In this document: one piece after another, positions 1-64,000 of the stretch
How positions within the stretch are numbered: the stretch's first letter is position 1
Layout of the letters: each line of letters opens with the position of its first letter
From: a virus
DNA: 64,000 bases
IMG/VR virus record: IMGVR_UViG_3300045806_000063
Span: 117,109 to 181,108 of that record
Direction: 5' to 3' (one strand)
Notes under the pieces: model-generated
Database searches by the model: none
The model's input: the letters and a program-made list of their open reading frames with translations, nothing else
Told to the model about the DNA's origin: nothing
Translations under genes and position numbers: made by a program

Positions 1-1
1 G

Positions 2-289
2 GAAGTGTTGGAAATGATCAAATTACAAACAGGTATAAAACGTCTTTTTAATAGTGATGGCGAAATCTGCGATGGATTAAATTCCGATAGCGATAAGTTT
101 AATAAGGTAGTCTACTGGACGCCTACTGCTATGAACGAGTTTAATAAAATCTATAATGAACTGGTAGGTATACAGCGTGAACTATACGATACTCATGGGA
201 TAAATTTATACAGAATAGGAGATAACACATGCCAATTGCCGAATACCGTACAATGGCTTATGGCGGGGCCAACCCTTGTAGTAAGCTAG
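2..289 (+). CDS. Hypothetical protein, possibly 5'-truncated
   Basis: The frame is open from the left window edge to the stop at 287-289, so the true start may lie outside the window. Inside it, GTG at 5 or ATG at 14 could serve, with GGAAG at 1-5 as a weak ribosome binding site for ATG 14. The product (about 90 aa) is hydrophilic with no motif I recognise. It overlaps the next gene by 61 bp in another frame, which is long even for a phage, so one boundary may be wrong. Function unknown. Confidence 0.5.
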   Translation, partial: EVLEMIKLQTGIKRLFNSDGEICDGLNSDSDKFNKVVYWTPTAMNEFNKIYNELVGIQRELYDTHGINLYRIGDNTCQLPNTVQWLMAGPTLVVS

Positions 290-1017
290 AAACAGATAGT
301 AACGGGTATCGTAAATGTATCGTTGGCGCTTTTGATGTAATGTCAAGGAATGGACACCGATATCCTGGAACTGAAAGAGTTTTAGCTCTTTTTGATGAAA
401 AAAGTCATTTCATGATTGGAGTGAGAGAAGGTAACTGTAGAGGAGAGTCTGATCACCCTAATTTAGTTGGGTTATCAATTCCTCAAAAAATCCATAGGTT
501 GGAACAGATTGAAGACACTAGAGTCTGTGTGCATCATAAGCGTTTCATACTGGATCATGGGTTAGATGAACATAGAAACAAAGTAATATTAGTCTACAGT
601 TGGCTGAAAGGTTCTGGTGCATTAGGACATGTAACTGAACAACAGTTAGATAATCCTGACGAGAATATATCCTTTAGTGTACGTTCTTTTGTTATAGATA
701 CCCTGCAGAGTGGGATTAAGCATAAAGAAATAACTAACATTATAACCTATGACAAAGTTAATCAAGCTGGATTATCATTCACAACTAAATTCGACACAGC
801 AGCACTGCGAAATTCTAGTGTTGGTCTTGAGAACTTGAATGATGATGGTTTTGTATTTAGCGATGCTGATCTAGATCTTGCTATACGTGAATCTAGAAGT
901 GCTGGAGTGGGCAATGAATCAAATGTCGCTAGGTTAGTTCAAGTGAAAGATTCATTAGGTTGGACAAAAGTACAATCGATAAATCCAGCTTTCCTTAACT
1001 GGAGATCCACGATATAA
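229..1017 (+). CDS. Probable prohead (core) protease, T4 gp21 / phiKZ gp175-like
   Basis: The 262-aa product resembles T4 gp21-type prohead proteases, which cut scaffold and capsid proteins inside the procapsid before packaging. Supporting features are SRNGHRYP at residues 39-46 (compare the SRNGRxYP motif), GESDHP at 72-77 with candidate catalytic His76, and ISFSVRS at 147-153 with candidate nucleophile Ser148 or Ser150. Length suits the family. ATG 229 follows AGGAGA at a good distance. A terminator palindrome follows directly, so this gene ends a transcript. The fold is inferred from motif order; an aspartate completing a triad is not assigned. Confidence 0.72.
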   Translation: MPIAEYRTMAYGGANPCSKLETDSNGYRKCIVGAFDVMSRNGHRYPGTERVLALFDEKSHFMIGVREGNCRGESDHPNLVGLSIPQKIHRLEQIEDTRVCVHHKRFILDHGLDEHRNKVILVYSWLKGSGALGHVTEQQLDNPDENISFSVRSFVIDTLQSGIKHKEITNIITYDKVNQAGLSFTTKFDTAALRNSSVGLENLNDDGFVFSDADLDLAIRESRSAGVGNESNVARLVQVKDSLGWTKVQSINPAFLNWRSTI

Positions 1018-1026
1018 GTCTTATTA

Positions 1027-1062
1027 CATTATCACTCCAGCATTAATGCTGGAGTGATAATG
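1027..1062. terminator. Perfect palindrome after the protease gene
   Basis: A 36-bp perfect inverted repeat centred on CATTAATG with no unpaired loop lies 10 bp after the protease stop. An AT-rich stretch and then an early promoter follow, so it probably ends the upstream transcript. Confidence 0.7.
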
Positions 1063-1080
1063 GTATATTCAAAATTTTTT

Positions 1081-1105
1081 CAAACATACATTATCTAGAT
1101 GAGAT
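1081..1105 (+). promoter_or_regulatory. Early promoter, long-leader type
   Basis: CATACATTATCTAGATGAG is a member of the repeated AT-rich element. The downstream leader to 1166 is nearly identical to those at 15285-15346 and 32355-32418, including the TTTTAATAGCAAATTAG segment and a TTGGAG ribosome binding site. Confidence 0.75.
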
Positions 1106-1166
1106 TACTAAATGGTTTTCTTAAGTAGCTATTCTTTTAATAGCAAATTAGATTGGAGATAAGATT

Positions 1167-1448
1167 ATGAGTACAGTACAACCTGCACGTGTATTAACTA
1201 TGACCCGCATGACAGTATTAAATATCGTATTTATCCACTTTTACCTCCGGACGGAAAATGGACCAGCGATGGTCGGACATGCCGCAGTGCGGCCAGGAGA
1301 GAACTATGGAGTAGTGGTACGTCTGTACCACTACCTAATGGGGATAACTGACGAGGCCATGGCCGGCCGCCTGGCCGCACCTTTCATAGATGACGACTCG
1401 GAGGGGTGGGAGGAAGTAACGATAGAACAATTAGCGGCTAATAGCTAG
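1167..1448 (+). CDS. Hypothetical early protein, foreign base composition
   Basis: This 93-aa product has no motif I recognise. ATG 1167 follows the conserved leader and TTGGAGATAAGATT. The body is clearly richer in G and C than its neighbours (for example 1245-1300 and 1355-1385), with GGC/GCC codons rare elsewhere in the window. The C-terminus is acidic. It stands alone between a promoter and a palindromic terminator, like an accessory early gene probably acquired from a bacterial or other phage genome. Confidence 0.7.
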   Translation: MSTVQPARVLTMTRMTVLNIVFIHFYLRTENGPAMVGHAAVRPGENYGVVVRLYHYLMGITDEAMAGRLAAPFIDDDSEGWEEVTIEQLAANS

Positions 1449-1472
1449 CCACTAATTGCTCGATCGCAGACA

Positions 1473-1494
1473 GAGGAGATCCTAGGATCTCCTC
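1473..1494. terminator. Palindrome GAGGAGATCC/GGATCTCCTC
   Basis: A 22-bp perfect palindrome centred on CCTAGG lies 25 bp after the stop at 1448 and is followed by a T-rich tract (1510-1528). It probably terminates the 93-aa gene transcript. Confidence 0.65.
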
Positions 1495-1534
1495 ATTCCT
1501 TCCTAATCTACTTATTTTTTTTCTTTTAAATTGA

Positions 1535-1556
1535 AAACATATATTATCTGAGTGAT
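1535..1556 (+). promoter_or_regulatory. Early promoter
   Basis: AACATATATTATCTGAGTGAT matches the copies at 33250-33270, 63640 and 63980. The downstream bases AGTCCGTAGTTAA are also shared with 33271-33283, so the conserved unit extends past the core. Confidence 0.8.
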
Positions 1557-1601
1557 AGTCCGTAGTTAAATTTATTTTAAATTAGTTAAGTGGTGAATAG
1601 A

Positions 1602-2123
1602 ATGAGCGAAACAGAGAAAAGGAAATTAGAGAGAAAAGAACTGTCAGTAATATTATTGGTATTTAAAGCACTGATGAAATATAGCAATGATACTGTATGG
1701 TCACAGTTTGTTGATATATCGGAAAGAACAATACAGGGCACCGCTCTACATGAGGAATGGTTATCTGTAACGACCTTAGTAGTACATATGCCAGAATTAT
1801 ATGCCAGATTAGCGGCGTGTGGGCGTGTAGAAGAAATGTCAAAACTAGACCAATTACTATATAACTCGGTTGTATACATGACTGATGGCGGGGTCGGGTA
1901 TAGATATGTTTTAACTAACCTCATTACTTCGTGTCATGACGTTCTTTCCGCAACACAACATGACGAATTGCATGTTGATGAAAATTATCATCAAGCAATA
2001 AAAATCTATGAAGAGTTATTGACTCTTTATAGTGTGATAGCGCGGGATACTGGAAATGATCGTAAGGATCCTCCACTGCCATTCGGTATCATTGAGGATA
2101 TAACCATAATGAGACGTGTATAA
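1602..2123 (+). CDS. Hypothetical early protein
   Basis: The start is taken as ATG 1602; an in-frame GTG at 1590 is an alternative, and the ribosome binding site is weak. The 173-aa product starts with a charged stretch (ETEKRKLERKE) and then looks mainly helical. No family recognised. Its TAA overlaps the ATG of the next gene (TAATG), indicating translational coupling. It is first in a two-gene early operon. Confidence 0.75.
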   Translation: MSETEKRKLERKELSVILLVFKALMKYSNDTVWSQFVDISERTIQGTALHEEWLSVTTLVVHMPELYARLAACGRVEEMSKLDQLLYNSVVYMTDGGVGYRYVLTNLITSCHDVLSATQHDELHVDENYHQAIKIYEELLTLYSVIARDTGNDRKDPPLPFGIIEDITIMRRV

Positions 2124-2728
2124 TGTTAGAAAGTTTAATTAGTTTTAAATGTGATCTAGATGCTGGGAGGATGCCTGAATGTTCTCCTAAAGAAAAAGAA
2201 AAATTCCAAAACTTTTCTAAGGAATATTTAACCAAGAAAGGATTGCCGGTGAAGGTCGTCAATGATGACCTTTTTAAGCACGTGGACGGCTGTAGACAGG
2301 CCTACATAGCTTCAGAGTTAACACCACTAACACAGGGAAACTTATCCTTGTTAGGTGATAGTTTTAACCCTGAGGTAGGTATTACTAGAGTTCACTTAGA
2401 AAGATGTATAACCTCAAGAAATGTGATAACTGGATCACACCAACGAAGCGTCCCGATAGAGAACGACTGTGGGGAAATTGGGATTGTACTTGATTTAGGC
2501 GGTGGACGCTGTAGTCTTCATGCTGGTACCATTAATCAATCGTTTGAAACGAATGACAAAGGAGAAATTAAACGCAACTTCCAGGTTGAGTTTGATGAGT
2601 TATTAGAAATGGTCTCTCTGCTTGAAGAATCTTACACTTTACTAATGGAAAACTGTAAAGGTGAGTTAGGTGATGCAAAGGAAGGTGATCATGTAGCGGT
2701 TGTTTCTTCAGTAGTAGGGATCTTTTAA
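2123..2728 (+). CDS. Hypothetical early protein
   Basis: The 201-aa product is coupled to the upstream gene through a TAATG overlap. A glycine-rich DLGGGRC segment (about residues 133-139) sits in a hydrophobic context. No family recognised. It is the last gene of the operon; an early promoter follows almost directly, with no strong palindrome in between. Confidence 0.75.
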   Translation: MLESLISFKCDLDAGRMPECSPKEKEKFQNFSKEYLTKKGLPVKVVNDDLFKHVDGCRQAYIASELTPLTQGNLSLLGDSFNPEVGITRVHLERCITSRNVITGSHQRSVPIENDCGEIGIVLDLGGGRCSLHAGTINQSFETNDKGEIKRNFQVEFDELLEMVSLLEESYTLLMENCKGELGDAKEGDHVAVVSSVVGIF

Positions 2729-2742
2729 ACTCATAGATAATT

Positions 2743-2764
2743 GAGAAATATATTATCAGTATGT
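2743..2764 (+). promoter_or_regulatory. Early promoter
   Basis: GAAATATATTATCAGTATG is a variant of the repeated element, 76 bp before the ATG at 2840. The leader contains GTAGCAAACAGCTAC, a short inverted repeat. Confidence 0.65.
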
Positions 2765-2839
2765 CGATAAAAAAATAATATCGATGTCAGTAATGTGTAG
2801 CAAACAGCTACTCAAATTTAACCAACAAGGATTTATCAA

Positions 2840-3271
2840 ATGACTGAAAATACTACAAATGCTACTGTAACTTCCATCACTTCAAGTCCTGCAAAAGCAA
2901 AGATCAAACATGCTGACGGTATAGTGACCGTCTCCGGTCTGAAACCTGAACAGTTCTTGCCTGAAGGCACTGATGCGGGGGTATTCGGTTTGGTTGATAC
3001 AGCTCGCGATAATTTGCTGGCGACCGTACTGAATGCAACTACCGATTATGCTGAAAAGCATAAACTGGTCAATTACAATACCAAACCGATCAGCCTCGGT
3101 GGCGCTACCTCGGCAACACTGTCAGCAGTTGACCATAAGGTCACTTCTGATATCAAGCAGATTCACAATGCTGAATTGCAAGCCGCATATGCTAAGTCTG
3201 ATGACTATGCGAAGAAACAACTGGAAGCCCTGAATGCTCCAGCAGTAGAAGAAGTAGCTGAAGCTGCATAA
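2840..3271 (+). CDS. Hypothetical Ala/Thr-rich early protein
   Basis: The 143-aa protein has a low-complexity Thr/Ser/Ala-rich N-terminus, a central part with alternating hydrophobic residues, and an acidic Ala/Glu-rich C-terminus. ATG 2840 follows AAGGA at a normal distance. Codon choice (CTG, GGT, CGT-type) differs from most genes here and resembles that of chimallin and PhuZ, which suggests strong expression. Function unknown. It is monocistronic, ended by a bidirectional palindrome facing the tail tube gene. Confidence 0.75.
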   Translation: MTENTTNATVTSITSSPAKAKIKHADGIVTVSGLKPEQFLPEGTDAGVFGLVDTARDNLLATVLNATTDYAEKHKLVNYNTKPISLGGATSATLSAVDHKVTSDIKQIHNAELQAAYAKSDDYAKKQLEALNAPAVEEVAEAA

Positions 3272-3290
3272 ACCCTTACCGGTTGTAAAT

Positions 3291-3328
3291 GGATACTCCC
3301 ACACTACCTAGGTAGTGTGGGAGTATCC
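3291..3328. terminator. Bidirectional palindromic terminator
   Basis: A 38-bp perfect palindrome centred on CCTAGG lies between convergent genes (plus-strand stop at 3271, minus-strand stop at 3353). It is followed by T-rich sequence on the plus strand and preceded by few bases on the other, so it can serve both transcripts. Confidence 0.8.
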
Positions 3329-3352
3329 TAACTTACTTATCTTATTTTTTTG

Positions 3353-4261
3353 TTATTCTGCAGGACTTGAAGTGTATCTATTAGGCGCTATTGTATCTGG
3401 AGTAATAGAAGCCAATGTACCAGCGGATGATGCTGCAACATTAGCGTCCATAGTGTTAAGTATGCCTGCAAGTTCTTGTGGTCTAAGATCTTGCAGATTA
3501 AGACTTTGCAAGATTGCATATGCAAACATTAATGGAGCTTGACCTATTTGACTATAAGCTGTGAATGTTAAATCTACATCCACAGACTTCAATGATGCTG
3601 CAGTTTCTTTATATCCTTTAAGTTCGCCAATGCTGTCAGTGACTTGCCAGTTAGCAGATAACCATGCCTTTAATGGCCTTGTGAGGGTCATGTCAGGCTC
3701 AACAGCCAATACCACGAATGATTGGTCGGCTGGGGTAATTACTGGGCTACCTGCAGCAATGTAATTAGGATTTTGACAAATAGCTGGAGTTTGTAAATCG
3801 GGATCCATTAAATAGATACGAGAAAATTCAGTCCAGTATCGGGTGATAGATTGATTAATACGATCAGCGCCATATCCTAAAACTGGTTTAGAAGCCGCTC
3901 TAGAGGATCTAGTTATTGTTTCCAATACCTCATTAGCATTACCAATTGGAGTGGAGGCGCCATGTTCATTCGTCACTGTCATATCAAAACCATCCACTTT
4001 AATTGGATAAGTTTCAATCATGTTTTTCAGCCAATCGACTTCTTTCTGTGGATTAGTAGCATACTGAAATAATCTAGGTGCTGCTATTAGAAACAGTCTT
4101 AAAGGCTGTTGTATATAAATTCCTGATGATGTAAAGGTCATCGGGATAGGCATGAATCCGTTTTGACCATTGATGGACAAATCAGTCATAGGCGACCTGT
4201 ATTCGCCAGATAGTAACGGCGTTAATATATTGCTTTGTATAGCAGTAAGTGGTGTTGCCAT
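3353..4261 (-). CDS. Tail tube protein (phiKZ gp30-like)
   Basis: The 302-aa product lies directly downstream of the sheath gene with a 13-bp gap, the sheath-tube order of phiKZ (gp29-gp30). It begins MATPLTAIQSNIL and is beta-rich, with several residue pairs typical of tube proteins. It would form the inner tube of the contractile tail through which DNA passes. The ribosome binding site (GGAGG on the minus strand near 4268-4272) is strong. No early promoter element lies upstream of this pair, which fits late expression. Assignment rests on position, size and resemblance from memory. Confidence 0.8.
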   Translation of the reverse strand: MATPLTAIQSNILTPLLSGEYRSPMTDLSINGQNGFMPIPMTFTSSGIYIQQPLRLFLIAAPRLFQYATNPQKEVDWLKNMIETYPIKVDGFDMTVTNEHGASTPIGNANEVLETITRSSRAASKPVLGYGADRINQSITRYWTEFSRIYLMDPDLQTPAICQNPNYIAAGSPVITPADQSFVVLAVEPDMTLTRPLKAWLSANWQVTDSIGELKGYKETAASLKSVDVDLTFTAYSQIGQAPLMFAYAILQSLNLQDLRPQELAGILNTMDANVAASSAGTLASITPDTIAPNRYTSSPAE

Positions 4262-4274
4262 TTTACATTCCTCC

Positions 4275-6464
4275 TTAGAATGGTGATGTTGAAGTTACAG
4301 TGCCACCAGATAAATTACCTGTACGTGTAGCAACCACTGTAAACAAAGCTACGTCTTTCGTGACTCCGGCAGCTACAGTTAATACATTATGCCAACTAAA
4401 ACCATTTTGAGTATCTACTTCTGTGAAGAATGTAGATGACGTTATAACCGCCTTACTGTTATATATACCGTTGATAGCATTGTAAATCAATTCATCAGAT
4501 TTATCAATGAATATCTGCTGTGTAGTTAAGTCATCACGACCTACGAGTTGTCTCCATACTTTAGCTTGTTGCAGTGCTAAGTTGGCACAGATATGTCGTA
4601 TTACATCAGATGTCAAAATCGACGTATCATTAGGGTAGATAGAGTGAATGAATGGGTAGAAATACTGATTCCCCATACCAGACGGTATACAGTAAATTGC
4701 ACCATTGTTCCATGCCTCGTTTGCAGATAATGGTGTAAAGTTAGGACTACTTAATGATTTGAAATACTGCACACCGTTATTATCAGGCATGGTATAATCA
4801 AAGGTTCCGCCAACGGACATCACGCCATTACCAGCCCCCATATAAGCTGCTCGTTTCAACAGCATTTCTATGTTTGCAGTCATAGGAGTTTGATAACCAT
4901 CCACCAATAATCCAGCTTGCATAACCAGAGTGGCTCGATAAGCCGGAGTGCCAAAAGTAGGAGATTCAGCAAAGTTAAGAATAGACTGTTGCAGAATTGC
5001 CGCAGCTGATATTTCTTGAGCCTGGGTCAATAAAGGCCCACCGTCTACGTATGTGGCAAGATGGACCGAGGTGTTTTGACGAAGTGCCATCCACTGTGGA
5101 AGAATTTCTTTAGTAGCAGACCCGAAACCAGTATCGTAAATTTCACTAAATGGATATTTCAGTATATTCGTTGCAGGGCAGGTATCAGTATTGTAACTGT
5201 ATTGTGTCCAGTTTTGAATTTCAAGTTCATAGTCTGATGTTAACAAACTACCATCAGTACCGCCCATCATGTAATAGCTATTCCCAGATGAGAGAATACT
5301 CTCTGTTGCATCTATCTGGAATCCATAAGCGGTGCCACCATTAGCATCTGTAGCTGTTAAAAAGTCAAGCATCCAGATACTTGCTGGAGGAGTAGGGTTA
5401 TTTGCCACCTCAGCTGCAAACAGCACGTTTAAGAATTCTTCAAGATTACTTTCAAATACAGTAACTGCACCGATAGGGCTAGTTATTGGCGACGTACCTG
5501 TGTTAAAGCCATCATCAGACCAGTTTGTTACCAGACCTTGTATGGTTAAATTGAGGTTTGTAATTGGGTCATATGCGTTTGGTTTAAACATAAACTGCAA
5601 ACTAGCACTACCTTTCAAATCTGGAATGATTAGAGGAGTGGAAGTATTTATGTTTCTGATAATTTGAGCATTAAATAATAACGCTTGCTGACTTGCCACG
5701 GTACCGGTATTGCCCGGAAGTGGGTTATTAGGTGTAGCAGCCCACATATTGAAACCGAACATATTACCACCGACACCGGTAAAGGAATCCTCTACCATAA
5801 ATAATGGGTATGTTATTTGACCTACCGAGTTAGCCCAGGTAATCGGTTGAGTACCACCTGCCCCACCAGTCCAGGTAATTGGCAATCCGTTGGTTCCAGT
5901 CCATGTATCAGTGCTGCTGCTGGTTAAAGTACCATTGAGTTCAGTTAACGACATACTACCTTGTGGTACTACAGTGTAACTAACCTTAACACCGCCAGGT
6001 ACGGGAACTGGAACACCATCTACCATTAATAACTCTGGTTGGTTAGTAGATGCGTTGTAAACTACCTTACCGTTCACATCTCTTTGATATTCGTAAATAT
6101 CCGCACCGTGTTCGATTGTAGCAAGGACTACTGCTGATGCTTTTGTCACTGGTGAGCCTCCCACACCAGGAGTCCGAATGATTTTAACCATACAGGGATT
6201 GCCTTTTTGCAATGTATCAACCAGGGCTTTGGTTTGGTGATTCCAATAAGGTCCTCTTTGATCGAACGCTGCTGAGCCAATTTGCTGCAAGGCATCTAAA
6301 TAGCTCATAATAGCAAGAATGTCCTGATCATTCCCGTATGGGGAACGTATCATAAACAATGGAAAATGCTGAGGCTGTAACAAAGATATCTGAGTAGGGG
6401 CTGTCGTACTTTGATCATTAACCCCTGTAAAGGTAAAGCCTGGCAGGTTTGTATTTGTTGCCAT
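4275..6464 (-). CDS. Contractile tail sheath protein (phiKZ gp29-like)
   Basis: The 729-aa product is close to the roughly 700 aa of phiKZ-type sheath proteins. The N-terminus (FPLFMIRSPYGNDQDILAIM) and the rest of the chain are rich in Thr, Asn and Gly. The C-terminal part contains the conserved-looking domain that interlocks subunits (around residues 600-720). It forms the contracting outer tail cylinder. It is first in a minus-strand operon with the tube gene. The AGGAAG ribosome binding site is at about 6471-6476 on the minus strand. Confidence 0.87.
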   Translation of the reverse strand: MATNTNLPGFTFTGVNDQSTTAPTQISLLQPQHFPLFMIRSPYGNDQDILAIMSYLDALQQIGSAAFDQRGPYWNHQTKALVDTLQKGNPCMVKIIRTPGVGGSPVTKASAVVLATIEHGADIYEYQRDVNGKVVYNASTNQPELLMVDGVPVPVPGGVKVSYTVVPQGSMSLTELNGTLTSSSTDTWTGTNGLPITWTGGAGGTQPITWANSVGQITYPLFMVEDSFTGVGGNMFGFNMWAATPNNPLPGNTGTVASQQALLFNAQIIRNINTSTPLIIPDLKGSASLQFMFKPNAYDPITNLNLTIQGLVTNWSDDGFNTGTSPITSPIGAVTVFESNLEEFLNVLFAAEVANNPTPPASIWMLDFLTATDANGGTAYGFQIDATESILSSGNSYYMMGGTDGSLLTSDYELEIQNWTQYSYNTDTCPATNILKYPFSEIYDTGFGSATKEILPQWMALRQNTSVHLATYVDGGPLLTQAQEISAAAILQQSILNFAESPTFGTPAYRATLVMQAGLLVDGYQTPMTANIEMLLKRAAYMGAGNGVMSVGGTFDYTMPDNNGVQYFKSLSSPNFTPLSANEAWNNGAIYCIPSGMGNQYFYPFIHSIYPNDTSILTSDVIRHICANLALQQAKVWRQLVGRDDLTTQQIFIDKSDELIYNAINGIYNSKAVITSSTFFTEVDTQNGFSWHNVLTVAAGVTKDVALFTVVATRTGNLSGGTVTSTSPF

Positions 6465-6502
6465 AATACTTCCTTAATTAAAGTTTAAAAAAATTCACTT
6501 AC

Positions 6503-6531
6503 CCTATAGGGGTGCACTCACACACTATAGG
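6503..6531. promoter_or_regulatory. Inverted repeat in the divergent sheath/6633 intergenic region
   Basis: CCTATAG and CTATAGG are separated by 15 bp in the 168-bp gap between the divergent sheath gene and the gene at 6633. The spacing suits a dimeric protein binding site, or late promoter parts for either direction. No early promoter element is present in the gap. Confidence 0.35.
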
Positions 6532-6632
6532 TTGGTATCTATATATAACGTAGTCATAAAATAAAAAACATAAACTGACAGAGTTGCCGGAGATCTTATG
6601 TTTAAATTCATCACCTATATAAGGAGTAATGC

Positions 6633-7598
6633 ATGTCATTAGATCAGGGCGTAATTGAGGAAGGACTTTATAGTACTAACTACTTGGCATCAGAACAAGT
6701 AAAGGCCAAAACAATAATCAAACTTATAGGAAGAGATTATCTTCTTTTTAAAGATGATACATTAGTGTTCAAAACTATTAAACCGTCATATGGTGGAAGA
6801 GAAGGTAGAAGGGTTGTGGCGTTATTAGGAGATTTGCCAAACATACCTACATTTAATCATCCGATTTATCACAATGGAGTCTCATATATAGATGCTAGAG
6901 CATTTATCAATAGACAAAGTGGTGAAATACGAAATCAAGGTGAGTATGATAATTTAATCAGAAGAGCTATTTTGGACATGCTCTGGATTGAAGAACGAGA
7001 TATATTCTTTAGCGGACAAATCTTAAATCTGACAGCTAAAGTATTTAGTGAATGGGTAGGGGCAGGTGTAGAGAGAGGAGCTAATCTTGATATGCGAACC
7101 GCTGGAAATGTCAAGGTATTGCTTATGGCGTATATCTTATTCCAGGCAGTGACTAAGAATGGAATGGGTGCAGAAGAACGCAGTGCATTCATAATCAAAA
7201 AAGCAAGGGATATACTAGGTTTGCAAATGGAGTATGTGTTAACCTTAACTGAGACTTATCCAACTGCTTTCAGTGACATATATGAAAATCCAGGAAGAAT
7301 ATTCTTTTTAGTTAAATCATTGGCGGTGGTAACTAATGATGAGAGATTGAGCTTTGAAAGAACCCTTTATGATATCATTGGTAATGGGGCTACGATGCAA
7401 AGTAACTCTCGTGAACTGGCATGTATCTCTATTGAAAATATACCGACCTTTGTAGCGCTGATGCACTTTGTTAATTTCCCTAGTATGAAGACTACTAAAA
7501 TTGGAAGTCCTCTTTTCCATAGTCGTACAAAATATGGTGATGTTTTAGAGAGATTCATTTCTCTAAATACTAGCTATGAGACAATAGATGCAAGATGA
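6633..7598 (+). CDS. Putative virion-associated protein, phiKZ tail-region type
   Basis: The 321-aa product follows AAGGAG at a good distance. Residues 9-24 (EEGLYSTNYLASEQVK) are encoded by a 51-bp segment that also occurs exactly in the gene at 12361, so the N-terminus appears chimeric. The rest is helical and hydrophilic. It overlaps the next gene by 4 bp (ATGA) and heads a three-gene block next to sheath and tube. By position these may correspond to phiKZ gp26-gp28, probably tail or baseplate parts; that is inference. Confidence 0.65.
   Translation: MSLDQGVIEEGLYSTNYLASEQVKAKTIIKLIGRDYLLFKDDTLVFKTIKPSYGGREGRRVVALLGDLPNIPTFNHPIYHNGVSYIDARAFINRQSGEIRNQGEYDNLIRRAILDMLWIEERDIFFSGQILNLTAKVFSEWVGAGVERGANLDMRTAGNVKVLLMAYILFQAVTKNGMGAEERSAFIIKKARDILGLQMEYVLTLTETYPTAFSDIYENPGRIFFLVKSLAVVTNDERLSFERTLYDIIGNGATMQSNSRELACISIENIPTFVALMHFVNFPSMKTTKIGSPLFHSRTKYGDVLERFISLNTSYETIDAR
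6655..6705 (+). repeat. 51-bp in-frame repeat, copy 1
   Basis: This segment is identical over 51 bp to 12770-12820 and read in the same frame in both genes, giving EEGLYSTNYLASEQVK. Confidence 0.97.
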
Positions 7599-10120
7599 AT
7601 ATAATCGAAACATTAATTTCTCATCTAAACAGAAAGGTATGGTATAACTCACTGTTGGATAGGACTGGCATTTACCGGTCTCTAATGTTATCCACTAACA
7701 GAGGTGGTGTAGATTCTATTAGTACACCATTGGTGAGTTACGATCTACCTGATAGTACAAACCGTTATATCTTAGTAACTCTCGATGTGGTTCCTGTTCA
7801 AGCTTTAAACCTTGATACTATAGGAACTGGATGGGTGCCTGTATCAACTTTAATTAGTAAAAATATCTGGTTTACTGCAGTCAGAAATGGTAGACGATTT
7901 ACACTAGCTGGTGCATTTATAAAGATCACCGAACACAGTGAAGTGTTAATAGCTTTTAGTTATGCTAATAACTTGCAGGTTACTACTTTAACCACGCCTA
8001 TTTTTGTTAAGTTTTATAGCAATGCATACTTTGGCACTAACACTGGGAGAGGAAATACCTTATCCCTTTTTAGTTATACCTTTTCAGGTAGCAGTACACT
8101 CCTGAATTATAATACATTCTGCAGTACCAACATATCACCAGCTAACGCATTAGTGTTTAAAAATGGACTGTTTCTTCCAGTAGGGTTACCTGCGTATAGT
8201 TCGTTAATTCTAGGCGATATAGTGGAGTTCATTAATGACCCATCGATTACAGATGTTCATTTAATACCACTGACTTCAATGCCAGTATATACGTCCGCAG
8301 CTGACTCAGTTAATAAAATGATAGCTTCATTAGATCTGGTAAATGATACGGCGTTTATACAGGATATTGACTTCTATGTGATAGGGACTACGGCAGGAGG
8401 AACTGTAGAAGGTTTAAGCTTTTTAAGATTAGACAATTCAGTCATTAGACAGTTAACCTATAAGGACTTTGGATTAAACTCACAACTGATCCAAAATGCA
8501 GTTACTGACTTGATATCCTTTACCGATGTTGTAGCAGCAACTGGGATTAACATTTTAATTGTAAGAAGAACTATTGGGATACCCAGAGTAGATATCAATG
8601 ACTCCAACTATCTCTCAGATCTAATGCAATTACCGGTAGTTATTAGGCAGAATGTAATGACTGGTGTAAATGCTAACTTACCAATATGGCAAGCTAGCAA
8701 TATTGAATCATGTCCTTTTAATTCATTTATACAACATCTTAACTTACCTTATATCACAAGTAATTACTTCGGAGTTTACACACAACGCGAAGCTTATAAC
8801 TATCTTGAAAACTTAACGAAACGAGATACAGGTAATTACTTTCTTCCACCCATCTGTTTAGGAACTGGTCAACTAGTTGAATTTGATTCATCTGGGAAAA
8901 ACCCTACTTTAAATTTAGTTTCAACTATAACAGAAGGTTTAGGATGGGATAGTGATAAACATATATTCCTTCCCTTCACTGACTCGGTGAGTGGACTAGA
9001 TATATTAATAGCCGCTAACGATGCCACTGATACTGTAGTCTCTGGTAACTTTGATATCCTCTGCTTATACAATGATGGAACATTGAAAATAGCTACACTT
9101 GGTATTGATTATACTTTAACTGATAATAACACTACTGACCTAACCACCATTACATGGTCAACAGTTGCAAAGACCTACCCTAGAGTGATACGCTCTGCTG
9201 CTAATGGAATAGCTTTCACTGTAACAGTTGATGAGAGTCAGTTAATAGCAGGAATCGATGTTTACAATGGATTTGTACCTGCGAATGATTTAGGCATGGG
9301 CAGTTTGTTAGTCTGGGCTAATGGTGATTATTTAATCTACGGATTAGATTATGTCATGTTTGAATCTAAACTGTTTATCTCGTCTCAGAGAAACAGTTGG
9401 GCTTTACCTATGTCTTTAACTGTACTGTATGTTGGGCTCCCTAATACTCAACTTAGTTATCAGGATAATACTACATTCGGGTTTGTAAAATACGAAAGTA
9501 TTCTCGAAGATAGTGTCTATGATTTAATTGGTTTTAGAGATAAGTTACTAGTCGTAGATGGAGCAGTTTATGATTTAAACCAAATCAATGCCAAGGAACA
9601 GTATCAGGATAACGTAGACGTTAATACAAGCCCTTGGGTAAATGGTACCTCATTCGCTGTCATTGACCGTCCTCATGTTGCTAGAGTGGATTTAATTCTT
9701 CAGCTAACTAACACAGCTGTATATGAGTCTGAGATAGATGTTTCAGTATCCAATTTGCTAACAGTAGTTGATCCACAACCTATACCTTCAACTGCAAATG
9801 TGATCCCACAGATGTACGTGGTAGTTAGTTTGCTTATGCAGAAATTAATAACTGACATAACGTCAGGTGTTCTCTTAGGGTTAGTGCTGGAGTCTTATAC
9901 TGAAGAGACGTTATACCCTATTGTTGAACCTTATATATGGATGCTTCATGTTGATCTAACTCACGCAAACCTTGATACAAACTACGTGGTTTTTGCTCCA
10001 TGTTGGAATGCTGGTCCTCAAACTGTTAGCTCTGTAGCATTTAGTTTTCTTAACGCCGTTAATACCATAATCTTAGGTGGTAAGGTGCAACGGCTCGGCT
10101 CTTACTTGTCAATTGGCTAA
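7595..10120 (+). CDS. Large putative virion structural protein
   Basis: The 841-aa product is rich in Thr, Ser, Asn, Val and aromatic residues with little charge, a beta-rich composition typical of tail, baseplate or fibre proteins. No enzymatic motif is visible. It overlaps the upstream gene by 4 bp and is followed by the next gene after 11 bp, so the three are co-transcribed. Location beside the sheath-tube operon supports a tail or baseplate role. Exact function unknown. Confidence 0.7.
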   Translation: MNIIETLISHLNRKVWYNSLLDRTGIYRSLMLSTNRGGVDSISTPLVSYDLPDSTNRYILVTLDVVPVQALNLDTIGTGWVPVSTLISKNIWFTAVRNGRRFTLAGAFIKITEHSEVLIAFSYANNLQVTTLTTPIFVKFYSNAYFGTNTGRGNTLSLFSYTFSGSSTLLNYNTFCSTNISPANALVFKNGLFLPVGLPAYSSLILGDIVEFINDPSITDVHLIPLTSMPVYTSAADSVNKMIASLDLVNDTAFIQDIDFYVIGTTAGGTVEGLSFLRLDNSVIRQLTYKDFGLNSQLIQNAVTDLISFTDVVAATGINILIVRRTIGIPRVDINDSNYLSDLMQLPVVIRQNVMTGVNANLPIWQASNIESCPFNSFIQHLNLPYITSNYFGVYTQREAYNYLENLTKRDTGNYFLPPICLGTGQLVEFDSSGKNPTLNLVSTITEGLGWDSDKHIFLPFTDSVSGLDILIAANDATDTVVSGNFDILCLYNDGTLKIATLGIDYTLTDNNTTDLTTITWSTVAKTYPRVIRSAANGIAFTVTVDESQLIAGIDVYNGFVPANDLGMGSLLVWANGDYLIYGLDYVMFESKLFISSQRNSWALPMSLTVLYVGLPNTQLSYQDNTTFGFVKYESILEDSVYDLIGFRDKLLVVDGAVYDLNQINAKEQYQDNVDVNTSPWVNGTSFAVIDRPHVARVDLILQLTNTAVYESEIDVSVSNLLTVVDPQPIPSTANVIPQMYVVVSLLMQKLITDITSGVLLGLVLESYTEETLYPIVEPYIWMLHVDLTHANLDTNYVVFAPCWNAGPQTVSSVAFSFLNAVNTIILGGKVQRLGSYLSIG

Positions 10121-10131
10121 AGGTATTTATT

Positions 10132-11775
10132 ATGTCAGGAAATGTAGAACAACAGAACCTCTTAGCGGGGTTTAGGGTATGGGATATATCTGAGGTATAC
10201 CAGGGAACTGTCATTGACGGAGTGACACTACATGTGCCTAATGTTAATGACATGGTAGTGGATTGGACTAATGGGTTTTATAAGGTTACTGCTGTTAATA
10301 GTAGCAACATACCCACACTTCAATCTATTGACATGTCTCTCTTAACAGAGACACTTCAAGGAATCACACCAATAAATAGATTAGCACCTTATCAGCAAAT
10401 GATGAGAGCTTTTCTTAATACGACTGTAACTCCATTTGAAATGAATATAGATACTCAAATGGTTTTATACTCGGTAGCATATATCAAAGTATTTTTGGGG
10501 GTAGATACCTCTCCAACTGGTACTGTGATTTCACAGATGTATAATGGGGAAGGTGTTTTCACTAGTGAAAATGTACCAACTGTGGCAATAGATTCTACTA
10601 AACCCAATATTGTACAACCTGTTGGATTTAACAGCAGTATGGCGTTGAGCGATGGAGCTGTAGTAACTGCAATCTTCTATAATGTTAGTGGCATTGTTGT
10701 TGGACAGCAGGGATTCTTAGTGAAGAACTCAAACCTTATCCGAGGCATTGGGCAGAATCAGGTTTATATCACTTCGGTAGAATTAGTCTCAACTTTGTTA
10801 GATCCCATTGATGCCAGTATCATTAATGCGCCAGCTAACATTAGCATTAGTGGAGTTAACTTCCAAGCTCAGTTAAATTATAGCGATGGATCTAATTCAT
10901 TAATTGCAGTAGACTCATTGAAGTGTAAATTGTTTGGTTTAGATGAGTTTAACCCTACCATATCTGGTGTTTTAAATGAACTTACTTTAGTTTACTATCT
11001 AAGTCCAAATGAATCTGCTTTAACCACTACCAACCAATCGTTACAGTTTGTAGCTGCACCATATAAAATACGGGCAGTAAATAGCCCTATCGAATTCTCG
11101 TTTAAAGTTTTCATATCGCCTAAGTTTAACTCATCCACAAATCAGTACACTAACGACTACTGGTTCTGTAGTTTAGACAGAACATTATGTCAGAAATTAG
11201 TCCCAGGTCAGTATTCTGTAACTATGAATCTTGGTGGTGTCATTAATACTGCTGCAGGAACTTCTCAAGAGTATGTAGTAGCAGTAAATGTACCTGATAT
11301 TATACCTATAGGTTATGCTGGATTTACGTTCCCTCAACAAGTAACGACGAAGTATGGTATCGGAACTAGCGTGGGATGGATCATTGATTACAATAATGAT
11401 TCAGTAGATACTTACGGAAATGGCGTGTATGGTGAATACTCAACATTAGGAGCTGAAGTATTTACAATCTCAGCTGCTCAAAGTTCATTAACAAATTGGT
11501 TACAGTTAATGTGGGAACCAATACATTCCATATTTGACTCAACTACAGTGTTGGCTCCACCAACACCAACACATATGCAGTTAGAGTATCAAGGTGGTTT
11601 ATCACCTATGTTACACATAGCTGAGTACTGGAATATCACTCTACCTAAGTACTTTTCAGCAGCTTGGGTACCTAACTCCACGTTAAACATTATCTGGTAT
11701 TACTTGGAAACCGATGGGTTAACTTATGGCGCGTTAGGTGTAAGTCCTGTAGTAATGACGAATACGTTAGTTTAG
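10132..11775 (+). CDS. Putative virion structural protein
   Basis: The 547-aa product has the same Ser/Thr/Asn/Val-rich, beta-type composition as its upstream neighbour, with no recognisable catalytic motif. ATG 10132 follows the weak Shine-Dalgarno AAAGGT. It is the last gene of the block and ends in a 40-bp palindromic terminator. A tail or baseplate component is the best guess from context and composition. Confidence 0.68.
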   Translation: MSGNVEQQNLLAGFRVWDISEVYQGTVIDGVTLHVPNVNDMVVDWTNGFYKVTAVNSSNIPTLQSIDMSLLTETLQGITPINRLAPYQQMMRAFLNTTVTPFEMNIDTQMVLYSVAYIKVFLGVDTSPTGTVISQMYNGEGVFTSENVPTVAIDSTKPNIVQPVGFNSSMALSDGAVVTAIFYNVSGIVVGQQGFLVKNSNLIRGIGQNQVYITSVELVSTLLDPIDASIINAPANISISGVNFQAQLNYSDGSNSLIAVDSLKCKLFGLDEFNPTISGVLNELTLVYYLSPNESALTTTNQSLQFVAAPYKIRAVNSPIEFSFKVFISPKFNSSTNQYTNDYWFCSLDRTLCQKLVPGQYSVTMNLGGVINTAAGTSQEYVVAVNVPDIIPIGYAGFTFPQQVTTKYGIGTSVGWIIDYNNDSVDTYGNGVYGEYSTLGAEVFTISAAQSSLTNWLQLMWEPIHSIFDSTTVLAPPTPTHMQLEYQGGLSPMLHIAEYWNITLPKYFSAAWVPNSTLNIIWYYLETDGLTYGALGVSPVVMTNTLV

Positions 11776-11778
11776 TCT

Positions 11779-11818
11779 AGTAGATCCCATAGCCCCTTAA
11801 GGGGCTATGGGATCTACT
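11779..11818. terminator. Palindromic terminator
   Basis: A 40-bp perfect palindrome centred on CCCCTTAAGGGG lies 3 bp after the stop at 11775 and is followed by an early promoter. Confidence 0.8.
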
Positions 11819-11830
11819 CTATTTATTTAA

Positions 11831-11852
11831 AGGCATATATTATCTTTACGTT
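11831..11852 (+). promoter_or_regulatory. Early promoter
   Basis: GGCATATATTATCTTTACG is a variant of the repeated element, 30 bp before the ATG at 11878. Confidence 0.7.
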
Positions 11853-11877
11853 ACTAACAATAGTTTTGGAGAAATGT

Positions 11878-12306
11878 ATGGAAATAAATGCAACAATTAA
11901 AAGAACCTTAAGATCGATAGAAGCGATAATGGCTCGCTCCGGAGTGGGTAAATGGAATAAGGAAGATGTGATTACTAGTTGTGAGAGTTTATCCCGTGAA
12001 GCCGAGAGCCTAAGTCAAGAACAAATGAAAAAAGATTTAGATTGGAGCGGCAATACTATAATTAAAATTGAAACTGGTAATTTTATAACCGTTATCCACA
12101 TAGACTCTATTAAACATATGACGTTGTTTAGCAGTGATGCCGGTGGTACATTACGAATAACGATGCATGGTTCAGATAAAGATACAATTATTGACACTTC
12201 TACCAAAGAAGACATAGAGCATTTGGTTGAAATATTAGAGAAACTGATCGAAATTAAACAATTGGATTACTCTGAACGCCCTCGGGTAATGCAACTGATT
12301 ATCTAG
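11878..12306 (+). CDS. Hypothetical early protein
   Basis: ATG 11878 follows TTTTGGAG with a 6-bp spacer, preferred to the in-frame TTG at 11866. The 142-aa product has a helical, charged N-terminal half and a beta-like centre (about residues 55-95). The peptide QMKKDLD is encoded by a 23-bp stretch that recurs exactly in the gene at 13661. It starts the operon leading to thymidylate kinase and dCTP deaminase. Function unknown. Confidence 0.7.
   Translation: MEINATIKRTLRSIEAIMARSGVGKWNKEDVITSCESLSREAESLSQEQMKKDLDWSGNTIIKIETGNFITVIHIDSIKHMTLFSSDAGGTLRITMHGSDKDTIIDTSTKEDIEHLVEILEKLIEIKQLDYSERPRVMQLII
12020..12042 (+). repeat. 23-bp in-frame repeat, copy 1
   Basis: Identical over 23 bp to 13986-14008. 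Both are read in the frame giving QMKKDLD. Confidence 0.9.
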
Positions 12307-12360
12307 CACTGATTAAAAAAAACTTGTAACACAATTAAACTTAATTAAGAGGTACTAAAA

Positions 12361-12945
12361 ATGACAATTCAGAACACACTCGCTATACAATATTGCGTTT
12401 ATTATACTGCCGATAAAGATGTCTTAATATCCCAAAAAACGGTAGTGATTGACGTAGTCCAAATATTGGCAGCAACCATGTTTACGGATGGCGGGGTATC
12501 TAAGCTAGTATTCACTTTCATTAACAATAATCCTCCTATCGAGTTTAAACTCAATAGCTCGATTAACGCTGATGTAATTGGGGATATACTGGATATCGTC
12601 AGTATATCCAAAACGCATAATAGTAACTGTCGTTACACTAGGGTAATAGGTGTGATCGTTCCAGAACCTTTGTACAAAATACAGGATGGGAATTACCATG
12701 CAGGATCTATTACTGCTAGTCAAAAACCCAAGGTTAAAAAGCTGCTGAAGAGCTTATATACGGAGCTACTTGAGGAAGGACTTTATAGTACTAACTACTT
12801 GGCATCAGAACAAGTAAAGGAGCTTTTAGATTTCCTTCCCAGGTTAATAGAAGAGAATGCAATTCCGCCCGCACCACACATTAACCGTGTAGTGCGCCTT
12901 TTAGAAGAAATAGAAAAAATTCCAGACTTTGAATCCTGGTTATAA
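12361..12945 (+). CDS. Hypothetical protein with copied peptide segment
   Basis: The 194-aa product has a beta-rich N-terminal domain (residues 1-105) and a helical C-terminal part. Residues 138-153 are EEGLYSTNYLASEQVK, encoded by the 51-bp segment shared with the gene at 6633. No family recognised. ATG 12361 follows AAGAGG. It lies in the early operon between the gene at 11878 and tmk. Confidence 0.7.
   Translation: MTIQNTLAIQYCVYYTADKDVLISQKTVVIDVVQILAATMFTDGGVSKLVFTFINNNPPIEFKLNSSINADVIGDILDIVSISKTHNSNCRYTRVIGVIVPEPLYKIQDGNYHAGSITASQKPKVKKLLKSLYTELLEEGLYSTNYLASEQVKELLDFLPRLIEENAIPPAPHINRVVRLLEEIEKIPDFESWL
12770..12820 (+). repeat. 51-bp in-frame repeat, copy 2
   Basis: Exact copy of 6655-6705, 6.1 kb away and in the same orientation. 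Confidence 0.97.
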
Positions 12946-13015
12946 CCTTAGTAATCGATAAAAGATAATTGAACTCTGCTATATTACGACTTAACTTTAA
13001 CTTATAGGAGGAAAA

Positions 13016-13642
13016 ATGTCAGGAGTTTTAATTGCATTTGAAGGTTGTGACGGTTCTGGTAAAACTACACAGGCTTCAAAACTGTATAGTAAATTATCCC
13101 AAAAGAAACTATCAGTTTCCTTGAGATGTCAGCCGGGAAACACTCCGATCGGGAATTTAACAAGACGGTATTTAAATGAACCCAATCCGTTTCATACATT
13201 AGAAGAATATGATGAGTTTATTGGCTTGTTAGCTGTGGCAGACAGATTTCTTTTAAACCACGGCGCGGATGATGGAGTTAAAGATACTGTGAAATTTGGC
13301 GGGATAGTTATTAGTGATAGAAGTCATTTCACTTCGTTTGCTTATAACGGTTTAGATACTACCGAGTTAGCCCAGTATCAATTACGTCGGATGCCTGAAC
13401 CTGATTTGATATTCTTCTTAGATATATCATCAGAGCTGGCAATGGAACGGCTCAGTATCAGTCAAAAAAAGACTGATAACAATGAGACTCATACAAAACA
13501 AATAAAGGTAATAAATAACTACCATAACTTAATTCAGAGTAAAACCATGAATGCCGTAGTAATCGACGGCAGTTTAGATATAGAAACTATCCATGAGATA
13601 ATTTTAACTGAGGTACTAATGTACTTACACGTAAATCCTTAG
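13016..13642 (+). CDS. tmk: Thymidylate kinase
   Basis: The 208-aa product phosphorylates dTMP to dTDP, feeding dTTP to phage replication. The P-loop FEGCDGSGKTT is at residues 8-18, and the conserved DRSHFTSFAYNG-type segment (DRY/H motif for dTMP binding) is at about 100-111. Then comes PDLIFFLDI, a typical beta-strand before the LID, and a basic LID region (SISQKKTD). Length matches the family. ATG 13016 follows TAGGAGG, a strong ribosome binding site. It sits with dCTP deaminase in a nucleotide-metabolism group. Confidence 0.92.
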   Translation: MSGVLIAFEGCDGSGKTTQASKLYSKLSQKKLSVSLRCQPGNTPIGNLTRRYLNEPNPFHTLEEYDEFIGLLAVADRFLLNHGADDGVKDTVKFGGIVISDRSHFTSFAYNGLDTTELAQYQLRRMPEPDLIFFLDISSELAMERLSISQKKTDNNETHTKQIKVINNYHNLIQSKTMNAVVIDGSLDIETIHEIILTEVLMYLHVNP

Positions 13643-13660
13643 TCATGAAGGAAATAATCG

Positions 13661-14611
13661 ATGAATATTTTAACAGTTGGCGATAAGGGAAAGGCAAGAT
13701 GTCATACATGCAAAGCCTTTGTCAGTATAACTTTTAAGCTGAGAGATGTACCATTACGTGATGGTAGCGGTATAATAGATAATGTCTTAGCTGGCATTTG
13801 TGATTATTGCGATAACGTGGTAAGCTTACCACTGCAATCCGCACCTTACTTAGATACAATACATGAAGCAATGCAAGATGCAGCGAAACTCCAAGCTAAG
13901 CAATTGCTAGAGCAGTCTCATTTTGATCCTGCAGAGATACATGATAGAATACAATTTTTAATATTACCAAAAACCATAGAGGAAAAACAAATGAAAAAAG
14001 ATTTAGATACATTAAACGAAACACTAAACAAACTCAAAATGATAGAGGAAATGGAGAGTAGATACCATGACCTTCTTAATAGACGTTCCTATTTTGACCA
14101 GTCTTTGCCGCAGCCATCTCTCACTGGCAAAGAAATGGAAAATCTTAAGAATTTAAGACAAGCTAATGCTGCAATTATAGCGGATCTGTTCGAGGATGTT
14201 GAGGCAGTTGATGAGGTCTCCACTGAAGAGGTTAAATCCTATTCCTCAATGCGGGATGCTTTGAAATATGCTAATTTAACGGCAGCTATCAAATCTACCG
14301 TAGTTGAAAAGGAGGAAGACTTAAGACAGGATACAAAACCCACTCCTCCACCTAAACTGCTAACTACCGCAGTAGACACAACCATAGACTTGTTTGCTAC
14401 CGCAGTAGACACAACCATAGACTTGTTTGTCTACTGCGGTCTAATTACATCATATTCTAACGAATGGTCAATAGTAGATAAGTTAAACGCCCTGGCCGCA
14501 GTATTTAACCGTAGTAAGGAAGAGAAATCTCCTATTGAAGCAGCATCTCACATTAGTGAGACTGAAGAACAGGAAATACAAGCCGCCGTCCGTCATCGTA
14601 AGGAAGTTTAA
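13661..14611 (+). CDS. Hypothetical zinc-finger and coiled-coil protein with internal repeats
   Basis: The 316-aa product starts with a likely zinc ribbon: CHTC (about residues 14-17) and CDYC (about 48-51). A long charged helical region (about 60-165) is predicted to form coiled coil. Around residues 235-256 the sequence [11 protein letters not shown] is duplicated in tandem by an exact 33-bp repeat, followed at once by the inverse of its start (GTCTACTGCGGT). The QMKKDLD segment is shared with the gene at 11878. It lies between tmk and dcd. Function unknown. Confidence 0.7.
13986..14008 (+). repeat. 23-bp in-frame repeat, copy 2
   Basis: Exact copy of 12020-12042, in an unrelated protein. 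Confidence 0.9.
14364..14429 (+). repeat. Two exact tandem copies of a 33-bp coding unit
   Basis: Units 14364-14396 and 14397-14429 are identical and keep the reading frame. GTCTACTGCGGT at 14429-14440 is the reverse complement of ACCGCAGTAGAC in each unit, so either unit can pair with it in a hairpin. Confidence 0.97.
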
Positions 14612-14613
14612 AC

Positions 14614-15201
14614 ATGTCATTAATACCAGATAGTCGAATTCAAGAACTGGTTGCTAGCCATGATATGATTTCTCCATTTGTGGGTTATCAGGTTAGGTCC
14701 ACTCCCAGTCCCCTTTACTCAGTCCAGCCGGAACCGGTTATTTCGTACGGGTTATCTAGCTTTGGATATGATGTACGATGTGCTGATGAGTTTAAAATAT
14801 TTACTAATATAAATTCATCTATCGTCGATCCAAAGGACTTTGATCCTAAAGGATTTATATCTGTTAAGGCAGATTCAATTCTGATACCTCCAAATAGCTT
14901 TGTATTGACACATACCGTTGAGTATTTTAAGATCCCGAGAAATGTACTCGTCTTGTGTGTTGGTAAGTCCACTTATGCAAGATGTGGACTGTTACTGAAT
15001 GTGACGCCATTGGAACCTGAATGGGAAGGACAAGTGACATTGGAGATATCCAATACCACTTCATTACCGGCCAGGGTATATGCCAATGAAGGTATAGCTC
15101 AGTTTCTATTCTTTGAATCTTCTACCCCTTGCAGCTCATCTTACGCTGATAAGAAGGGTAAATATCAAGGCCAGAAAGGCACCACCCTACCTATAACGTA
15201 A
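14614..15201 (+). CDS. dcd: dCTP deaminase
   Basis: The 195-aa product deaminates dCTP to dUTP, a step toward dTTP that fits with the nearby thymidylate kinase. The signature [10 protein letters not shown] is at residues 117-126, with Ser119 and Arg123 aligning with catalytic or structural Ser and Arg of Dcd. [12 protein letters not shown] is at 136-147, with Glu144 at the general-base position, and GKYQGQKG near the C-terminus is typical of the family. ATG 14614 is 2 bp after the upstream stop. Whether it also has dUTPase activity cannot be told. Confidence 0.9.
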
Positions 15202-15208
15202 ATTCAGT

Positions 15209-15238
15209 ATAGACTCACTGATTAATCAGTGAGTCTAT
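15209..15238. terminator. Palindromic terminator
   Basis: A 30-bp perfect palindrome centred on ATTAAT lies 7 bp after the dcd stop and is followed by T-rich sequence. It closes the 11878-15201 operon. Confidence 0.78.
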
Positions 15239-15260
15239 GGTTTTAATACTTAAATAATTT

Positions 15261-15284
15261 TCAAACATATATCATCTAGATGAG
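15261..15284 (+). promoter_or_regulatory. Early promoter, long-leader type
   Basis: AAACATATATCATCTAGATGAG and the leader to 15346 nearly match the copies before the genes at 1167 and 32419. Confidence 0.78.
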
Positions 15285-15346
15285 ATTACTAAATAGTGAT
15301 TCTTAAGTAGCTATTCTTTTAATAGCAAATTAGATTGGAGAATGAA

Positions 15347-16483
15347 ATGGCTAGTATAGGTTTGTGCATGATAGTAAAGAATGAAGCAGCTGTAATTATG
15401 CGTTGTCTGGATAGCTGCTTGCCCTTGTTGGACTATGTGTTAATAGTCGACACCGGTTCTAGTGATGGCACCCAACAGCTGATACGTCAATTTCTGCAGG
15501 AAACCGGCTTACCCGGCAGCGTGGTGGATGAGCCGTGGCAAGATTTTGCCCATAATCGCAGTTCCGCATTGCAAAAACTCAGACAGCGCCCGGAACTGGA
15601 TTATAGCTTGATGATAGATGCCGACGAAGTGCTGCACTATGAGGCTGATTTTGATGCTGCGCTGTTTAAACAGCAATTGGATCAGGATGTATACGACATT
15701 GAAACCCGTTACGGCAATATCAACTACCTACGCCCACAACTGTGCAGTAACCACCTGCCCTTTTATTACAAAGGCATCCTCCACGAATATCTGGAACTCA
15801 ATCAATCGTTTACCAGAGAGCCTCTAAAGGGCTTATATAACACTCCATTACCAGACGGAGCTCGTTCCCGTAATCCTCAGAAATATCAAGAGGATGCTGC
15901 TGCATTAGAAGCAGCTCTTGAACATGAAACTGATAAGCAGCTGCAACGGCGCTATACCTTTTACTTAGCTCAAAGCTATAGAGATTGTAAAGAGTTTGAT
16001 AAAGCTTTAAACGCATATGCGCGGCGGACACACCAAGGTGGGTGGGATGAAGAAATATATTACTCTTTTTTATCCATTGCCCGTATACAGGAATATCTTG
16101 GGTATTCGAAAGAGTATGTGCTGAATAATTATTTTGAAGCTCATGAAATTAAACCATCTAGATTGGAAGCTCTACATGGTGCTGTTAGTTATTGCCGTAA
16201 GAATCAAAAAATGGGTCTAGCTTATTTAATAAGCAAAGGTGCATTGGAACAGAAAGCTCCGCCAGATGCTCTATTTTCAGAGCAGTGGATTTATGATTAT
16301 GGTATACTCGATGAGTATACCATTGCTGCTTATTGGGCGGGACACTATGCCGAGAGTTACAAAGCCTGCATGCAGTTATTAAAATCACCATTAGTACCAG
16401 TTCGGGAACGAAACCGAATCCAGACTAATGCGAAGTCCGCATTAAAGAAAATCGATGACAATGCTTTGGTTCAGCAGTGGTAA
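15347..16483 (+). CDS. Family 2 glycosyltransferase with TPR-like C-terminus, probably acquired
   Basis: The 378-aa product has a GT-A fold N-terminus: GLCMIVKNEAAVI (4-16), VDTGSSDGT (about 36-44) and the metal-binding MIDADEVLH (about 88-96). Helical repeats containing Tyr and Ala follow (about 185-340), as in TPR-bearing glycosyltransferases. Such enzymes transfer sugars to protein, DNA or cell-surface glycans; the substrate here is unknown. ATG 15347 is preferred because it lies 3 bp after the TTGGAG-type leader end. The first half is markedly GC-rich with bacterial codon use, while the second half is AT-rich like the phage. It stands alone between a promoter and a terminator. Confidence 0.85.
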   Translation: MASIGLCMIVKNEAAVIMRCLDSCLPLLDYVLIVDTGSSDGTQQLIRQFLQETGLPGSVVDEPWQDFAHNRSSALQKLRQRPELDYSLMIDADEVLHYEADFDAALFKQQLDQDVYDIETRYGNINYLRPQLCSNHLPFYYKGILHEYLELNQSFTREPLKGLYNTPLPDGARSRNPQKYQEDAAALEAALEHETDKQLQRRYTFYLAQSYRDCKEFDKALNAYARRTHQGGWDEEIYYSFLSIARIQEYLGYSKEYVLNNYFEAHEIKPSRLEALHGAVSYCRKNQKMGLAYLISKGALEQKAPPDALFSEQWIYDYGILDEYTIAAYWAGHYAESYKACMQLLKSPLVPVRERNRIQTNAKSALKKIDDNALVQQW

Positions 16484-16544
16484 CCGGGATGCAGATATAG
16501 GCGAGATATCATCTGTGGTAAAGTAGTTCTAATCATTTTATGTA

Positions 16545-16578
16545 TGGTACCTGATGCTGATATCAGCATCAGGTACCA
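16545..16578. terminator. Palindromic terminator
   Basis: A 34-bp perfect palindrome centred on GATATC lies 61 bp after the glycosyltransferase stop and 46 bp before the TerL start. Confidence 0.78.
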
Positions 16579-16624
16579 ATCTTTAACCTAGTAATCTTTT
16601 TTTGATTATTAAACGGGGAACTTA

Positions 16625-18799
16625 ATGATTTTATTTTTATCAGACTGGGATAGATACCCTAACGCTATACCGGATACAAAGACCCAGAATACATCATGGT
16701 TAAATATGGCATCTATATTGAAAATGATGGGTATAGCGAACTATGCTTTTTTATTAGCGTTGCACGAACCAAGATTACAAGGAATTGATCCACACTCTTC
16801 AAATTTAACACCTACTCAGGTGTTAATGATACAGTTGGAATTAAAAAACAACCCTTGGTATTTTTTTAGGGAATATGCTAGAATACCTAATGGTAACTAT
16901 CCATTAAAGTTTGAAATCAATAGACCGGTCTTGGCTCTTCTTTGGTCTATGTTAGTTGGTATTTCCTTTGGTTTAGTAATGCCTCGTCAGTTAGGTAAAT
17001 CATTCGCTATGTATTTTTTTCACTTGTGGTTAGTAGATTACCGATATAGGAAAAGTGGTACGTTTATTTTAACCAAAGATGCTAAACTAAAAAAGGAATC
17101 AATAACGCACATGCAAATGTGTAGAGAGTTATACCCTGAATTAATTTCTCCGTTAATTAAACACGGTAATGATAAAGATGTCGATAACTACGATTCTATA
17201 ACCTGTAATAGATGGGGTAATCGAATAACCTTTGATATAGGCCATGCGGTACTGGCTACAGCTAACAATGTGGCTAGGGGCTGTACATTACCATTTATAC
17301 ACTCAGATGAAACTGCATGGACAATTAATGCACAGCTATCAATCCCACAGATGCAGTTTGCTACAGGTAGAGCTCGTGAAAATGCTAGAGAGTTTGGAAT
17401 TGTAAACTGTGATGTCTATACTACGACTGCTGGATTTTTAGATACTGAACATGGTAAATATGCTTACGATCTGATAATGTCAGGCATGTATTGGAATGAA
17501 AACTTATACGACTCATTGAACGCTAAAGACGCCCAATCTATCGTTCTAATGAATGCTCCGGGGAAACGATGTATTATTAATGGAACATTTAACTACCGAC
17601 AAGCTGGGAAAGATGATAACTGGTTAAAAGAGCGGATGGCTGGCGTTACGACTGATGTAGAGACCTTAGAGAATAACTTTTTAAACAAGTGGGGAAAAGG
17701 CGCATTATTTACATTCCTTACCAAACAACAATCTGAAGTAATCTCTAAGGGTGAAATGGCTCCATTACACACTTCAATGGGGGCAAACAAGTATTTAGTT
17801 GGATGGTATCTACGTAAATATGAAATTAACGAAACGCTTAATAGTGGTTATTTCGCTATTGGTTTGGATACTAGCCAAGCTGTTGGTCGAGATTCAAATG
17901 GTTTAATCTTAGTAGATCTAAGGAACATGGCAGTGATAGCCAGATCTCAGATTAACGAAGCTAACCTATTTAATTACGCTATGTGGATAGTAGATCTTTT
18001 GATTCAGTATCCTCGTGTAACCTTAGTAATTGAAAATAAAGCATCAGGTCAGAGTATACTAGATATTATAGTCCATCATCTATTAGCTAATGGAATGAAC
18101 CCTTACAAACGGATCTATAATTCGATTGTAGATAATTCCACAGGTAAAGAAACTGATAAAGAAAACTTTGAACTCATTCAACGCGGGTGGCGTGAAACTG
18201 AAGTATATGAGAAATTCAAAGATAAATTTGGTATCTCTACTAACCAAGAGATTAGACGGTTATTGTACGATGTTGTGATACAGAGTGCAGTTAACTCCAC
18301 TGGTCATTTAGTTAGGGATCCTATTTTAGCTGAAGAATTAAGAGGACTCATCACGAAGAAAGGACGAGTTAATCATGCGGTTAAAGGACATGATGATTTA
18401 GTAATTGGCTGGTTAATGACTCATTACTTTGTGAAGCATACCAGAAACTTAGAGTATTACGGAATTGATACTAACTATGTCTTATCTATGGTTAGTGATG
18501 ACGGGTCAATGTTATCACCTGCTGAACTAAAAGTGAAAAAAATTACTAACAGTATTAAGGAAGAGGTTATTAAGCTTAAGGATAAAATTAAGAGTTCTAC
18601 ATCTTTAGTGGATAACATGAGAGATGAAATGATCTTAAAGGTTAAGATAAATGAATTAAAGAAAACAGGAGACGTTAGTATCTCTCTGGACGCCGTTATG
18701 AAAGAGATCAAAGATGCTAGAGGTAAAACTGGTATTAAAGAAACCATCTTAGATCTACAGCGTAAACGAGGTCAGTGGGTAGGTATGAGACCTGTGTAA
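16625..18799 (+). CDS. terL: Terminase large subunit (phiKZ gp25-like)
   Basis: The 724-aa product is the DNA packaging motor and nuclease. The ATPase part has Walker A MPRQLGKSF (about 119-127) and a Walker B-type strand ending in DE (PFIHSDETAW, about 225-234). The nuclease part has GLDTSQAVGRDSNG (about 417-430), IENKASG and the late acidic GHDDLVIGW. The segment DVETLENNFLN with KWGK (about 344-358) is partly copied in a 53-aa gene at 19688. A charged helical tail of about 90 residues extends beyond the nuclease. ATG 16625 follows GGGGAAC. No early promoter is directly upstream, so expression is probably late. Confidence 0.94.
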   Translation: MILFLSDWDRYPNAIPDTKTQNTSWLNMASILKMMGIANYAFLLALHEPRLQGIDPHSSNLTPTQVLMIQLELKNNPWYFFREYARIPNGNYPLKFEINRPVLALLWSMLVGISFGLVMPRQLGKSFAMYFFHLWLVDYRYRKSGTFILTKDAKLKKESITHMQMCRELYPELISPLIKHGNDKDVDNYDSITCNRWGNRITFDIGHAVLATANNVARGCTLPFIHSDETAWTINAQLSIPQMQFATGRARENAREFGIVNCDVYTTTAGFLDTEHGKYAYDLIMSGMYWNENLYDSLNAKDAQSIVLMNAPGKRCIINGTFNYRQAGKDDNWLKERMAGVTTDVETLENNFLNKWGKGALFTFLTKQQSEVISKGEMAPLHTSMGANKYLVGWYLRKYEINETLNSGYFAIGLDTSQAVGRDSNGLILVDLRNMAVIARSQINEANLFNYAMWIVDLLIQYPRVTLVIENKASGQSILDIIVHHLLANGMNPYKRIYNSIVDNSTGKETDKENFELIQRGWRETEVYEKFKDKFGISTNQEIRRLLYDVVIQSAVNSTGHLVRDPILAEELRGLITKKGRVNHAVKGHDDLVIGWLMTHYFVKHTRNLEYYGIDTNYVLSMVSDDGSMLSPAELKVKKITNSIKEEVIKLKDKIKSSTSLVDNMRDEMILKVKINELKKTGDVSISLDAVMKEIKDARGKTGIKETILDLQRKRGQWVGMRPV

Positions 18800-18803
18800 C
18801 TAT

Positions 18804-18837
18804 TTACTCATCTAAGACTTAAGTCTTAGATGAGTAA
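18804..18837. terminator. Palindromic terminator
   Basis: A 34-bp perfect palindrome centred on AAGACTTAAGTCTT lies 4 bp after the TerL stop. Confidence 0.8.
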
Positions 18838-18858
18838 CAGTGGCATTCTTTTAAATTA

Positions 18859-18881
18859 AAAACATATATCATCTAAGTGAG
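18859..18881 (+). promoter_or_regulatory. Early promoter
   Basis: AAACATATATCATCTAAGTGAGG lies 46 bp before the ATG at 18928. The leader ends in AACTGGAGAAATAAAATG, the same ending as the PhuZ leader. Confidence 0.8.
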
Positions 18882-18927
18882 GATACTTAATTAGTCCTCT
18901 CTTTTAATAAATAACTGGAGAAATAAA

Positions 18928-19362
18928 ATGAGTAATGTACGAAGAGAATTAACAAAAGCTGATATTATTCTATTAGTCTGTGAATTCTCAGATAGTACTA
19001 AGTGTCCCATGTCGGATATCCTGGTGGGCGCAGGATCTGCTATGGTTTTACTTGGGTTGCGAGAAACTACTAATGACGTAGACATGTCAGTACCGGTTGA
19101 TATATTTGAGGATTACTTAACTGAACCCCCACATATCAGCGAAATCGTGTACGATGAAACGTGGAGACCTCATCACATTGATCTTGTCAACGGGATAAGC
19201 CTTCGTAAACATATGGGGTTCAAGTTACAGCTAAAGGCTGATCAAGGCTTCTTTATCCAACATCCTAAAGATATACTGGACCTCAAACTCGAACTCAATC
19301 GGGAAAAAGACCAAGCAGATATTAGAGCTTTACGCGAAGTTGCGAGCATATGGGGATATTAA
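18928..19362 (+). CDS. Nucleotidyltransferase-fold protein (MNT/AbiEii-like)
   Basis: The 144-aa product contains GAGSAMVLLGLRETTNDVDMSV (about residues 31-52). This matches the nucleotidyltransferase pattern in which a Gly-Ser loop is followed about 10 residues later by R-x-T-x-D-x-D; the two Asp would bind metal. Such proteins occur in toxin-antitoxin and abortive infection systems (AbiEii, MNT). It is small, so it may be a minimal catalytic core. It is first in an early operon and is followed after 2 bp by a HicB-like gene. Target unknown. Confidence 0.68.
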   Translation: MSNVRRELTKADIILLVCEFSDSTKCPMSDILVGAGSAMVLLGLRETTNDVDMSVPVDIFEDYLTEPPHISEIVYDETWRPHHIDLVNGISLRKHMGFKLQLKADQGFFIQHPKDILDLKLELNREKDQADIRALREVASIWGY

Positions 19363-19364
19363 AA

Positions 19365-19691
19365 ATGAGCAGTAAAGGTTACACATTTAATGTAAAACTT
19401 ACTGCTCATGGCTTTGTAGGCACTTGTCTAGAATTTCCAACATTACGAATAGTTGAGAGGAGTAGAGCAGATGCTTTAGCTGCTATTCAGCGTCTTACTG
19501 AGACAACTAAAGCGGGTAGAAACATTAGGAATGGACGAGTACCCTTAGCTATTAGTGATAGAACATATAGTGGGGAAATATCATTAAGGATACCTCCAGA
19601 ATTACATAAAAAACTAGTCTTTTTATCGAAGGAAAGAAGGACTACGTTAAACAGATTAATATCTGGACTTTTAGAGGAAGCCTTTGAATGA
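19365..19691 (+). CDS. HicB-like antitoxin-type protein
   Basis: The 108-aa product has the two-part HicB layout: an N-terminal domain (GYTFNVKLTAHGFVGTCLEF) followed by SRADALAAIQRL. A C-terminal ribbon-helix-helix-like part follows (SGEISLRIPPELHKKLVFLS, then TLNRLISGLLEEAFE). The RHH part would bind DNA and the N-part would bind a toxin. No HicA toxin is adjacent; the neighbour is a nucleotidyltransferase-like protein. ATG 19350 is an alternative start that overlaps the upstream gene. The stop overlaps the next ATG (ATGA). Confidence 0.75.
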   Translation: MSSKGYTFNVKLTAHGFVGTCLEFPTLRIVERSRADALAAIQRLTETTKAGRNIRNGRVPLAISDRTYSGEISLRIPPELHKKLVFLSKERRTTLNRLISGLLEEAFE

Positions 19692-19849
19692 ACGAGGAAT
19701 CCGAGGAACTTATTCATGGTATCAATAAGACATTTAAACACGAGCTGGGTGGGGCATATGGCAACTGGGTATTTGAGCGCTACACTGCTGTTAAAATTGA
19801 CGTAGAAACCTTAGAGAATAATTTTTTAAACCATTGGGGAAAAGAATGA
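19688..19849 (+). CDS. 53-aa protein carrying a TerL-derived segment
   Basis: This short frame is bounded by ATGA overlaps on both sides, strong evidence that it is translated. Its last 17 residues include DVETLENNFLN and HWGK, matching TerL residues about 344-358; the DNA agrees at about 40 of 45 positions and most differences are silent. The first part is acidic and unrelated. It may mimic a TerL surface or be a relic of recombination. Function unknown. Confidence 0.7.
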   Translation: MNEESEELIHGINKTFKHELGGAYGNWVFERYTAVKIDVETLENNFLNHWGKE

Positions 19850-20286
19850 CAAGTGTAATTAAAGGTAGTTTTGCAGAATATCTGGCTAACAACAAAAAAC
19901 ACACACCAAGTCTGGAACTGTACGTGTTAGCTGGAATACAGGCATCTGAAAATTCTTCAGTTATTCTGTATCTAGAGAGGAATGTATTCAAACTAGAGAC
20001 TATTCACAATGGAGATATCTCACTTGACTACATCTCTCCGCATTTAGTAGCCGAGGTCATTTACTGGATCAACGAAATACTACCATTGAATGACAATTTA
20101 TCAGTGGCATTATCACGTGGACTTAACATTCCAGTTAAAGTTAACATGCAGTTGAGTGTACCTGGTAAATGGGGACGATCTGATAGGCTGTCATCAATGG
20201 TAGATGATGGCATTAAAGACGAATATCCTCAACATGACTACTTTAGACGGATACCTCAGACCAAGAGTAGTGGGAGGTCGAGGTAA
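19846..20286 (+). CDS. Hypothetical protein, end of the HicB operon
   Basis: ATG 19846 overlaps the upstream TGA and gives 146 aa. The product has a mixed alpha/beta look with the segment SPHLVAEVIYWINEILPL in the middle and a basic C-terminus (KSSGRSR). No family recognised. A further open frame without an obvious start continues in the -1 frame from 20271 to 20420. Confidence 0.72.
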   Translation: MTSVIKGSFAEYLANNKKHTPSLELYVLAGIQASENSSVILYLERNVFKLETIHNGDISLDYISPHLVAEVIYWINEILPLNDNLSVALSRGLNIPVKVNMQLSVPGKWGRSDRLSSMVDDGIKDEYPQHDYFRRIPQTKSSGRSR

Positions 20287-20425
20287 ATCGTACCACTGTC
20301 AGCCTTGATAAAGGCGATACATTGTTGGTAGGTCAATATACCGGCCCCCGCCTTGAAGAAGGCACCACACAGCTACCTGACGGAGCTGTAGTCAACTGGA
20401 CGATAGTTTCCCTCCGGTAGGGTAA

Positions 20426-20459
20426 ATCTACCAGAGCGCCCTAGGGCGCTCTGGTAGAT
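20426..20459. terminator. Bidirectional palindromic terminator
   Basis: A 34-bp GC-rich perfect palindrome centred on CTAG lies between the convergent ends of the gene at 19846 and the minus-strand gene at 20479. T-rich sequence follows on the plus strand. Confidence 0.82.
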
Positions 20460-20478
20460 GCCTTCTATTTATTTTTTT

Positions 20479-21705
20479 TTATTTTGCTAACAAGCCTCTT
20501 AAACAGATATAGAATATAGCAGCTATCCTAGTCGAGGTAACTGCATTTTCATGTATCCGTGGATTAGATTCTTCAACGATTATATCCATCTTTTCTTTTA
20601 TGTCTAAAAACTCAGGTGATTTAAATCTACTTGACCCTAATACTCCTTTCAGTTTCATTGCTACTTCTGGAACATTAGACAGATGAATATTTTCCTTTTT
20701 AATCAGGAGTAAACAAAACATTAATATTTCATCAATCAGTTCCTCAATATCAAACTTTATATGTCCTTTATTTTTAACTGTATAATTTTCTGAAATGAAT
20801 TCTAATGTTTTACTTAAGTGTAATTTGTGAGCTGTCTTGATTGTTATGATAACTGCATCCATGATATCATCTTTAATGAAGTTATTTTTATCAGGGACAA
20901 TATGCTCCATTAAGTTTTTAATGTGAGCTTGTGCATTAGTCGTGTCTTTTAAAATAGCCTCACCTTCAACAATGGTAAACTTTGATGTGGTAATTAATTT
21001 AGACTGACTATCCTTGATAGCATAATATTTGTTTGTGAGTCCTTGTACTAGAGATCTTAATCTAGTTTGGATATCATTTAATGCTAATACGATACCTCTA
21101 TCAGGAGTTAACTCCCTAATGATTGTAGCATGTAATGCATCATGACCAAGAATACTTTCTGCTCTGGCAGTTAGCATAGCTAACCAACTACCATATTGTT
21201 TTAACTGAGACTTGTTATCTAAAGACTCATAGACCATTTGGGAGATTCCTTCATCAGCTGGATAAGGAAATCTTCTTGTGTGTAAGCTACTCAGAAGCTT
21301 ATATTGCAAAGCCATAATAGCAGCTTCAGACATTAATACTTTTTCTTTTTCTGGTAGGTCTGATGTTAATGCTTTATGTACTAAATAAAGGAATGATATA
21401 TTAACAGCGTCTGATGATACTTTGAACCCACGAGTTATATCAGGGAGATCGTAGATGTCAGATTGGAGTTTATCAAAATCAGTAAACTGCATTACTTCAT
21501 TTTTCCATATGAACAGATCTTCATTAATCATGATAAAAGGATATACCCCAATTAGATTTCCACCTAAGAAATCTATATGGTTCCTCATCCTATCATGTTT
21601 TCTTGCTATTCCTTTAGCGTATGTTACTACGTCTAAAACAAACTCTCGATTAACCGGACGCGTTACTTGTTCATTAAATATCTTTAAAATTGAGTTACTT
21701 TGCAT
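20479..21705 (-). CDS. Hypothetical helical protein, probably late
   Basis: The 408-aa product is largely helical and charged, without a motif I recognise. It stands alone on the minus strand and has no early promoter element upstream, so it is probably expressed from a late or middle promoter. It could be a virion protein, as for many minus-strand genes here, but nothing in the sequence shows this. Confidence 0.75.
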   Translation of the reverse strand: MQSNSILKIFNEQVTRPVNREFVLDVVTYAKGIARKHDRMRNHIDFLGGNLIGVYPFIMINEDLFIWKNEVMQFTDFDKLQSDIYDLPDITRGFKVSSDAVNISFLYLVHKALTSDLPEKEKVLMSEAAIMALQYKLLSSLHTRRFPYPADEGISQMVYESLDNKSQLKQYGSWLAMLTARAESILGHDALHATIIRELTPDRGIVLALNDIQTRLRSLVQGLTNKYYAIKDSQSKLITTSKFTIVEGEAILKDTTNAQAHIKNLMEHIVPDKNNFIKDDIMDAVIITIKTAHKLHLSKTLEFISENYTVKNKGHIKFDIEELIDEILMFCLLLIKKENIHLSNVPEVAMKLKGVLGSSRFKSPEFLDIKEKMDIIVEESNPRIHENAVTSTRIAAIFYICLRGLLAK

Positions 21706-21738
21706 AGGGGATTTACCTTATATTCGAATTTAATTGAT

Positions 21739-21759
21739 CTATATATTATCTGAATGATA
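21739..21759 (+). promoter_or_regulatory. Early promoter
   Basis: CTATATATTATCTGAATGATAC is followed by a leader with CTTTTAATAGCTTATTAGATTGGAG ahead of the ATG at 21806. Confidence 0.8.
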
Positions 21760-21805
21760 CAGGTTGCTATTGCCTTTTAATAGCTTATTAGATTGGAGAT
21801 ATAAA

Positions 21806-22360
21806 ATGAGTTTAGTAAAGATTGTTACAGACCATCAAAACCTTAAAGGATTCGTTACCGAGTATAATGCCAATTGGCTGAAGAAGCAATATGGGGAACA
21901 AAGGAACCCCTTCGCGGGAGACCAGCTGGATGCCATTCGTGGATTAGGAGGATTGATTTACCTGATGCAGCAGGATCTTATCGAGGCAAAAATAGTTATA
22001 ACTAGACCATTACTCGAAAGAGCAATGCAGTTCTTTGCTGGAGTCAAACTGGAAAAGTTCTCTTCTGAGAAGATAGAAGAGAACCTGGAGGAAGCGACAT
22101 GGTTTGACCGCCATACACGTTTCGTAATCCCACGATATCTTCTAACAAGAGACTATCAGGGTTATCTTGAAGAACTGCACAGAGTGGCTATGGCTGTAAT
22201 GTTACCGGGCGATATGGCGACTGAAATGGATAGCCACTCTGTGCCAGGGGATGCGATAATACAATCCCTGATAGGTATTAGATTTTTAATGGGTGTAAAA
22301 CTACAAGACACCGCAATCCGTAAAGTAGGAGTAGTGCAATGGCTATTGTATCATTTTTAA
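21806..22360 (+). CDS. Hypothetical early protein
   Basis: ATG 21806 lies 6 bp after the conserved TTGGAGATATAA leader end. The 184-aa product is helical with a hydrophobic patch (GLGGLIYLMQQDLIEA) and no family I recognise. It is first in a four-gene early operon (21806-23422). The next gene starts inside its 3' end (22-bp overlap). Confidence 0.75.
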   Translation: MSLVKIVTDHQNLKGFVTEYNANWLKKQYGEQRNPFAGDQLDAIRGLGGLIYLMQQDLIEAKIVITRPLLERAMQFFAGVKLEKFSSEKIEENLEEATWFDRHTRFVIPRYLLTRDYQGYLEELHRVAMAVMLPGDMATEMDSHSVPGDAIIQSLIGIRFLMGVKLQDTAIRKVGVVQWLLYHF

Positions 22361-22557
22361 AATGGCTTATAATTGGAGGGGTTGAAACCTCTCTAATAAT
22401 TTATATAGTGATTCTTCTAGTAACCTGCAGTGCATCTCATATGGAGTATGTGATTATTGGGTTTGCTGGCACTCTAGCATTCAGCTGTGCATTAGGCCTG
22501 AGTCTAGTGGAATTGAATTTTTGGATAGACAGAGAAAGAGAGAATAACCATGAGTAA
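22339..22557 (+). CDS. Small two-helix membrane protein
   Basis: The 72-aa product has two hydrophobic segments (about residues 10-30 and 36-57) and a charged C-terminus (DRERENNHE), so it is very likely an inner-membrane protein. It overlaps genes on both sides (22 bp upstream, 8 bp downstream). Small early membrane proteins of this kind may alter the host envelope or superinfection behaviour; that is inference only. Confidence 0.72.
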   Translation: MAIVSFLKWLIIGGVETSLIIYIVILLVTCSASHMEYVIIGFAGTLAFSCALGLSLVELNFWIDRERENNHE

Positions 22558-22750
22558 ACTGGTATCAATAAGAACCTATACCGCAGCCTACTGGCTGCGG
22601 TTTCAGTGCACTTGCGGCATTAGTTGGAACTTTCCAACATTCCAGGTGTCGGATAGCTATTGTCCTGGTTGTGGAACACTCTGTAAGCACATTGAAAAGA
22701 CACGAATTGCTGGACATATGAGTTCTGGCAGTTTACAAGTAGAGGAATAA
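22550..22750 (+). CDS. Small zinc-ribbon protein
   Basis: The 66-aa product has CTCG (about residues 20-23) and CPGCG (about 38-42), a two-knuckle zinc ribbon. ATG 22550 overlaps the upstream gene. It may bind nucleic acid or protein. It is the third gene of the early operon. Confidence 0.72.
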   Translation: MSKLVSIRTYTAAYWLRFQCTCGISWNFPTFQVSDSYCPGCGTLCKHIEKTRIAGHMSSGSLQVEE

Positions 22751-22757
22751 AGTCGCT

Positions 22758-22792
22758 GTTCTTTTAATAGCAAATTAGATTTGGAGAAAGGT
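22758..22792 (+). promoter_or_regulatory. Leader element without promoter
   Basis: GTTCTTTTAATAGCAAATTA and the following GATTTGGAG repeat the early leader, but no ATATATTATC core precedes it. Only 42 bp separate the flanking genes. It probably acts as a translation initiation region for the gene at 22793. Confidence 0.7.
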
Positions 22793-23422
22793 ATGGCTAA
22801 GGCAACACTTGGGGATAGTAGGAATCCCAATGCTATACTCGTCAGAAATGGCAAGTATAGCTGCATCGTTATGGCGGTGCATAACACTCTAAATAAGACA
22901 TTTAGGGTAAAATCGGTCTACCCTGGATTAAACGGGGAGGTTCCAGTATGGCTAGACCTCAGGGGAACTGTAGTAAATAGTAAGAGAGAAATACGCGAGA
23001 TGTTCAATGAGCGTCTCGCAGATGTTAGACAAAGCCTGGAAGATGGAAATAACCCTTTGGATTTCCAGGTCATCTCCATGGTAGTACCACGGAGAGATAA
23101 GTTGGCTGTAAAAGAGTATGCAGCCAACCTAGTTACTGAATATAAAATGGAGATCATTGAAAAGGAAAGTACTACCCTAGCAACGTTTATCAAAGGCATA
23201 CGTGTCAATGATAGATATAATCAGATAGGATCTATCAGTGCCAAAGAAGAGGATGAATACTGGACATTTACTACGATCCAGTACGATGACCTTGATCCAG
23301 GACTCGCCACCATACTAAAGTGGACGGTAGGTACTGAGTCAATTATTGCAATGGCGGGGTCACTGCTAAAAACCACAGTAGATTGGGAATTTCTTCAAAA
23401 TGAGGAAGAGGAAATAGTTTAG
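22793..23422 (+). CDS. Hypothetical early protein
   Basis: ATG 22793 follows the copied leader and TTTGGAGAAAGGT. The 209-aa product has a beta-rich first half and a charged middle. No family recognised. It ends the early operon and is followed by a palindromic terminator facing the convergent gene at 23471. Confidence 0.75.
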   Translation: MAKATLGDSRNPNAILVRNGKYSCIVMAVHNTLNKTFRVKSVYPGLNGEVPVWLDLRGTVVNSKREIREMFNERLADVRQSLEDGNNPLDFQVISMVVPRRDKLAVKEYAANLVTEYKMEIIEKESTTLATFIKGIRVNDRYNQIGSISAKEEDEYWTFTTIQYDDLDPGLATILKWTVGTESIIAMAGSLLKTTVDWEFLQNEEEEIV

Positions 23423-23431
23423 TCTGTCACT

Positions 23432-23467
23432 AAATACTACGTTGATGATATCATCAACGTAGTATTT
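23432..23467. terminator. Bidirectional palindromic terminator
   Basis: A 36-bp perfect palindrome centred on GATATC, with a T-run on one side, lies between convergent genes. Confidence 0.82.
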
Positions 23468-23470
23468 TTT

Positions 23471-24214
23471 TTAACTTGGACACATGCCTCTGAGGTATCT
23501 CGTATATGCGGTTCGATCTGACATGAACGCAATTGAATGGTATTGTGGTAATAGATCGTTGTACATACTTGTAGCATCTGAATAGGATTCAGTAACGCTC
23601 TCTAAGAATGGTAAGTCTACCCCATTCTTAATTACAGCATTCTTAAGGGTATACATTCCTTGTACATAGAGGTGCTGTTTAGCACCTAGTACTGCTAACT
23701 TAGCCAAGTATTCAAGTGCACGGATACTCACGTCAGATAAGGTGGAACTATGTTCTAAAACTACTTTCATTGAACTGATAGGTATACCGGTGAATCCATC
23801 ACAGTAAACTGTGTTTTTACCTACTAACTGTACCTTGGCATCACCAGTAATAACTGGGTCTGACACGGAAGAAGCAATTCCAGGCTTACCACTAAAAGCT
23901 TGTGTAAACCCATATCCTACTGACAGCACGGACAGTATCTCCTTACCAGAGGTAGGTCCATAACCTATTCTTATTATTTGACCAGTCGTCGTTTGTATAA
24001 TAGGACAGCCTCCTACGTAAATGTCGGCTTCCTTACCAGCTATCATGTTTAAGTCAGTAATCAAAACCTTTCTTACTATGTCCCTTTCAAGCACATAGTC
24101 CAAAGTAACAGGGACTCCACCTAACCTTGCTGTATCGTGTAGGAAAATAACATTAAGCAGTGCTATAGGTATTTCCCTCTTAATTCTATCTATTAAATAT
24201 TGGATCTGGTTCAT
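23471..24214 (-). CDS. Hypothetical protein, possible virion component
   Basis: The 247-aa product has a helical N-terminus and a Gly/Val/Thr-rich middle suggesting beta structure. It is a single minus-strand gene without an early promoter element and so is probably late. No family recognised. Confidence 0.72.
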   Translation of the reverse strand: MNQIQYLIDRIKREIPIALLNVIFLHDTARLGGVPVTLDYVLERDIVRKVLITDLNMIAGKEADIYVGGCPIIQTTTGQIIRIGYGPTSGKEILSVLSVGYGFTQAFSGKPGIASSVSDPVITGDAKVQLVGKNTVYCDGFTGIPISSMKVVLEHSSTLSDVSIRALEYLAKLAVLGAKQHLYVQGMYTLKNAVIKNGVDLPFLESVTESYSDATSMYNDLLPQYHSIAFMSDRTAYTRYLRGMCPS

Positions 24215-24267
24215 TTTTTACCACCATTATAAATAAGGGATGAGTGAAATAGTATAGTCAAGTTTAA

Positions 24268-24290
24268 TTCATATATATATTATCTAATTG
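24268..24290 (+). promoter_or_regulatory. Early promoter of the PhuZ gene
   Basis: TTCATATATATATTATCTAATTG lies 41 bp before the PhuZ ATG. The leader ends AACTGGAGAAATAAAATG, as at 18913-18930. Confidence 0.8.
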
Positions 24291-24331
24291 CATTTGACTT
24301 AAATGTATCCCAAAATAACTGGAGAAATAAA

Positions 24332-25303
24332 ATGAATAATGTTAAAAATAACAACAAAGTAAAAATTTATTACTGTGGTGGGGCTGGTGGAAAGTTAGCC
24401 CATCATGCTAACCTTTTGGAGATTGGTGACTTTACTGGTTTTGCTAAGGTAGAAACGGTGATCATGGATGCTTCATATTCGGATATCCCAGATGACACCA
24501 AGCATGAGGTATACGTCCCGGCACACTGTGACGGTTTTGGTAAAGATCAGAAGGAAGCTTATGACTTCCTAAAGAATCATTTCAATGAGATGATTCGTGA
24601 AAACCTACCAAGCGAATTTAATATCGTACTATTCAGTATGGCTGGTGCCACTGGAGCAAATATTGGTCTCGGTATGATTGAAGCCATTCTGAAACAAGGC
24701 AAACCCGTGGTTGGGGTAGCGATCTGCGCTATGGAGTGTGAGCGTACTACCACCAATACAAGGAACACGATTAAACGATTGGAAGTAATCGTTAACCGTA
24801 CTCAAAAACCGGTAGTTATATCGTTCCATGACAATGGGGAATTCCCTATGTCAGTGGTTAACGATCATATCATTCAGGAGATTAAAGCTCTTTTATTACT
24901 GAACAGTGGTCAAAATACCGGTATTGATACTGAGGATGTCACTAACCTGATTGACTTTAGAGGGGTGACAAAGTTCGAACCAGGTTTGGTTGATTTGATT
25001 ATCACCACCAAACCTGACCAAGTAAAAGTCAATGTGGCAATTGCTGCACTGAGTCTGTATAACGACCTGGATTCACCCAAACTGGATATTACCAGTATCT
25101 ACTCAGGTTTTGGTATCATTCCAGACGGCGCTCAAGGTGCAACAAAGGAACCTATTCCTGAGGCGCACTTCATCGTAACAAATGAGTATCTGGAAAGTCG
25201 ATTAGATCTACTGGATAAAAAGGTAAAGGACTATACCGATGCAAGAGAGCTGATTAAAGGATGCGCTGGTCCTAGAAACACGAATACCGAGTTCGAGTTT
25301 TAG
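24332..25303 (+). CDS. phuZ: PhuZ, phage tubulin/FtsZ homologue
   Basis: The 323-aa product polymerises into a spindle that centres the phage nucleus and moves capsids to it. GTP-binding features are the N-terminal glycine loop CGGAGGK (15-21) and the tubulin signature loop MAGATGANIGLG (about 103-114). The length matches known PhuZ proteins of about 315 aa. The C-terminus (NTNTEFEF) is acidic with alternating aromatics, like the tail known to contact the next subunit. Codon use is suited to strong expression. It is monocistronic or leads into the 25382 operon through a palindrome. Confidence 0.95.
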   Translation: MNNVKNNNKVKIYYCGGAGGKLAHHANLLEIGDFTGFAKVETVIMDASYSDIPDDTKHEVYVPAHCDGFGKDQKEAYDFLKNHFNEMIRENLPSEFNIVLFSMAGATGANIGLGMIEAILKQGKPVVGVAICAMECERTTTNTRNTIKRLEVIVNRTQKPVVISFHDNGEFPMSVVNDHIIQEIKALLLLNSGQNTGIDTEDVTNLIDFRGVTKFEPGLVDLIITTKPDQVKVNVAIAALSLYNDLDSPKLDITSIYSGFGIIPDGAQGATKEPIPEAHFIVTNEYLESRLDLLDKKVKDYTDARELIKGCAGPRNTNTEFEF

Positions 25304-25325
25304 TTTTAAGAAGGTAAAGTAAATG

Positions 25326-25349
25326 GGCCGAGGTATTAATACCTCGGCC
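25326..25349. terminator. Palindrome after phuZ
   Basis: A 24-bp perfect palindrome centred on TTAA lies 22 bp after the phuZ stop and is followed by T-rich sequence (25350-25372). The next gene starts 32 bp later with no promoter core in between, so read-through is likely. Confidence 0.7.
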
Positions 25350-25381
25350 TAATATTTGATTAAATTTTTTTGGATGGTAAA

Positions 25382-26122
25382 ATGCAATCTACTTGGTTTA
25401 AAGACATGTTAACATTCGATACCACGAATGAGGTAACTAATATAATAAAAAACATTCGACTCGCATATGCTATAAATGACGTAGATATGCCTACGATCAT
25501 TAATGCTGCTAAAACAATGATCCTTAGATTAACCCAGTCAACGATTGATGATAATACTGAGCCTTTATTTGGTGACCGACCTGTCCATACAACAGAGTTT
25601 GATATTTTAACTGACTTTAGCAATCACATTAAAGCGGATGTTACCATGTTAGAGGATCTCATTTTTAATAACTCCGATTTAGCTTGTATATTGTCTGAGC
25701 TAGGTGAGAGAATACATCTAAAGGGAAAACACACTCGCTGGTTAGTAGGTTATTCAGGATTTCTATTATCAGTGGAGGAAATAGATAGCGCTCACAAACA
25801 AGAGTGGGATAAGTTATTCGTGGTTAATGGTGAGTTCAATAAGGAACTCTACACATTAGCGTTAGCGGCAGCAGAAGATGCAAGACTTAAAAATGAAAAT
25901 GATGTAAAGGACTTGACAGAATTAGACATATCAGATGCTCGTATGGCTCCACATTCCAAGCTTTCCTGGTCGCCATCACTAGATACCTTAGTAACGAGAT
26001 ACTATAAACCAGTACCAATGTTTGAGACACCAGTTGACATGGACAAGTTTATGGATTCACTTAATGGTGAACCTAAACTAAAACGAAATAACTTAACTTC
26101 TAAACGTCTGAGAGAAAAGTAA
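25382..26122 (+). CDS. Hypothetical protein
   Basis: The 246-aa product (ATG 25382) is helical and acidic with a basic C-terminus (KLKRNNLTSKRLREK). No motif recognised. It is first in a closely packed set (25382-27119) leading to the DNA polymerase. The ribosome binding site is weak (TTTGGATGG). Confidence 0.7.
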   Translation: MQSTWFKDMLTFDTTNEVTNIIKNIRLAYAINDVDMPTIINAAKTMILRLTQSTIDDNTEPLFGDRPVHTTEFDILTDFSNHIKADVTMLEDLIFNNSDLACILSELGERIHLKGKHTRWLVGYSGFLLSVEEIDSAHKQEWDKLFVVNGEFNKELYTLALAAAEDARLKNENDVKDLTELDISDARMAPHSKLSWSPSLDTLVTRYYKPVPMFETPVDMDKFMDSLNGEPKLKRNNLTSKRLREK

Positions 26123-26123
26123 C

Positions 26124-26336
26124 ATGACAAATGCCTACGATCCTAATGAGTCCAAAGACTATATGCTAGCGCGTGCCATGCAACCTCCTTTTACCCCATC
26201 TAATTCACCCATTCTACTCGATCCGTTTAGTGCAAAAGGTATAGTCTCCTTTAATAGATTGATAGAAATGGAAAGGAATTATGAGATGAGGACTATAACA
26301 GGAACCCCCCTATGCATATGTCACATAAGGGAATAA
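26124..26336 (+). CDS. Small hypothetical protein
   Basis: The 70-aa product begins 1 bp after the upstream stop and overlaps the next gene by 25 bp. It has a Pro-rich centre (MQPPFTPSNSPILLDPF). Function unknown. Confidence 0.6.
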   Translation: MTNAYDPNESKDYMLARAMQPPFTPSNSPILLDPFSAKGIVSFNRLIEMERNYEMRTITGTPLCICHIRE

Positions 26337-26716
26337 AGACTAAGAAAACTACCTTTACTGTCCCTCTGTACAACCTTTACTCAGTATATTCCACTTACCT
26401 TAAACCGTTTTTCAATCTATCTCTAATAGCGGACGTTGATTACTTTCTCGGTAATCAACTACTTGTTGGGTTAAGGATGCGAGTACCCGATGAGTTAGTA
26501 AAGTGTAATCTGCAAGATCATGTGACTAGAGAGGTACTTGCCTTATTTCTAGATAAGCTAATTCTGACAATAAAAGCTATCGAAGATGAAGTTTTAGTTT
26601 ATACAAAAGGTTATATCATTGTCAATTATGAAATTAAAAACAACCAACTACTGGTAACAACTGTAACTTATCAGTATATTAAAAGGGGGAAAGATGGCTC
26701 AAGTGATAGTATATAG
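26312..26716 (+). CDS. Hypothetical protein
   Basis: ATG 26312 or 26318 gives 132-134 aa. The product has a basic N-terminus and a beta-like C-terminus. It overlaps its neighbours at both ends (25 and 23 bp), typical of a tight operon. No family recognised. Confidence 0.65.
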   Translation: MHMSHKGIKTKKTTFTVPLYNLYSVYSTYLKPFFNLSLIADVDYFLGNQLLVGLRMRVPDELVKCNLQDHVTREVLALFLDKLILTIKAIEDEVLVYTKGYIIVNYEIKNNQLLVTTVTYQYIKRGKDGSSDSI

Positions 26717-27119
26717 TCAAGTTCAAGAAAATGATGTAGTATCATTCACTACCTATGGATCTACCGTAGTATCAAATGTGGTAAATGCCACTGTGTTAGC
26801 TATTGAGTCTGGATATGGACTAATCAATCCTAGCACCGCTGCTGCTAACTCAGCTAGCATTTATGCGTCCCTACCCGTCACTCCAGGGATTGTATTATCG
26901 CAGGACTTTCGAAGCTACAGCTACCTTAGATTAAAGCTTCAAGACAATACACAAGTTGAAATAGCTAGTCCTTGGATTAACCCAGCTAGTTTGACAAGGT
27001 TAGTCCGTCAGACGGGCACATTTGTTATTCCAGATATGGATCAAAGTGAGGTTACCTCCATTTTGAACCTGTTAACATCCAATGGATATGTCAATGCATC
27101 CTTGGCTTCTCTCGTGTGA
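26694..27119 (+). CDS. Putative virion-like protein
   Basis: The 141-aa product is rich in Ser, Ala, Val and Thr with few charges, a composition seen in virion proteins. It follows AAAAGGGGG, a good ribosome binding site. It is the last gene before the hairpin ahead of the DNA polymerase. Function unknown. Confidence 0.65.
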   Translation: MAQVIVYSQVQENDVVSFTTYGSTVVSNVVNATVLAIESGYGLINPSTAAANSASIYASLPVTPGIVLSQDFRSYSYLRLKLQDNTQVEIASPWINPASLTRLVRQTGTFVIPDMDQSEVTSILNLLTSNGYVNASLASLV

Positions 27120-27143
27120 ATGAATTAAATATTACGAAACCAT

Positions 27144-27175
27144 TACCCTCCATACTTTGATTAGTATGGAGGGTA
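27144..27175 (+). promoter_or_regulatory. Hairpin enclosing the DNA polymerase ribosome binding site
   Basis: TACCCTCCATACT and AGTATGGAGGGTA form a 13-bp stem with a 6-base loop. The right arm holds GGAGG, 7 bp before the polymerase ATG at 27180. The structure could end the upstream transcript and also block translation until it is opened. Confidence 0.7.
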
Positions 27176-27179
27176 ACCC

Positions 27180-29432
27180 ATGTACGAAAGTAAACCATTA
27201 ACGCATAACAGAGATCTTTTTATACAAGATCCTAGCTGTTATACTCGTAACTTAGAAATAGTAGAAGAGGCTATACAAACTGCTGCACATTTCTTAAATC
27301 TTAAAACTGAAAAACCTCTAGAAGAATGTCTGGCATATATGCGTGCCACTACCGCTGAAGGTGGTAAAAGAGAACTTAAACCAATTTCAGTTAAGGGATT
27401 AAGACAAGCTGATAATGGCGATAGAGTTAAAAGCTCTATTAAAATAGATAAACTACTGAGAATAATAAAAAGAAATAACCATATTTTATCACCAAATATG
27501 GCAGTGTATATGTCGCCTAAGGTGAAGCGTTCACCTATTGTGATATATATTAGAACCAAGATGGCTAAACGTAAGGTAGTTAAAAAGAAAGGTCAAGAAG
27601 CAGAACAGCTTAATGACTTTGAAATGTTTGCAGCTTGCAATAATGAAGAGTATGCAATCAAGCTATTATTAAACTCCATATCCGGCGCTCATGCATCCCC
27701 ATACAACCCTCTATGGAACGAGTCAGCGCACAGTACGCTGACATCTATGGCAAGGGTCAATGTATCTTATCCAAATGCCTCTACTGAAAGATTTTTAATG
27801 GGTAATCGACATTACTGGTCTAAGGATGTGGTACTTGAAAACATTTTAACAATTACTCGTAATACTGATTACGCTAATCTTGAAACTGTTATAGCCAAAT
27901 ATTATATCCATATACCGTCAGTAGATGAAGTTATGGTGATGATTAAAAGAGCTACTGACTTATACTGGACTAGCAAAAGGGATTTAAATGCGATACAGGA
28001 TTTAGTAGAGAAACTTTCTCCTATCCAACGGACAGCTTACCTATACACTGGTGACTTTTATAGCTTATATCAGTTAAATGAATCCCTAGTACGGAACATG
28101 TTCGAAGACTTATTAAATGTTCAGTCGTATATAGATGAGACTGCTTCAGATGAGTATCTCGATAAGATTGTTTATGGAGTAAATTCCGGTATAGGTTCTT
28201 TGGCTTGTGTGTATTGTGAAAAGTTCTTTAGAGGTTCCACTTTATCAAAAGTAAAGAGTGGTTCAAGAGAAAATTATGTAGAGTATGCTAACACTATTCT
28301 TCATATTGAATTCACTCTATTAAACTATTCAGATCTTTTAACCACTCTGTATAGGACTAATAATCTTCCATCGTCAATTTTTAGATTCCCATCATCAATA
28401 CGTCGTGCCGTTATAGGATCTGATACAGATTCTGTAATGTATACTGTCCAACAACAAGTGATCTGGTATTATGGTAAGATTATGTTTGGACCTAAGATAA
28501 GTATGTTTTCAAACACTATGTCGTTCTTAAACAATATGGTTATCGATCACTGTTTAGCCGTAACAGCTAAGCAGATGGGGGTAGATGATGACGATCTATT
28601 TACCTTAAGAATGAAGAATGAGTTTGAGTTTATTGTGTATGCTAAAGCTAACCGAGCTAAGCATTATGGTACATTAATGACCATGAAAGAAGGTATCGTT
28701 TTCAAAGAGCCTAAAAGTGAAATTAAAGGAGTAGGTCTTAAGGATTCAAAGATACCAAAATACGTAATGAAGTCATTAGAGGAAGAGTTAGTAAGGGTGA
28801 TGATAGAGCTAGTAGAAAATGAAAACATTTCTATCTTTCCTGTAATGCAAAAAATAGCTAACCTTGAACATCTGGTACACCAATCATTATTAAGAGGTGA
28901 GATAACTTATATGGTTGGTGTGAACATTAATAGTGAAGACGGGTATAAAAAACCAGACTCAAGTAATTACCTTCATTACAAGCTATGGAGAGATGTGTTT
29001 GCTAAGAAATTTGGCACTGTATCAGAGCCACCTTATCGTGCTATTAAGGTATCGACAATAGTCAAATCTCCATCCCAGTTTAAATTATGGGCGGATTCTA
29101 TAAATGAGGATATATCAGCTCCATTAATTCTCTGGATGACAGAGAATAATAAAAAAGGCTTCACTCAGATACTCCTACCTTTGGAAATCGTCTCTAGTGG
29201 ACTACCGAAAGAGTTTATGAGTTTGATTAACATGCGGGCAACTGTTGCGTCCATTAGTAAAGGTTACTATATACTCCTTGAAACATTAGGTATGTATTTT
29301 GGTAATAAACACAATACCCAGTTAGTATCTGACAAATTACCGTATAGACCTGAGTATGGTTTACCTGGTGGGGAATTAGATCTGACATTAAATTCAATGG
29401 AAAATGAGGAGGAAGATGATTATATAGAGTAA
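27180..29432 (+). CDS. Divergent family B DNA polymerase, palm/C-terminal part
   Basis: The 750-aa product contains motif B KLLLNSISGA (about 161-170, compare KxxxNSxYG) and motif C GSDTDSV (about 413-419, with the two catalytic Asp). I see no 3'-5' exonuclease motifs and no clear motif A (DxxSLYP) in the 160 residues before motif B, so those parts are probably encoded by another gene, as in a split polymerase. The stretch between motifs B and C is about 240 residues, far longer than in typical family B enzymes. The C-terminus is acidic. It replicates phage DNA inside the phage nucleus. Confidence 0.85.
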   Translation: MYESKPLTHNRDLFIQDPSCYTRNLEIVEEAIQTAAHFLNLKTEKPLEECLAYMRATTAEGGKRELKPISVKGLRQADNGDRVKSSIKIDKLLRIIKRNNHILSPNMAVYMSPKVKRSPIVIYIRTKMAKRKVVKKKGQEAEQLNDFEMFAACNNEEYAIKLLLNSISGAHASPYNPLWNESAHSTLTSMARVNVSYPNASTERFLMGNRHYWSKDVVLENILTITRNTDYANLETVIAKYYIHIPSVDEVMVMIKRATDLYWTSKRDLNAIQDLVEKLSPIQRTAYLYTGDFYSLYQLNESLVRNMFEDLLNVQSYIDETASDEYLDKIVYGVNSGIGSLACVYCEKFFRGSTLSKVKSGSRENYVEYANTILHIEFTLLNYSDLLTTLYRTNNLPSSIFRFPSSIRRAVIGSDTDSVMYTVQQQVIWYYGKIMFGPKISMFSNTMSFLNNMVIDHCLAVTAKQMGVDDDDLFTLRMKNEFEFIVYAKANRAKHYGTLMTMKEGIVFKEPKSEIKGVGLKDSKIPKYVMKSLEEELVRVMIELVENENISIFPVMQKIANLEHLVHQSLLRGEITYMVGVNINSEDGYKKPDSSNYLHYKLWRDVFAKKFGTVSEPPYRAIKVSTIVKSPSQFKLWADSINEDISAPLILWMTENNKKGFTQILLPLEIVSSGLPKEFMSLINMRATVASISKGYYILLETLGMYFGNKHNTQLVSDKLPYRPEYGLPGGELDLTLNSMENEEEDDYIE

Positions 29433-29466
29433 CGAAATAACTAATCATGTAGTTCAAAAGAAATAC

Positions 29467-29488
29467 AAACATAAATTACCTGATTGAT
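29467..29488 (+). promoter_or_regulatory. Weak early-promoter-like element
   Basis: AAACATAAATTACCTGATTGAT matches the element with several changes. A small hairpin TGATAG/CTATCA follows at 29484-29501, and the gene starts at 29535. Confidence 0.5.
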
Positions 29489-29534
29489 AGAAAACTCTAT
29501 CACTCTATTTATTAGCAACTTACGGAAATTCAAA

Positions 29535-29831
29535 ATGAGTAATAAAACGTATCTTGCGACCCCTTATCCTCGTAGAGGCGCTATAGCCTACCGGTGGTCT
29601 GAGTACAGGCAGCGCAACGACGTTGCTGGAACGAGCACTCTGTTTATAACACTGGAGACTCCTAACCCACTTATACTACGTCCACACTACAGTCTAATAA
29701 ATGATGATGAGTGTCCTAACACTGGTAGAAGCAACGCAGCTTCCTCATGGGAGGAGACTAAACTAATGTTAGAGGAAAAGTTTCGAGATACCAAAAATAA
29801 GAAACTTAAGGCTAAACTTAGAGGATATTAA
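29535..29831 (+). CDS. Small basic hypothetical protein
   Basis: ATG 29535 gives 98 aa; TTACGGAAA provides a modest ribosome binding site. The product is basic at both ends (KTYLATPYPRRGA, KNKKLKAKLRGY), perhaps for nucleic acid binding. The stop lies inside a palindrome. Confidence 0.68.
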   Translation: MSNKTYLATPYPRRGAIAYRWSEYRQRNDVAGTSTLFITLETPNPLILRPHYSLINDDECPNTGRSNAASSWEETKLMLEEKFRDTKNKKLKAKLRGY

Positions 29832-29838
29832 TATCCTC
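29821..29838. terminator. Palindrome overlapping a stop codon
   Basis: GAGGATATTAATATCCTC is a perfect 18-bp palindrome containing the TAA of the 29535 gene. Confidence 0.55.
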
Positions 29839-29855
29839 ATTTCAAAAAAGTTATA

Positions 29856-29875
29856 AAGATATATCATTTAAAGGA
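29856..29875 (+). promoter_or_regulatory. Early-promoter-like element
   Basis: AAGATATATCATTTAAAGG is a divergent copy of the element, 50 bp before the ATG at 29925. Confidence 0.5.
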
Positions 29876-29899
29876 CTTAGTAATTCAGCTAAGTCCTTT
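29870..29899 (+). promoter_or_regulatory. Leader hairpin
   Basis: AAAGGACTTAG and CTAAGTCCTTT form an 11-bp stem with an 8-base loop between the promoter-like element and the gene at 29925. It may terminate the previous transcript or act in the leader. Confidence 0.55.
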
Positions 29900-29924
29900 C
29901 TAATTAACCCTAAAAGGTGCTACA

Positions 29925-30509
29925 ATGAACACAAATAAAAAACCTACGACTGCTACCGATACCAATATGGTAAACATCTTCATCTGTACCAGATACGAGC
30001 TATTTATTAGAGTAGCTCTGAAGAATTTGGAGGAAGACTCACTGTCTGTTATTAAGCTACTCGTACCTAAAGCAGTAAGGGATGGTCTCCAGTTAGATTA
30101 TAAAGCGACTGACTGGAAATTACCTGAGCCTAATCCCGATACTGCACGAATCGAGGTCTGTGCCAGAATGGGTTTAACCTGGAAACAGTTAGACGGGTTA
30201 ACTCGTAAATACCACTGCAGCCCTAAGGACTACATGGAAGGGGTAAGTTTAACACAACGCCCGTCATTAACAAAGTATACCAAAATCATAGGACAGCAAA
30301 AAGCCTTAATAGAAGGGAGATTACAGAACAAAAAATTAATAAGCGATGAAGGCTTGGCAGTAATCGAATCCTTCCCTGCGTACCCGCCTGAGATGCAGAA
30401 AGGTAAGTTTAAAAGGGCTGCAGTAGAGATCTTCGGTATTGACTTTCCGGATTACAGTGTTAATCACCTGAAGGTAATCTACCGGGTCTTTGTAGGCAAC
30501 TACCGGTAA
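29925..30509 (+). CDS. Hypothetical basic protein with possible helix-turn-helix
   Basis: The 194-aa product has a helical C-terminal half rich in Lys, including MGLTWKQLDGLTRKYHCS (about 84-101), which could be a helix-turn-helix. ATG 29925 follows AAAGGTGC. No family recognised. Confidence 0.65.
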   Translation: MNTNKKPTTATDTNMVNIFICTRYELFIRVALKNLEEDSLSVIKLLVPKAVRDGLQLDYKATDWKLPEPNPDTARIEVCARMGLTWKQLDGLTRKYHCSPKDYMEGVSLTQRPSLTKYTKIIGQQKALIEGRLQNKKLISDEGLAVIESFPAYPPEMQKGKFKRAAVEIFGIDFPDYSVNHLKVIYRVFVGNYR

Positions 30510-30562
30510 ATGGTTGCATAACACTATTCGACAAAATCAACTATAAACTAATTTGGTGTTTT

Positions 30563-30805
30563 ATGAAAAACAAAAGTAAAATCATTACCATACTGGAAGG
30601 AGTGATGTTCCTAGGTGCCATTAGCCTCATAGCAATGGCTCTTGGCATCACTTCAGGAGTGACTTCTGATACTGAAACATACTGGGACTGGTCTGGATTA
30701 GTCAGTGTCCATTGTGTTGATGATGTTAAGTGGTCTACTGTAAACGGTAGACCGACTCAGATAGTAAACTCAGAAGGACTTCCAATAACTTGCCATGTAA
30801 ACTGA
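30563..30805 (+). CDS. Small membrane-anchored or exported protein
   Basis: The 80-aa product has a basic N-terminus (KNKSKII) followed by a hydrophobic segment (about residues 8-31), then a polar domain with two Cys that could pair outside the cytoplasm. It may be a signal-anchored periplasmic protein. No family recognised. Confidence 0.65.
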   Translation: MKNKSKIITILEGVMFLGAISLIAMALGITSGVTSDTETYWDWSGLVSVHCVDDVKWSTVNGRPTQIVNSEGLPITCHVN

Positions 30806-30867
30806 TGGCGATTATAGGACTCGATGGAGCTAGTCTACAGTAGAGTACCGGAGTAAATACTATATAC

Positions 30868-30901
30868 ATATCACCGTTTCCCATATGGGAAACGGTGATA
30901 T
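30868..30901. terminator. Bidirectional palindromic terminator
   Basis: A 34-bp perfect palindrome centred on CATATG lies between the convergent ends of genes at 30563 and 30907. Confidence 0.8.
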
Positions 30902-30906
30902 GGTAC

Positions 30907-31968
30907 TTAAGTACTAAATTTTTCTTTTATTTCATTATACTTAGCTAAACATGTAGTTCTCATGTTGTCATCCATCTGTCCAAGATAATGGTTGTTCTTA
31001 ATTAACCTATCCACTCTATGAAGAATTGTTAGGATATTAGTGCTATTACCAAAATCTTTATCAAACAAATAGGTTATGGGGTATGCCCAATTCACAAATG
31101 TATAAAATGTAACCCAATAACTATAGCTGTCTAAAGATGCTATACTCATCGGTAAAGCCGATAAATAATCAGAGCTATAGATCATAGGGATTTCTGCTAA
31201 TCCCTTAAGGTAAGGCTTATTACTGCCTTTAATGGCACTTAGGATACGAACTACGGATAAGTCTATTGTTGTTTCGTATCCCTGTATAAAACCACGCTCA
31301 TATCTCTCTTTAGGGACTGGTTCTCCTCTAGATAAGTACGGTAATCTATTCCTTATAGCAATGTCATAATATTCGACTACCATTAATGGTAATACGTACT
31401 TTGAAATAAACTCAGATAAGTTCTCCCTAGCTCCTTCAGTCTTTTTATTATTTTGAATTAACCATCCTTTTAACTTATAAGCGAATAAAGGAAGATCTAT
31501 CCCGATTACTGTAGTGGTATTAGGAATAACAGAAGCCCTATCAACTGGAGGTATAAAGATCTCTAAAGTCGTATAGGGGTGATCTAATACTCGAATAGCT
31601 CTCACCTCTTCCCATGGAGTAGTAATGAATTGATCTGGGAAGGTAGTGGCTATAATAGCATTAGTCTCAGAATAAATCACATTACGATGTAATGCTCCAA
31701 ACCCTGTAATATTTGTAATGTGTAATGGATTACATATCCTAGCTACTGAGTCATCTACCATAGAGTATACGTCTGAATGATGCAGATAGGGTGATAGCGC
31801 GTAACATAGTTTCTTGAATAAGTGGTCACTGGAAACTACTGTACCAGCTACCTGCTGTAGAGATGTTTGATAAGACACTCTAGCATTAATTAGATCTCTG
31901 ATTCTACCAAGTAACATACTGTTGAGTGTTCCATAGTTTGCTACAGGTCTTATGAATAACCTATACAT
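30907..31968 (-). CDS. Hypothetical protein, probably late
   Basis: The 353-aa product is rich in Tyr, Ile and Leu and contains no motif I recognise. The ribosome binding site on the minus strand (AGGAG, about 31977-31981) is good. It has no early promoter element upstream, so late expression is likely. It may be a virion protein by analogy with other minus-strand genes. Confidence 0.72.
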   Translation of the reverse strand: MYRLFIRPVANYGTLNSMLLGRIRDLINARVSYQTSLQQVAGTVVSSDHLFKKLCYALSPYLHHSDVYSMVDDSVARICNPLHITNITGFGALHRNVIYSETNAIIATTFPDQFITTPWEEVRAIRVLDHPYTTLEIFIPPVDRASVIPNTTTVIGIDLPLFAYKLKGWLIQNNKKTEGARENLSEFISKYVLPLMVVEYYDIAIRNRLPYLSRGEPVPKERYERGFIQGYETTIDLSVVRILSAIKGSNKPYLKGLAEIPMIYSSDYLSALPMSIASLDSYSYWVTFYTFVNWAYPITYLFDKDFGNSTNILTILHRVDRLIKNNHYLGQMDDNMRTTCLAKYNEIKEKFST

Positions 31969-32167
31969 GTTCTATTCTCCTAAGAAGTCATAGGATGGAA
32001 GATAAGATGATTTTGTTAGTGATATTATTATAGTAGTTAGAAATTAAATATTAAATTAATTTCCGTATATATAAATATGGGAGAGGGGGGATACCCCCCC
32101 GACCACGACCAGAGAAAAGAATTAAAAGATTTAATAATATTATTAAATAGGGAAAATACAATCAGAG

Positions 32168-32193
32168 GTATAATCCACCTAGGTGGATTATAC
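32168..32193. terminator. Palindrome centred on CCTAGG
   Basis: A 26-bp perfect palindrome in the gene-poor region; a second stem GCATGTG/CACATGC follows at 32201-32220. Confidence 0.55.
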
Positions 32194-32248
32194 TCCTTTA
32201 GCATGTGCATAGCCACATGCATGGAGATGGTGTGTAACCTCCGCTTAA

Positions 32249-32311
32249 AGCTTACAACATAGTGACTAGGATGACTGCTAGGCAACAACCTAGCAGCAGT
32301 GTAACTTATAA
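32249..32311 (+). repeat. 63-bp direct repeat, copy 1
   Basis: This matches 33078-33140 with only a few differences outside its hairpin. The hairpin stem CTGCTAGG/CCTAGCAG encloses CAACAA here and TTGTTG in copy 2, so the core is inverted between copies. Confidence 0.93.
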
Positions 32312-32330
32312 TGGTATATTCAAATAATTT

Positions 32331-32354
32331 TCATTTATATATCATCTAGATGAG
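32331..32354 (+). promoter_or_regulatory. Early promoter, long-leader type
   Basis: TTATATATCATCTAGATGAG and the leader to 32418 nearly match those before the genes at 1167 and 15347. Confidence 0.75.
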
Positions 32355-32418
32355 ATTACTAAATAGTGATTCTTAAGTAGTCATTCTTTTAATAGCAAAT
32401 TATATCGGAGATAAGATT

Positions 32419-32631
32419 ATGGCATTACACACTGGTGAAGAAAAGGGCTACAAACCAAGAACTCCAAATTTCCGGATCGTCTACAAGTTCCCCATCCCTG
32501 GGGGACAGTGGTACGACAACTGGCCCGAGGAGGTCATTGCCTCCTCAGCTGAGGAGGCAATGCTCCAGGCCTCAAGGGAGGTGCTCAGGGTGGAGGCGAT
32601 TCCAGCGGCACAAAACAGGAATCGCGCTTAA
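32419..32631 (+). CDS. Small hypothetical early protein, foreign composition
   Basis: ATG 32419 follows the leader with ATCGGAGATAAGATT. The 70-aa product (PNFRIVYKFPIPGGQWYDNWPEEVIASS) looks like a small one-domain protein with a beta hairpin and an Ala/Glu-rich helix. The DNA is clearly GC-rich compared with neighbours. It lies inside the cassette bounded by 63-bp repeats. Function unknown. Confidence 0.7.
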   Translation: MALHTGEEKGYKPRTPNFRIVYKFPIPGGQWYDNWPEEVIASSAEEAMLQASREVLRVEAIPAAQNRNRA

Positions 32632-32705
32632 ATCAAACCCTAGAAGGTTAGCAACCGACTTTCGTCAATTTTAAAGCCGGGAAATCCCGGCAAGGATTTA
32701 ACATC

Positions 32706-33110
32706 ATGACCGAAGCTCAGGATGAGATATTCAACCTGACGCAACACGCGGCAACGGCTGACCAAGCCGAAGCTGGTGTTGTTGAACCAGTATACAAAGC
32801 AGGAATTCAGTCCTGCTTAACGTTCGTAGGCATACCAACTGCCTATGATATTAAAACTAGGGCTAGCAGCTTAGCAGCTAGCGCACGACAATCTGGCTGT
32901 AAAAAAGCCATGATTGGCGGCGCGCCTTATCTGATGAGCGCGCTGGAAGCTGCGCTCATCAAGGTAGGTGTTACCCCTGTCTACGCTTACTCAGATAGAG
33001 TAAGCGTAGAAACAAGAAACACTGACGGAACAGTCAGCAAGTCAACGGTGTTCAAGCACCTTGGTTTTGTTGAGGTCAGCTTACAACATAGTGGCTGGGA
33101 TGACTGCTAG
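32706..33110 (+). CDS. Hypothetical bacterial-type protein (NLTQH family), foreign composition
   Basis: The 134-aa product starts with FNLTQHAATADQAEAGVVEP and ends with VYAYSDRVSVETRNTDGTVS and then KSTVFKHLGFVEV. From memory this pattern occurs in small proteins of bacterial chromosomes and mobile elements, with function unknown to me. An alpha/beta fold with the IGGAPYLMSALEAAL helix is likely. The DNA is GC-rich and contains short hairpins. ATG 32706 follows AAGGATTTAACATC. The stop codon lies in the hairpin of the 63-bp repeat. The gene was probably acquired with the gene at 32419. Confidence 0.72.
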   Translation: MTEAQDEIFNLTQHAATADQAEAGVVEPVYKAGIQSCLTFVGIPTAYDIKTRASSLAASARQSGCKKAMIGGAPYLMSALEAALIKVGVTPVYAYSDRVSVETRNTDGTVSKSTVFKHLGFVEVSLQHSGWDDC

Positions 33111-33140
33111 GTTGTTGCCTAGCAGCAGTATAACTTATAA
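33078..33140 (+). repeat. 63-bp direct repeat, copy 2
   Basis: This covers the 3' end of the gene at 32706 and its hairpin (33104-33125). Copy 1 lies 829 bp upstream on the other side of the two-gene cassette. Confidence 0.93.
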
Positions 33141-33180
33141 GGGGATTAAATACTACTGTAGTATGTTAGACTGTTGAGTA

Positions 33181-33214
33181 ATTACTCCTTCCTCGATATC
33201 GAGGAAGGAGTAAT
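33181..33214. terminator. Palindromic terminator in the 127-bp repeat
   Basis: A 34-bp perfect palindrome centred on GATATC is followed by a run of T (33226-33240). An identical copy lies at 63911-63944. Confidence 0.82.
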
Positions 33215-33249
33215 GATGTATTCTTTATTTTTTTTTCTTTTAAATCGAA

Positions 33250-33270
33250 AACATATATTATCTGAGTGAT
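33250..33270 (+). promoter_or_regulatory. Early promoter
   Basis: ACATATATTATCTGAGTGAT, followed by AGTCCGTAGTTAA as at 1557-1569. The next gene starts at 33304. Confidence 0.82.
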
Positions 33271-33303
33271 AGTCCGTAGTTAATTAATTTAGGAGTGGTA
33301 GTT

Positions 33304-33537
33304 ATGGCAAGTATGATGGTTAGGCATCTGGTGGTATCTCGTAAGTACATGCATGGTTACAAGGAAGGAGATCGGGTAATTGTTAGGTTGGATAGCGGAC
33401 TGACATTTCATGCGGTTGTTAAGTTATATTCAGTACGCAGGCTAGTAGTACAGGATGTAAGGTATGTTAATGAACTAAGTTGGAGAGGACAGTTTCTGGT
33501 GTCTCCAAAACATATTTTAAATTTAGTAGGGGGATGA
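33304..33537 (+). CDS. Small basic beta-rich hypothetical protein
   Basis: ATG 33304 follows TAGGAGTGGTAGTT and gives 77 aa; an in-frame GTG at 33295 is less likely. The product (YKEGDRVIVRLDSGLTFHAVVKLY) looks like a small SH3-type barrel with many basic residues. A 15-codon frame (33542-33589) follows and may be a vestige. Function unknown. Confidence 0.65.
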   Translation: MASMMVRHLVVSRKYMHGYKEGDRVIVRLDSGLTFHAVVKLYSVRRLVVQDVRYVNELSWRGQFLVSPKHILNLVGG

Positions 33538-33621
33538 AATTATGGGAACACAATTTGAACTGACCGAAGAGCAGGATCTGTTACATTGAGTTACAATTTT
33601 ATTAAATTTAGAGGATAGAGA

Positions 33622-35397
33622 ATGGAACGTATAAGAAAATTAGAAGAACTTTTAAGCTGTAGGTATTCAGTTACACCACCTGCTCTCACTCATCTGATTA
33701 AGAATGGTTGGGAGGGGGAGCATACAGTGACCATTGTACCTGATAGAATACATCGTATTATGTCCGATGAGAGCTGGGGGATATTCCTAGACGGGTTCAA
33801 GAGGATGGTATTAGGTACTCCTTATAGGGATATTCTGGAGTTCATAGAGGAACTGGTCGTCCGTAACAATGGAGACGTACGACGGTACACTGGGTATTTA
33901 CAGGATGCGAGAATTCCTTTTAGTGTTCGGCGTGGTTATATGGGCGAGAATTATGGGGCTAAGAAGATAGAGGGTGGCGGGCGTATGCGTGTTCCTGCTC
34001 CTAAACCTGGGACGATAGAGTTCATTATTGATACTGATGCAGTTGAGAATCGGCATGAGGTGTGGACTGATTTGTGCAGTGAACGACTAGTGTCACAGTC
34101 CTGTGAGGGAGCTGCTTGTGCTCTGGCTGATAGATTCATGCTTCCTGGTATTGACTTTACTACTATGGTCAAGTGTGAGAAGGAGAAAGGTGAGTCTACA
34201 GCACTTGAAAGTTGTATTGGGGAGTACTCAGTTACGATCCCTCCTAAGGGTAAGAACAGAATGTCTTTAGGGGGGTATCCAGTGGATATGCCGCCGCCGT
34301 TTCCGACACCTGTAGGGGTTAGGAAGCATTCTCAGATGGATAACGATAGCTGGGAAGTATATTCCAATGCATTTTCGCAAATGGTATTAGGGGTAGACCA
34401 ACCCGGCATATTAGGGCGGGAGTTTAGTAGTGTTATGGAGTTCTTGAGGGGGTTTCCGAAACTTAATGGCAAAGATGGTATAGTGGTCCAATTGAGCGGA
34501 TACTCTTTACGGGAGGCTTCCATACCTTTTAAAATTATACGTGGATCAGCTGGAGTAGATTATAATGTTAATGTACTTAGGGAGGGGCAAGATGGCGCTG
34601 TTCCAGCACCTAGGGATGGTACTTTGGAGATTATTATAGATTCCAGTGCTAACAGATGCATTCAACAGAGATGGGAGGAACAGGCATGTGAACGCATGAT
34701 CGCAAGGTCTGCCTCTGAGGCTGCGGCTGCGTTAATGGAGGTTTTTATGCTTCCGGATATAGAGTTTCGCTATGAAACTCCAGTAATACCAGTTATTCCA
34801 ATGGGCTCGGTAGGGCCAGTAATAGATGAAAAAATAAATGATGGAGAACTAGAAATGGATACTAACTTAGCGGTTGTAGATCCGATATACCCAGATGCGG
34901 ATGCTGATGGGGAATGCTTTCGTCCAGGATTAGAACCAGGGGAATTTGAGGTAGAGGAGGAGTTAAAGAACCAGCTGGCGGAAGAATGTGACACTGAAGA
35001 CTCTCCTACTACTGAGAGAGGCGGAAGTAGTATCGAGGCTACGATAATAGTACAAGGAGAAAAGATGATACTAATCTTGTATACAGGTTTGGACCCTAAT
35101 GGCAGGTACCCGTTTGCGACTCTAGGCGTCCATGCTATCCATCCTGGTGAGAATACCCTGCCTCTTGTGTCTGTGGGTCAGGCCATTGAATGCGATGATG
35201 ACGAAACTTGGGCTCTTGGCTGTGTGATCAACCAAGATATCTTTTATTCAACCGTAGCTACTATGACGGATTTTGGAGTATTGACAGGTATTGGGGTTAT
35301 GTCAGTAGAGTTTACTGATGCACTGAACAGAGCACTGAATGTAATGGTGAGTATTGCGGATGTTAAATATTCTCGTATTCCGAGTAACAATCATTAG
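33622..35397 (+). CDS. Hypothetical early protein with a duplicated domain
   Basis: The 591-aa product contains two related domains: residues about 30-190 and about 230-390. Paired features include SDESWGIFLDGFKRMVLG with DNDSWEVYSNAFSQMVLG, RIPFSVRRG with SIPFKIIRG, VPAPKPGTIEFIID with VPAPRDGTLEIIID, and ADRFMLPGIDF with MEVFMLPDIEF. An acidic linker and a third, unrelated domain (about 460-591) follow. EKGESTA between the duplicated domains is encoded by a 21-bp stretch shared with the chimallin gene. No family recognised. It shares an early operon with the gene at 33304. Confidence 0.75.
   Translation: MERIRKLEELLSCRYSVTPPALTHLIKNGWEGEHTVTIVPDRIHRIMSDESWGIFLDGFKRMVLGTPYRDILEFIEELVVRNNGDVRRYTGYLQDARIPFSVRRGYMGENYGAKKIEGGGRMRVPAPKPGTIEFIIDTDAVENRHEVWTDLCSERLVSQSCEGAACALADRFMLPGIDFTTMVKCEKEKGESTALESCIGEYSVTIPPKGKNRMSLGGYPVDMPPPFPTPVGVRKHSQMDNDSWEVYSNAFSQMVLGVDQPGILGREFSSVMEFLRGFPKLNGKDGIVVQLSGYSLREASIPFKIIRGSAGVDYNVNVLREGQDGAVPAPRDGTLEIIIDSSANRCIQQRWEEQACERMIARSASEAAAALMEVFMLPDIEFRYETPVIPVIPMGSVGPVIDEKINDGELEMDTNLAVVDPIYPDADADGECFRPGLEPGEFEVEEELKNQLAEECDTEDSPTTERGGSSIEATIIVQGEKMILILYTGLDPNGRYPFATLGVHAIHPGENTLPLVSVGQAIECDDDETWALGCVINQDIFYSTVATMTDFGVLTGIGVMSVEFTDALNRALNVMVSIADVKYSRIPSNNH
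34182..34202 (+). repeat. 21-bp in-frame repeat, copy 1
   Basis: Identical over 21 bp to 36275-36295 in the chimallin gene; both are read as EKGESTA. Confidence 0.88.
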
Positions 35398-35450
35398 GTA
35401 ATATGTCAGATACCGTATTCGTACCAGATGTAGTGTTAGATCCAGTAATG

Positions 35451-35471
35451 CAATGATTTAATAAATCATTG
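35451..35471. terminator. Short palindrome after the 33622 gene
   Basis: CAATGATTTA and TAAATCATTG with a one-base loop lie 53 bp after the stop. A 17-codon ATG frame (35403-35456) lies between and overlaps it. Confidence 0.55.
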
Positions 35472-35510
35472 TCATCAAGTATAGGATGTACCTGGATTCA
35501 AATTTCACTA

Positions 35511-35533
35511 AGAAATATATTATCTTAGTGATG
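35511..35533 (+). promoter_or_regulatory. Early promoter of the chimallin operon
   Basis: AGAAATATATTATCTTAGTGATGG lies about 115 bp before the chimallin ATG, the longest promoter-to-gene distance in the set. Confidence 0.78.
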
Positions 35534-35592
35534 GCAAATATAATGGAGTAATAAAAAATAAACAGATAAGTTAATACTATGTCAAAAATACC

Positions 35593-35614
35593 ACTCAATC
35601 GTAACTGATTGAGT
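35593..35614 (+). promoter_or_regulatory. Leader hairpin of the chimallin gene
   Basis: ACTCAATC and GATTGAGT with a 6-base loop lie in the long leader, inside a possible 9-codon leader peptide frame beginning at 35580. It may stabilise the mRNA or regulate translation. Confidence 0.45.
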
Positions 35615-35648
35615 ACCATCCCGTTGTAAAAAATATATAGAGGTAAGT

Positions 35649-37556
35649 ATGTCAGAAGTAAGACAAGAAACATTAGGAACAAACCGTACCAGCGGTGATC
35701 AAGTAAAGCAAGAAAGACCAGAAAGAGGTCCTTCTCGTAGACCAATTGAAGATGCCCAAGGTGAGCGTAAACCACGCCCATCTTCCAAGCTGTTTAATCA
35801 CTCCATGGCGGGTAGCAGAAGCACTGCTGATCTGGAAGAGATAGTAAAAACGTTTGAGGCTATCTGCAAACAATATGCAGAAGTTGAGAACATCGTCATT
35901 GAAGTAAAACCAATCAGCCACAATCTGGCAATTCCAGCAATCCTGTTGATCTATCGGGAAGGCTCAAATAAGGTACGATATACCGCACTCTTACCATCTG
36001 GTATGCTGCAGGGCACTATTGCTGACAAAGAAGAAAATGAAAGAGGACAAAAATTTTACACTCCTCGATTTGCAGCAGATCTTTGGCCTGGCCTTATGGA
36101 GGATACAGCGGAAGATCTAATCAACCGTACGTACTTCAATGGTAATGCCCAGAAAGGCTGGATACGACTCTGTAGTGTTATCGTACTGCCAGAGCATTCC
36201 GATTATCGTCAGTTAAATACTGCGATTATCGCATTTGATCATGGAGTTACTGCACTGTTGGCAATTTCTCGTTTGGAGAAAGGTGAGTCTACAGCCTCAT
36301 ACTGCTATCAGGATTTTGAAGATCGGGGCATGAAATTGTCAGGGATTGCTGAAGTCAATCCGACTGGTACAATTCTCAGTACCTTAGGTGAGCCACTGGC
36401 AGTGGATTTCAAATTATCAGTGTTAGCAAAAACTGTAAACAATGGTTCAGAGAATCTGCATGATACTGGCACTAGCATTGCGATAACGACAGTTTATGGG
36501 GCTATCGACTTCCAGCTTCTGCCGGAAGAAGAAGAAGTCAAAACCATTAATCGGGATAAGTTTTACCCAGTGGTAATTCCTAAACTGATCATTAAGCAAT
36601 CAAGTTCGGTTAATCCGAACAACCCAGAAAACACAGATTGCTTGATGTCTCAAATCCTGGGGCTGTTAATGGTCCGTCTCTACTCTGAGAAGCCTGAGAG
36701 ATGGGGCCAGATGTTTGAACCCGATAATGCTTCTCAGAACAACAATATTGGCGCCTTGGGTCTGGTCGGCAATCCGTACGCTGATACTACACTGGAGTTA
36801 GGAGTTCACAATGTTGTGAGTAAAGTCACACATGGCCGAAATGCTGGTGGAAAACTGGTAGCTGATCTACTGAATGAGTATTGTTCAGTAGCTCCAATGA
36901 TTATATTGGAAATTCCAGAAGGTGGTCCTCTTGAGGCCCTCCAGAATTATCTGGTGGAAGAGACTAGTGCAAACTATTCGATTATTGCTAACGAACTGTC
37001 AAGTTTCGTTGGGGTTCCAGATAGCTTTGCTGAAGCCTGGGAAAGTGAAGGTGGACCAGCAAGAATTCCGATCTTGGAATTAGAATCGCCACTGAACTTA
37101 CCATTGATTCGCTACACCGGCCATGCGGAAGCAGGTGGTATTCTCCATGATCCAAATGAAATCGATCTGTTACATCTGTTAAACGTAGGTGTATCGATGG
37201 ATGTTATTCAAGATTATGACCAGTTGCATTCACCGGGTGCAAACCATCCAGCTGAACTTAATCAAAGGTATAGTAACATTAAGCGTGTTCTTGATAATGC
37301 TAAAATCACTGGAACCTCAGTGCAATATTGCATTAATATGGACTGGTTAAACCTGGTAGATGATTTCCTCGGGAGCTATGGCATAACCATTGATTTGGAT
37401 GAAGGTCTGACCTTTGGTAATAATGCTTTCGGTCTGTCACGTGGTGGTAGTAGCAAACATGCGGAAGGTTCTGCTATGTTCCGCCGCAGTGGTCTGTCAC
37501 GGACTCGTACTTCCCGTCCTATTGGTGGTCTGAATTCAAGCAGACGTTCATCTTAA
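35649..37556 (+). CDS. chmA: Chimallin, phage nucleus shell protein (phiKZ gp54-like)
   Basis: The 635-aa product is the same size as known chimallins (about 610-630 aa) and lies directly before the RNAP beta' N gene, as in phiKZ (gp54-gp55). It self-assembles into the flexible lattice enclosing replicating phage DNA. The N-terminal 60 residues are charged and likely disordered, then come two folded domains. The C-terminus (SGLSRTRTSRPIGGLNSSRRSS) is a basic flexible tail, which in chimallins mediates lattice contacts. GC content and CTG/CGT codons point to strong expression. ATG 35649 follows AGAGGTAAGT. The 21-bp EKGESTA segment at 36275 is shared with the gene at 33622. Confidence 0.9.
   Translation: MSEVRQETLGTNRTSGDQVKQERPERGPSRRPIEDAQGERKPRPSSKLFNHSMAGSRSTADLEEIVKTFEAICKQYAEVENIVIEVKPISHNLAIPAILLIYREGSNKVRYTALLPSGMLQGTIADKEENERGQKFYTPRFAADLWPGLMEDTAEDLINRTYFNGNAQKGWIRLCSVIVLPEHSDYRQLNTAIIAFDHGVTALLAISRLEKGESTASYCYQDFEDRGMKLSGIAEVNPTGTILSTLGEPLAVDFKLSVLAKTVNNGSENLHDTGTSIAITTVYGAIDFQLLPEEEEVKTINRDKFYPVVIPKLIIKQSSSVNPNNPENTDCLMSQILGLLMVRLYSEKPERWGQMFEPDNASQNNNIGALGLVGNPYADTTLELGVHNVVSKVTHGRNAGGKLVADLLNEYCSVAPMIILEIPEGGPLEALQNYLVEETSANYSIIANELSSFVGVPDSFAEAWESEGGPARIPILELESPLNLPLIRYTGHAEAGGILHDPNEIDLLHLLNVGVSMDVIQDYDQLHSPGANHPAELNQRYSNIKRVLDNAKITGTSVQYCINMDWLNLVDDFLGSYGITIDLDEGLTFGNNAFGLSRGGSSKHAEGSAMFRRSGLSRTRTSRPIGGLNSSRRSS
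36275..36295 (+). repeat. 21-bp in-frame repeat, copy 2
   Basis: Exact copy of 34182-34202 within chmA, in the same reading frame. Confidence 0.88.
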
Positions 37557-37566
37557 CGTAACACTA

Positions 37567-37595
37567 GGGTATAGAGCACGATGTGCTCTATACCC
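37567..37595 (+). terminator. Hairpin terminator after chmA
   Basis: A 13-bp stem GGGTATAGAGCAC with a 3-base loop is followed by CGTACT and seven T. It likely reduces transcription into the RNAP gene, so chimallin is made in excess. Confidence 0.8.
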
Positions 37596-37625
37596 GTACT
37601 TTTTTTATTATTAAGAAAGGAAAGT

Positions 37626-39203
37626 ATGGCAATCTATATCGATATACCAAATTTCGATGAGATATTTGAGGCGTTTGAAGCGAGTGAAGGAGTTATCCTA
37701 CTCAACGATGTACCATATGTTACAGAGGAGGATAAAGTTCTATTTCAGTCGTTAATAGTAACTGAAACAGAAAGTGATGTGCTTTCATCTGTTCCAAAAT
37801 GCAGATGTGGTAAATATCAAAATGCTTATAACGCAGGAGATGGAACAACCCCTGGTAGAATTTGTGAAGTATGTAATACGGAGGTGCAGTACCCTGCAGA
37901 GGAGACAATTGATTCAAAGGTATGGATACGAGTACCAGATGGAGTAGAAGGATTCATTTCCCCATACTTCTGGAACAAGTTAACCACGTTAGCAGCTTCT
38001 ACTAAGGGTCTTAATATCTTACGCTGGGCAATCGATCCTAAAGTAGCAGTACCGTCTAATGCAGGAGAGGTAGTAAAAGAAAAGATAACATATCTCACTA
38101 ATTGTAACTGGGTAAGAAGTCTTAATTACTTCATTAATAACTGGGAAGTATTTTTTGAAATGATTCAAAGTACGACTCCTCGTGCTAAAAGGTCAGCAGT
38201 TAAAAGTGATCTTGATATTCTAAGAGGTTATTCTAAATTATTCTTTCCTAAATATCTCCCACTACCTACAAAGGCATTGATGATTATCGAAAAGACTAAT
38301 GTGGGTAATTATGCAGATACTGTTACCATGTCTTCTGCCATGGCTGCGGCAAAGACAATTGGCGTTATTAATGCACCAAGAGGCCCTTCTGCTAAACCAT
38401 TTTCAATAAAACGTCTAGAGATAGCAACTGTAGATATCTGTCAAAATCTTACAGGATATTGCCAGGTAGCCTTTAAGACAAACATCTGTGGTAAGTCTGG
38501 TTATTTACGAGGTAATGGTTATAAAGCACGATGTGATTGGACCGCTAGGGGAGTAGTTACATCTATACATACTCCACATGACTATGCTGAACTACACCTT
38601 CCCTGGGTTCAGGGAGTGGAGTTATTTAAGATACATTTGTATAACAAATTAATTAAGAAGCATAACTTTACCCATAGAGCTACAATCCTCAAATTGAAAC
38701 AAGCGGTAAACGTATACGATCCGCTGATAGATACTTTATTTAAGGAACTGATAGCGTCTGGTAAGATTCTTGATCGTAAGATCACTTGTGATATGGACTT
38801 CTATATTAGTAGAGGGCTTACTAAAGAACAAGTTGAAACGATTACCCTACCTAAAGTAGGTATACCGGTAATGTTTCAGCGAAATCCAACTTTGGGCATG
38901 GGTTCTGCACAACTACAAGCGTTAACAAGGATTAAAACAGATCTATCGGATAAGTCAGTGTCCCTTAGCGATCTTGTTGCTACAGCGTACAATATGGACC
39001 ATGATGGGGATGCGATGAACTTGACTCTATTATTGCAGCCTCGTTTTGTTGAAGCATCAGAGCCGATGGATATACGGTATGTGATTCATGACACTGTCAA
39101 GTTGGGTAAACTGAATGACAATGTTAAACTACCAGACCCTGCATGTATGACATTAGGGAACTTTGTGAATCAGCGATATCATGAGAATTTAAAATCCCAT
39201 TAA
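37626..39203 (+). CDS. RNA polymerase beta' subunit, N-terminal part (phiKZ gp55-like, non-virion RNAP)
   Basis: The 525-aa product carries the catalytic magnesium motif YNMDHDGDAMNL (about 455-466), equivalent to NADFDGDQM of cellular beta'. A zinc-like cluster CRCG with CEVC lies near residues 60-87. ATG 37626 follows AGAAAGGAAAGT; an in-frame GTG upstream lies in the terminator and is unlikely. Its position right after chmA matches phiKZ gp55, a subunit of the polymerase made during infection. Partners in this window are at 45112 (probable), 49929 and 52019; the beta N-part is outside. Confidence 0.92.
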   Translation: MAIYIDIPNFDEIFEAFEASEGVILLNDVPYVTEEDKVLFQSLIVTETESDVLSSVPKCRCGKYQNAYNAGDGTTPGRICEVCNTEVQYPAEETIDSKVWIRVPDGVEGFISPYFWNKLTTLAASTKGLNILRWAIDPKVAVPSNAGEVVKEKITYLTNCNWVRSLNYFINNWEVFFEMIQSTTPRAKRSAVKSDLDILRGYSKLFFPKYLPLPTKALMIIEKTNVGNYADTVTMSSAMAAAKTIGVINAPRGPSAKPFSIKRLEIATVDICQNLTGYCQVAFKTNICGKSGYLRGNGYKARCDWTARGVVTSIHTPHDYAELHLPWVQGVELFKIHLYNKLIKKHNFTHRATILKLKQAVNVYDPLIDTLFKELIASGKILDRKITCDMDFYISRGLTKEQVETITLPKVGIPVMFQRNPTLGMGSAQLQALTRIKTDLSDKSVSLSDLVATAYNMDHDGDAMNLTLLLQPRFVEASEPMDIRYVIHDTVKLGKLNDNVKLPDPACMTLGNFVNQRYHENLKSH

Positions 39204-39206
39204 GTT

Positions 39207-39470
39207 ATGAAAAGTACTAATAGTATCGTATACGCTGAACCTGGCGACAGATTAGACCATTTTGTTTATGGGGTAGGTTTAATTCACATAGTAACACAGA
39301 CCGATACCAGTATAACGATTGAACTGGAATGGGAGGATGAACCTGCACCTACTAAATTACGTTTCTCAAAACGTAAACTTCCAGATAAGGTTGTACTTAT
39401 TAAAAATAAATTTGATCCAACGGAGGATGAATGTTTAAAAATGACAAGCATATTAGTAAATGCGGGATAG
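39207..39470 (+). CDS. Small hypothetical protein
   Basis: The 87-aa product starts 3 bp after the RNAP gene and ends 40 bp inside the next frame. A beta-rich, basic sequence (YAEPGDRLDHFVYGVGLIHIV, then LRFSKRKLPDKVVLI) suggests a small barrel. No family assigned. It is translated with the RNAP gene. Confidence 0.65.
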   Translation: MKSTNSIVYAEPGDRLDHFVYGVGLIHIVTQTDTSITIELEWEDEPAPTKLRFSKRKLPDKVVLIKNKFDPTEDECLKMTSILVNAG

Positions 39471-39793
39471 TGGTTTTACATTACCTGGATTTTCTACAGC
39501 TACACTCTAGTGCTGTGGATATTATATTCAGTGTAACTGAGACTGGAGCTATCGGAAGGGCACTGATAGAGAGGAGTGGTAAGACATTAATTGAGAATGT
39601 TCCAATTGAGACAATTGTAAAAGTTGTAGGGTCAGAACCTTTCTCAGCTACAGTAAACAACCACTTATACATCACCAAAGAACAAGTAACTCATTTGAAA
39701 AAGTTACTTGGGATAGAGGAGGTTTCTAAACCTAAACAGTGTTTCTTAAGGAAACTCTTTAAACTGTTACTAGGTAAAATTACACACTACTGA
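39431..39793 (+). CDS. Small hypothetical protein with basic C-terminus
   Basis: ATG 39431 follows GGAGGATGA, a strong ribosome binding site within the upstream gene. The 120-aa product has a beta-like core and a Lys-rich, hydrophobic C-terminal helix (CFLRKLFKLLLGKITHY) that could touch membrane. Function unknown. Confidence 0.65.
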   Translation: MFKNDKHISKCGIVVLHYLDFLQLHSSAVDIIFSVTETGAIGRALIERSGKTLIENVPIETIVKVVGSEPFSATVNNHLYITKEQVTHLKKLLGIEEVSKPKQCFLRKLFKLLLGKITHY

Positions 39794-39807
39794 GTTGGAG
39801 ACCACGA

Positions 39808-40425
39808 ATGGCAAAAGCCATAGGGATATCTAAATACGGAGACGTAGGTAACTATCTATTCTTTCAGCCAACGGATAAAGTTCAGAGCCGCATCAGTAAT
39901 AGATTTCAGAATTTCGTAGCTAATGCTCGTAATAGCGATGATCAATTTATTGACTCTGTTACTGAAAGGTTCAATAATGCAGTAGAAAATCAAACTCTGC
40001 GCATTGATGACTTGTTTAAGCAGCGGATAAGTTCTGTATTCAAAACAAATAAGATACGACATCTGTCTACTATCTCTGATATACAAGAAGCTCCTGACAT
40101 CATGAGACGATGGATAATGGCCGCTCCTGTAGTAAGGGAAAGGTATCAGAATAAAGTTATGTCTGGTTATTCTGGTAAGTTTGATGACCCATTTCCTAAT
40201 CAAAGACCAGGACCACGTCATCACGATTACAGACGTGTCATGAACGGGATAGTATATCGGGAAGAGGATGAATTAGTTACTCATCGATATATAGACGGTT
40301 TTAATACCACGGAGTTAACAACTGCAGAAAAAGCATATATACTGAAAGCTTGGTCTGTTATGGAACAAGCACTTAAAGATGGTGACAATAGCGACCCTAC
40401 CAGCGTATGGAATGGGTTATTGTAA
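39808..40425 (+). CDS. Hypothetical protein
   Basis: The 205-aa product is helical with many Arg and Asn, including a His/Arg/Pro-rich centre (NQRPGPRHHDYRRV). It follows GGAGACCACG. No family recognised; it lies between small genes downstream of RNAP. Confidence 0.7.
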   Translation: MAKAIGISKYGDVGNYLFFQPTDKVQSRISNRFQNFVANARNSDDQFIDSVTERFNNAVENQTLRIDDLFKQRISSVFKTNKIRHLSTISDIQEAPDIMRRWIMAAPVVRERYQNKVMSGYSGKFDDPFPNQRPGPRHHDYRRVMNGIVYREEDELVTHRYIDGFNTTELTTAEKAYILKAWSVMEQALKDGDNSDPTSVWNGLL

Positions 40426-40432
40426 ATTAACT

Positions 40433-40450
40433 AGCTCCTTAACCGGAGCT
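40433..40450 (+). terminator. Short stem AGCTCC/GGAGCT with T-tract
   Basis: A 6-bp stem with a 6-base loop is followed by TATTTTTA. A weak terminator or processing site between co-directional genes. Confidence 0.45.
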
Positions 40451-40471
40451 TATTTTTAGAGGAAATAAAAA

Positions 40472-41056
40472 ATGGCTTTATATACAGTTTTAGAAAGTAA
40501 TCTGATCGGTCCTCGAGTAGTTAACTTCCTTGATAAATGCTATGCTACGAGAGAGGAAGTAGAAACAGCGAAAGCAGAAATGTTAGAGGAGGAAAGAAAA
40601 ACATATGGTGATAAGGTAGCTGTCTATTACACGACAGAAGCGGTATTTACTACACTTACCAGAGATCTCCTTAGTGCATTTCTGATTTTAAACGATTTCC
40701 AGAAAGTCCGTAAACAGATTAACCCTGACGCAGTAGTACTTTCGCATAATGCACTTCCTCCGATAATGCTAGTTAGTTTGCACAGGCTGTATATGTCGAG
40801 GCTAGTTTTGTCAGAGTCCTTGTACTCTGAACATCCATCGGTGAAGTTAGCATCGGAATTAGGATTGAAAGATCTTACTGGATGGATCAATAGCGTATTC
40901 ATCCTCTGTGCAAAAAGTGATAACCCTAAAACATGGGAAACTATTATTAAGAATAAGGAAGGGGAACTGAAAGCTATTCAAACAGAAATTGAGGAAAGCT
41001 TCAAAGCTATTCCAGGTGCCGATTCTGATCAAGTAGAGGATATTGAGAACGGCTAA
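40472..41056 (+). CDS. Hypothetical helical protein
   Basis: The 194-aa product is largely helical with an acidic C-terminus (DSDQVEDIENG). ATG 40472 follows TAGAGGAAATAAAA. No motif recognised. Its stop overlaps the start of a 29-codon gene. Confidence 0.7.
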   Translation: MALYTVLESNLIGPRVVNFLDKCYATREEVETAKAEMLEEERKTYGDKVAVYYTTEAVFTTLTRDLLSAFLILNDFQKVRKQINPDAVVLSHNALPPIMLVSLHRLYMSRLVLSESLYSEHPSVKLASELGLKDLTGWINSVFILCAKSDNPKTWETIIKNKEGELKAIQTEIEESFKAIPGADSDQVEDIENG

Positions 41057-41145
41057 TGATAGAAAAAATAAAGATATTGATAGCTGTAATGGTTATATTC
41101 TCGGCTGTCTTAAAGAACAGATTAATTAAAAAATCTAAGCAATAA
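41056..41145 (+). CDS. 29-aa membrane micropeptide
   Basis: ATG 41056 overlaps the upstream TAA (TAATG), a common coupling arrangement here. The product has one hydrophobic helix (ILIAVMVIFSAVL) flanked by Lys-rich ends. It ends 4 bp before a strong terminator. Short, so coding status rests on position and composition. Confidence 0.5.
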   Translation: MIEKIKILIAVMVIFSAVLKNRLIKKSKQ

Positions 41146-41149
41146 TAAT

Positions 41150-41184
41150 ACATGGCTGGCACACATCTTGTGTGCCAGCCATGT
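41150..41184. terminator. Hairpin terminator
   Basis: A 16-bp stem with a 3-base loop (TCT) ends the 35.6-41.1 kb operon. T-rich sequence follows after 14 bp (41199-41205). Confidence 0.8.
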
Positions 41185-41216
41185 AAAATAGGTAGGATTT
41201 TTTTTGGAGCGTTATA

Positions 41217-41609
41217 ATGAAAAATATAGTTTGGCCTAGTCTCAATGGGGAAGGATGGATAACTGACCCAGCTAGAATATTGAATACCTCATTTGCACAC
41301 ACACTAGCATCTGATGTGATACAAACAGGTATATATAGCGGTAGCATAACTTCGATGACTGATATCATAGTTAGAAATCAGAACAACCCTACCGATCTAA
41401 TGCATGCGTTAGAAAATGCATATACTGTATTTTATAATCGTATATTTGATAGTTGTGTGGTAAATGCTACGTATAACCTGAATCCTGATAGCAGTTATAG
41501 TGTTAATCTCGCTATCGTGGTATACAAAGACTCTGTACCATATTCTTTATCTTACACCGGTCCAATGGATGTAAGTTCTTTACAAGCAGCTATACAGGGG
41601 TTAACCTAA
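41217..41609 (+). CDS. Hypothetical protein, possible virion component
   Basis: The 130-aa product is rich in Ser, Thr, Asn and Tyr with little charge, like several structural proteins. ATG 41217 follows TTTGGAGCGTTATA. The stop abuts the next gene. No family recognised; it heads a series ending at 44921. Confidence 0.65.
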   Translation: MKNIVWPSLNGEGWITDPARILNTSFAHTLASDVIQTGIYSGSITSMTDIIVRNQNNPTDLMHALENAYTVFYNRIFDSCVVNATYNLNPDSSYSVNLAIVVYKDSVPYSLSYTGPMDVSSLQAAIQGLT

Positions 41610-42161
41610 ATGAGTAATATTGAAGGATTTTGGAATAAACGGTACACTACCGATGCTTATGAGCAGATTGATGCCGAAGAATTAAAAATAACTAGTTTAA
41701 ATAGAATCCCTCAAAAGGTATTCATTAATAACTACCTCCTTGGGTTATTAACTGACCCTGTTAATTTTAGATTAAAATGGTGTAAGGAGGTTTCGTCATC
41801 TCCCTTCCATGAAGTCATCATGGTTAACGATTCTAATGAGGTACTCTGTATCATTCCACCATTGCGCGTAAGTGGCATTGTTGAAGAATTTAAAAACGAT
41901 GTACTTACAGAAGCAATTCACATGTATGAGAAAACAGGAAAAGAAAATGGAATGCCTCGACAAGCTGATAGGGCTTTAGATAGCTTATTGAAAAAGGAAA
42001 TAAAGATAGATATGTCAATGACACCGGAGATTGTGAAACGATGGAGAGACGTAGTAATTCTTTGCGGTTATGAACATTTGTTAACTGAAACCATTGATGG
42101 TAATAAATCTGCATCCGTGGAATTCTTTCAAGGTATTGATGATGGTATTTTATTGGATTAA
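41610..42161 (+). CDS. Hypothetical protein
   Basis: The 183-aa product begins directly after the upstream stop and is co-translated. Mixed alpha/beta composition with a helical centre. No motif recognised. The next gene is the phosphoesterase. Confidence 0.68.
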   Translation: MSNIEGFWNKRYTTDAYEQIDAEELKITSLNRIPQKVFINNYLLGLLTDPVNFRLKWCKEVSSSPFHEVIMVNDSNEVLCIIPPLRVSGIVEEFKNDVLTEAIHMYEKTGKENGMPRQADRALDSLLKKEIKIDMSMTPEIVKRWRDVVILCGYEHLLTETIDGNKSASVEFFQGIDDGILLD

Positions 42162-42164
42162 TAT

Positions 42165-43328
42165 ATGACCACACTTAGAATATTGTACGTTTCAGACATA
42201 CATCTTTTAAGTCCAACAGTTTCTACGAGTTCACTTATAGCTAACCTTGACCGATACTTTAATGTACAGACACTTAAAGGTGTAGACTGTTTATGTTTTG
42301 GAGGAGATATAACTGACAGGTTAGCAACTCTGCCAGATCCTAGAGTGTTTGAAATTCAGCAATGGGTTTATAGATTGCTCTCTGCTTGTGCTGTGAATGG
42401 TACATTAGTTAGAGTATTAGCTGGAACTAAATCCCATGATTTTAATCAGGGTAAGATTTTTGAAGATATAAATGTTTTAGCAAACATAGATTGCGATGTT
42501 AGATACTTCAATGATATATCCATCGAGTTTAATGAGAAACTTGGTATCTCCATTTTATATGTACCTGATGAGATCCGTGGAGATACCAAACAGACTGAGA
42601 ATGAAGTAGCAAGTCTATTAAGGCGATATAACCTAAAGCAAGTTGATATAGCGTTGATGCACGGATACTTTAGCTATCAGACCCCGGAAGCTTTACAGAG
42701 CCATGATGAAAGTTTCTACTGCTCTATAGTGAAACATTTTATATCTATCGGCCATGTTCATACCTATTCCGAATATGATATAATTTTTGGACAAGGTAGC
42801 TTTGACAGGAAGGCACAAGGTGAAGAAGGAGATAAAGGTTTTGTAGAAACTATCATTGACTTAGCCGATCCAAGAAAGAACATTAAAAAGTTTCATAAAA
42901 ACGAATACGCTAATCTATTCATTACCATTAATATAGTGGGTTTGGATACTAAGGATGAAGTGGAAGAGCGATTCTTTAATGTTTTAAAAAGAAGGTTAGA
43001 TTTATTCCCAGACTTACATACTCGTCCAGATCTTTATTTACGTGTTATATATAGTCGAGATAAGGACTTTAAGGATTTGTTTATTGCGTGGAGTGCCAAT
43101 CATAAACAGTCTATTAAATGGGAATTCCAAAAGGAAGAAATTAAAGTAACAAAGATAGTCAATCAGCCGGTGGTTAAGTTCATACCAACGCCCATTAACA
43201 ATGATACCATCTCTGACATTTACACAAGAGCACTTAGGGGTAGAGATCAGCCTACGGAAACAGAAACCTTAGCTGTGATGGAGATAGTACATAACACAAA
43301 AGAGAGAATAAGAAATGGCAAAAAGTGA
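42165..43328 (+). CDS. SbcD/Mre11-like metallophosphoesterase
   Basis: The 387-aa product carries the calcineurin-like metal motifs in order: SDIH (about residues 10-13), GGDITD (about 45-50), GTKSHD at the GNHD position (about 86-91), LMHG (about 164-167) and GHVHTYSEYD (about 196-205). This is the SbcD/Mre11 nuclease arrangement, usually paired with an SbcC/Rad50 ATPase for DNA end processing. No SbcC-like gene is seen in the window. The N in GNHD is replaced by Thr-Lys-Ser. It overlaps the next gene by 14 bp. Confidence 0.85.
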   Translation: MTTLRILYVSDIHLLSPTVSTSSLIANLDRYFNVQTLKGVDCLCFGGDITDRLATLPDPRVFEIQQWVYRLLSACAVNGTLVRVLAGTKSHDFNQGKIFEDINVLANIDCDVRYFNDISIEFNEKLGISILYVPDEIRGDTKQTENEVASLLRRYNLKQVDIALMHGYFSYQTPEALQSHDESFYCSIVKHFISIGHVHTYSEYDIIFGQGSFDRKAQGEEGDKGFVETIIDLADPRKNIKKFHKNEYANLFITINIVGLDTKDEVEERFFNVLKRRLDLFPDLHTRPDLYLRVIYSRDKDFKDLFIAWSANHKQSIKWEFQKEEIKVTKIVNQPVVKFIPTPINNDTISDIYTRALRGRDQPTETETLAVMEIVHNTKERIRNGKK

Positions 43329-44151
43329 ATACATTCCTAAGATAGTAGATGGTCGCTCTATTGGTGAGACAATCCCAGTTTCCATAGGCACCGCTATAGC
43401 ATTAGAGCAGTTTGTAGATTCTCAAGAAATGCAATCTGCTTATAATAGTCTATGGATAAATGTCAGAACGATTTTTCGTAATTTGGTAGGGAGTTATGAA
43501 AAGACTCCTACCAAATTACAAACTGGACCAATACTGGATGCTTTTGAAGATGAGATAAGAGAAATCGTAAGTATTAAATCCAAGTACTTGTCAAATGGTT
43601 TTGATATCCATTTGTACTTCCCAACTTACAACTCAGTGCCGAATGTTTTTATAGAGGCAAAAATTAAAGAGCCTACTACCAAACTTCAGTTAGAAGAGGC
43701 AAAGTTAGAAAGACAGGCATGGGAGAGGTTAAAAGTCTTTGGGGATTTAATTAAACGTTTTGATATCAAAATCAATGGCAAACAGTCCCTTGGCTTAATG
43801 TTAACTCATTATCCGATAGATTTATTTTCAGTAACTACTTTTAAAAAGCTATCACTACTGGAGAGCCATACAGGGGTGGTAAAAGAGAGACCAGAATGGA
43901 TAACAAAGATCAGTAAAAATACCGCTTACAGTAATTTACCTTTTAATTTGTTAACCATTCAGGTAGTAGGGGACGGTAAGACATTCCATTGCATGGGTAA
44001 GGCATTCACAAATGCATTATTGAAAGTAGCCGATGGAGGGAAGTGGACTACACTGACCACGAGAGATAAGGTTAAATTTGATTTAGCGAGGATTAATGAT
44101 AAGTATACAGGGGAGGAATTTACAAAGATGCTAACTGTATCTTTAAAATAA
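43315..44151 (+). CDS. Hypothetical protein next to the SbcD-like gene
   Basis: The 278-aa product has mixed composition, with a helical middle (KLQLEEAKLERQAWERLKVF) and beta-like flanks. Its start overlaps the phosphoesterase gene, so the two are probably made together. It could be a partner of the phosphoesterase, but no Walker motif is present. Function unknown. Confidence 0.7.
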   Translation: MAKSEYIPKIVDGRSIGETIPVSIGTAIALEQFVDSQEMQSAYNSLWINVRTIFRNLVGSYEKTPTKLQTGPILDAFEDEIREIVSIKSKYLSNGFDIHLYFPTYNSVPNVFIEAKIKEPTTKLQLEEAKLERQAWERLKVFGDLIKRFDIKINGKQSLGLMLTHYPIDLFSVTTFKKLSLLESHTGVVKERPEWITKISKNTAYSNLPFNLLTIQVVGDGKTFHCMGKAFTNALLKVADGGKWTTLTTRDKVKFDLARINDKYTGEEFTKMLTVSLK

Positions 44152-44201
44152 TAGTTAATGGTCAATAGATATCACATGTATAATAACCTCGGGGAATAAG
44201 A

Positions 44202-44921
44202 ATGGCATTTTTAAATAGAAGTGATGAGTATTGGAGCCCGCTGAAATGTAGCAGACTTACCATATACGGTGAGAAATGGGAGAATGGTAAAGGGACTCCT
44301 TCTTTATCAATAGTTATTACGAAGGCAGGAAACTGCAAATTCGTAGTGTATAAGAATGACGGCGGTAAGAGTGAAGCTTTAAATTTCACTGTTGGGGATC
44401 CAAGTACCCCACTGAACTTATACACTGTAATAGAAGCGGTGGAAGCTGCAGCTAACGATTCAGTTACTAAAGGTGTATTAACTGTATTCAGAAGTGGTTC
44501 TCATTTTGTCGGTACAAGTACACGTACTGAGAAACCAAAAACGACGCATAACATCACTGTGTCACGGGATGAAAAAGGCCGAGTAGTGTTATCGTTTACC
44601 AGTCGAGGAGATGATCCTATCCAATTCCCATTTAGAGCTGCACAGACTTTCGTTCAGTTATCTGGTAATGGCGAACGTAAGTCTGAGGAAGAGGAATCAA
44701 ACTCCATTGCCAAAGGTTGGGTGTCTCTATATAAAGGACTATTAAGTTCCTGGATGGCGTTAGGTCTTGAGAAACAAGAGAAACAAGAGAAGCCGAACAA
44801 TAATCGTGGTGGAAGGAATAGCAGAGCCAATGACGAGGATGACGATGATATTCCAATATCTTCAAAACCTAGTGGTGGCGGAAGTGATTTTAGCAAAGAA
44901 TTCGACGATGATGTCGACTGA
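44202..44921 (+). CDS. Candidate single-stranded nucleic acid-binding protein
   Basis: The 239-aa product has a beta-rich N-terminal domain (about 1-160). A low-complexity linker follows (EKQEKQEKPNNNRGGRNS, then polar and acidic residues), and it ends in DFSKEFDDDVD. This layout, a beta domain, a flexible Gly/Asn/Arg linker and an acidic tip, is that of SSB proteins. The tip lacks the terminal Pro-Phe of bacterial SSB. Its neighbours are DNA processing and RNAP genes. Sequence identity to a known SSB is not claimed. Confidence 0.5.
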   Translation: MAFLNRSDEYWSPLKCSRLTIYGEKWENGKGTPSLSIVITKAGNCKFVVYKNDGGKSEALNFTVGDPSTPLNLYTVIEAVEAAANDSVTKGVLTVFRSGSHFVGTSTRTEKPKTTHNITVSRDEKGRVVLSFTSRGDDPIQFPFRAAQTFVQLSGNGERKSEEEESNSIAKGWVSLYKGLLSSWMALGLEKQEKQEKPNNNRGGRNSRANDEDDDDIPISSKPSGGGSDFSKEFDDDVD

Positions 44922-44925
44922 GGTT

Positions 44926-44950
44926 TGTAGCATGAAACTTTCATGCTACA
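44926..44950. terminator. Stem-loop TGTAGCATGAA/TTCATGCTACA
   Basis: An 11-bp stem with a 3-base loop lies 4 bp after the stop of the SSB-like gene. Confidence 0.65.
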
Positions 44951-45018
44951 AGCTAACGCATACCTTATGAATGATGAAGGGAAAACCATTCAAGTGTATT
45001 CACAGAAGTAACTTTATA

Positions 45019-45050
45019 GGTTTCGCTGACGGAATTCCGTCAGCGAAACC
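45019..45050. terminator. Palindromic terminator
   Basis: A 32-bp perfect palindrome centred on GAATTC lies in the 190-bp gap. A 14-codon ATG frame (44968-45012) lies between the two stems. Confidence 0.75.
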
Positions 45051-45066
45051 AATTCATAATAACTAC

Positions 45067-45088
45067 AGAAATATATTATCTATGAGCA
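45067..45088 (+). promoter_or_regulatory. Early promoter of the RNAP region
   Basis: GAAATATATTATCTATGAGC lies 24 bp before the GTG start at 45112. Confidence 0.75.
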
Positions 45089-45111
45089 TCCAATATAAAT
45101 GAGGAAACAAA

Positions 45112-46548
45112 GTGGGTAGAATTAAAATAGGATGGTTAAGTGCAGGAAAGAATAATTCCATTGTAATAAGAGCCAATGGACAGGATCAGCTATGGGCTGC
45201 TGGAACGTGGTCTATGTCTAAACTAAAGTCACAGTTTGTTGATAAAAGTGACTCAGTTAGTTTTATCGTCTTTGAACCACTTAATGATTACTTAGCCACA
45301 TTACCGGATGAAGTGATCGATAATCTAATTGAAGTATATACGGAGGCACTGGAGTTACTAAACGATTCAGTAGATGTTGATAGAGAGGTTCTCAATCATC
45401 AGATACATTTAATAATGCATGACATATGCAAGCTAATTGACTATGAAGACTTTTCAGAATGGATTAGTATTTATGGTAGATTAAATTTTGTAATTGGAGA
45501 AAAGTCAGAATTAGCTGAAACAGATTCAGCAGACATAACCTACTTCACCGATGAGTATCGGAAACTTCTAATATTTTCAGTGTATCTAAAGTTGTTTGCC
45601 CCTATATGGGGATTATACCATTCTGTTAAACGGAAGGAGTTAGGTGAGTCTCAGACGTTCTTAACCGTTTTAGGTATGTTTAGGAATGAGATAATTGACA
45701 ACAATCCCACTATGATCAGACTGTTTGAGTATGTTGATAATCTGAGTAAGAAAAGGATTAAAACTATCGACTACGTACTAACTACTGACCTATCAACAGA
45801 AAGTATCGTAGAGCATTGTGTAATTACTGCACTATGGAAACGGGTTATAATATTTGATGCTCGTTCAGAGGTATCGATAATAAAGAATCTCTTTAATGCA
45901 CTGGATAATATTTTCAATAAGATATCAGCAGCAGGACCAAAACTGAAGTATCAAGTAGGTGGCGATGAGGGTAAACGAGAACCACCACCTAAGTTAGAAG
46001 CTTATAAGATATTCTATACTGTTACGCCATTTGTACAAGTGGCAGTTAACGAGTATATCTCTAGTGGGAATTATCTGAAGGGGCTAGATGAAGTAATACC
46101 TGAACGTGAACTAGAGGAGATGTTTAGATATATCGAGGAGTTAGAAATACGCAAAAGTCATATGACTATCTGTGCAGCAGTAATGAAGAAATCAATAAAT
46201 ACTAGGGATTTTCAATTTTTCACATATGTTTCAATGAGGAGATTGATTACTACTTCTGCATGTCTATTATTAAGATGGGGGTTACCAGCTTTAGCTGATT
46301 TTATAACAGCAACACCGAAAGAAAAAAATATTTCTCTTTTAGCTAGTGGAGGAAAGTCAATAATGGCTATCTCTCCTAGTTTAATGGCTAAGGCTCAAGA
46401 GAAGTATAGCATAGTTGGTTCAGTAGATGAACTGCTAGATATGAAAGAAAATCTCATGAAAGAATTGATTTGTTATGACTGGAATTTCAGATATGGCAAA
46501 GCTGCAGACTTTGGTAATGAGTTATTTACACTGGTATTACGAGATTAG
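45112..46548 (+). CDS. Probable fifth subunit of the non-virion RNAP (phiKZ gp68 position)
   Basis: The 478-aa product starts with GTG after GAGGAAACAAA. It is helical and charged with no obvious catalytic motif. Together with the next genes it matches the phiKZ order gp68, gp69, gp70, gp71-73, gp74, where gp68 is a 521-aa structural subunit of the non-virion RNAP. The RNAP role is inferred from order and size only. Confidence 0.55.
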   Translation: MGRIKIGWLSAGKNNSIVIRANGQDQLWAAGTWSMSKLKSQFVDKSDSVSFIVFEPLNDYLATLPDEVIDNLIEVYTEALELLNDSVDVDREVLNHQIHLIMHDICKLIDYEDFSEWISIYGRLNFVIGEKSELAETDSADITYFTDEYRKLLIFSVYLKLFAPIWGLYHSVKRKELGESQTFLTVLGMFRNEIIDNNPTMIRLFEYVDNLSKKRIKTIDYVLTTDLSTESIVEHCVITALWKRVIIFDARSEVSIIKNLFNALDNIFNKISAAGPKLKYQVGGDEGKREPPPKLEAYKIFYTVTPFVQVAVNEYISSGNYLKGLDEVIPERELEEMFRYIEELEIRKSHMTICAAVMKKSINTRDFQFFTYVSMRRLITTSACLLLRWGLPALADFITATPKEKNISLLASGGKSIMAISPSLMAKAQEKYSIVGSVDELLDMKENLMKELICYDWNFRYGKAADFGNELFTLVLRD

Positions 46549-46559
46549 AGAGAATTACA

Positions 46560-48194
46560 ATGAAGAATAGATTAACTTTATTAGACCATCCTTCCGTGCA
46601 TGGGGAAGTAAAATTAGCAAAGCTAACATTTATCGAAGTGCCAGAGCATCAAGAACAATTCCATCGACCATTCAAAACAGTATCCATGGGTGGTGGAAAT
46701 ATATCCGATTTGACAACATTAACGAACGGAGGTACTAATTTAACAGCGCCAGCTTTAGCATCGGTAGCTCATACGTTTTTAAGACCATCCGATCAACCTT
46801 GCGGAAAGGTGAATATCAAAAATGGTTTTGCTACAAAACGATTTGCTTTCTTTTTAGAGTTAGTAACACCGCTACATGGCACTAGCGCAAATGATGAAGA
46901 GGTTGAAGTAATCACAGGGTATACGGTTAGCGATTATGAGGATGGAGGAATATCTCCTAGGCATTGGAATTCTGATGAGTGGGTAATCTCTCCGGATTTA
47001 GTATTAGTAGTGAATGATAGAGTGACATTCACTAGACAAATTAAATACGGTACCTTTGGAGGTGTCATTGTCCGGCCTCAGTCTCCAGTTATGTTACTTC
47101 ATAACTACGGGGGAAAGGGAACTGATTATGTTCCAGTACGACCTCAGGATGTCTTAAATCGGGAACATCAGATGCTTGCAGCATCCACAGGTCGGAATCA
47201 TATCAGACTTGATCTTACCGGAGATCTAGATGTTACAAAGCTGGCTAGTGCTCGACACAATAGCCCGATACAGTATCTAAGCGATACCCTGACTTCATTT
47301 GTTAGATCACATGAGCCAACTGATAGATTGACTGGAGCGCATCCAGATCACCAACAGCGAATAGATAATGCCCTTGGTCATCTATCAATGATCAGTTCGG
47401 TCAGTGAGCAGTGTACGAAGTCAACCTATTACAAGGTGATAGGCAAGGCATCTCCTCTCAAATCTCAGAAGTTTGAGATTAGAGACCTTGAGAATACTTG
47501 GGGAGTAAAAGAAGTAGATAGAGTATCTGTGGTATTCTTCATAGAAGATGACGCAGAAATGGTAGATCCGTTAGATACTGAAGGCTGGGGTGGGGTTAAT
47601 ACCTTAACTTCTGTGGCGTATGAACTTAGTCATGTGATGCCGTCGCTACTAATGTCCATGCTGCTATCAGAGCTTAAGATAGAGATAAATGCCGATACGA
47701 TTACTGGTCGGCCAGAAATCTTCATTTATGAACCACTGGCTATTGCAGAGGGTTACTTTAATGAAGAGTGTGAAGAATGGCTTATAGGTCAAATATTACA
47801 GGAGATAGTTATTGGGATTTTGGATCCGCATTTACATGCAGGTTACAAACTATCCATGACTTGCAGACTTACTACTAATTCAGATATTTGGATTACGGCA
47901 GATGGTCTGTATGAAGTACCATATAGCGCACCAGCATTTTGCTCAGCTATAATATCTCCTCAGGTTGGGACATCTGATGACCATTTAAGTGAATTGCAAG
48001 GCTCGGTGATTGAGATGGTAGATTTTGTTCTTAATGAATCGAACCCATTCAGTCACAAACTGGATGTTAAACCCAAATTAGAATTACCAACACAAAGAGA
48101 CCTTGGCTCAAGGGGATTCAATCCTGAACCAAAGATTACAAACCTACACAGAAACACGCCACGGTCCAATGGCAGCAGAGGGAGATTTAAATGA
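46560..48194 (+). CDS. Conserved protein at the phiKZ gp69 position (candidate nuclear import factor)
   Basis: The 544-aa product is beta-rich with a central domain and ends in a basic flexible tail (NLHRNTPRSNGSRGRFK). By gene order it corresponds to phiKZ gp69, which from memory has been described as an importer (PicA/Imp1) bringing proteins into the phage nucleus. The similarity of the end (RGRFK) to the end of the next protein (RRGKFR) is notable. It overlaps the next gene by 4 bp. Function is inference. Confidence 0.5.
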   Translation: MKNRLTLLDHPSVHGEVKLAKLTFIEVPEHQEQFHRPFKTVSMGGGNISDLTTLTNGGTNLTAPALASVAHTFLRPSDQPCGKVNIKNGFATKRFAFFLELVTPLHGTSANDEEVEVITGYTVSDYEDGGISPRHWNSDEWVISPDLVLVVNDRVTFTRQIKYGTFGGVIVRPQSPVMLLHNYGGKGTDYVPVRPQDVLNREHQMLAASTGRNHIRLDLTGDLDVTKLASARHNSPIQYLSDTLTSFVRSHEPTDRLTGAHPDHQQRIDNALGHLSMISSVSEQCTKSTYYKVIGKASPLKSQKFEIRDLENTWGVKEVDRVSVVFFIEDDAEMVDPLDTEGWGGVNTLTSVAYELSHVMPSLLMSMLLSELKIEINADTITGRPEIFIYEPLAIAEGYFNEECEEWLIGQILQEIVIGILDPHLHAGYKLSMTCRLTTNSDIWITADGLYEVPYSAPAFCSAIISPQVGTSDDHLSELQGSVIEMVDFVLNESNPFSHKLDVKPKLELPTQRDLGSRGFNPEPKITNLHRNTPRSNGSRGRFK

Positions 48195-49441
48195 GTGATT
48201 TGAACAAGTTAGAAAACTGGTATGTGCAACTACTGAACTCAGTAGATTGTAAGGTTGATCCGATGCCAGACTATACAGTTAAGTTTTACCTTAATGATGC
48301 GAAGGAAGGTCACATAGACCGACCTATCATTCTGAAGGATGGTGGAAAGGATAAAGAGCTTATTCTCCCAGTTAAAGAGTTAATTGCTAACATTGATGAC
48401 TGGGATAAAGTAATCGCATTCCATCCAGCATGTGAGAGTGTATTGGGTGGACAAAGTACTGTTCTAAACTTTCTTGTAACTATGGTTGCAGGAAAACTAA
48501 TACGGACTATTAGACTTCATGCATTGTCAATTCTGGAACTGTATCGCAATGAGGAGATTAGAGAAAGTTTAACCTTGGCTCAGCGTGAACTGTTATCGCA
48601 GTTTAGTTTTGACAAATCGACTCACAAACTGTTTACAGCTGTCGATAACAAAACTACTTTAATGGTTGGGGAGTTTCCTCTCTTGTCATTGCAGTTAGTT
48701 AGAGGCGGGGAGATTGGAGGAGTTCAGTATCTCAGAACGTGTAAACTGATACCGCACTTTCTGTTAATTGAAGATACAATCTGCGGTTGCACCCCAGGGT
48801 CTAAAGGAGCTAACTTAGGGATTAGAAAGTTACTCAGGTATCTGCTTCCTGATCAACTTGAGTATGGGGTTAATATTCAAGAACAGCCATACCTAAATGC
48901 ACTGTTAGAAACTTATCGCCGTGCTGCTATACACCTTAACTTTATCAATAGCATATTGGGAAAGTATAGTTTATCTACAAACATTAGCATGGATTGGTGG
49001 GATGACAAAGGTAGCGTGAATGAGTGGTTTAAACTATATCTACCTAAGACATTAGACGGTAATGTAGGTAAATCTCTAACTGCGCCAGAACCTACCCCAG
49101 CGAGAGTAGTTGAAGGTAGAGTTGAGTCTGAACCTGAACCTGTTCCGGTAAGAGTAGCTGAGAATAAAAGATCAGTTACAGATTCTTTAGGTGGTAACTA
49201 TCGTGAACTATCTCAATCCAGAGGTCGTGGAAGATTTACCTCCACTCCAGTAACCACTGGTACAAGAGATGGAAGAGGAACGGTAGTTGAGAGACAAAAA
49301 CCACGTACAGTAGCTGAAGCTGGATTAATGTATGGTAGTAGTCAATCTAATCTGCGTGAGGATAGAGATCGTAATGATAGAGGTAGAGGTAGAGGTATAG
49401 ACATAGATGTCTCATTTGGACGAAGAGGGAAGTTTCGTTAA
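48191..49441 (+). CDS. Conserved protein with Arg/Gly-rich tail (phiKZ gp70 position)
   Basis: The 416-aa product has a folded N-terminal part (about 1-285). A long disordered tail follows, rich in Arg, Gly, Glu, Pro and Thr (about 290-416), including SRGRGRF, NDRGRGRGIDID and a terminal RRGKFR. RG-rich tails often bind RNA or drive condensate formation. ATG 48191 overlaps the upstream gene (ATGA). Function unknown. Confidence 0.65.
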   Translation: MSDLNKLENWYVQLLNSVDCKVDPMPDYTVKFYLNDAKEGHIDRPIILKDGGKDKELILPVKELIANIDDWDKVIAFHPACESVLGGQSTVLNFLVTMVAGKLIRTIRLHALSILELYRNEEIRESLTLAQRELLSQFSFDKSTHKLFTAVDNKTTLMVGEFPLLSLQLVRGGEIGGVQYLRTCKLIPHFLLIEDTICGCTPGSKGANLGIRKLLRYLLPDQLEYGVNIQEQPYLNALLETYRRAAIHLNFINSILGKYSLSTNISMDWWDDKGSVNEWFKLYLPKTLDGNVGKSLTAPEPTPARVVEGRVESEPEPVPVRVAENKRSVTDSLGGNYRELSQSRGRGRFTSTPVTTGTRDGRGTVVERQKPRTVAEAGLMYGSSQSNLREDRDRNDRGRGRGIDIDVSFGRRGKFR

Positions 49442-49449
49442 ATGATAAT

Positions 49450-49475
49450 AGGCTGACGTATTAATACGTCAGCCT
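49450..49475. terminator. Bidirectional palindromic terminator
   Basis: A 26-bp perfect palindrome centred on TTAA lies between convergent genes ending at 49441 and 49481. Confidence 0.8.
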
Positions 49476-49480
49476 TACCA

Positions 49481-49867
49481 TCAAGTTGTAGTCGTGGAAT
49501 TCAAGTATCTGTTTAAAAGTGATATGATATCTGATCGATTTGCTAAATAAATCTGACCTAAGTTTCCAGAGTAATCAGTAGGCGAATATAATCCATTAAG
49601 TCGCATAGTGATAAAATACATATCGGGCATTATATTCTGGGTAAATCGTAACAGGTTGTAGAAGTCACCTGTGAAAATACTTTCTTTTTTTGGATCTAAG
49701 GAAACGGGCCCAGTGGTAACCAATCCAAGGATATAAGGGATATGGTTTTCAATAAGGTTTCTAAACCCCACACTAGAGAGATTAGTATTACCTGGATCTA
49801 ACTGTTGTGAGCTTACTGATAGCGTATAAAGGGTATCGGGCACGGTTATAATCATTGAGTTCTCCAT
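49481..49867 (-). CDS. Putative small virion protein
   Basis: The 128-aa product is rich in Ser, Thr, Asn, Leu and Tyr with low charge, like a small tail or baseplate protein. It is alone on the minus strand between RNAP genes, without an early promoter element. ATG 49867 or ATG 49855 may start it. Structural role is inference. Confidence 0.65.
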   Translation of the reverse strand: MENSMIITVPDTLYTLSVSSQQLDPGNTNLSSVGFRNLIENHIPYILGLVTTGPVSLDPKKESIFTGDFYNLLRFTQNIMPDMYFITMRLNGLYSPTDYSGNLGQIYLANRSDIISLLNRYLNSTTTT

Positions 49868-49880
49868 TCATTAAAGTGGT

Positions 49881-49902
49881 AAAGATATATTATCTAATTG
49901 GA
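49881..49902 (+). promoter_or_regulatory. Early promoter of the RNAP beta/beta' pair
   Basis: AAAGATATATTATCTAATTGG lies 27 bp before the ATG at 49929. Confidence 0.78.
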
Positions 49903-49928
49903 AGTAAGGTAATTGTATAGGAGTTAGT

Positions 49929-52034
49929 ATGAAAAAAGAAGTAATAGCAGTAGATGGTGAATTAATGGGAATTGTAGCAATGATAAATTCATTTGCAACA
50001 TTTACCAGTGCACCAAGGATAGCAATGTTATGCAATCAGATTAGACAAGCATGTATGGTTGCCTCACCTGATATACCATTAATATTACACAGCTATGAGA
50101 GTCAGTTAAGAGCTTATGACATCAGAATGCCTGAAAATGGTATAGTGGTGTCCGTACATTATAAGTATCGTAACGGGTTTGATTCTAAGGATAAAAGATG
50201 TCCACTAATAACCGTAATCTATCAGAAGACTTCAGGGGAGAAAGCGGGGGAGTATGACTGTGTTAATATACATGAATTTAATACAAATCATCTCGATTAC
50301 GGTTCAAGGTATGTGCCTGAACCTATAATTGGTAAGCTACGCAAAGGGCTACCTATAGCTAAGGATACAATCTTTGCAAGATCTCCATCTAAATTAGTTG
50401 GAGACATTTATTCCACCAGTGTAACTTGTAACGTATTGGCAGTTGGCGATTCAGCTACTACGGAGGACGGGTTTCTAGCGAGTGACGAGTTTTGTATTCG
50501 TGCAGGGTTATTGGAAGTTGATAAGTACACAGGGTCGTGGGGGAAAAAAGCCTATCTATTAAATAGCTATGGAACCTTAAATGCATTTAAAGGGTATCCT
50601 GATATAGGTGAAAAAGTAAGACCTGATGGGTTATTAATGGCGTTTCGAACCTATCACGAGGACTTTGGTGCATTAGAGATGACAAATGAAGCTCTGATGA
50701 CTCCAATGCCTGAACACGATATAGAAATCTATGCAACTCCAGGATCAGTAGTCTACGACATCTTAGTTGAAAGTGGAATTGGAGAAACTACCAAGGAAGC
50801 GATTACTCCTGTTAATATAGCTAAGCAGTCAGAAAGATATATAAATCAGCTTTCTAATTATTATAAGGAGTTGCTTGAAGTAGAAGCTACAATTTTTAAA
50901 GAAAACAAACATGCTAGATTTTCAGAAGGGTTATTGCAGATCTTAACTAAAGCTTTAGCTGATAAACCAAATGCTCCAGCATTAAAGACTGGGGCAGGTG
51001 GTAGAGTAAGAAGATGTTATAGACGTGAGAACTTAGATGAGTATCGCATCGTAGTAAAAACGTATAACCCAACTAAATTAAACAAAGGAGCAAAGATTAC
51101 CGACCTAAACGGTAACAAGGGTGTGATATGTGGCATCAGACTGAAAAAGGATATGCCAATAGATTCTAAAGGTAATGTAGCTGATTTACTATTCTTCTTT
51201 AAGAGTGTAGTAGCTAGATTGAATACCGGAGGAATGATGGAAGGGTTTTGTGGAGCAGCCATACGGGATTTATCTGCTGAAATAACAGAACGGTATAACT
51301 CTAAACTGATAACTGGTGGCTGGAATGCTTTTCATCAGGACGCCTGGGATCGGATAGTAAATTTCTATAGGGTGTTTGTTATACTGAATTATGAATGGGC
51401 TACTAGTCCTGAAATAAGTGAGTCCGATAAGATTAACCATATCAATGTTATCATTGAGGATGTAATGCGAGTTACGTTCCCACTTGATAGCCCGAATAAT
51501 AACATCGATTTAGTAGGGAGTATTTTAACACAAGTCCAACCAACATATGGAAAGATCCAATACACTGATTTCCTTGGCAGGAAGACAATGTTAAGATATA
51601 ATGGGTTTATGTCAACTAAACAGATGATAGTTTTGGAGAAGACCAAACTAGATTTAATGGCAGTGTCCTCAGGAGTACGACAAATCCATGGTCTGCTAAC
51701 TGGTTCTAGTAGAGTTACCCGTAATGCAAATCCATCTAAGACACAGGCGGTACGAAACTTATCAGAGACCGAGATCAGAATGTTAGCGGGTATATGGGGC
51801 GGTGAACTAATAGCTCAGTATATGGCATTCACAAATGACCCAAGGGCTCATAAACATTTAATTGCTACAATATTAAGAGCTGACGACCCAATGATAATTC
51901 CAGATATCGAATCAGATATCAATGGTTCCAGAGCTTTGAAGTTGATAAAAGATGTGTTTTTCACATACGGTATTGTAATAAGAAAAACGGTTAGTCAATG
52001 TAGTAGAATGGTGAATACATGGTTAAAGAAATAA
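49929..52034 (+). CDS. RNA polymerase beta subunit, C-terminal part (phiKZ gp71-73-like)
   Basis: The 701-aa product shows beta C-half signatures: TTEDGFLASDEF (about 178-189), then KITDLNGNKGVICGI with KDMP (about 389-409), the equivalent of TGRHGNKGV...DMP. A downstream segment (VARLNTGGMMEGF) is equivalent to SRMNIGQ-LE. It is intact as one frame, with no intervening homing endonuclease gene. It overlaps the beta' gene by 16 bp. It belongs to the non-virion enzyme by order. Confidence 0.92.
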   Translation: MKKEVIAVDGELMGIVAMINSFATFTSAPRIAMLCNQIRQACMVASPDIPLILHSYESQLRAYDIRMPENGIVVSVHYKYRNGFDSKDKRCPLITVIYQKTSGEKAGEYDCVNIHEFNTNHLDYGSRYVPEPIIGKLRKGLPIAKDTIFARSPSKLVGDIYSTSVTCNVLAVGDSATTEDGFLASDEFCIRAGLLEVDKYTGSWGKKAYLLNSYGTLNAFKGYPDIGEKVRPDGLLMAFRTYHEDFGALEMTNEALMTPMPEHDIEIYATPGSVVYDILVESGIGETTKEAITPVNIAKQSERYINQLSNYYKELLEVEATIFKENKHARFSEGLLQILTKALADKPNAPALKTGAGGRVRRCYRRENLDEYRIVVKTYNPTKLNKGAKITDLNGNKGVICGIRLKKDMPIDSKGNVADLLFFFKSVVARLNTGGMMEGFCGAAIRDLSAEITERYNSKLITGGWNAFHQDAWDRIVNFYRVFVILNYEWATSPEISESDKINHINVIIEDVMRVTFPLDSPNNNIDLVGSILTQVQPTYGKIQYTDFLGRKTMLRYNGFMSTKQMIVLEKTKLDLMAVSSGVRQIHGLLTGSSRVTRNANPSKTQAVRNLSETEIRMLAGIWGGELIAQYMAFTNDPRAHKHLIATILRADDPMIIPDIESDINGSRALKLIKDVFFTYGIVIRKTVSQCSRMVNTWLKK

Positions 52035-54034
52035 ATGCATCTGAATTCGTTTATAACTGTACCCAAACTCAAGTATGGGATCTACCTGAGGAATGGTACA
52101 ATGTAGTATTCAGTGATCAAACGATTCTTATGCATAAGAATCAAATTATCGGTTCATGGTATTACTGGGAAGTCTATAGACATTATCCTGTCATGCCTAT
52201 TCATAGTAAAGGAGCTATTACTAAATTCTTTAAAGCTAAAGACCATTTAGAAATTTTAGGATTTATACACTGGGAGATTTATAACTTTAATACCTTAACT
52301 CTAGATATTTCAGTATGGGATATATCTGGTACTGTAGTAGAGGCATCGAACAGATTGTTCAATATGACATGCTATTGTTTAGTGGAATGGATGCCAATGG
52401 GATCCATGCACGATGTGTATGAAATTATAAAGCATCCTGAAGTGCTTGAAGCTAAACGGATCTGTCAAGAAAAAGTAGTAGAGTCAGATTACGATGAGAA
52501 TGTTACAGCTTCTGCAATTAGTGAAATGGAGAGTAAGTTACGAGTTTTACTTTATGAAAATCCAGAACTCATGCCATTTAATGAAATTAAAAGAATGGCT
52601 ACGATGGGACTGGTTAATGAAAATCAGTTATTCCAATTAATAGGATGGAGAGGAAGAAGCAAAGATATTAATGATGAAGTATTCCATTACCCAGTGGAGT
52701 ATGGTTATGGAGAAGGGATACAGGACTTATATGCATTAGCAATTGAAAGTAGAGATGCTGCTAATGCTAAAGTTATGCAGAATACTCCATTACAGATATC
52801 AGAATATTTTAATAGGAAAACCCAAATTGCTGCTGCAGTAATTGCACGATGTATTGGAAAGGTTCCATTTAGACCATTAGAATATGGCGGCTGTACAGGG
52901 TATGAGACAGTACCTTTGTTAGTTACTGAGGATATAGCAAGTATCTTTCATGGTAAATTTCATATGGTGGAAGGTAAACCGATACTGATATGGAATGATA
53001 CAGACAAGTATGTTGGTCAGATTATACATGTAAGATCCACAACCGGATGTGGTTCGCCAAACGTGCAAGAGGTCTGCCATATTTGTGCTGGGTGGTCGTC
53101 CTTAATTATGCCACCCATTAAGAATTTTGGATATAAGGTGTCATCTGAGTCTGGTAAAATTATGACCTCAAAGATACTTAGTACCAAACACTTAACACGG
53201 TCAGCTATATCTAGTAAGTTTGCACTAGATTCAATAGCTAGTAAATGGTTTACGGTAAGACCTAAGGTATCTGATCATCTCTATCTCAATGCGGATCAAG
53301 CGAAATACGATTTAGTATTTCGAATAAGTATGGAGTATGTCAAACGGATAAGTCAGATCCAACATATATCAGTAAATCAATTATTACCAACTAACATTAC
53401 CGACATTCCACAATTTCAAATAAGCAGGGTTAGTAAAGATGGAATGGTTGAAGGTCTTGCTGATGTGATTAAGCTAGAGTTAGGAGGTTCTGGTGTATCA
53501 TTGTCACTTGAGATGTTAAATTACATTAAGCAGCACGGGTATAGTATTGGTAAAGGTAATGGCTATATTGAGTTTGTGGTCAAGAAATGGGATATAAAAC
53601 ATCCGATGTTTATAACCCCTAATAAAGGAGAAAATGTAATGACTGGATTTAATGAACTCAAATCGTTCCTGGAAGGTAAGCAGGATCGTGCTAATGCTAG
53701 GATCAGCAATTATAGATCTCGGGCAGCAGCTATAAGTGAGTTTATTAAAATTATGCAAAGTGGGGCTGGAGGAACCTATAACTTAACTCATCTTGAAATC
53801 ATTATTAGGAGCTTGATGATAGTAGATAGTGATGATCCGAAAAACTTTAAACTACCCTTAGCAGGAGAGCCGATTAAATTTGGTAATTTAAAACAGGTTA
53901 TATTTAACAGGTCGTTAGGAATGATGCTTCCATTGGAACGTCAGTTTGAGAACTTAAGTAATTTAAGTTTCTTAGATAACAATCCACAGACCGATCATAG
54001 CATGGACGCCCTAATGGGCGGTAGTTATGACTAA
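52019..54034 (+). CDS. RNA polymerase beta' subunit, C-terminal part (phiKZ gp74-like)
   Basis: The 671-aa product contains RSTTGCGSPNVQEVCHICAG (about 339-358), matching the second zinc-binding region of beta' (RS..TC...GVC..CYG). Next comes SSESGKIMTSKILSTKHLT (about 377-395) at the trigger-loop position (GEPGTQLTMRTFHTGG in cellular enzymes). It starts inside the beta gene (16-bp overlap), ensuring paired synthesis. It forms the non-virion RNAP with the genes at 37626 and 49929. Confidence 0.92.
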   Translation: MVKEINASEFVYNCTQTQVWDLPEEWYNVVFSDQTILMHKNQIIGSWYYWEVYRHYPVMPIHSKGAITKFFKAKDHLEILGFIHWEIYNFNTLTLDISVWDISGTVVEASNRLFNMTCYCLVEWMPMGSMHDVYEIIKHPEVLEAKRICQEKVVESDYDENVTASAISEMESKLRVLLYENPELMPFNEIKRMATMGLVNENQLFQLIGWRGRSKDINDEVFHYPVEYGYGEGIQDLYALAIESRDAANAKVMQNTPLQISEYFNRKTQIAAAVIARCIGKVPFRPLEYGGCTGYETVPLLVTEDIASIFHGKFHMVEGKPILIWNDTDKYVGQIIHVRSTTGCGSPNVQEVCHICAGWSSLIMPPIKNFGYKVSSESGKIMTSKILSTKHLTRSAISSKFALDSIASKWFTVRPKVSDHLYLNADQAKYDLVFRISMEYVKRISQIQHISVNQLLPTNITDIPQFQISRVSKDGMVEGLADVIKLELGGSGVSLSLEMLNYIKQHGYSIGKGNGYIEFVVKKWDIKHPMFITPNKGENVMTGFNELKSFLEGKQDRANARISNYRSRAAAISEFIKIMQSGAGGTYNLTHLEIIIRSLMIVDSDDPKNFKLPLAGEPIKFGNLKQVIFNRSLGMMLPLERQFENLSNLSFLDNNPQTDHSMDALMGGSYD

Positions 54035-54050
54035 ATAATTAGAAAAGCTT

Positions 54051-54081
54051 GTAGCACACCATATGTGTTATGGTGTGCTAC
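54051..54081. terminator. Hairpin terminator
   Basis: A 13-bp stem GTAGCACACCATA with a 5-base loop lies 16 bp after the beta' stop. The helicase gene follows 40 bp later without a promoter core. Confidence 0.75.
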
Positions 54082-54120
54082 TGCTATCTTTAAAACGTCA
54101 ATTTTCATTAAGGAATAATC

Positions 54121-55680
54121 ATGGTTAGAATAAGGATACACATGCGTAGACATGGCTTTCTAGCCACTATGTTGTACGGAGGTGATATTGATATACTTTT
54201 TAAGTTTAATAACACAATACAGACTTGGAGATTAGCATACAACCATAAGTTTAAGAAAATGGTAAATGTGGTGGATAAATGTTATGCTATTAAGATGCAT
54301 CAGAAAGCCACCTATGGGTATCATGCAAATCTGTTAAGTAAATTCTTAACACACCTTAAAGAGTTTGGAATTCAAGACTCTGAAATAGAGTATACCTCTG
54401 CAACAATAGAGAGTCCTGATAAGGTACTCACTCCACTACATGTAGAACTGGCTTTAAAGCCTGAGTATAATCCAAGAGACCATCAACCTCATGTAATAGA
54501 CCATATACTGTCCTCAGAAGGCATCCTAGGTCGCATAACGGTGGCTAGCTTACAGATGGGGCAGGGTAAAACTTATTGTACGCTGTACAGCATTAGCAAG
54601 GTTGGTATTAGAGCATCCATTACAACAGCTCCAAGATATATCCAATCATGGATAGATGATATTGCTAAGTTCTATGAGAATGACAAAAGCTGTTATCGTT
54701 TAATCAGTACAACTAAAGAGTTTAAAAAACTTATTGATGATGGTAAAAGAGGGAAGTTAAAAAACCTAGCTATTATCATTATACCAAATACAATTCTAAG
54801 ACCATACTTTAAAGAGTATGAGATCTTTGGTAAATCAACATATGGCTGTGATCCAGAAGAACTCTATCAGACATTAGGTGTTTGCTGGAGAGTAACTGAT
54901 GAGGCACATGAGGATATCCATTTCCAGTTTAGACATGACATTCATACTAACGTACATAAACACGTGTGTTTGTCTGCTACATTGAAGTCTCATGACTCCT
55001 TTACAAATAAACTGTATGAAATACTCTACCCTTCAGCTGCAAGGCTTCAGGGAGTGGAGTGGAAGAAGTATATAATTGGAGTAGCTTTAGGTTATAAACT
55101 AGAATCTCCTGATGAAGCTAAGTATATGGGAGCTAAAGGTTATAGTCATAATGAATACGAGCAGTGGATAATGTCTGATACTCGGGTTAAATTAAACTAT
55201 TTTAAAATGATAACATCGTTAACAGAAAGATGTTTCATTAAGAAATACCAACCTGGACAACGATTCCTCGTGTATTTTGCATCTAAGGATATGATATACG
55301 CTTTTACCGAATACCTAAGTGAACACATTAGTATGCAGGATTTAAGGATAGCAGCATATACGGACAATGACCCACCAGAAATACCAAAAGAAAACGATAT
55401 ACTGATCTCAACCCCTAACAAGTCTGGTACAGGTAAAGATATATATGGACTGATTGCAATCCTGAATACCGTATCAATGCATACCATGCAAGGCAACTCA
55501 CAAATGTCTGGAAGGATTAGAGAGCATACAGCGGCAATGTTCCCAGGATCCGAACCCATGTTTTACTATTTGGTATGTACAGATATCCGTAAACAGAAAG
55601 ACTATCATGAATCAAAGGTGGATCAGTTTGCAGATGAGTTTAAAGAGTTAAGGGTTTTTAATACAAATCTAATTATTTAA
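54121..55680 (+). CDS. Superfamily 2 DNA/RNA helicase (phiKZ gp75 position)
   Basis: The 519-aa product has motif I MGQGKTY (about 145-151), motif II DEAHE (260-264), motif III-like LSATLKSHD (about 285-293), SGTGKDI and motif VI QMSGRIREH (about 461-469). It resembles UvsW/Snf2-like branch-migrating or RNA-unwinding helicases. ATG 54121 follows TAAGGAATAATC. It shares the RNAP transcript unless the hairpin upstream stops it. Confidence 0.85.
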   Translation: MVRIRIHMRRHGFLATMLYGGDIDILFKFNNTIQTWRLAYNHKFKKMVNVVDKCYAIKMHQKATYGYHANLLSKFLTHLKEFGIQDSEIEYTSATIESPDKVLTPLHVELALKPEYNPRDHQPHVIDHILSSEGILGRITVASLQMGQGKTYCTLYSISKVGIRASITTAPRYIQSWIDDIAKFYENDKSCYRLISTTKEFKKLIDDGKRGKLKNLAIIIIPNTILRPYFKEYEIFGKSTYGCDPEELYQTLGVCWRVTDEAHEDIHFQFRHDIHTNVHKHVCLSATLKSHDSFTNKLYEILYPSAARLQGVEWKKYIIGVALGYKLESPDEAKYMGAKGYSHNEYEQWIMSDTRVKLNYFKMITSLTERCFIKKYQPGQRFLVYFASKDMIYAFTEYLSEHISMQDLRIAAYTDNDPPEIPKENDILISTPNKSGTGKDIYGLIAILNTVSMHTMQGNSQMSGRIREHTAAMFPGSEPMFYYLVCTDIRKQKDYHESKVDQFADEFKELRVFNTNLII

Positions 55681-55682
55681 AA

Positions 55683-55710
55683 GTGTTTGACTTCAGCTGA
55701 AGTCAAACAC
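55683..55710. terminator. Palindromic terminator
   Basis: A 28-bp perfect palindrome centred on CAGCTG lies 2 bp after the helicase stop, immediately before an early promoter. Confidence 0.78.
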
Positions 55711-55731
55711 AAACATATATTATCAAGTTGG
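55711..55731 (+). promoter_or_regulatory. Early promoter
   Basis: AAACATATATTATCAAGTTGG starts 31 bp before the ATG at 55742. The ribosome binding site GGAGG lies just downstream, so the leader is very short. Confidence 0.78.
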
Positions 55732-55741
55732 AGGTAAGTCT

Positions 55742-56161
55742 ATGAACGAATATGAAGATGAGATTTTAGTAGAGTGTAAACTCCTCTTTAATTTTGAAAC
55801 AGTAGATAAGGAAGAAAGTGAAGATGTTTTAAACATGTTACTACCTGCGGTAGTAGAAAAAATGTATATAGGTGATGTCGACTCAGTAGACGCGGTTATT
55901 GCATCAAGGTCTATAAGGATGGATTTAGAGAGTCGGAAATATTTAATTGACATTGCTGTTCATCGTAAACTAGAACATACGGCTATGCGGATGGAAGAAG
56001 AAATGTATATACAGGGGAATGCTACGAATCCTCGGTTAGCCCATCTTATAAAAACACACAATCCTGTAAGAGGAAAGTTTCTACCTAATGATACTATATT
56101 GATTACATGTCAAAAGAAAGACATACTCATCGATAGTTCGAATATAGTGGGATATAAATAG
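55742..56161 (+). CDS. Hypothetical acidic early protein
   Basis: ATG 55742 lies 8 bp after TTGGAGG. The 139-aa product is helical and acidic, with a beta-like C-terminus (KGKFLPNDTILITCQKKDILID-type). No family recognised. It is first of five small genes (55742-58190) in one early operon. Confidence 0.7.
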   Translation: MNEYEDEILVECKLLFNFETVDKEESEDVLNMLLPAVVEKMYIGDVDSVDAVIASRSIRMDLESRKYLIDIAVHRKLEHTAMRMEEEMYIQGNATNPRLAHLIKTHNPVRGKFLPNDTILITCQKKDILIDSSNIVGYK

Positions 56162-56175
56162 AGGTAATAAGGAAT

Positions 56176-56568
56176 ATGATTAAGGATTCTTTGAATAACA
56201 TTAGTCCAATGACAGTATCAGTTCCATTAGCTGTTCGTGGAAGGCATGTGGAAGATGAGGTATTGTTATGGTATATTGGGGAGTTGCTATGGTACCTGCG
56301 CTCGGGTAATCACCTCTTTGGAAGTAAATTTTCTATTACTGAAGCAGAACTGGAATACTATACTGGTCAAATACTTTATGAAATGCGGGATTTCACATTT
56401 GACCACTCCTTACTTATAACATTTGAAGAAGCTTTGTTAGAGGGACTTATGAATGATATTGCTTCAGTTATCTTTACTATGAATAAAGCTATTCATAACG
56501 ATCATTTTCTAGTGGGGTTAATTTCACATAAGTGCAGTACTGACTTATTGTTCGATTGTTTAAACTGA
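56176..56568 (+). CDS. Hypothetical early protein
   Basis: The 130-aa product has aromatic-rich helices (LLWYIGELLWYLRSGNHLFG). No motif recognised. It follows TAGAGGTAATAAGGAAT. Confidence 0.68.
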   Translation: MIKDSLNNISPMTVSVPLAVRGRHVEDEVLLWYIGELLWYLRSGNHLFGSKFSITEAELEYYTGQILYEMRDFTFDHSLLITFEEALLEGLMNDIASVIFTMNKAIHNDHFLVGLISHKCSTDLLFDCLN

Positions 56569-56577
56569 GGAACTAGT

Positions 56578-57009
56578 ATGTCAGATCAGAATACTTTAGA
56601 TCTGCAGATATCACTGCCAACCGCTATGGTTCCTAAGTCAGAATACTTAGAGTTAGTTTATGAGATTATATTCAATGACTTATCACCTGATGAAATTTGG
56701 AATGGAGTTACTGACTTATTAGATCATGATGAGATAGATGACATCCGTTTCTGTATTTCTGTACATGAGGACGTTCTGAAGCTTTATGAAATGTTATATA
56801 TTCTATTAGATTCACATATTGGATGGTTGAGAGATAATAACTACGAGACAATAGTCTCTTATGAACAGTTACACAATGGAACGAGTTTACGACTCATCAA
56901 AGAGAGTTCAGTAAATTTATCAAAACATAAAGAAAAACATCATTCTCTTTTTGAATGTATTCAACCCACTCCAGTTTCTTTAACGGAGAGAAAATGTCAG
57001 TATCTGTAA
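56578..57009 (+). CDS. Hypothetical acidic early protein
   Basis: The 143-aa product is acidic and helical. It resembles the next protein in overall layout (SPDEIWNGVTDLL compare TPHEFWSEVAKDQF), which hints at a shared fold or old duplication. It overlaps the next gene by 16 bp. Confidence 0.68.
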   Translation: MSDQNTLDLQISLPTAMVPKSEYLELVYEIIFNDLSPDEIWNGVTDLLDHDEIDDIRFCISVHEDVLKLYEMLYILLDSHIGWLRDNNYETIVSYEQLHNGTSLRLIKESSVNLSKHKEKHHSLFECIQPTPVSLTERKCQYL

Positions 57010-57488
57010 TTTACGGAATGCATGATTTAACAAAGCTTGCAGAAGACGAGTATGTGTTTAACATATTTTCATTAATGTATCACCATTATAAACTCAATGG
57101 TAATATTACAATGGATGACGTTTATGATATCTGCATTGAAGTTCATCGAGGGGTCTGGGCGGTTATATCCACAAGATACCTCGATGATACAAATTTGGTA
57201 AGTTCAATATATGGACTTACTCCACATGAGTTTTGGAGTGAAGTAGCTAAAGATCAATTCGATGTAATGTTTGATGGATTAAACAGTCTGTTATATACTC
57301 TTAATGAGAAGGGACATCTACGCAAACTTGGTTTATGGAGAATAAAGAAAAATGGTTTTAGAAGAATAGAGTGTATCTTAACTGATCGAGTTGGGATAAT
57401 TACCATGACTGGGGTAGTCGAAGATGAGATATCTAGGCTAAAGAAGTTTTATTCAATTCAACGATTATCAAATTTTAGGATACCTTAA
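56994..57488 (+). CDS. Hypothetical early protein
   Basis: ATG 56994 follows AACGGAGAGAAA, preferred to the in-frame upstream ATG at 56955. The 164-aa product is helical with a basic beta-like C-terminus. The segment LTPHEFWSEV is similar in layout to its upstream neighbour. No family recognised. Confidence 0.68.
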   Translation: MSVSVIYGMHDLTKLAEDEYVFNIFSLMYHHYKLNGNITMDDVYDICIEVHRGVWAVISTRYLDDTNLVSSIYGLTPHEFWSEVAKDQFDVMFDGLNSLLYTLNEKGHLRKLGLWRIKKNGFRRIECILTDRVGIITMTGVVEDEISRLKKFYSIQRLSNFRIP

Positions 57489-58190
57489 ATGAGTGACAAA
57501 CTGATCAGCGGAGAGTGTACGAGAACTCTAGAGAGAATCATAGAACTGGATAAACGTGTTGGAGAATACCAAGTGTTTATGAAGGTTACTCCTGAATTGA
57601 ATGTATCGGCCGGGTATCCATCAGAGTCTCATGAAGATTATCAGAGTGCACTAGAGCGTCTAATGAAAGACGGAGAAGATAAGGAAATCAAATATGATAT
57701 AGATGCTGCCTGGGAAAGGGATAAGGATAAACCTTTCCCAGTTAACCATGGTATATTACTTGATGATGAAAATCTCGAAGTAGAGGTAACTATCCCTATT
57801 GATGGTAGTAACTATGTCCAGGCTAAAGCCCTCTCTTCATTCGCTAATGATGCAATAGAATGTTATCTCTATACCAGATTAAATGAGGAAAATGGAGTAA
57901 GTTTAATACTGGATGCTCCATCGACAGTCAACGTATTAGATGAAGTTGAAACTAGAATAGCCGAAATAGTAGACTGTTATTTCGACGATATAGACTCCAG
58001 TGGAACTAACAGTTGTCCTAACGACATGTATTATTTGGTAAGGGATGCTATGGAAGGATTATCCTTAGTGCGATCAGATATTGATCTAGCATTAGTAAAT
58101 CCAAAACTCAGACAAATGAATAGCGTTTATGTTAATGCTGTGGACTCCTTAACAGCGAATACATTAAATTTTACTTTGACCAAGAATTAA
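57489..58190 (+). CDS. Hypothetical acidic early protein
   Basis: The 233-aa product starts directly after the upstream stop. It is acidic and helical with no recognised motif. It ends the operon at a bidirectional palindrome. Confidence 0.7.
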   Translation: MSDKLISGECTRTLERIIELDKRVGEYQVFMKVTPELNVSAGYPSESHEDYQSALERLMKDGEDKEIKYDIDAAWERDKDKPFPVNHGILLDDENLEVEVTIPIDGSNYVQAKALSSFANDAIECYLYTRLNEENGVSLILDAPSTVNVLDEVETRIAEIVDCYFDDIDSSGTNSCPNDMYYLVRDAMEGLSLVRSDIDLALVNPKLRQMNSVYVNAVDSLTANTLNFTLTKN

Positions 58191-58199
58191 ATAAAAACA

Positions 58200-58236
58200 T
58201 GATATCCATGGCTGCCATTGGCAGCCATGGATATCA
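58200..58236. terminator. Bidirectional palindromic terminator
   Basis: An 18-bp stem with a single-base loop lies between convergent genes ending at 58190 and 58240. Confidence 0.82.
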
Positions 58237-58239
58237 GTA

Positions 58240-58680
58240 CTACTTTTTGTTTTTCATTTTATCTAACTCTTTTGCATCCTTTTTATTTTCATCCTCCATG
58301 ATTTCTCTAGCTATTTCTATATAGTTGTTCAATTCACTAATTGGAAGGTTTAACAGCTCCGTCAGTGAATGATTTGTTGACTCAGGTAGTTTATACTCCA
58401 TTAACACTTTAGCCACTGCACGGCTGACTGTATGCTTATGGAACATAGTTTTTTCAGTGTATGTAACGGTAGCATACGGGTCAGTATTATTAACGAACCC
58501 GAGATACAAGGCTACCTTTTCTTTTATTAATAGCTGGTTAGTTATGGAGTGGACGTGTGCTAAGGTGAATAACTCTTCAAACAAAGCGCCTATTAAGGCA
58601 TGTATTTCTACTGGATGCTCATACCTTACACCAATAAAGCTAAGGTCTAACTGTCGAATCTCCAGAACATAAGGTTGTAA
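58240..58680 (-). CDS. Frameshift extension of the 58647 gene (-1 frame)
   Basis: This frame is open from the T8 run at 58679-58686 to the stop at 58240 (146 codons) and has no ATG near its start; the first usable codon is a TTG at 58584 without a ribosome binding site. Reading begins LQPYVLEIRQ and continues as ordinary protein-like sequence through FEELFTLAHVH to a Lys-rich end (KDAKELDKMKNKK). It is best explained as the C-terminal part of a -1 frameshift product of the upstream gene. Confidence 0.72.
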   Translation of the reverse strand, partial: LQPYVLEIRQLDLSFIGVRYEHPVEIHALIGALFEELFTLAHVHSITNQLLIKEKVALYLGFVNNTDPYATVTYTEKTMFHKHTVSRAVAKVLMEYKLPESTNHSLTELLNLPISELNNYIEIAREIMEDENKKDAKELDKMKNKK

Positions 58681-60308
58681 AAAAAACCAGTTAAGTTTAG
58701 CGGTATCAATTTATTGGCCTCCTCTACATTATCAGATTGACCATGCTCACATACAGGACAAGGAAAGTTTGGAACACCAGCCCAAGTCATAGTGTAATCT
58801 TCTTTAAATGCTTTCACTAAAGCGATCAGTTTAGGTGTAGCCTCTTCATCAGATGAGTAATTTTCAGAGAGCACCTTTAAGATACTTTCCCGGTTATTGA
58901 TTACTTTTGGATTACTTGGATCGTCAAGATCCCTAATCTCAATGAATGAGATATAAGGAGTAAACTTACCCAGAAAGATCTCCATAGCGTATTTGCGAGC
59001 TCTGTTAACTTTAAACTGTTTAAACTGTCCTTCTGACAAGTTTACTGATCTGTTTTGTTCAACCACTGTTGAGATATACTGCATGATACTATTGCACCAG
59101 AGGTTAGCCTCTTGGAAGTATTCAGTCAGTGTTGGTATTTTAAACTTGACCCAGTTTTCAATGTTAAATGATTCGTTACTAAATTTCTTGAACAGTTGAA
59201 AATTGTTAGACGTAGAATTAAAAATATCAAAACGTCTATTTTGGTAGGCTCTTACTTCTTCTTCAGTAACAACTTTCTTGCTCCAGTATACCATATCTTC
59301 TTCGGTGAGCATCTCATACCGACTATTACAGACCAGGTTAAAGTTAAGTTTTGAGTCAGCTAAATAGGTTCCATTTTCATCCCTTTTAGCTTCTATGCTA
59401 TGGGTGCAATCTGGGTTTGTACAAGGGTGCCACACTGGGTAACCCCTAGGGTACATTGCCGCTAAGCCAACTGCCTTCAGTGATACTAAGTCAGTTACCA
59501 GTATTAAGTCTCTGAGCTTATTCTTATCAGATGGCCTGGCATTAAACTCCATTACATTTGAACCAGTAACTTTATCCAGGATGAAGTTAGCAATGATTAC
59601 CTGGAGAACAACATCGTCTCCAGTATAAGTGGAACCTGCAGTATTTCTTCCAGTGCTATCATTAGCCACTGCAAGCATTAGAGATAACGTTGAAGCTTCA
59701 GTTGTGCTGAATGGGCTAATTGATAAAGTAATACCGCTACCCCACAGGGTGGCATTCTCTGACATACTGCCACCCATAGACTGGGAAGCCACTATTTGGG
59801 CTGCTAAACCATCCAGAGTGTTTGGTAATTTTCTTATGTCTTCTTTACGTTTAAAGATACCTAATCGATTGCCATCGTTAGTTGATAAGCGTTGAACCCA
59901 GTTATCAGTTTCAAATACCTTAGCATAATTTTCATTTTCATTGAATACCACACTACCTAGAGTCATTACTTCCTGCAACAAAGTTTTATACCGGTCATGT
60001 TCCTTAGACCCCTCAGGATGTCTACTCATCCGCTCAAGCAAGTGCTCTGCAAATGCATCAATACTGTTAATAGACTCCCGTGACATAGGTAGTGGTGCTA
60101 CAGTCTCCAAGCAGGTGGCAGGATCGATATCTTTTATATACGGAGATAGATGCGGATTAGCTTTCGGTTTAATTACCTCAGTAGCTGGAGCAGCACTAGC
60201 GGCTTCATATACAGGGGCATGTATCGGAGACGGATCAGTATCCAAATTAAACTGTTCTTCTACTGCTACACGGTTAAGGGTAGCTGGTCTACTAGTTTGA
60301 TGTGTCAT
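58647..60308 (-). CDS. Virion morphogenesis candidate with zinc motifs and -1 frameshift site
   Basis: The 0-frame product is 553 aa: a Pro/Ala-rich disordered N-terminus, a helical middle, HPCTNPDCTHS (about 311-321) and CPVCEHG near the C-terminus (about 519-525), a likely zinc-binding site. The end is LTGFFYNLMFWRFDS. At the codons GGT TTT TTT TAC a -1 slip enters a 146-codon open frame, giving a 689-aa fusion. The zinc-ended protein with an adjoining helical frame recalls T4 gp26/gp51 or tail assembly chaperones made by frameshift; this is inference. It overlaps the upstream gene by 17 bp. Confidence 0.75.
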   Translation of the reverse strand: MTHQTSRPATLNRVAVEEQFNLDTDPSPIHAPVYEAASAAPATEVIKPKANPHLSPYIKDIDPATCLETVAPLPMSRESINSIDAFAEHLLERMSRHPEGSKEHDRYKTLLQEVMTLGSVVFNENENYAKVFETDNWVQRLSTNDGNRLGIFKRKEDIRKLPNTLDGLAAQIVASQSMGGSMSENATLWGSGITLSISPFSTTEASTLSLMLAVANDSTGRNTAGSTYTGDDVVLQVIIANFILDKVTGSNVMEFNARPSDKNKLRDLILVTDLVSLKAVGLAAMYPRGYPVWHPCTNPDCTHSIEAKRDENGTYLADSKLNFNLVCNSRYEMLTEEDMVYWSKKVVTEEEVRAYQNRRFDIFNSTSNNFQLFKKFSNESFNIENWVKFKIPTLTEYFQEANLWCNSIMQYISTVVEQNRSVNLSEGQFKQFKVNRARKYAMEIFLGKFTPYISFIEIRDLDDPSNPKVINNRESILKVLSENYSSDEEATPKLIALVKAFKEDYTMTWAGVPNFPCPVCEHGQSDNVEEANKLIPLNLTGFFYNLMFWRFDS

Positions 60309-60855
60309 TAGTTACTTCCTCTTTTGCTTGTTTATATTGAGCTTGGGCTATTGTCAGATTAGCCAGCATTGGAACAATCAGTCTGAGCATATCAGATTTT
60401 AAATTATTCAACCCTATTACTGCTGCATTGAACTTTAATAGTTCTCCACCATCACGAGGTTTACCAGTACCGGAGACTACGATACCTTTAAGTCCAGTAA
60501 AACAATACCGGATATCATCGGTATATGACCTTAATAGTGAAGGTGTAAGACCACTTAAAGCCAGATCTTCTTTTGCAAGATTACTGAATAATGCTGCCAG
60601 CTCAGTGACGACTTGTAAGCTTCTGATCATTTCATTCTTTTCAGAAACTATACCCTCCCAACATTCACCGGATTTGACTGCTCGCACAGCCTGCTTATGT
60701 GTCATACCTGTCCCTCTTTGTGTAAGTTTAATAGTACGTTTATCGATCATTCTTTGTGCTACAGGTCCCCGTTCTAAAACTACTTCATTTGAAGTTAGTT
60801 CAGGGCTAGAGCCCTCTATATAGTCACTAGGGTTATCATCTATTGTGAAATGCAT
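60292..60855 (-). CDS. Hypothetical helical protein upstream of the frameshift gene
   Basis: The 187-aa product is helical and charged (KRTIKLTQRGTGMTHKQAV). It is first in the minus-strand operon and overlaps the next gene by 17 bp. The ribosome binding site AAAGGACAAAAG is upstream. No family recognised; probably late and co-expressed with the zinc protein. Confidence 0.7.
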   Translation of the reverse strand: MHFTIDDNPSDYIEGSSPELTSNEVVLERGPVAQRMIDKRTIKLTQRGTGMTHKQAVRAVKSGECWEGIVSEKNEMIRSLQVVTELAALFSNLAKEDLALSGLTPSLLRSYTDDIRYCFTGLKGIVVSGTGKPRDGGELLKFNAAVIGLNNLKSDMLRLIVPMLANLTIAQAQYKQAKEEVTNDTSN

Positions 60856-60926
60856 TCTTTTGTCCTTTTAGTTATTATACATTAAATTTATATTTGTTTT
60901 TTTAATTTATCACCACGGAATTTATC

Positions 60927-61772
60927 ATGGATTTAACACTACCTTACTTTGATGGTCTACATCATATTCTCTCAGAGTATAAGCTTGAGCTTTTTTATGA
61001 AATAGAACAGCAATTTAACATAATTAACTACACGACCCATGCCGACGATATAGCAATCTTTCAAAACATGTTTCCTAATGCCACAGGTGCTGATCGTGGG
61101 AACTTAATTGAAAGTATGTATCGTGAACACATTGATGCGGTCTTAGGTATGCAGGGGATTTTCTTAGCAGATCCATTTACTAGCAAACTATCTGATATCG
61201 TTACGATATTAGTAGGTTGTACAAAGTTAGCTACTAATCATTTATCTGAATTAGAATTAAGCACAGATGCAGATACTGAATCAACAGATGAAGTTTACTT
61301 TGCATCTATCCTGGCAGCCATTACTGGTCTTAGTGAATATACCATTATGGAGCATATTAAAACAATTTCAGAAACTACCCTTGAATACTTGAGGAATAAC
61401 ATTCCCCTACCTCATATTGAAATAAACCATAGTAATCTGTCAAAGGACAGATTTATGAAAGCTTTACAAGTAATAGATAATGTAGGAATTACAGTCAATG
61501 CTATCAGGGAGATTAACGCATTCGATTACAGTCCAATAAATTTATTACTCATGACTATTGATGATTTAGAAAAAATAACAGATCATCAAACATTAGCTAA
61601 TGAGATCACCCTAAACGTATTAGGTAGTCATACCTTAGAGCCTACCTTAGAGGTTACTGCACTGGATATACTCAGTAGAGTCTTAGCTGTGGGTGCTGAT
61701 AACTTTAAAGTCGCTGCTTTAATTTCAAGATATTTTAAATTACGAATTTTAAGTGAGGGAGATAATGAATAA
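60927..61772 (+). CDS. Hypothetical protein upstream of the second beta' C gene
   Basis: The 281-aa product is helical and acidic with no recognised motif. It overlaps the RNAP gene by 8 bp. Its position suggests phiKZ gp79 order. The 71-bp divergent gap upstream is very AT-rich but lacks the early core element, so the pair may be late, in line with a virion RNAP role. Confidence 0.7.
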   Translation: MDLTLPYFDGLHHILSEYKLELFYEIEQQFNIINYTTHADDIAIFQNMFPNATGADRGNLIESMYREHIDAVLGMQGIFLADPFTSKLSDIVTILVGCTKLATNHLSELELSTDADTESTDEVYFASILAAITGLSEYTIMEHIKTISETTLEYLRNNIPLPHIEINHSNLSKDRFMKALQVIDNVGITVNAIREINAFDYSPINLLLMTIDDLEKITDHQTLANEITLNVLGSHTLEPTLEVTALDILSRVLAVGADNFKVAALISRYFKLRILSEGDNE

Positions 61773-63039
61773 ACGTGACTTTTTTATACACTCTATTAAT
61801 GATACATTATTCCTTAATAGGGGATGGAATGAGATCTGCTTTAGTATAATGATAGAAGATTCTCCTGATCATCACTTAGAGACTCATGGGGTATATCTTA
61901 AAGGTAATAAACTATATGGACGAGTAGATGGTAAAGCTGTAGAAATTGAAGACTATGTTAAAGGGAGACCACTCTACTATCCAGAGGAAGAACTATTCAT
62001 TAAAGCACATGAGATCAAATGTGTTAAACGTGATTTATATACCAGTTACGGCATTGGGTTAATGAATGCTTACTTTATTGAGTACCCTTATGAGGGTCTG
62101 GTAGAATTTGTAAATAGCACAGAAGGGAAACCGATTAAAGCTAATCAGATGAATGATATTGCATTACATCAATTCCTACACGGTCCTGGTACGGTTCAAG
62201 AGAGGGTAGCAAGACATAAAAGATTTGAAAATGATGTAGGACCAATTACATGTTTAGCCGAATGTGCAATTACTCCTGCTTCAGAAAAGACAGTAACTGC
62301 TAACCCTGAAAATGCTAAGCGAAAAAAGGAATTGTTAGAATTACATAAAAACAATTTATCAGATCCTGCAGTGTTAGCTAATATACAGAAAGAACTAGAA
62401 GATTTAGATCGTAAATATCTAGAAGGTGATGAAGCTGAGTACTACCTCAGCTCAAAGAAAGCTAGAGCATCGCGTACTAGGGTATACAATATACATGGTG
62501 GTGAGACTGATTTCTTTAACCCTGGTAAGATGATATTAGTAGAGAACTCCCTACATGAAGGGTATCAGTTAAAAGACGTACCAGTAATGGCTAATCAGAT
62601 CAGGGAAGGCAGTTACCATCGAGCTATCTCCACTGCTAATGGCGGAGCTGAGGTTAAGAAAACTGGGCGTATATTTCAAAACTACACAATTGTTCATCAA
62701 CCATGTACTACGAAGAACACTATTCGTAGAGCTATTAATGTGGATAATTATAAACAGTACGCTGGTAGATACCGGTTAAACTCTACAAAGCCTTTAACTG
62801 AATCGGAACTCAAGTCGTCTATCGGTAAGGTGACCCGTATAATGTCACCACAATGGTGTACGTCACCTGGTAATACAGTATGTTCACATTGTATGGGTGA
62901 TAAGGTAACTAACACTAATATAGGTTTAGCTGGTTTAACGAATTCACTTACTAGCAACCTGATGAGTATCGATATGGCCGCCATGCATACCGCAGGCTTA
63001 TCTACCGCTAGGTACAATTACATTGATAGAATTTCTTAG
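61765..63039 (+). CDS. RNA polymerase beta' subunit, C-terminal part (phiKZ gp80-like, virion RNAP)
   Basis: The 424-aa product has TRIMSPQWCTSPGNTVCSHC (about 355-374), the beta' zinc region. Then comes NLMSIDMAAMHTAGLS (about 401-416), matching AAQSIGEP...MRTFHTGG of beta'. Only about 10 residues follow, so the C-terminal region continues in another gene or is reduced. ATG 61765 follows GAGGGAGATA. It is distinct from the beta' C gene at 52019; by order it would be the packaged enzyme that reads early promoters on entry. Confidence 0.88.
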   Translation: MNKRDFFIHSINDTLFLNRGWNEICFSIMIEDSPDHHLETHGVYLKGNKLYGRVDGKAVEIEDYVKGRPLYYPEEELFIKAHEIKCVKRDLYTSYGIGLMNAYFIEYPYEGLVEFVNSTEGKPIKANQMNDIALHQFLHGPGTVQERVARHKRFENDVGPITCLAECAITPASEKTVTANPENAKRKKELLELHKNNLSDPAVLANIQKELEDLDRKYLEGDEAEYYLSSKKARASRTRVYNIHGGETDFFNPGKMILVENSLHEGYQLKDVPVMANQIREGSYHRAISTANGGAEVKKTGRIFQNYTIVHQPCTTKNTIRRAINVDNYKQYAGRYRLNSTKPLTESELKSSIGKVTRIMSPQWCTSPGNTVCSHCMGDKVTNTNIGLAGLTNSLTSNLMSIDMAAMHTAGLSTARYNYIDRIS

Positions 63040-63049
63040 AGGATAACAC

Positions 63050-63550
63050 ATGAAACACACTGCACAAATTGAAGAAGGGTTACTACCTGAGAATGAGACA
63101 GCACCTCTGGTACTTAGTCCTGATCCATTTATTAATGAACAACTGATCAGGGGCTTCACTGGAATAGCTGAAAAGTTTTTAGCAAAGCAGATGTCACAAG
63201 TAGGAAAGCACCATCCTGATATCTACAATGCTTTATCACGTTTATGTCAGAGGGCAGACTATAAAGTCTTTTCTGAAACATTAACAAACTTATTCGATTA
63301 TTTTAATGCTAACAATGCTGGACATTGTAACATTTTGAATATACTGGTAAACGTCACCTCAAGTGGGCTTACCAAAGAACAACAAAACGAATACATTGCA
63401 ATCGTGTCTTTAATCTATGCATTGAGAAATCCAAAGACTAGAGGTGGTATGGCTAAGTCTATGACCTGGGCTAATCTTAGTTCTAGTGTAGGTTCTGCAA
63501 CAGCTAAAGAACTCGTTCCTAAATTGAAACGTTATTTTAATATAATGTAA
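63050..63550 (+). CDS. Hypothetical protein, possible continuation partner of the virion RNAP
   Basis: The 166-aa product lies 10 bp after the RNAP stop with its own GAGGATAACAC ribosome binding site. The sequence is helical, ending RGGMAKSMTWANLSSSVGSA and then a basic tail, reminiscent of the last part of beta' C-termini. It may be the rest of a split beta', or an unrelated small protein. Not a frameshift of the upstream gene as far as I can see. Confidence 0.6.
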   Translation: MKHTAQIEEGLLPENETAPLVLSPDPFINEQLIRGFTGIAEKFLAKQMSQVGKHHPDIYNALSRLCQRADYKVFSETLTNLFDYFNANNAGHCNILNILVNVTSSGLTKEQQNEYIAIVSLIYALRNPKTRGGMAKSMTWANLSSSVGSATAKELVPKLKRYFNIM

Positions 63551-63581
63551 TTAAAATAAAACATGCATTAGTTATCATTTG

Positions 63582-63617
63582 TTAAAGGTAGTGTTAAATG
63601 GATTTTACTACCTTTAA
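63582..63617. terminator. Stem-loop after the 63050 gene
   Basis: TTAAAGGTAGT and ACTACCTTTAA with a 14-base loop lie 31 bp after the stop and just before an early promoter. Confidence 0.6.
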
Positions 63618-63639
63618 AATCTGGATTCATTTAAAGTTC

Positions 63640-63662
63640 AAACATATATTATCTGAGTGATA
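63640..63662 (+). promoter_or_regulatory. Early promoter
   Basis: AAACATATATTATCTGAGTGATA, identical in its core to the copies at 1535 and 33250. Confidence 0.82.
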
Positions 63663-63875
63663 TTGTTAGTAGTATTTAATCATAAAGGTCAGTTGGGTAT
63701 AACTGGACCATGCGACAAATCGTGGTACTTCGTTTTGTGCTCTGTTGTGGTGATTGTAGTTCATACAACTGCGATAAGTTGGCACCGTCCGGTTAGTGTT
63801 AATATCCGATTTTCTACCGTTCGCATAATAGATGCAAACGGTAACCGGACTAATAATCTCAACTGGCCTTTTTGA
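63657..63875 (+). CDS. Small possible membrane protein with unclear start
   Basis: The frame gives at most 72 aa with one hydrophobic segment (WYFVLCSVVVIVVHTTAISW). The only starts are GTG 63657 inside the promoter and TTG 63663, neither with a ribosome binding site. If real, it would be read from a leaderless message. The DNA is richer in GC than the surroundings (63760-63850). Uncertain. Confidence 0.38.
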   Translation: MILLVVFNHKGQLGITGPCDKSWYFVLCSVVVIVVHTTAISWHRPVSVNIRFSTVRIIDANGNRTNNLNWPF

Positions 63876-64000
63876 TTAAATACTACTGTAGTATGTTAGA
63901 CTGTTGAGTAATTACTCCTTCCTCGATATCGAGGAAGGAGTAATGATGTATTCTTTATTTTTTTTTCTTTTAAATCGAAAACATATATTATCTGAGTGAT
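63874..64000 (+). repeat. 127-bp promoter-bearing repeat, copy 2 (runs to window end)
   Basis: Exact copy of 33144-33270, including the palindromic terminator (63911-63944). Confidence 0.97.
63980..64000 (+). promoter_or_regulatory. Early promoter at the window end
   Basis: ACATATATTATCTGAGTGAT; its gene lies beyond the window. Confidence 0.8.

Follow-up and report, generated by a model that had tools for sequence, protein, structure and literature searches.

A nucleotidyltransferase and an orphan HicB-like protein in a predicted early cargo cassette of a nucleus-forming jumbo phage

Small nucleotidyltransferases (NTases) and HicB-like antitoxins are both known from described systems. MenT1, of the MenAT1 system, uses tRNA 3' ends as nucleotide acceptors, whereas the lincosamide nucleotidyltransferase LnuA uses a small molecule. 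The toxicity of MenT1 depends on its residues D41, K137 and D152 (PMC10435456). In HicAB systems with the 110-aa HicB subfamily, hicA lies upstream of the gene for the two-domain HicB protein. Freestanding CcdA/HicB-like antitoxins, associated with homing endonucleases, have been described in aquatic moraphages (PMC12619734). The closest NTases by sequence family are the phrog_12854 proteins of EL-like and Burkholderia (Chiangmaivirus) phages, which usually occur as a tandem DxD/DxN pair, or as one or two DxD copies, beside an NAD-dependent DNA ligase; no paper on this NTase family itself was found in the literature searched. The NTase described here resembles them in sequence family, DxD motif, size and jumbo-phage lineage, but it is a single DxD copy located behind terL and next to a HicB-like gene. 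The present phage shares with the moraphages an orphan HicB-like gene in a large phage genome, which here stands beside an NTase.

The DNA analyzed (the window) is a 64,000-nt stretch that runs from base 117109 to base 181108 of a virus record 181,108 bases long. A search with the TerL protein of the window matched 295 phage records, mostly phiKZ-type jumbo phages, and the closest match was the TerL of Vibrio phage sm033 (37%). The window also encodes a tail sheath and the following proteins:

24332-25303, tubulin PhuZ
35649-37556, nuclear-shell protein
49929-52034, RNA polymerase beta subunit

The presence of these four proteins shows that the source is a nucleus-forming (phiKZ/chimallivirus-type) jumbo phage. 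An exact 93-base overlap is common to both ends of the record (window 63908-64000 and bases 1-93 of the record start), and a third exact copy is internal, at window 33178-33270. This looks like an assembly break at the repeat and not a clean complete genome, and because the end overlap is repeated internally, the absences reported below are only absences from the 181-kb record. Two tRNA genes were found in the record and none in the window, no Rfam family was matched, and PADLOC gave no match.

The locus consists of four small plus-strand genes between terL and a conserved minus-strand gene, with the following features:

16625-18799, plus strand, terL, flanks the cassette on the left; the 53-aa copy probably derives from it
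18804-18837, 34-bp perfect palindrome after terL at the left cassette edge, probable terminator
18846-18880, plus strand, early-type promoter with core ATATATCATCTAAGTG, predicted to drive the cassette
18928-19362, plus strand, NTase of 144 aa, phrog_12854 family, MenT1/LnuA-like fold
19365-19691, plus strand, HicB-like protein of 108 aa, counted from the second ATG (a start at 19350 would give 113 aa)
19688-19849, plus strand, 53-aa ORF, copy of TerL residues 309-358
19846-20286, plus strand, 146-aa orphan protein, no relative found
20287-20425, plus strand, G+C-rich tail (52% G+C versus 38% for the record)
20426-20459, 34-bp perfect palindrome at the right cassette edge, probable terminator
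20479-21705, minus strand, conserved 408-aa protein (m408, phrog_2921), the right neighbour

The initial annotation had described these four genes as an early operon tied together by overlaps. All four plus-strand ORFs are present, and the ATGA 4-nt overlaps between the HicB-like gene and the 53-aa ORF (19688-19691) and between the 53-aa ORF and the 146-aa gene (19846-19849) are real; the overlap between the NTase and HicB-like genes, however, is probably not. The starts of HicB homologues align with the second ATG, at 19365, so these two genes are probably separate, with a 2-nt gap. The G+C-rich tail contains an open frame, about 49 codons long and lacking an ATG, which begins inside the 146-aa gene; no relative of its peptide was found.

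The interval between terL and the m408 orthologue was compared in eight relatives, in all of which (8/8) the m408 orthologue at the far side was confirmed by sequence search. The two genes directly adjoin in sm033, pir03 and Yong MS32; they are separated by one gene in BONAISHI, DT01 and Eowyn, by two genes in LucasX and by four in pVa-21. The NTase, HicB and HicA were absent from the intervals of all eight. Because the interval varies in content, from zero to four other genes, it is a cargo spot, occupied in the present phage by the four cassette genes. New here are the combination of NTase and HicB, an NTase that lies apart from the ligase locus, and the small gene derived from TerL. Each cassette protein with a family match joins a known family; the 146-aa protein stays unmatched.

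Further copies of the 35-bp element at 18846-18880 occur throughout the record, nearly all of them oriented with the genes. Its core, ATATATCATCTAAGTG, had seven matches in the window with up to 3 mismatches, compared with 0.03 expected; a looser 24-base scan allowing six mismatches was unspecific by itself (14-21 matches in shuffles). Elements of this type also precede PhuZ, the RNA polymerase subunit and other operons. The cassette promoter fits the early-promoter class published for phages N1M2 and OBP (PMC7058600). The earlier designation of the operon as early agrees with this promoter, and early transcription of the cassette is a well-supported prediction. The record also contains about 60 long perfect or near-perfect palindromes with arms of 11-21 bp, often loopless, mostly located a few bases past the 3' ends of genes and mostly without a T run (for example window 1027-1062, 3291-3328, 11779-11818, 18804-18837, 20426-20459 and 23432-23467). 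They probably form an unusual terminator set. The 34-bp palindrome beside the promoter was considered as a special HicB operator and was rejected, since there are about 60 such hairpins, mostly at gene ends.

The NTase was analyzed by profile search and structure prediction. Residues 9-139 matched phrog_12854 over its full length (E 2.4e-19). The score against DUF6036 (PF19502) was 13.2 bits, below the gathering threshold of 23.6, and the protein is not counted as a member of that family. The motif residues are G36-S37...T48-N-D50-V-D52, followed by D85, K120 and D128; T48, D50, D52, K120 and D128 are all present, and D85 lies on strand 81-86 of the model. The model, for which 19 sequences from the window and from IMG/VR were used, had a pLDDT of 90.4 and a pTM of 0.85, and its top Foldseek matches were small NTases. 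The best fold relatives were LnuA (Z 11.4), TM1012 (Z 11.2) and MenT1 (Z 11.2), over 125-134 residues, followed by the aminoglycoside nucleotidyltransferase ANT(2'')-Ia (Z 9.9), MenT3 (Z about 8.2) and AsfvPolX (Z 8.1 over 82 residues). Identity to the best solved relatives was 9-17%, and to the family relatives 19-35%. The hG[GS]-x(9-13)-Dh[DE]h motif, the third acidic residue and the NTase fold place the protein in the pol-beta-like superfamily. The initial annotation had recognized a nucleotidyltransferase-fold protein with a D-x-D pattern and had proposed structure prediction as a check; the prediction returned a nucleotidyltransferase fold, and at the level of this model the first gene is confirmed as a genuine nucleotidyltransferase with intact catalytic residues.

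MenT1 has the fold in common with the phage NTase (Z 11.2, 134 residues), together with the T-x-D-x-D motif and a later K and D. T48/D50/D52/K120/D128 of the NTase answer by motif order to T39/D41/K137/D152 of MenT1, a correspondence that past the T-x-D motif is our reading from motif order and not a structural alignment. However, identity to MenT1 was 17%, there was no profile match, no MenA-like neighbour was recognized, and no match to the MenT/AbiEii (DUF1814) family was found in Pfam, NCBIfam or PADLOC. The resemblance to MenT is one of fold and motif only. LnuA and ANT(2'')-Ia likewise match in fold at 9-13% identity. The shared fold does not give the substrate of the NTase.

Sequence relatives of the NTase were found in EL, in Burkholderia phages FLC6 and SURPRISE13, in FLC8 and pir03 and in IMG/VR jumbo contigs (13 contigs, EL itself being among them). 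Relatives by fold were found in RSF1, PhiEaH1, RP12, 201phi2-1, Phabio and Noxifer; scanning viral contigs with the single NTase sequence gave nothing. Two tandem NTase copies directly precede an NAD-dependent DNA ligase in EL and in most IMG/VR relatives, and in nine EL-like jumbo-phage stretches this pair is located around positions 5450-6950 of those stretches. In EL, an RNase H follows the ligase. The Burkholderia phages carry one or two copies after the ligase. An alignment of 25 members showed DxN in each of the nine second copies of the EL-like tandems and DxD in the remaining 16, which comprise first copies, single copies and the two copies of FLC6. In EL, the DxD copy is gp120 and the DxN copy gp121. 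The EL-like tandem could possibly be an enzyme plus a degenerate partner.

These neighbourhoods raise the explanation that the NTase restores RNA or DNA ends cut by host nucleases, or together with a ligase forms a minimal polymerase X. The ligase and RNase H neighbours of its relatives, the AsfvPolX fold match and the two tRNA genes of the record are consistent with it, and NTases are known to serve jumbo-phage RNA repair (RlaP; PMC7824862). However, the whole-chain matches were MenT1, LnuA and TM1012 and not polymerases, the cassette NTase has no ligase next to it, a search of the 181-kb record for relatives of the ligases of EL and the Burkholderia phages found none, and the NTase had no Pfam match to RlaP. 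A role in end repair is considered rather unlikely.

The HicB-like protein matched PF05534 with an E-value of 8e-9 and 35.7 bits (gathering score 21). Its model was middling (pLDDT 74, pTM 0.44) and contained a diverged N-terminal HicB domain and a ribbon-helix-helix (RHH) domain; HicB structures were its top fold matches, with weak E-values, and its sequence profile had no credible match among solved structures. The profile score and the two-domain layout uphold its earlier description as HicB-like. Plasmid relatives were 33-39% identical over nearly the full length, and in the four inspected (4/4) a HicA or HicA-like gene lies directly upstream. In a set of 80 bacterial and 44 viral HicB loci (124), hicA was directly upstream of hicB at 65 of the 78 bacterial and 38 of the 43 viral loci with enough upstream sequence. 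The neighbourhoods of its homologues trace the phage protein by descent to a HicA-coupled antitoxin. No hicA gene is adjacent to it, and Pfam and subfamily-profile searches of the incomplete 181-kb record found no HicA, in line with the annotated lack of a HicA partner. Unlike the HicAB systems, the phage has a HicB without hicA, with a diverged toxin-facing domain and with an NTase in the position of hicA.

We also analyzed which conserved positions the phage HicB has retained. Compared with 27 relatives, which keep 28-31 of 31 conserved positions in the N-terminal (HicA-binding) domain and 17-19 of 20 in the RHH domain, the phage protein keeps 13/31 (18 lost) and 13/20 (7 changed), respectively, a divergence that is exaggerated because the bacterial set was found by patterns from its own consensus and is biased to conserved members. 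The YR-WS-ED hairpin is among the changed N-domain residues. With 18 of 31 residues changed, standard HicA binding is doubtful. This bears on the explanation that the orphan HicB is an anti-defence protein that neutralises host HicA toxins released on infection, the NTase being unrelated. Nearly full-length homology to HicA-coupled antitoxins and the early promoter ahead of the cassette point in this direction, as does the published suggestion that large phages use freestanding antitoxins against the toxin-antitoxin systems of their hosts (PMC12619734). However, the loss of those N-domain residues speaks against it. We regard a principally anti-defence role as fairly improbable.

The initial annotation had proposed the NTase and the HicB-like protein as a possible new toxin-antitoxin or anti-defence unit. 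A Pfam search of 17 phage records, 16 of which have an NTase family match, found no HicB, and the NTase family is thus, as far as gene content tells, a lineage gene of nucleus-forming phages that works without HicB. Conversely, this NTase was absent from the neighbourhood of all 124 HicB loci, bacterial and viral. This lack of either partner with the other elsewhere is the strongest argument against a pair, to which are added the usual position of the NTase beside a DNA ligase, often with a second copy, and the lack of both genes from the terL-m408 intervals of the eight relatives. The strongest argument for a pair is that the HicB gene stands where its relatives follow hicA, behind a protein of toxin-like NTase fold, and that its toxin-facing half is the most changed. 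A hybrid toxin-antitoxin module, in which the HicB-like protein has exchanged HicA for the NTase and acts as the antitoxin of this enzyme, a MenT-like toxin, would account for these features. The fold of the MenT1 toxin and the intact catalytic residues of the NTase fit such a module, as does the HicB gene 2 nt behind the NTase, where bacterial relatives carry hicA; MenT toxins use unrelated antitoxins (MenA1 of 68 aa, and the COG5340 proteins MenA3/4; PMC10435456), and the N-terminal domain of HicB diverged most, as a new partner would require. However, the pair is known from a single example, no paper on an NTase toxin paired with HicB in a phage was found in the literature searched, and the ligase neighbourhood of the NTase relatives is unlike that of addiction modules. 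A hybrid module is very unlikely, and a further version, in which HicB is re-targeted from HicA to the MenT-like NTase and the TerL-derived peptide is an additional regulator that mimics part of the packaging motor, would be even less likely. The two genes are probably neighbours and not a new toxin-antitoxin pair.

The 53-aa ORF was compared with terL. It is 52% identical in amino acids to TerL residues 309-358 (tblastn E 2e-12), 47 of 55 bases at its 3' end are identical to terL, and its 5' part is also homologous to terL (0 of 20,000 shuffles reached the score). At the DVETLENNFLN-WGK segment it follows the TerL of its own phage and not those of sm033, pir03 or Eowyn. The ORF is a copy of TerL, as had been annotated. 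The last 18 codons had a pN of 0.12 and a pS of 0.47, and the first 31 codons a pN of 0.46 and a pS of 0.53, all from small counts. An intein or intron trace as the source of the copy is not supported: the Eowyn TerL does carry an insertion, but between query residues 127 and 149 and not near 358.

Some TerL arrangements were observed among the relatives. The TerL of Klebsiella phage Eowyn (979 aa, 2995-5934 of the examined stretch) has an in-frame insertion near the Walker A region, at query residues about 127-149, which looks like an intein, and EL-like TerLs are split at the site of this insertion. Vibrio phage pir03 has a second, partial TerL (322 aa, 4002-4967 of the examined stretch) that matches TerL residues of about 9-174.

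The 146-aa protein had no relative in phages, in its own record, in the relatives or in viral contigs (single-sequence scan), and did not match the gene that precedes NTase-A in the EL-like phages; it stays the unknown protein it was annotated as. With one gene a TerL fragment and one an orphan, a HicB without its toxin and a tail that is a G+C-rich remnant, the cassette could be a chance assembly of captured gene fragments without present function. However, none of the four reading frames is interrupted, there is ATGA coupling and an early promoter ahead of the genes, the catalytic residues of the NTase are intact despite 19-35% identity to relatives, and the 3' third of the TerL copy, on its small counts, keeps its protein sequence. 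Decay of the whole cassette is quite unlikely.

We favour, with modest confidence, an early cargo cassette of a HicB-independent MenT/LnuA-like NTase and an orphan HicB regulator, which may possibly have residual anti-HicA activity. The cassette would be transcribed early from the variable spot between terL and the conserved gene. The NTase would be a working enzyme that transfers a nucleotide using an NTP and Mg2+, for which an RNA 3' end is the likeliest predicted acceptor, and it would act independently of HicB. The HicB-like gene would have been captured from a bacterial, plasmid or prophage hicAB operon with loss of the toxin, and its product may now act mainly via the RHH domain, regulating its own or another early operon. 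The drift of this domain (7/20 conserved positions changed) and the fact that no HicB operator was identified count against the regulator reading. The 53-aa and 146-aa genes would be coupled passengers.

The analysis relates a widespread, uncharacterised family of NTases from nucleus-forming phages to the MenT/LnuA fold and lists the catalytic residues. These residues and the conserved DxD/DxN tandem of the relatives make the role of the small phage NTase biochemically testable. The orphan HicB at an early cargo spot provides a clean case for the question of whether phage-borne antitoxins are regulators or anti-toxins.

Follow-up and report, generated by a model that had tools for sequence, protein, structure and literature searches.

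An accessory early unit with a csx20-like gene between 63-bp direct repeats in a jumbo phage genome

Organization of the locus

The window, i.e. the whole stretch of DNA analysed here, comprises 64,000 nt and corresponds to positions 117109-181108 of a 181,108-base virus record (IMGVR_UViG_3300045806_000063). It contains two 63-bp direct repeats between which, as described in the initial annotation, lie an early-promoter-like module (~32317-32418) and two ORFs (32419-32631 and 32706-33110). The features of the locus, in window coordinates and all on the plus strand, are as follows.

32168..32193, plus strand: terminator-like perfect palindrome of 26 nt (fold z -5.5), with no plus-strand gene before it
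32249..32311, plus strand: repeat copy 1, read as a decayed csx20-like 3' end and its hairpin, in the slot held by the upstream terminator in other units
32275..32296, plus strand: hairpin core of copy 1, arms CTGCTAGG/CCTAGCAG, loop CAACAA
32317..32418, plus strand: early-promoter/leader/ribosome-binding-site module, with 10 further copies in the genome (83-98% identical)
32419..32631, plus strand: ORF A, 70 aa, no relative found
32535..32562, plus strand: perfect palindrome of 28 nt within ORF A
32628..32663, plus strand: exact 36-nt copy from a gene of the phage itself (DNA-polymerase-related gene of 560 aa, record 3426-3461, minus strand)
32706..33110, plus strand: csx20-like ORF, 134 aa, predicted ring nuclease/anti-type III CRISPR protein
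32932..32961, plus strand: hairpin with a 10-bp stem within the csx20-like ORF
32980..33010, plus strand: hairpin with a 13-bp stem within the csx20-like ORF
33078..33140, plus strand: repeat copy 2, last codons of the csx20-like ORF and hairpin
33104..33125, plus strand: hairpin core of copy 2, arms as in copy 1, loop inverted (TTGTTG)
33144..33283, plus strand: 140 nt identical to another locus (end of the record followed by its start), right recombination border
33181..33214, plus strand: perfect palindrome of 34 nt, second terminator-like site after the unit

No relatives of ORF A were found in phages, plasmids, viral contigs, Pfam, PHROGs or NCBIfam. The 36-nt copy, situated just past the end of ORF A in the intercistronic region, corresponds to the KSNPRRLATDF part of the polymerase-related gene. 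The two ORFs had been described as being of foreign base composition. Both do lie above the genome mean in G+C content (0.549 for ORF A and 0.494 for the csx20-like ORF; mean 0.384, sd 0.042, 192 ORFs), but this does not set the cassette apart, the 11 units with a promoter module spanning 0.38-0.54.

The source genome

The record codes for a divergent family B DNA polymerase, a PhuZ tubulin and a nuclear-shell protein. On the basis of these three predicted products, we place the phage among the nucleus-forming chimalliviruses, as a deep-branching jumbo phage far from known members. The best identity of the polymerase was ~35% (279 matching phage records), and searches of viral contigs with the polymerase, the shell protein and the 353-aa protein found no relatives. 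Since the two ends of the record share a 93-nt overlap inside a 140-nt repeat (window 63874-64000; record 1-106), the genome looks circular and the assembly broke at the repeat. The 127-nt identity at the end of the window was considered as an independent full copy and rejected: it is the contig-end overlap.

A family of eleven early units

The promoter module, made up of an early-promoter-like core, a leader and a ribosome-binding site, is present in 11 copies in the record, all on the plus strand and 83-98% identical. Each heads a unit with an accessory gene, after which comes a hairpin that in most cases is a perfect or near-perfect palindrome. This hairpin lies at most ~62 nt after the stop codon in 11 out of 11 units, and in 9 out of 11 there is also a hairpin at most 27 nt upstream of the module; the two units without one are those at 4730 (behind the start of a minus-strand gene) and at 94896. 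Promoter and terminator functions are suggested for the module and the hairpins from their arrangement in the sequence. The cassette unit also stands behind the start of a minus-strand gene (30907-31968), yet upstream hairpins are present with no gene to terminate, and we read them as leftovers; the 26-nt palindrome at 32168..32193 is a probable remnant of a lost unit.

Among the ten proteins of the other units, Pfam recognized a Nudix hydrolase and a glycosyltransferase, the remainder having no confident family. One hairpin-rich early gene driven by the module (record 4831-5256) gave a weak match to the PADLOC Csx15/20/peptidase model (E 0.0019).

The gene order of a relative indicates that the cassette unit is an addition. 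In Erwinia phage pEa_SNUABM_54, the genes for the polymerase, the homologue of the 353-aa protein (minus strand), the shell protein and an RNA-polymerase subunit are adjacent, whereas here 3.6 kb, containing the cassette, an 80-aa gene and a 591-aa gene, separates the 353-aa gene from the shell gene. The shell proteins of the two phages are not linked by BLASTP alone; both match PHROG 4795. The unit is therefore inserted between genes that are neighbours in a relative (in this one relative). This supports the view of an accessory unit equipped with a promoter-like module and hairpins of its own, where the relative has only spacer sequence. Morons of temperate phages are extra genes located between conserved genes, with their own promoter and terminator and a different base composition. 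The cassette resembles them in being an extra gene between conserved genes and in its distinct composition, and its promoter-like module and terminator-like hairpin, present at the sequence level, may be the counterparts of their promoter and terminator; it differs from them in that it belongs to a jumbo phage, in that eleven units share one promoter module and in that it is flanked by a duplicated gene end. Our verdict is that the cassette is a real accessory unit and not a demonstrated mobile cassette.

The csx20-like protein

The 134-aa protein matched the Csx20 models of NCBIfam (E 2.6e-7, 31 bits, residues 82-122 only) and PADLOC (E 6e-8, residues 84-122). Strict membership was rejected because 31 bits is below the cut-off of 70 bits of NCBIfam NF040559, and we call the protein Csx20-like rather than Csx20. 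Relatives were found by tblastn in 6 of 50,697 phage records and in 3 of 72,556 plasmids, and a profile search of viral contigs gave 100 more, from which the best 80 were kept; Csx20 itself was reported in 4 out of 28,114 phage genomes (PMC12409355). Family members matched the Csx20 models of NCBIfam (9 out of 9, alignment A1) and of PADLOC (49 out of 50, alignment A2, the 50 rows of which are the window protein, homologue L018 and 48 of 58 listed candidates). L018:264-1382 lies on a contig that was binned with an Aenigmatarchaeota MAG and that also carries a primase/helicase-like gene; the ORF is extended at its C-terminus over a long stretch.

The AlphaFold2 model has an alpha/beta fold (pLDDT 93, pTM 0.82). 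A sequence search for a solved structure of the family found none. The top Foldseek rows were the cA4-bound CARF protein Cam1, with weak E values of 8e-3 to 1.1e-2, and the ring nuclease Sso2081 came lower; VIA-align gave Z values of 5-6 to CARF/SAVED chains, tied with unrelated folds. As a Csx20-like protein with a putative CARF-type fold, it is predicted to be a cA4 ring nuclease that would blunt type III CRISPR immunity. It shares with the Csx20 of type III CRISPR loci, as described in PMC12409355, its size class and its C-terminal homology, and may share a predicted CARF-like Rossmann fold. Unlike the latter, it belongs to a phage early unit with no CRISPR locus seen beside the gene, its score is below the family cut-off, and its N-terminal half, with the NLTQH motif, is not covered by the Csx20 model. 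The destruction of the type III messenger by a virus that we predict here is also that ascribed to the viral ring nuclease AcrIII-1/Crn2 (named in PMC12409355), which is a separate protein family with no sequence match found.

Another role for a CARF-fold protein, that of a cyclic-nucleotide sponge or regulator, would suit the score under the Csx20 equivalog cut-off and the weakness of the Foldseek and VIA fold matches, and there is the precedent of Csx15, a good sponge and a slow ring nuclease (PMC13148439). We nevertheless find it doubtful: alignment A2 has 14 columns invariant in 50 members, including N10, T12, Q13, H14, R98, K112 and H118, of which H14, R98, K112 and H118 are suggestive of an active site, and both Csx16 and Csx20 cleave cA4 in vitro (PMC12409355). 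A predicted ring nuclease among early genes with a shared promoter shows where the counter-defence genes of such phages could be sought.

The repeats as possible recombination sites

The repeats noted in the initial annotation are real: 54 of 63 bases are identical between 32249-32311 and 33078-33140, which are 829 bp apart. There are just two copies in the window and in the record, the hairpin likewise occurs twice in 181,108 b, and the pattern was absent from all 100 shuffles. Copy 2 does include the 3' end of the second ORF, in the form of its final ten codons and stop, followed by the hairpin. Both copies contain a hairpin with perfect 8-bp arms around a 6-nt loop. A single event accounts for six of the nine differences between them: where copy 1 has the loop CAACAA, copy 2 has the reverse complement, TTGTTG. 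The remaining three are of the G/A type, and through one of them a TGG codon in copy 2 corresponds to TAG in copy 1.

It had also been proposed that the cassette is integrated, or can be excised, by recombination between the repeats. This part was not supported: no recombinase gene is present in the unit, and what is repeated is a gene end with its hairpin, in two copies that have diverged. The search that had been called for, for a cassette with the same ends in other phages and plasmids, found none; blastn of 31900-33700 against 50,697 phage records revealed neither an empty site nor the same cassette, blastn of the cassette against 72,556 plasmids gave nothing, and neither the promoter module nor the repeat hairpin was found by exact scanning of viral contigs. 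A transposon or insertion sequence was rejected because neither ORF matches a transposase and the repeats are direct and 63 bp long.

Host or helper functions could replace a missing recombinase, the repeats then being attachment sites on which an Xer-like tyrosine recombinase of the host or of a helper would act, at palindromic cores with a 6-bp spacer. The unit is indeed flanked by long direct repeats, both copies have inverted arms about a 6-nt centre, a layout resembling a tyrosine-recombinase core, and only 1 of the 11 module units, the cassette unit, has a direct repeat or similar sequence at both ends. We consider this very unlikely, because the two copies have their spacers in opposite orientations, something incompatible with simple excision between direct repeats, because no match to the Pfam integrase PF00589 or resolvase PF00239 was found in the whole record, and because the ends are absent from every other record searched. 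The arms, moreover, are presumably unlike the Xer dif consensus, which also counts against attachment sites. We see no sign of site-specific integration or excision at the repeats, and we favour duplication and shuffling of modules over an excisable cassette.

Origin of the unit and of its repeats

The reading that we find reasonably probable is that of a moron-like accessory early unit, coding for a predicted cA4-cleaving enzyme, the repeats of which are a duplicated unit end and not recombinase sites. The unit (promoter module, ORF A, csx20-like gene and hairpin) would be transcribed when infection starts, and the csx20-like protein would then cleave the cA4 messenger and so protect a phage with shielded DNA but exposed mRNA. 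That this protein cleaves cA4 and acts against type III CRISPR is suggested by its sequence and its structural model. While the unit was being assembled or duplicated, its end (the last codons and the hairpin) would have been copied by illegitimate recombination or by template switching. Decay of copy 1 would have followed, and template switching would have inverted one of the two hairpin loops.

Several observations count against this reading: the low Csx20 score and the weak fold matches given above, the layout of arms and 6-nt spacer, an in-frame TAA standing directly before copy 1, and the start of the repeat, which coincides with the end of the conserved domain (after GFVEV), something that a random stub would not predict. 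The latter two are better accommodated if the 63-bp sequence was resident, and was duplicated when the module, ORF A and the csx20-like gene were inserted; the csx20-like gene would in that case have lost its own stop codon and now end in resident sequence. Several homologues do end at GFVEV (among them L010, L038 and L106), exactly where the repeat begins, which favours insertion. We regard such an insertion, and the accompanying loss of the stop codon, as possible and rather less than probable, since the tail of homologue L009 resembles that of the window protein (YSGDRDC versus HSGWDDC), favouring a native tail, and the 12 residues past GFV fall inside the family range. Copy 1 is either the stub of an earlier csx20-like gene or a resident sequence that received the unit.

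The loop inversion between copies 1 and 2 matches the spacer inversion by template switching described for a yeast inverted repeat (PMC8604942). In both cases, the reverse complement replaces the loop between perfect arms; in yeast, however, the comparison is between strains at one locus, whereas here it is between two copies of a repeat. The 140-nt exact copy that begins 3 nt past repeat 2 covers a strongly structured RNA at its 3' end together with the terminator of that RNA, and the early promoter that follows; as a copy of another locus it makes the right border a recombination border of another kind. Taken with the repeats and the copy from the polymerase-related gene, it fits illegitimate recombination and template switching.

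Hairpins in coding sequences

Hairpins are also abundant inside the genes of the cassette. Perfect stems of at least 6 bp with loops of 3-12 nt were counted in each CDS and compared with permutations of its own synonymous codons. The csx20-like gene has 19 hairpins (1.7 expected; 0 of 200 permutations as high) and ORF A has 9 (1.2 expected; 1 of 200 as high). For the 10 module ORFs of the gene list, 123 hairpins were found against 19.3 expected, with 9 out of 10 at p<=0.05; for module gene 105147, on the other hand, 22 of 200 permutations reached its score. For the other 182 ORFs the figures are 975 against 610, with 38 at p<=0.05, and the two sets differ significantly (p = 3.8e-6). In the controls, the proportion of ORFs at p<=0.05 was at chance level (5 out of 98 in 100 kb of PCH45 and 2 out of 25 in pEa_SNUABM_54, both chimalliviruses). 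Folding energies agree: the csx20-like gene has a z of -12.5, and the mean was -4.3 for 12 module genes versus -1.6 for 20 others (p = 0.007), with no folding excess in m19700 (z -0.22) and m132455 (z 0.18).

The analysis was extended to 81 csx20-like CDSs, namely 77 of the 80 best profile loci (three already counted were dropped) plus L009, L010, L011 and L018. They contain 620 hairpins against 171 expected, and 39 reach p<=0.05; there is no excess in homologues L019/L107 and L021. The neighbouring ORFs of these loci, 106 of 459 of which reach p<=0.05, weaken the notion that hairpins are peculiar to csx20. The excess therefore belongs to accessory regions and is more pronounced in csx20-like genes (30 of 69 versus 96 of 423 neighbours after removal of duplicates; Fisher 3.6e-4). 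In L018, hairpins of 6-11 bp tile the csx20 domain about every 30 nt. Stem codons agree with the family consensus as well as other codons do (247 of 294, or 84%, versus 2542 of 3088, or 82%; alignment A2, 50 rows), and the excess has no visible cost to the protein.

Selection for structured early mRNA or recurrent template switching could cause the excess. We give an even chance to a purely mutational origin, in which template switching by the DNA polymerase perfects quasi-palindromes that weakly constrained accessory genes retain. The inverted loop of the repeats is a product of template switching like those reported in PMC8604942, and the excess is common to the accessory ORFs next to csx20-like genes. 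Nearly all stems in the module genes consist of Watson-Crick pairs, and no internal G-T occurs in the 5 stems with one mismatch (12 module genes: G-T 0, A-C 1; 70 homologues: G-T 15 with 2.8 expected, A-C 8 with 2.4 expected), and the folding excess is equal on the sense and antisense strands (12 genes, p = 0.52). The lack of G-T pairs in module stems and the equality of the strands make us lean to template switching. Conversely, the intact protein consensus in stem codons and the tiling of the entire csx20 domain in L018 lean to selection for structured mRNA, and two related phages do not have the excess. If it is mutational, template switching must be very active in some phages; if it is selected, synonymous codons would encode a further, new level of counter-defence in phages.

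A specific form of the selective explanation, which we judge improbable, is that the hairpins armour the message. Synonymous codons would fold early accessory mRNAs in such a way that they survive RNA-guided binding and the single-strand RNases triggered by type III systems. A further step, equally improbable, is that the message, foremost that of the anti-type III gene, would thereby persist until the enzyme that silences the alarm has been made, and, no less speculatively, the same design would be found in unrelated viral csx20-like genes, most strongly in the archaeal-MAG contig of L018. Self-folding of guide RNAs was rejected as a cause: a hairpin is present in only 27.5% of 36-nt windows of the csx20-like gene (57% in L018), so that the effect would be leaky.

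The nearest precedent is that of Nematomorpha mitochondria, where coding palindromes have arms of up to 142 bp and the authors lean to a burden of repeat conversion (PMC6649704). There, as here, perfect inverted repeats stand in conserved coding sequence with the protein undamaged; the arms are far longer and the genomes are those of animal organelles, in contrast to the phage accessory genes of the present case. Among the matches listed in a search of the literature there was no report of the coding-hairpin idea in phage early genes, which is no proof of absence.

Other structured and repeated sequences

At 63660-63900 (structured 63668-63887), directly behind an early-promoter core, lies a strongly folded region of 241 nt (MFE -89.8 kcal/mol, z -8.0) with a long closing stem. 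It is probably an early non-coding RNA, and the 3' end of the region is copied after the cassette. The region has no Rfam match at gathering score, the Rfam search as a whole giving no family at that score and only weak, chance-level rows. Two ORFs share an exact stretch of 51 nt (EEGLYSTNYLASEQVK; 6639-6705 and 12754-12820), which we interpret as a partial gene duplication or conversion. Finally, an exact tandem duplication of 33 nt is found within an ORF at 14364-14429.

Follow-up and report, generated by a model that had tools for sequence, protein, structure and literature searches.

A gene of the phiKZ gp77 family, found in the 64,000-nt stretch of virus DNA analysed here (the window), carries a slippery heptamer close to its 3' end, and this site is with high confidence best read as a conserved programmed -1 ribosomal frameshift. 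We prefer this reading because the site and the second frame are both conserved and both frames show selection. The same frameshift extension appears to be present in every testable relative of phiKZ and appears to have been missed in their annotations, including that of phiKZ itself. A literature search that covered few subscription journals, and after which priority is not certain, gave no published report of a frameshift in phiKZ gp77 or its relatives; the word 'frameshift' is absent from the 2023 core-genome paper and the 2026 jumbo-phage review.

The slippery site and its reading frames

The minus strand at the site reads ACT GGT TTT TTT TAC AAC CTT ATG TTC TGG AGA TTC GAC AGT TAG, and the window thus has an in-phase heptamer of the X_XXY_YYZ type before the 0-frame stop together with an open -1 frame (Table 1). 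An earlier note on this DNA had described a slip on T_TTT_TTT, a -1 frame of 146 codons ending at 58240 and a 689-aa fusion, and its coordinates proved right, except that the 0-frame continues for 9 residues beyond the second Phe and not for 10 past the slip. The note had also described the -1 frame as lacking an ATG start; the earliest start codon is a TTG located 34 codons after the slip, and the first ATG is 80 codons in. The predicted fusion, ending at 58240, would have a mass of about 77 kDa, and its slip-junction peptide would be FF-LQPYVLEIR, with FFYFGGLEVKPDG as the phiKZ counterpart. The predicted phiKZ fusion stretch spanning the slip contains DMLSTFFYFGGLEVKPDG.

Fourteen heptamers in slip phase lie at most 150 nt from an ORF end among the 70 window ORFs of at least 100 aa. 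The gp77-type site is the only one of the 14 with a long -1 continuation, which extends 407 nt past the stop compared to 134 nt for the next. The T8 run followed by ACAACC has a single occurrence in the 181-kb record.

Table 1. Features at and around the gp77-type frameshift gene (window coordinates)
Feature	Coordinates	Strand	Evidence
0-frame gene, phiKZ gp77 family (phrog_4585), 553 aa, two Cys pairs	58647..60308	-	phrog_4585 profile match (E=7.8e-42, residues 28-547); tblastn; AF2
Slippery heptamer T_TTT_TTT, codons Phe543-Phe544	58680..58686	-	T8 run 58679..58686; in phase
0-frame stop TAG, 39 nt beyond slip	58647..58649	-	Direct reading
Predicted extension in the -1 frame (146 codons, from L545 to residue 689 of the fusion and the stop), mainly helical	58240..58680	-	Profile E=3.8e-13; AF2 pLDDT 80
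CPxC motif (C517, C520)	58749..58760	-	Invariant in 13-sequence family alignment
Second Cys pair (C296, C301)	59406..59423	-	Invariant in 13-sequence family alignment
Upstream gene, gp78 position, conserved neighbour	60292..60855	-	Overlaps start of frameshift gene; same order in relatives
Perfect 16-bp inverted repeat, 3-nt loop, then T-rich stretch (minus strand)	58201..58235		Direct reading

The inverted repeat sits directly past the -1 frame stop, between two convergent genes, and is a probable two-way terminator judging from its sequence. With this putative terminator beyond the -1 stop, the -1 frame would lie within the transcript. A slip-phase AAATTTT is also present in the convergent gene on the plus strand (57489..58190), 25 nt ahead of the stop codon, and its -1 continuation of 134 nt passes through the hairpin (58166..58324, +); this site is probably a chance occurrence.

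Family and gene neighbourhood

Profile comparison places the 553-aa protein of the window in the phiKZ gp77 family as a divergent member. A tblastn search with this protein produced matches in 114 phage records, all of them below 60% identity. The gene order, with an RNA polymerase (RNAP) subunit and gp79 on one strand and gp78, gp77 and a small gene on the other, is the same as in phiKZ-like phages. The neighbours of the gp77-type gene are gp78, gp79, the RNAP subunit and a helicase, and tail-tube or tape-measure genes are not adjacent to it. Since direct searches with the window -1 ORF alone gave no significant match, a profile of its relatives was needed to establish homology. A profile of 102 other -1 parts recovered this ORF (Table 1) as the only significant match among 780 six-frame ORFs, and nine of 13 -1 parts match the known family phrog_12109.

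PhiKZ gp77 and gp76.4 (phrog_4585 and phrog_12109) are orthologous to the 0-frame gene and the -1 domain, respectively, and are found in the same gene order, but their identity to the window is ~20% and public records present them as two unlinked hypothetical genes. In the phiKZ genome (NC_004629), the 218 nt 'intergenic' between PHIKZ077 and PHIKZ076.4 (71685-71902) are open and conserved in the -1 frame.

Elsewhere in the window, a 635-aa ORF (35649..37556, +) is weakly similar to phiKZ gp54, the nuclear shell protein ChmA, with an E value of 0.003 in the genome search and 5e-5 in the pairwise comparison. This ORF is a candidate chimallin, in which case the window phage would be nucleus-forming.

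Conservation of the slippery site and the -1 frame

The homologue set included 27 phage loci and 97 IMG/VR loci, of which 103 were distinct (counting the window), and these formed 22 clusters at 40% identity. In each of the first 12 relatives, the small gene annotated after gp77 occupies the -1 frame with respect to gp77. In all 12, this frame is open back across a T_TTT_TTN located at the same pair of Phe codons, and most of them have an FFYP-like product. Beyond the 0-frame stop, the -1 frame remains open for at least 341 nt in 103 of 103 loci, and the +1 frame reaches 300 nt in none of them.

Conservation of the T run and of both frames, which the earlier note had proposed as a check, was observed in the homologues: both frames are present in all 103 loci, 87 loci have T_TTT_TTN, and in the other 16 the T run is shorter or preceded by G. 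The 87 heptamers are located at the same two Phe codons and comprise 55 TTTTTTT, 31 TTTTTTC and one TTTTTTG. Ten loci (PhiPA3, Noxifer, FLC9 and kin) have G_TTT_TT[TC], whereas six have a five-T run only (GTT TTT or CTT TTT) and still keep the -1 frame. Counted by cluster, the -1 frame is present in 22/22 and T_TTT_TTN in 20/22. The run comprises eight or nine T in 29 loci and seven or fewer in 74, many of the latter being T6 followed by C. Elsewhere in gp77-family coding sequence (162,734 nt), T runs of at least six were observed only twice. The distance from the slip to the 0-frame stop has a family median of 54 nt, compared to 39 nt in the window.

Selection on both frames

Codon choice at the site was evaluated against the same genes using 20,000 simulations. 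In 97/97 sequences the Phe pair begins with TTT (50 expected), and the codon preceding the pair ends in T in 82 of 98 (32 expected); neither count was approached in the simulations. This excess of TTT and of preceding T is a constraint on the nucleotides beyond that on the protein.

Substitution rates (dN/dS and pS) were determined for 24 independent pairs of relatives; the window lineage itself is outside these pairs, as searches of viral and genome contigs yielded no close relative of it. Downstream of the 0-frame stop and ahead of any possible start (299 codons), the -1 frame exhibited a dN/dS of 0.135, compared to 0.134 in the rest of the -1 domain (2823 codons). In the overlap of the two frames pS collapses from 0.65 to 0.23, as for dual coding. 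These ratios indicate purifying selection on the -1 frame, including the stretch that precedes all possible start codons. The median distance from the slip to the earliest start codon of any type is 37 codons; in phiKZ it is 87 codons.

Proposed mechanism of -1 frame expression

According to the proposed mechanism, most ribosomes would continue to the 0-frame stop and release the 553-aa gp77-type protein, whereas a fraction would slip back one base on T_TTT_TTT, with tRNA-Phe re-pairing in both sites, and would synthesize the 689-aa fusion with its mainly helical C-terminal domain. The short and long products would have the gp77 part in common and differ by the C-terminal domain, as do lambda gpG and gpGT. 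We infer that the ribosome is the slipping agent. The variation of Z between T and C, the fixed phase of the heptamer and the 74 loci with runs of at most seven T are best fitted by tandem tRNA-Phe -1 slippage.

No conserved downstream stimulatory RNA structure was found in an analysis of structures other than pseudoknots, and stability near the slip was close to background; a weak excess of stability was observed 40-60 nt downstream of the slip (mean z -1.2 versus a background of about -0.3). Upstream Shine-Dalgarno stimulators showed no enrichment, with SD-like sequences in 3/103 loci compared to 5.2 expected. Counting against ribosomal frameshifting are these negative searches for a stimulator, the T8 run of the window, which is long enough for RNA polymerase slippage, and the six relatives with five T only.

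A polymerase adding a T or dropping two within the homopolymer would also leave part of the mRNA encoding an in-frame fusion. Such transcriptional slippage is in line with the T8 run of the window and the 29 loci with eight or nine T, and a phage RNA polymerase transcribes the late genes of phiKZ-like phages. However, runs of seven T or fewer, present in most of the loci and often consisting of T6 and a C, are shorter than usually needed for polymerase slippage. Moreover, the exact -1 phase of T_TTT_TTN is kept with Z as T or C, as demanded by tRNA-Phe re-pairing, whereas polymerase slippage needs no heptamer phase. This argues against transcriptional slippage as the general mechanism and we consider it improbable, but at the T8 run of the window itself the polymerase may still slip.

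Public records annotate the two frames as separate genes, and a downstream ORF with its own start would use translational coupling or a TTG or GTG codon; TTG and ATG codons do occur further in, and the reading frames overlap. This arrangement is very improbable, as the stretch beyond the 0-frame stop and before the first start is open in every locus and has the low dN/dS given above, and a separate gene would need neither a fixed frame nor a T run. Because the first start lies so far past the slip, independent initiation cannot make the conserved stretch; a separate start of the -1 ORF was rejected, as this stretch precedes any start codon. A sequencing error or a decaying fusion gene can be practically dismissed, even though a T8 homopolymer is error-prone and a nine-T version would fuse the frames, since the same break is found with varied run lengths in 103 separately sequenced loci (including phiKZ, 201phi2-1 and PhiPA3) and a true fusion gene was rejected with 0/103 loci fused. 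The earlier note had named a separate ATG-started gene without a slippery site and a true fusion as sequence findings that would speak against frameshifting, and the 103 loci contained neither.

Predicted structure and possible function

For structural analysis of the predicted frameshift products, the 0-frame and -1 parts were modelled separately with AF2. The model of the gp77 part showed a pLDDT of 80 and a pTM of 0.82, and the model of the -1 part a pLDDT of 80 with a mainly helical structure. A Foldseek search of BFVD with the gp77-part model revealed, beyond its own family, models of T4-like baseplate hub assembly or subunit proteins (prob 0.94-1.00, E 1.4e-3 to 6e-2, TM about 0.5 by target length). 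PDB fold searches produced no match for either part, and profile searches of PDB sequences gave chance matches only. The phrog_150 family, which includes both T4 gp26 and gp51, was matched by four of 67 relatives (best E 3.7e-4). In a profile comparison with the T4 gp26 family only the CPxC...FF C-terminal end aligned, and the similarity was marginal. Pfam, including PF12322, gave no match for the window or 12 relatives, and Pfam scans of 13 members of each part matched no known tail-chaperone family. Two annotators had labelled gp77 relatives gp26-like, and PMC3004832 lists T4 gp26 and gp51 among the hub assembly chaperones.

The models and sequences make the gp77 pair plausible as an assembly chaperone because of the fold match, the phrog_150 matches in four relatives and the CPxC...FF C-terminal end in common with T4 gp26. 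On balance, this analysis favours the short and long gp77 products being a tail or baseplate-hub assembly chaperone pair, in which the gp77 part would hold the client and the extension would recruit the next subunit. The earlier note had recognized the layout of tail or baseplate assembly chaperones; the fold and motif similarity to T4 gp26 makes this suggestion plausible, but neither tail-tube or tape-measure neighbours nor a sequence match to a chaperone family were found. It is also possible, if somewhat doubtful, that the frameshift is real and the proteins serve otherwise, for example as a low-copy virion part or by acting near the RNA polymerase genes. The neighbouring genes are indeed those for RNA polymerase subunits, gp78 and gp79 and do not include tail-tube or tape-measure genes, sequence similarity to T4 gp26 is weak, and part of the work on T4 assigns gp26 to the hub itself (PMC3004832). 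In contrast, the fold match is to T4-like hub assembly proteins, and the phiKZ and 201phi2-1 records flag the neighbour gp79, but not gp77, as structural or MS-seen.

Comparison with gpG/gpGT and T4 gp26/gp51

The gpG/gpGT tail assembly chaperones are known from lambda and from the majority of long-tailed phages (Xu, Hendrix and Duda 2004, reviewed in PMC5009743), and G/GT frameshifting is described as general among long-tailed phages, with T4 named as the exception (PMC5009743). Like gpG/gpGT, the gp77 pair has a predicted -1 slip on a heptamer close to the 3' end of the first ORF, a second ORF of ~150 codons without its own start, and conservation over very divergent phages. Unlike gpG/gpGT, it has a 0-frame protein of ~500 aa (~140 aa in G), a T_TTT_TTN heptamer and no Pfam match, and it is not located beside tail-tube or tape-measure genes. 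Since there is no chaperone-family match and the neighbourhood is different, the gp77 pair is described here as one that would work like G/GT and is not called a member of that family.

T4 gp26 and gp51 are paralogues of one family and could be a gene-duplicate counterpart of the G/GT pair. Their family (PF12322, phrog_150) may resemble the gp77 products in fold, as judged from the predicted models, and has the CPxC motif and an FFxL end in common with them. T4 gp51 looks like gp26 with a C-terminal extension, which is the same short/long pairing as that proposed for the gp77 products; however, the T4 proteins are encoded by two genes with no frameshift. The C-terminal extension of gp51 was rejected as a relative of the -1 domain, with no sequence similarity between them. 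More speculatively, and in our view rather unlikely, the whole phiKZ-like lineage may frameshift a gp26-type hub chaperone pair, with T4 gp26/gp51 representing the same device produced by gene duplication. If this is true, T4 would be no exception in kind to G/GT frameshifting.

With the frameshift, phiKZ and its relatives, among them the nucleus-forming phages that have been studied best, would gain a fusion protein. PHIKZ076.4 probably corresponds to the C-terminal portion of such a gp77 fusion, and records with two unlinked hypothetical genes would lose up to about 87 codons between them. The family-wide T_TTT_TTN site may serve as a ready marker for a probable tail or hub assembly factor, and it would allow a connection between G/GT frameshifting and T4 gp26/gp51 to be tested.
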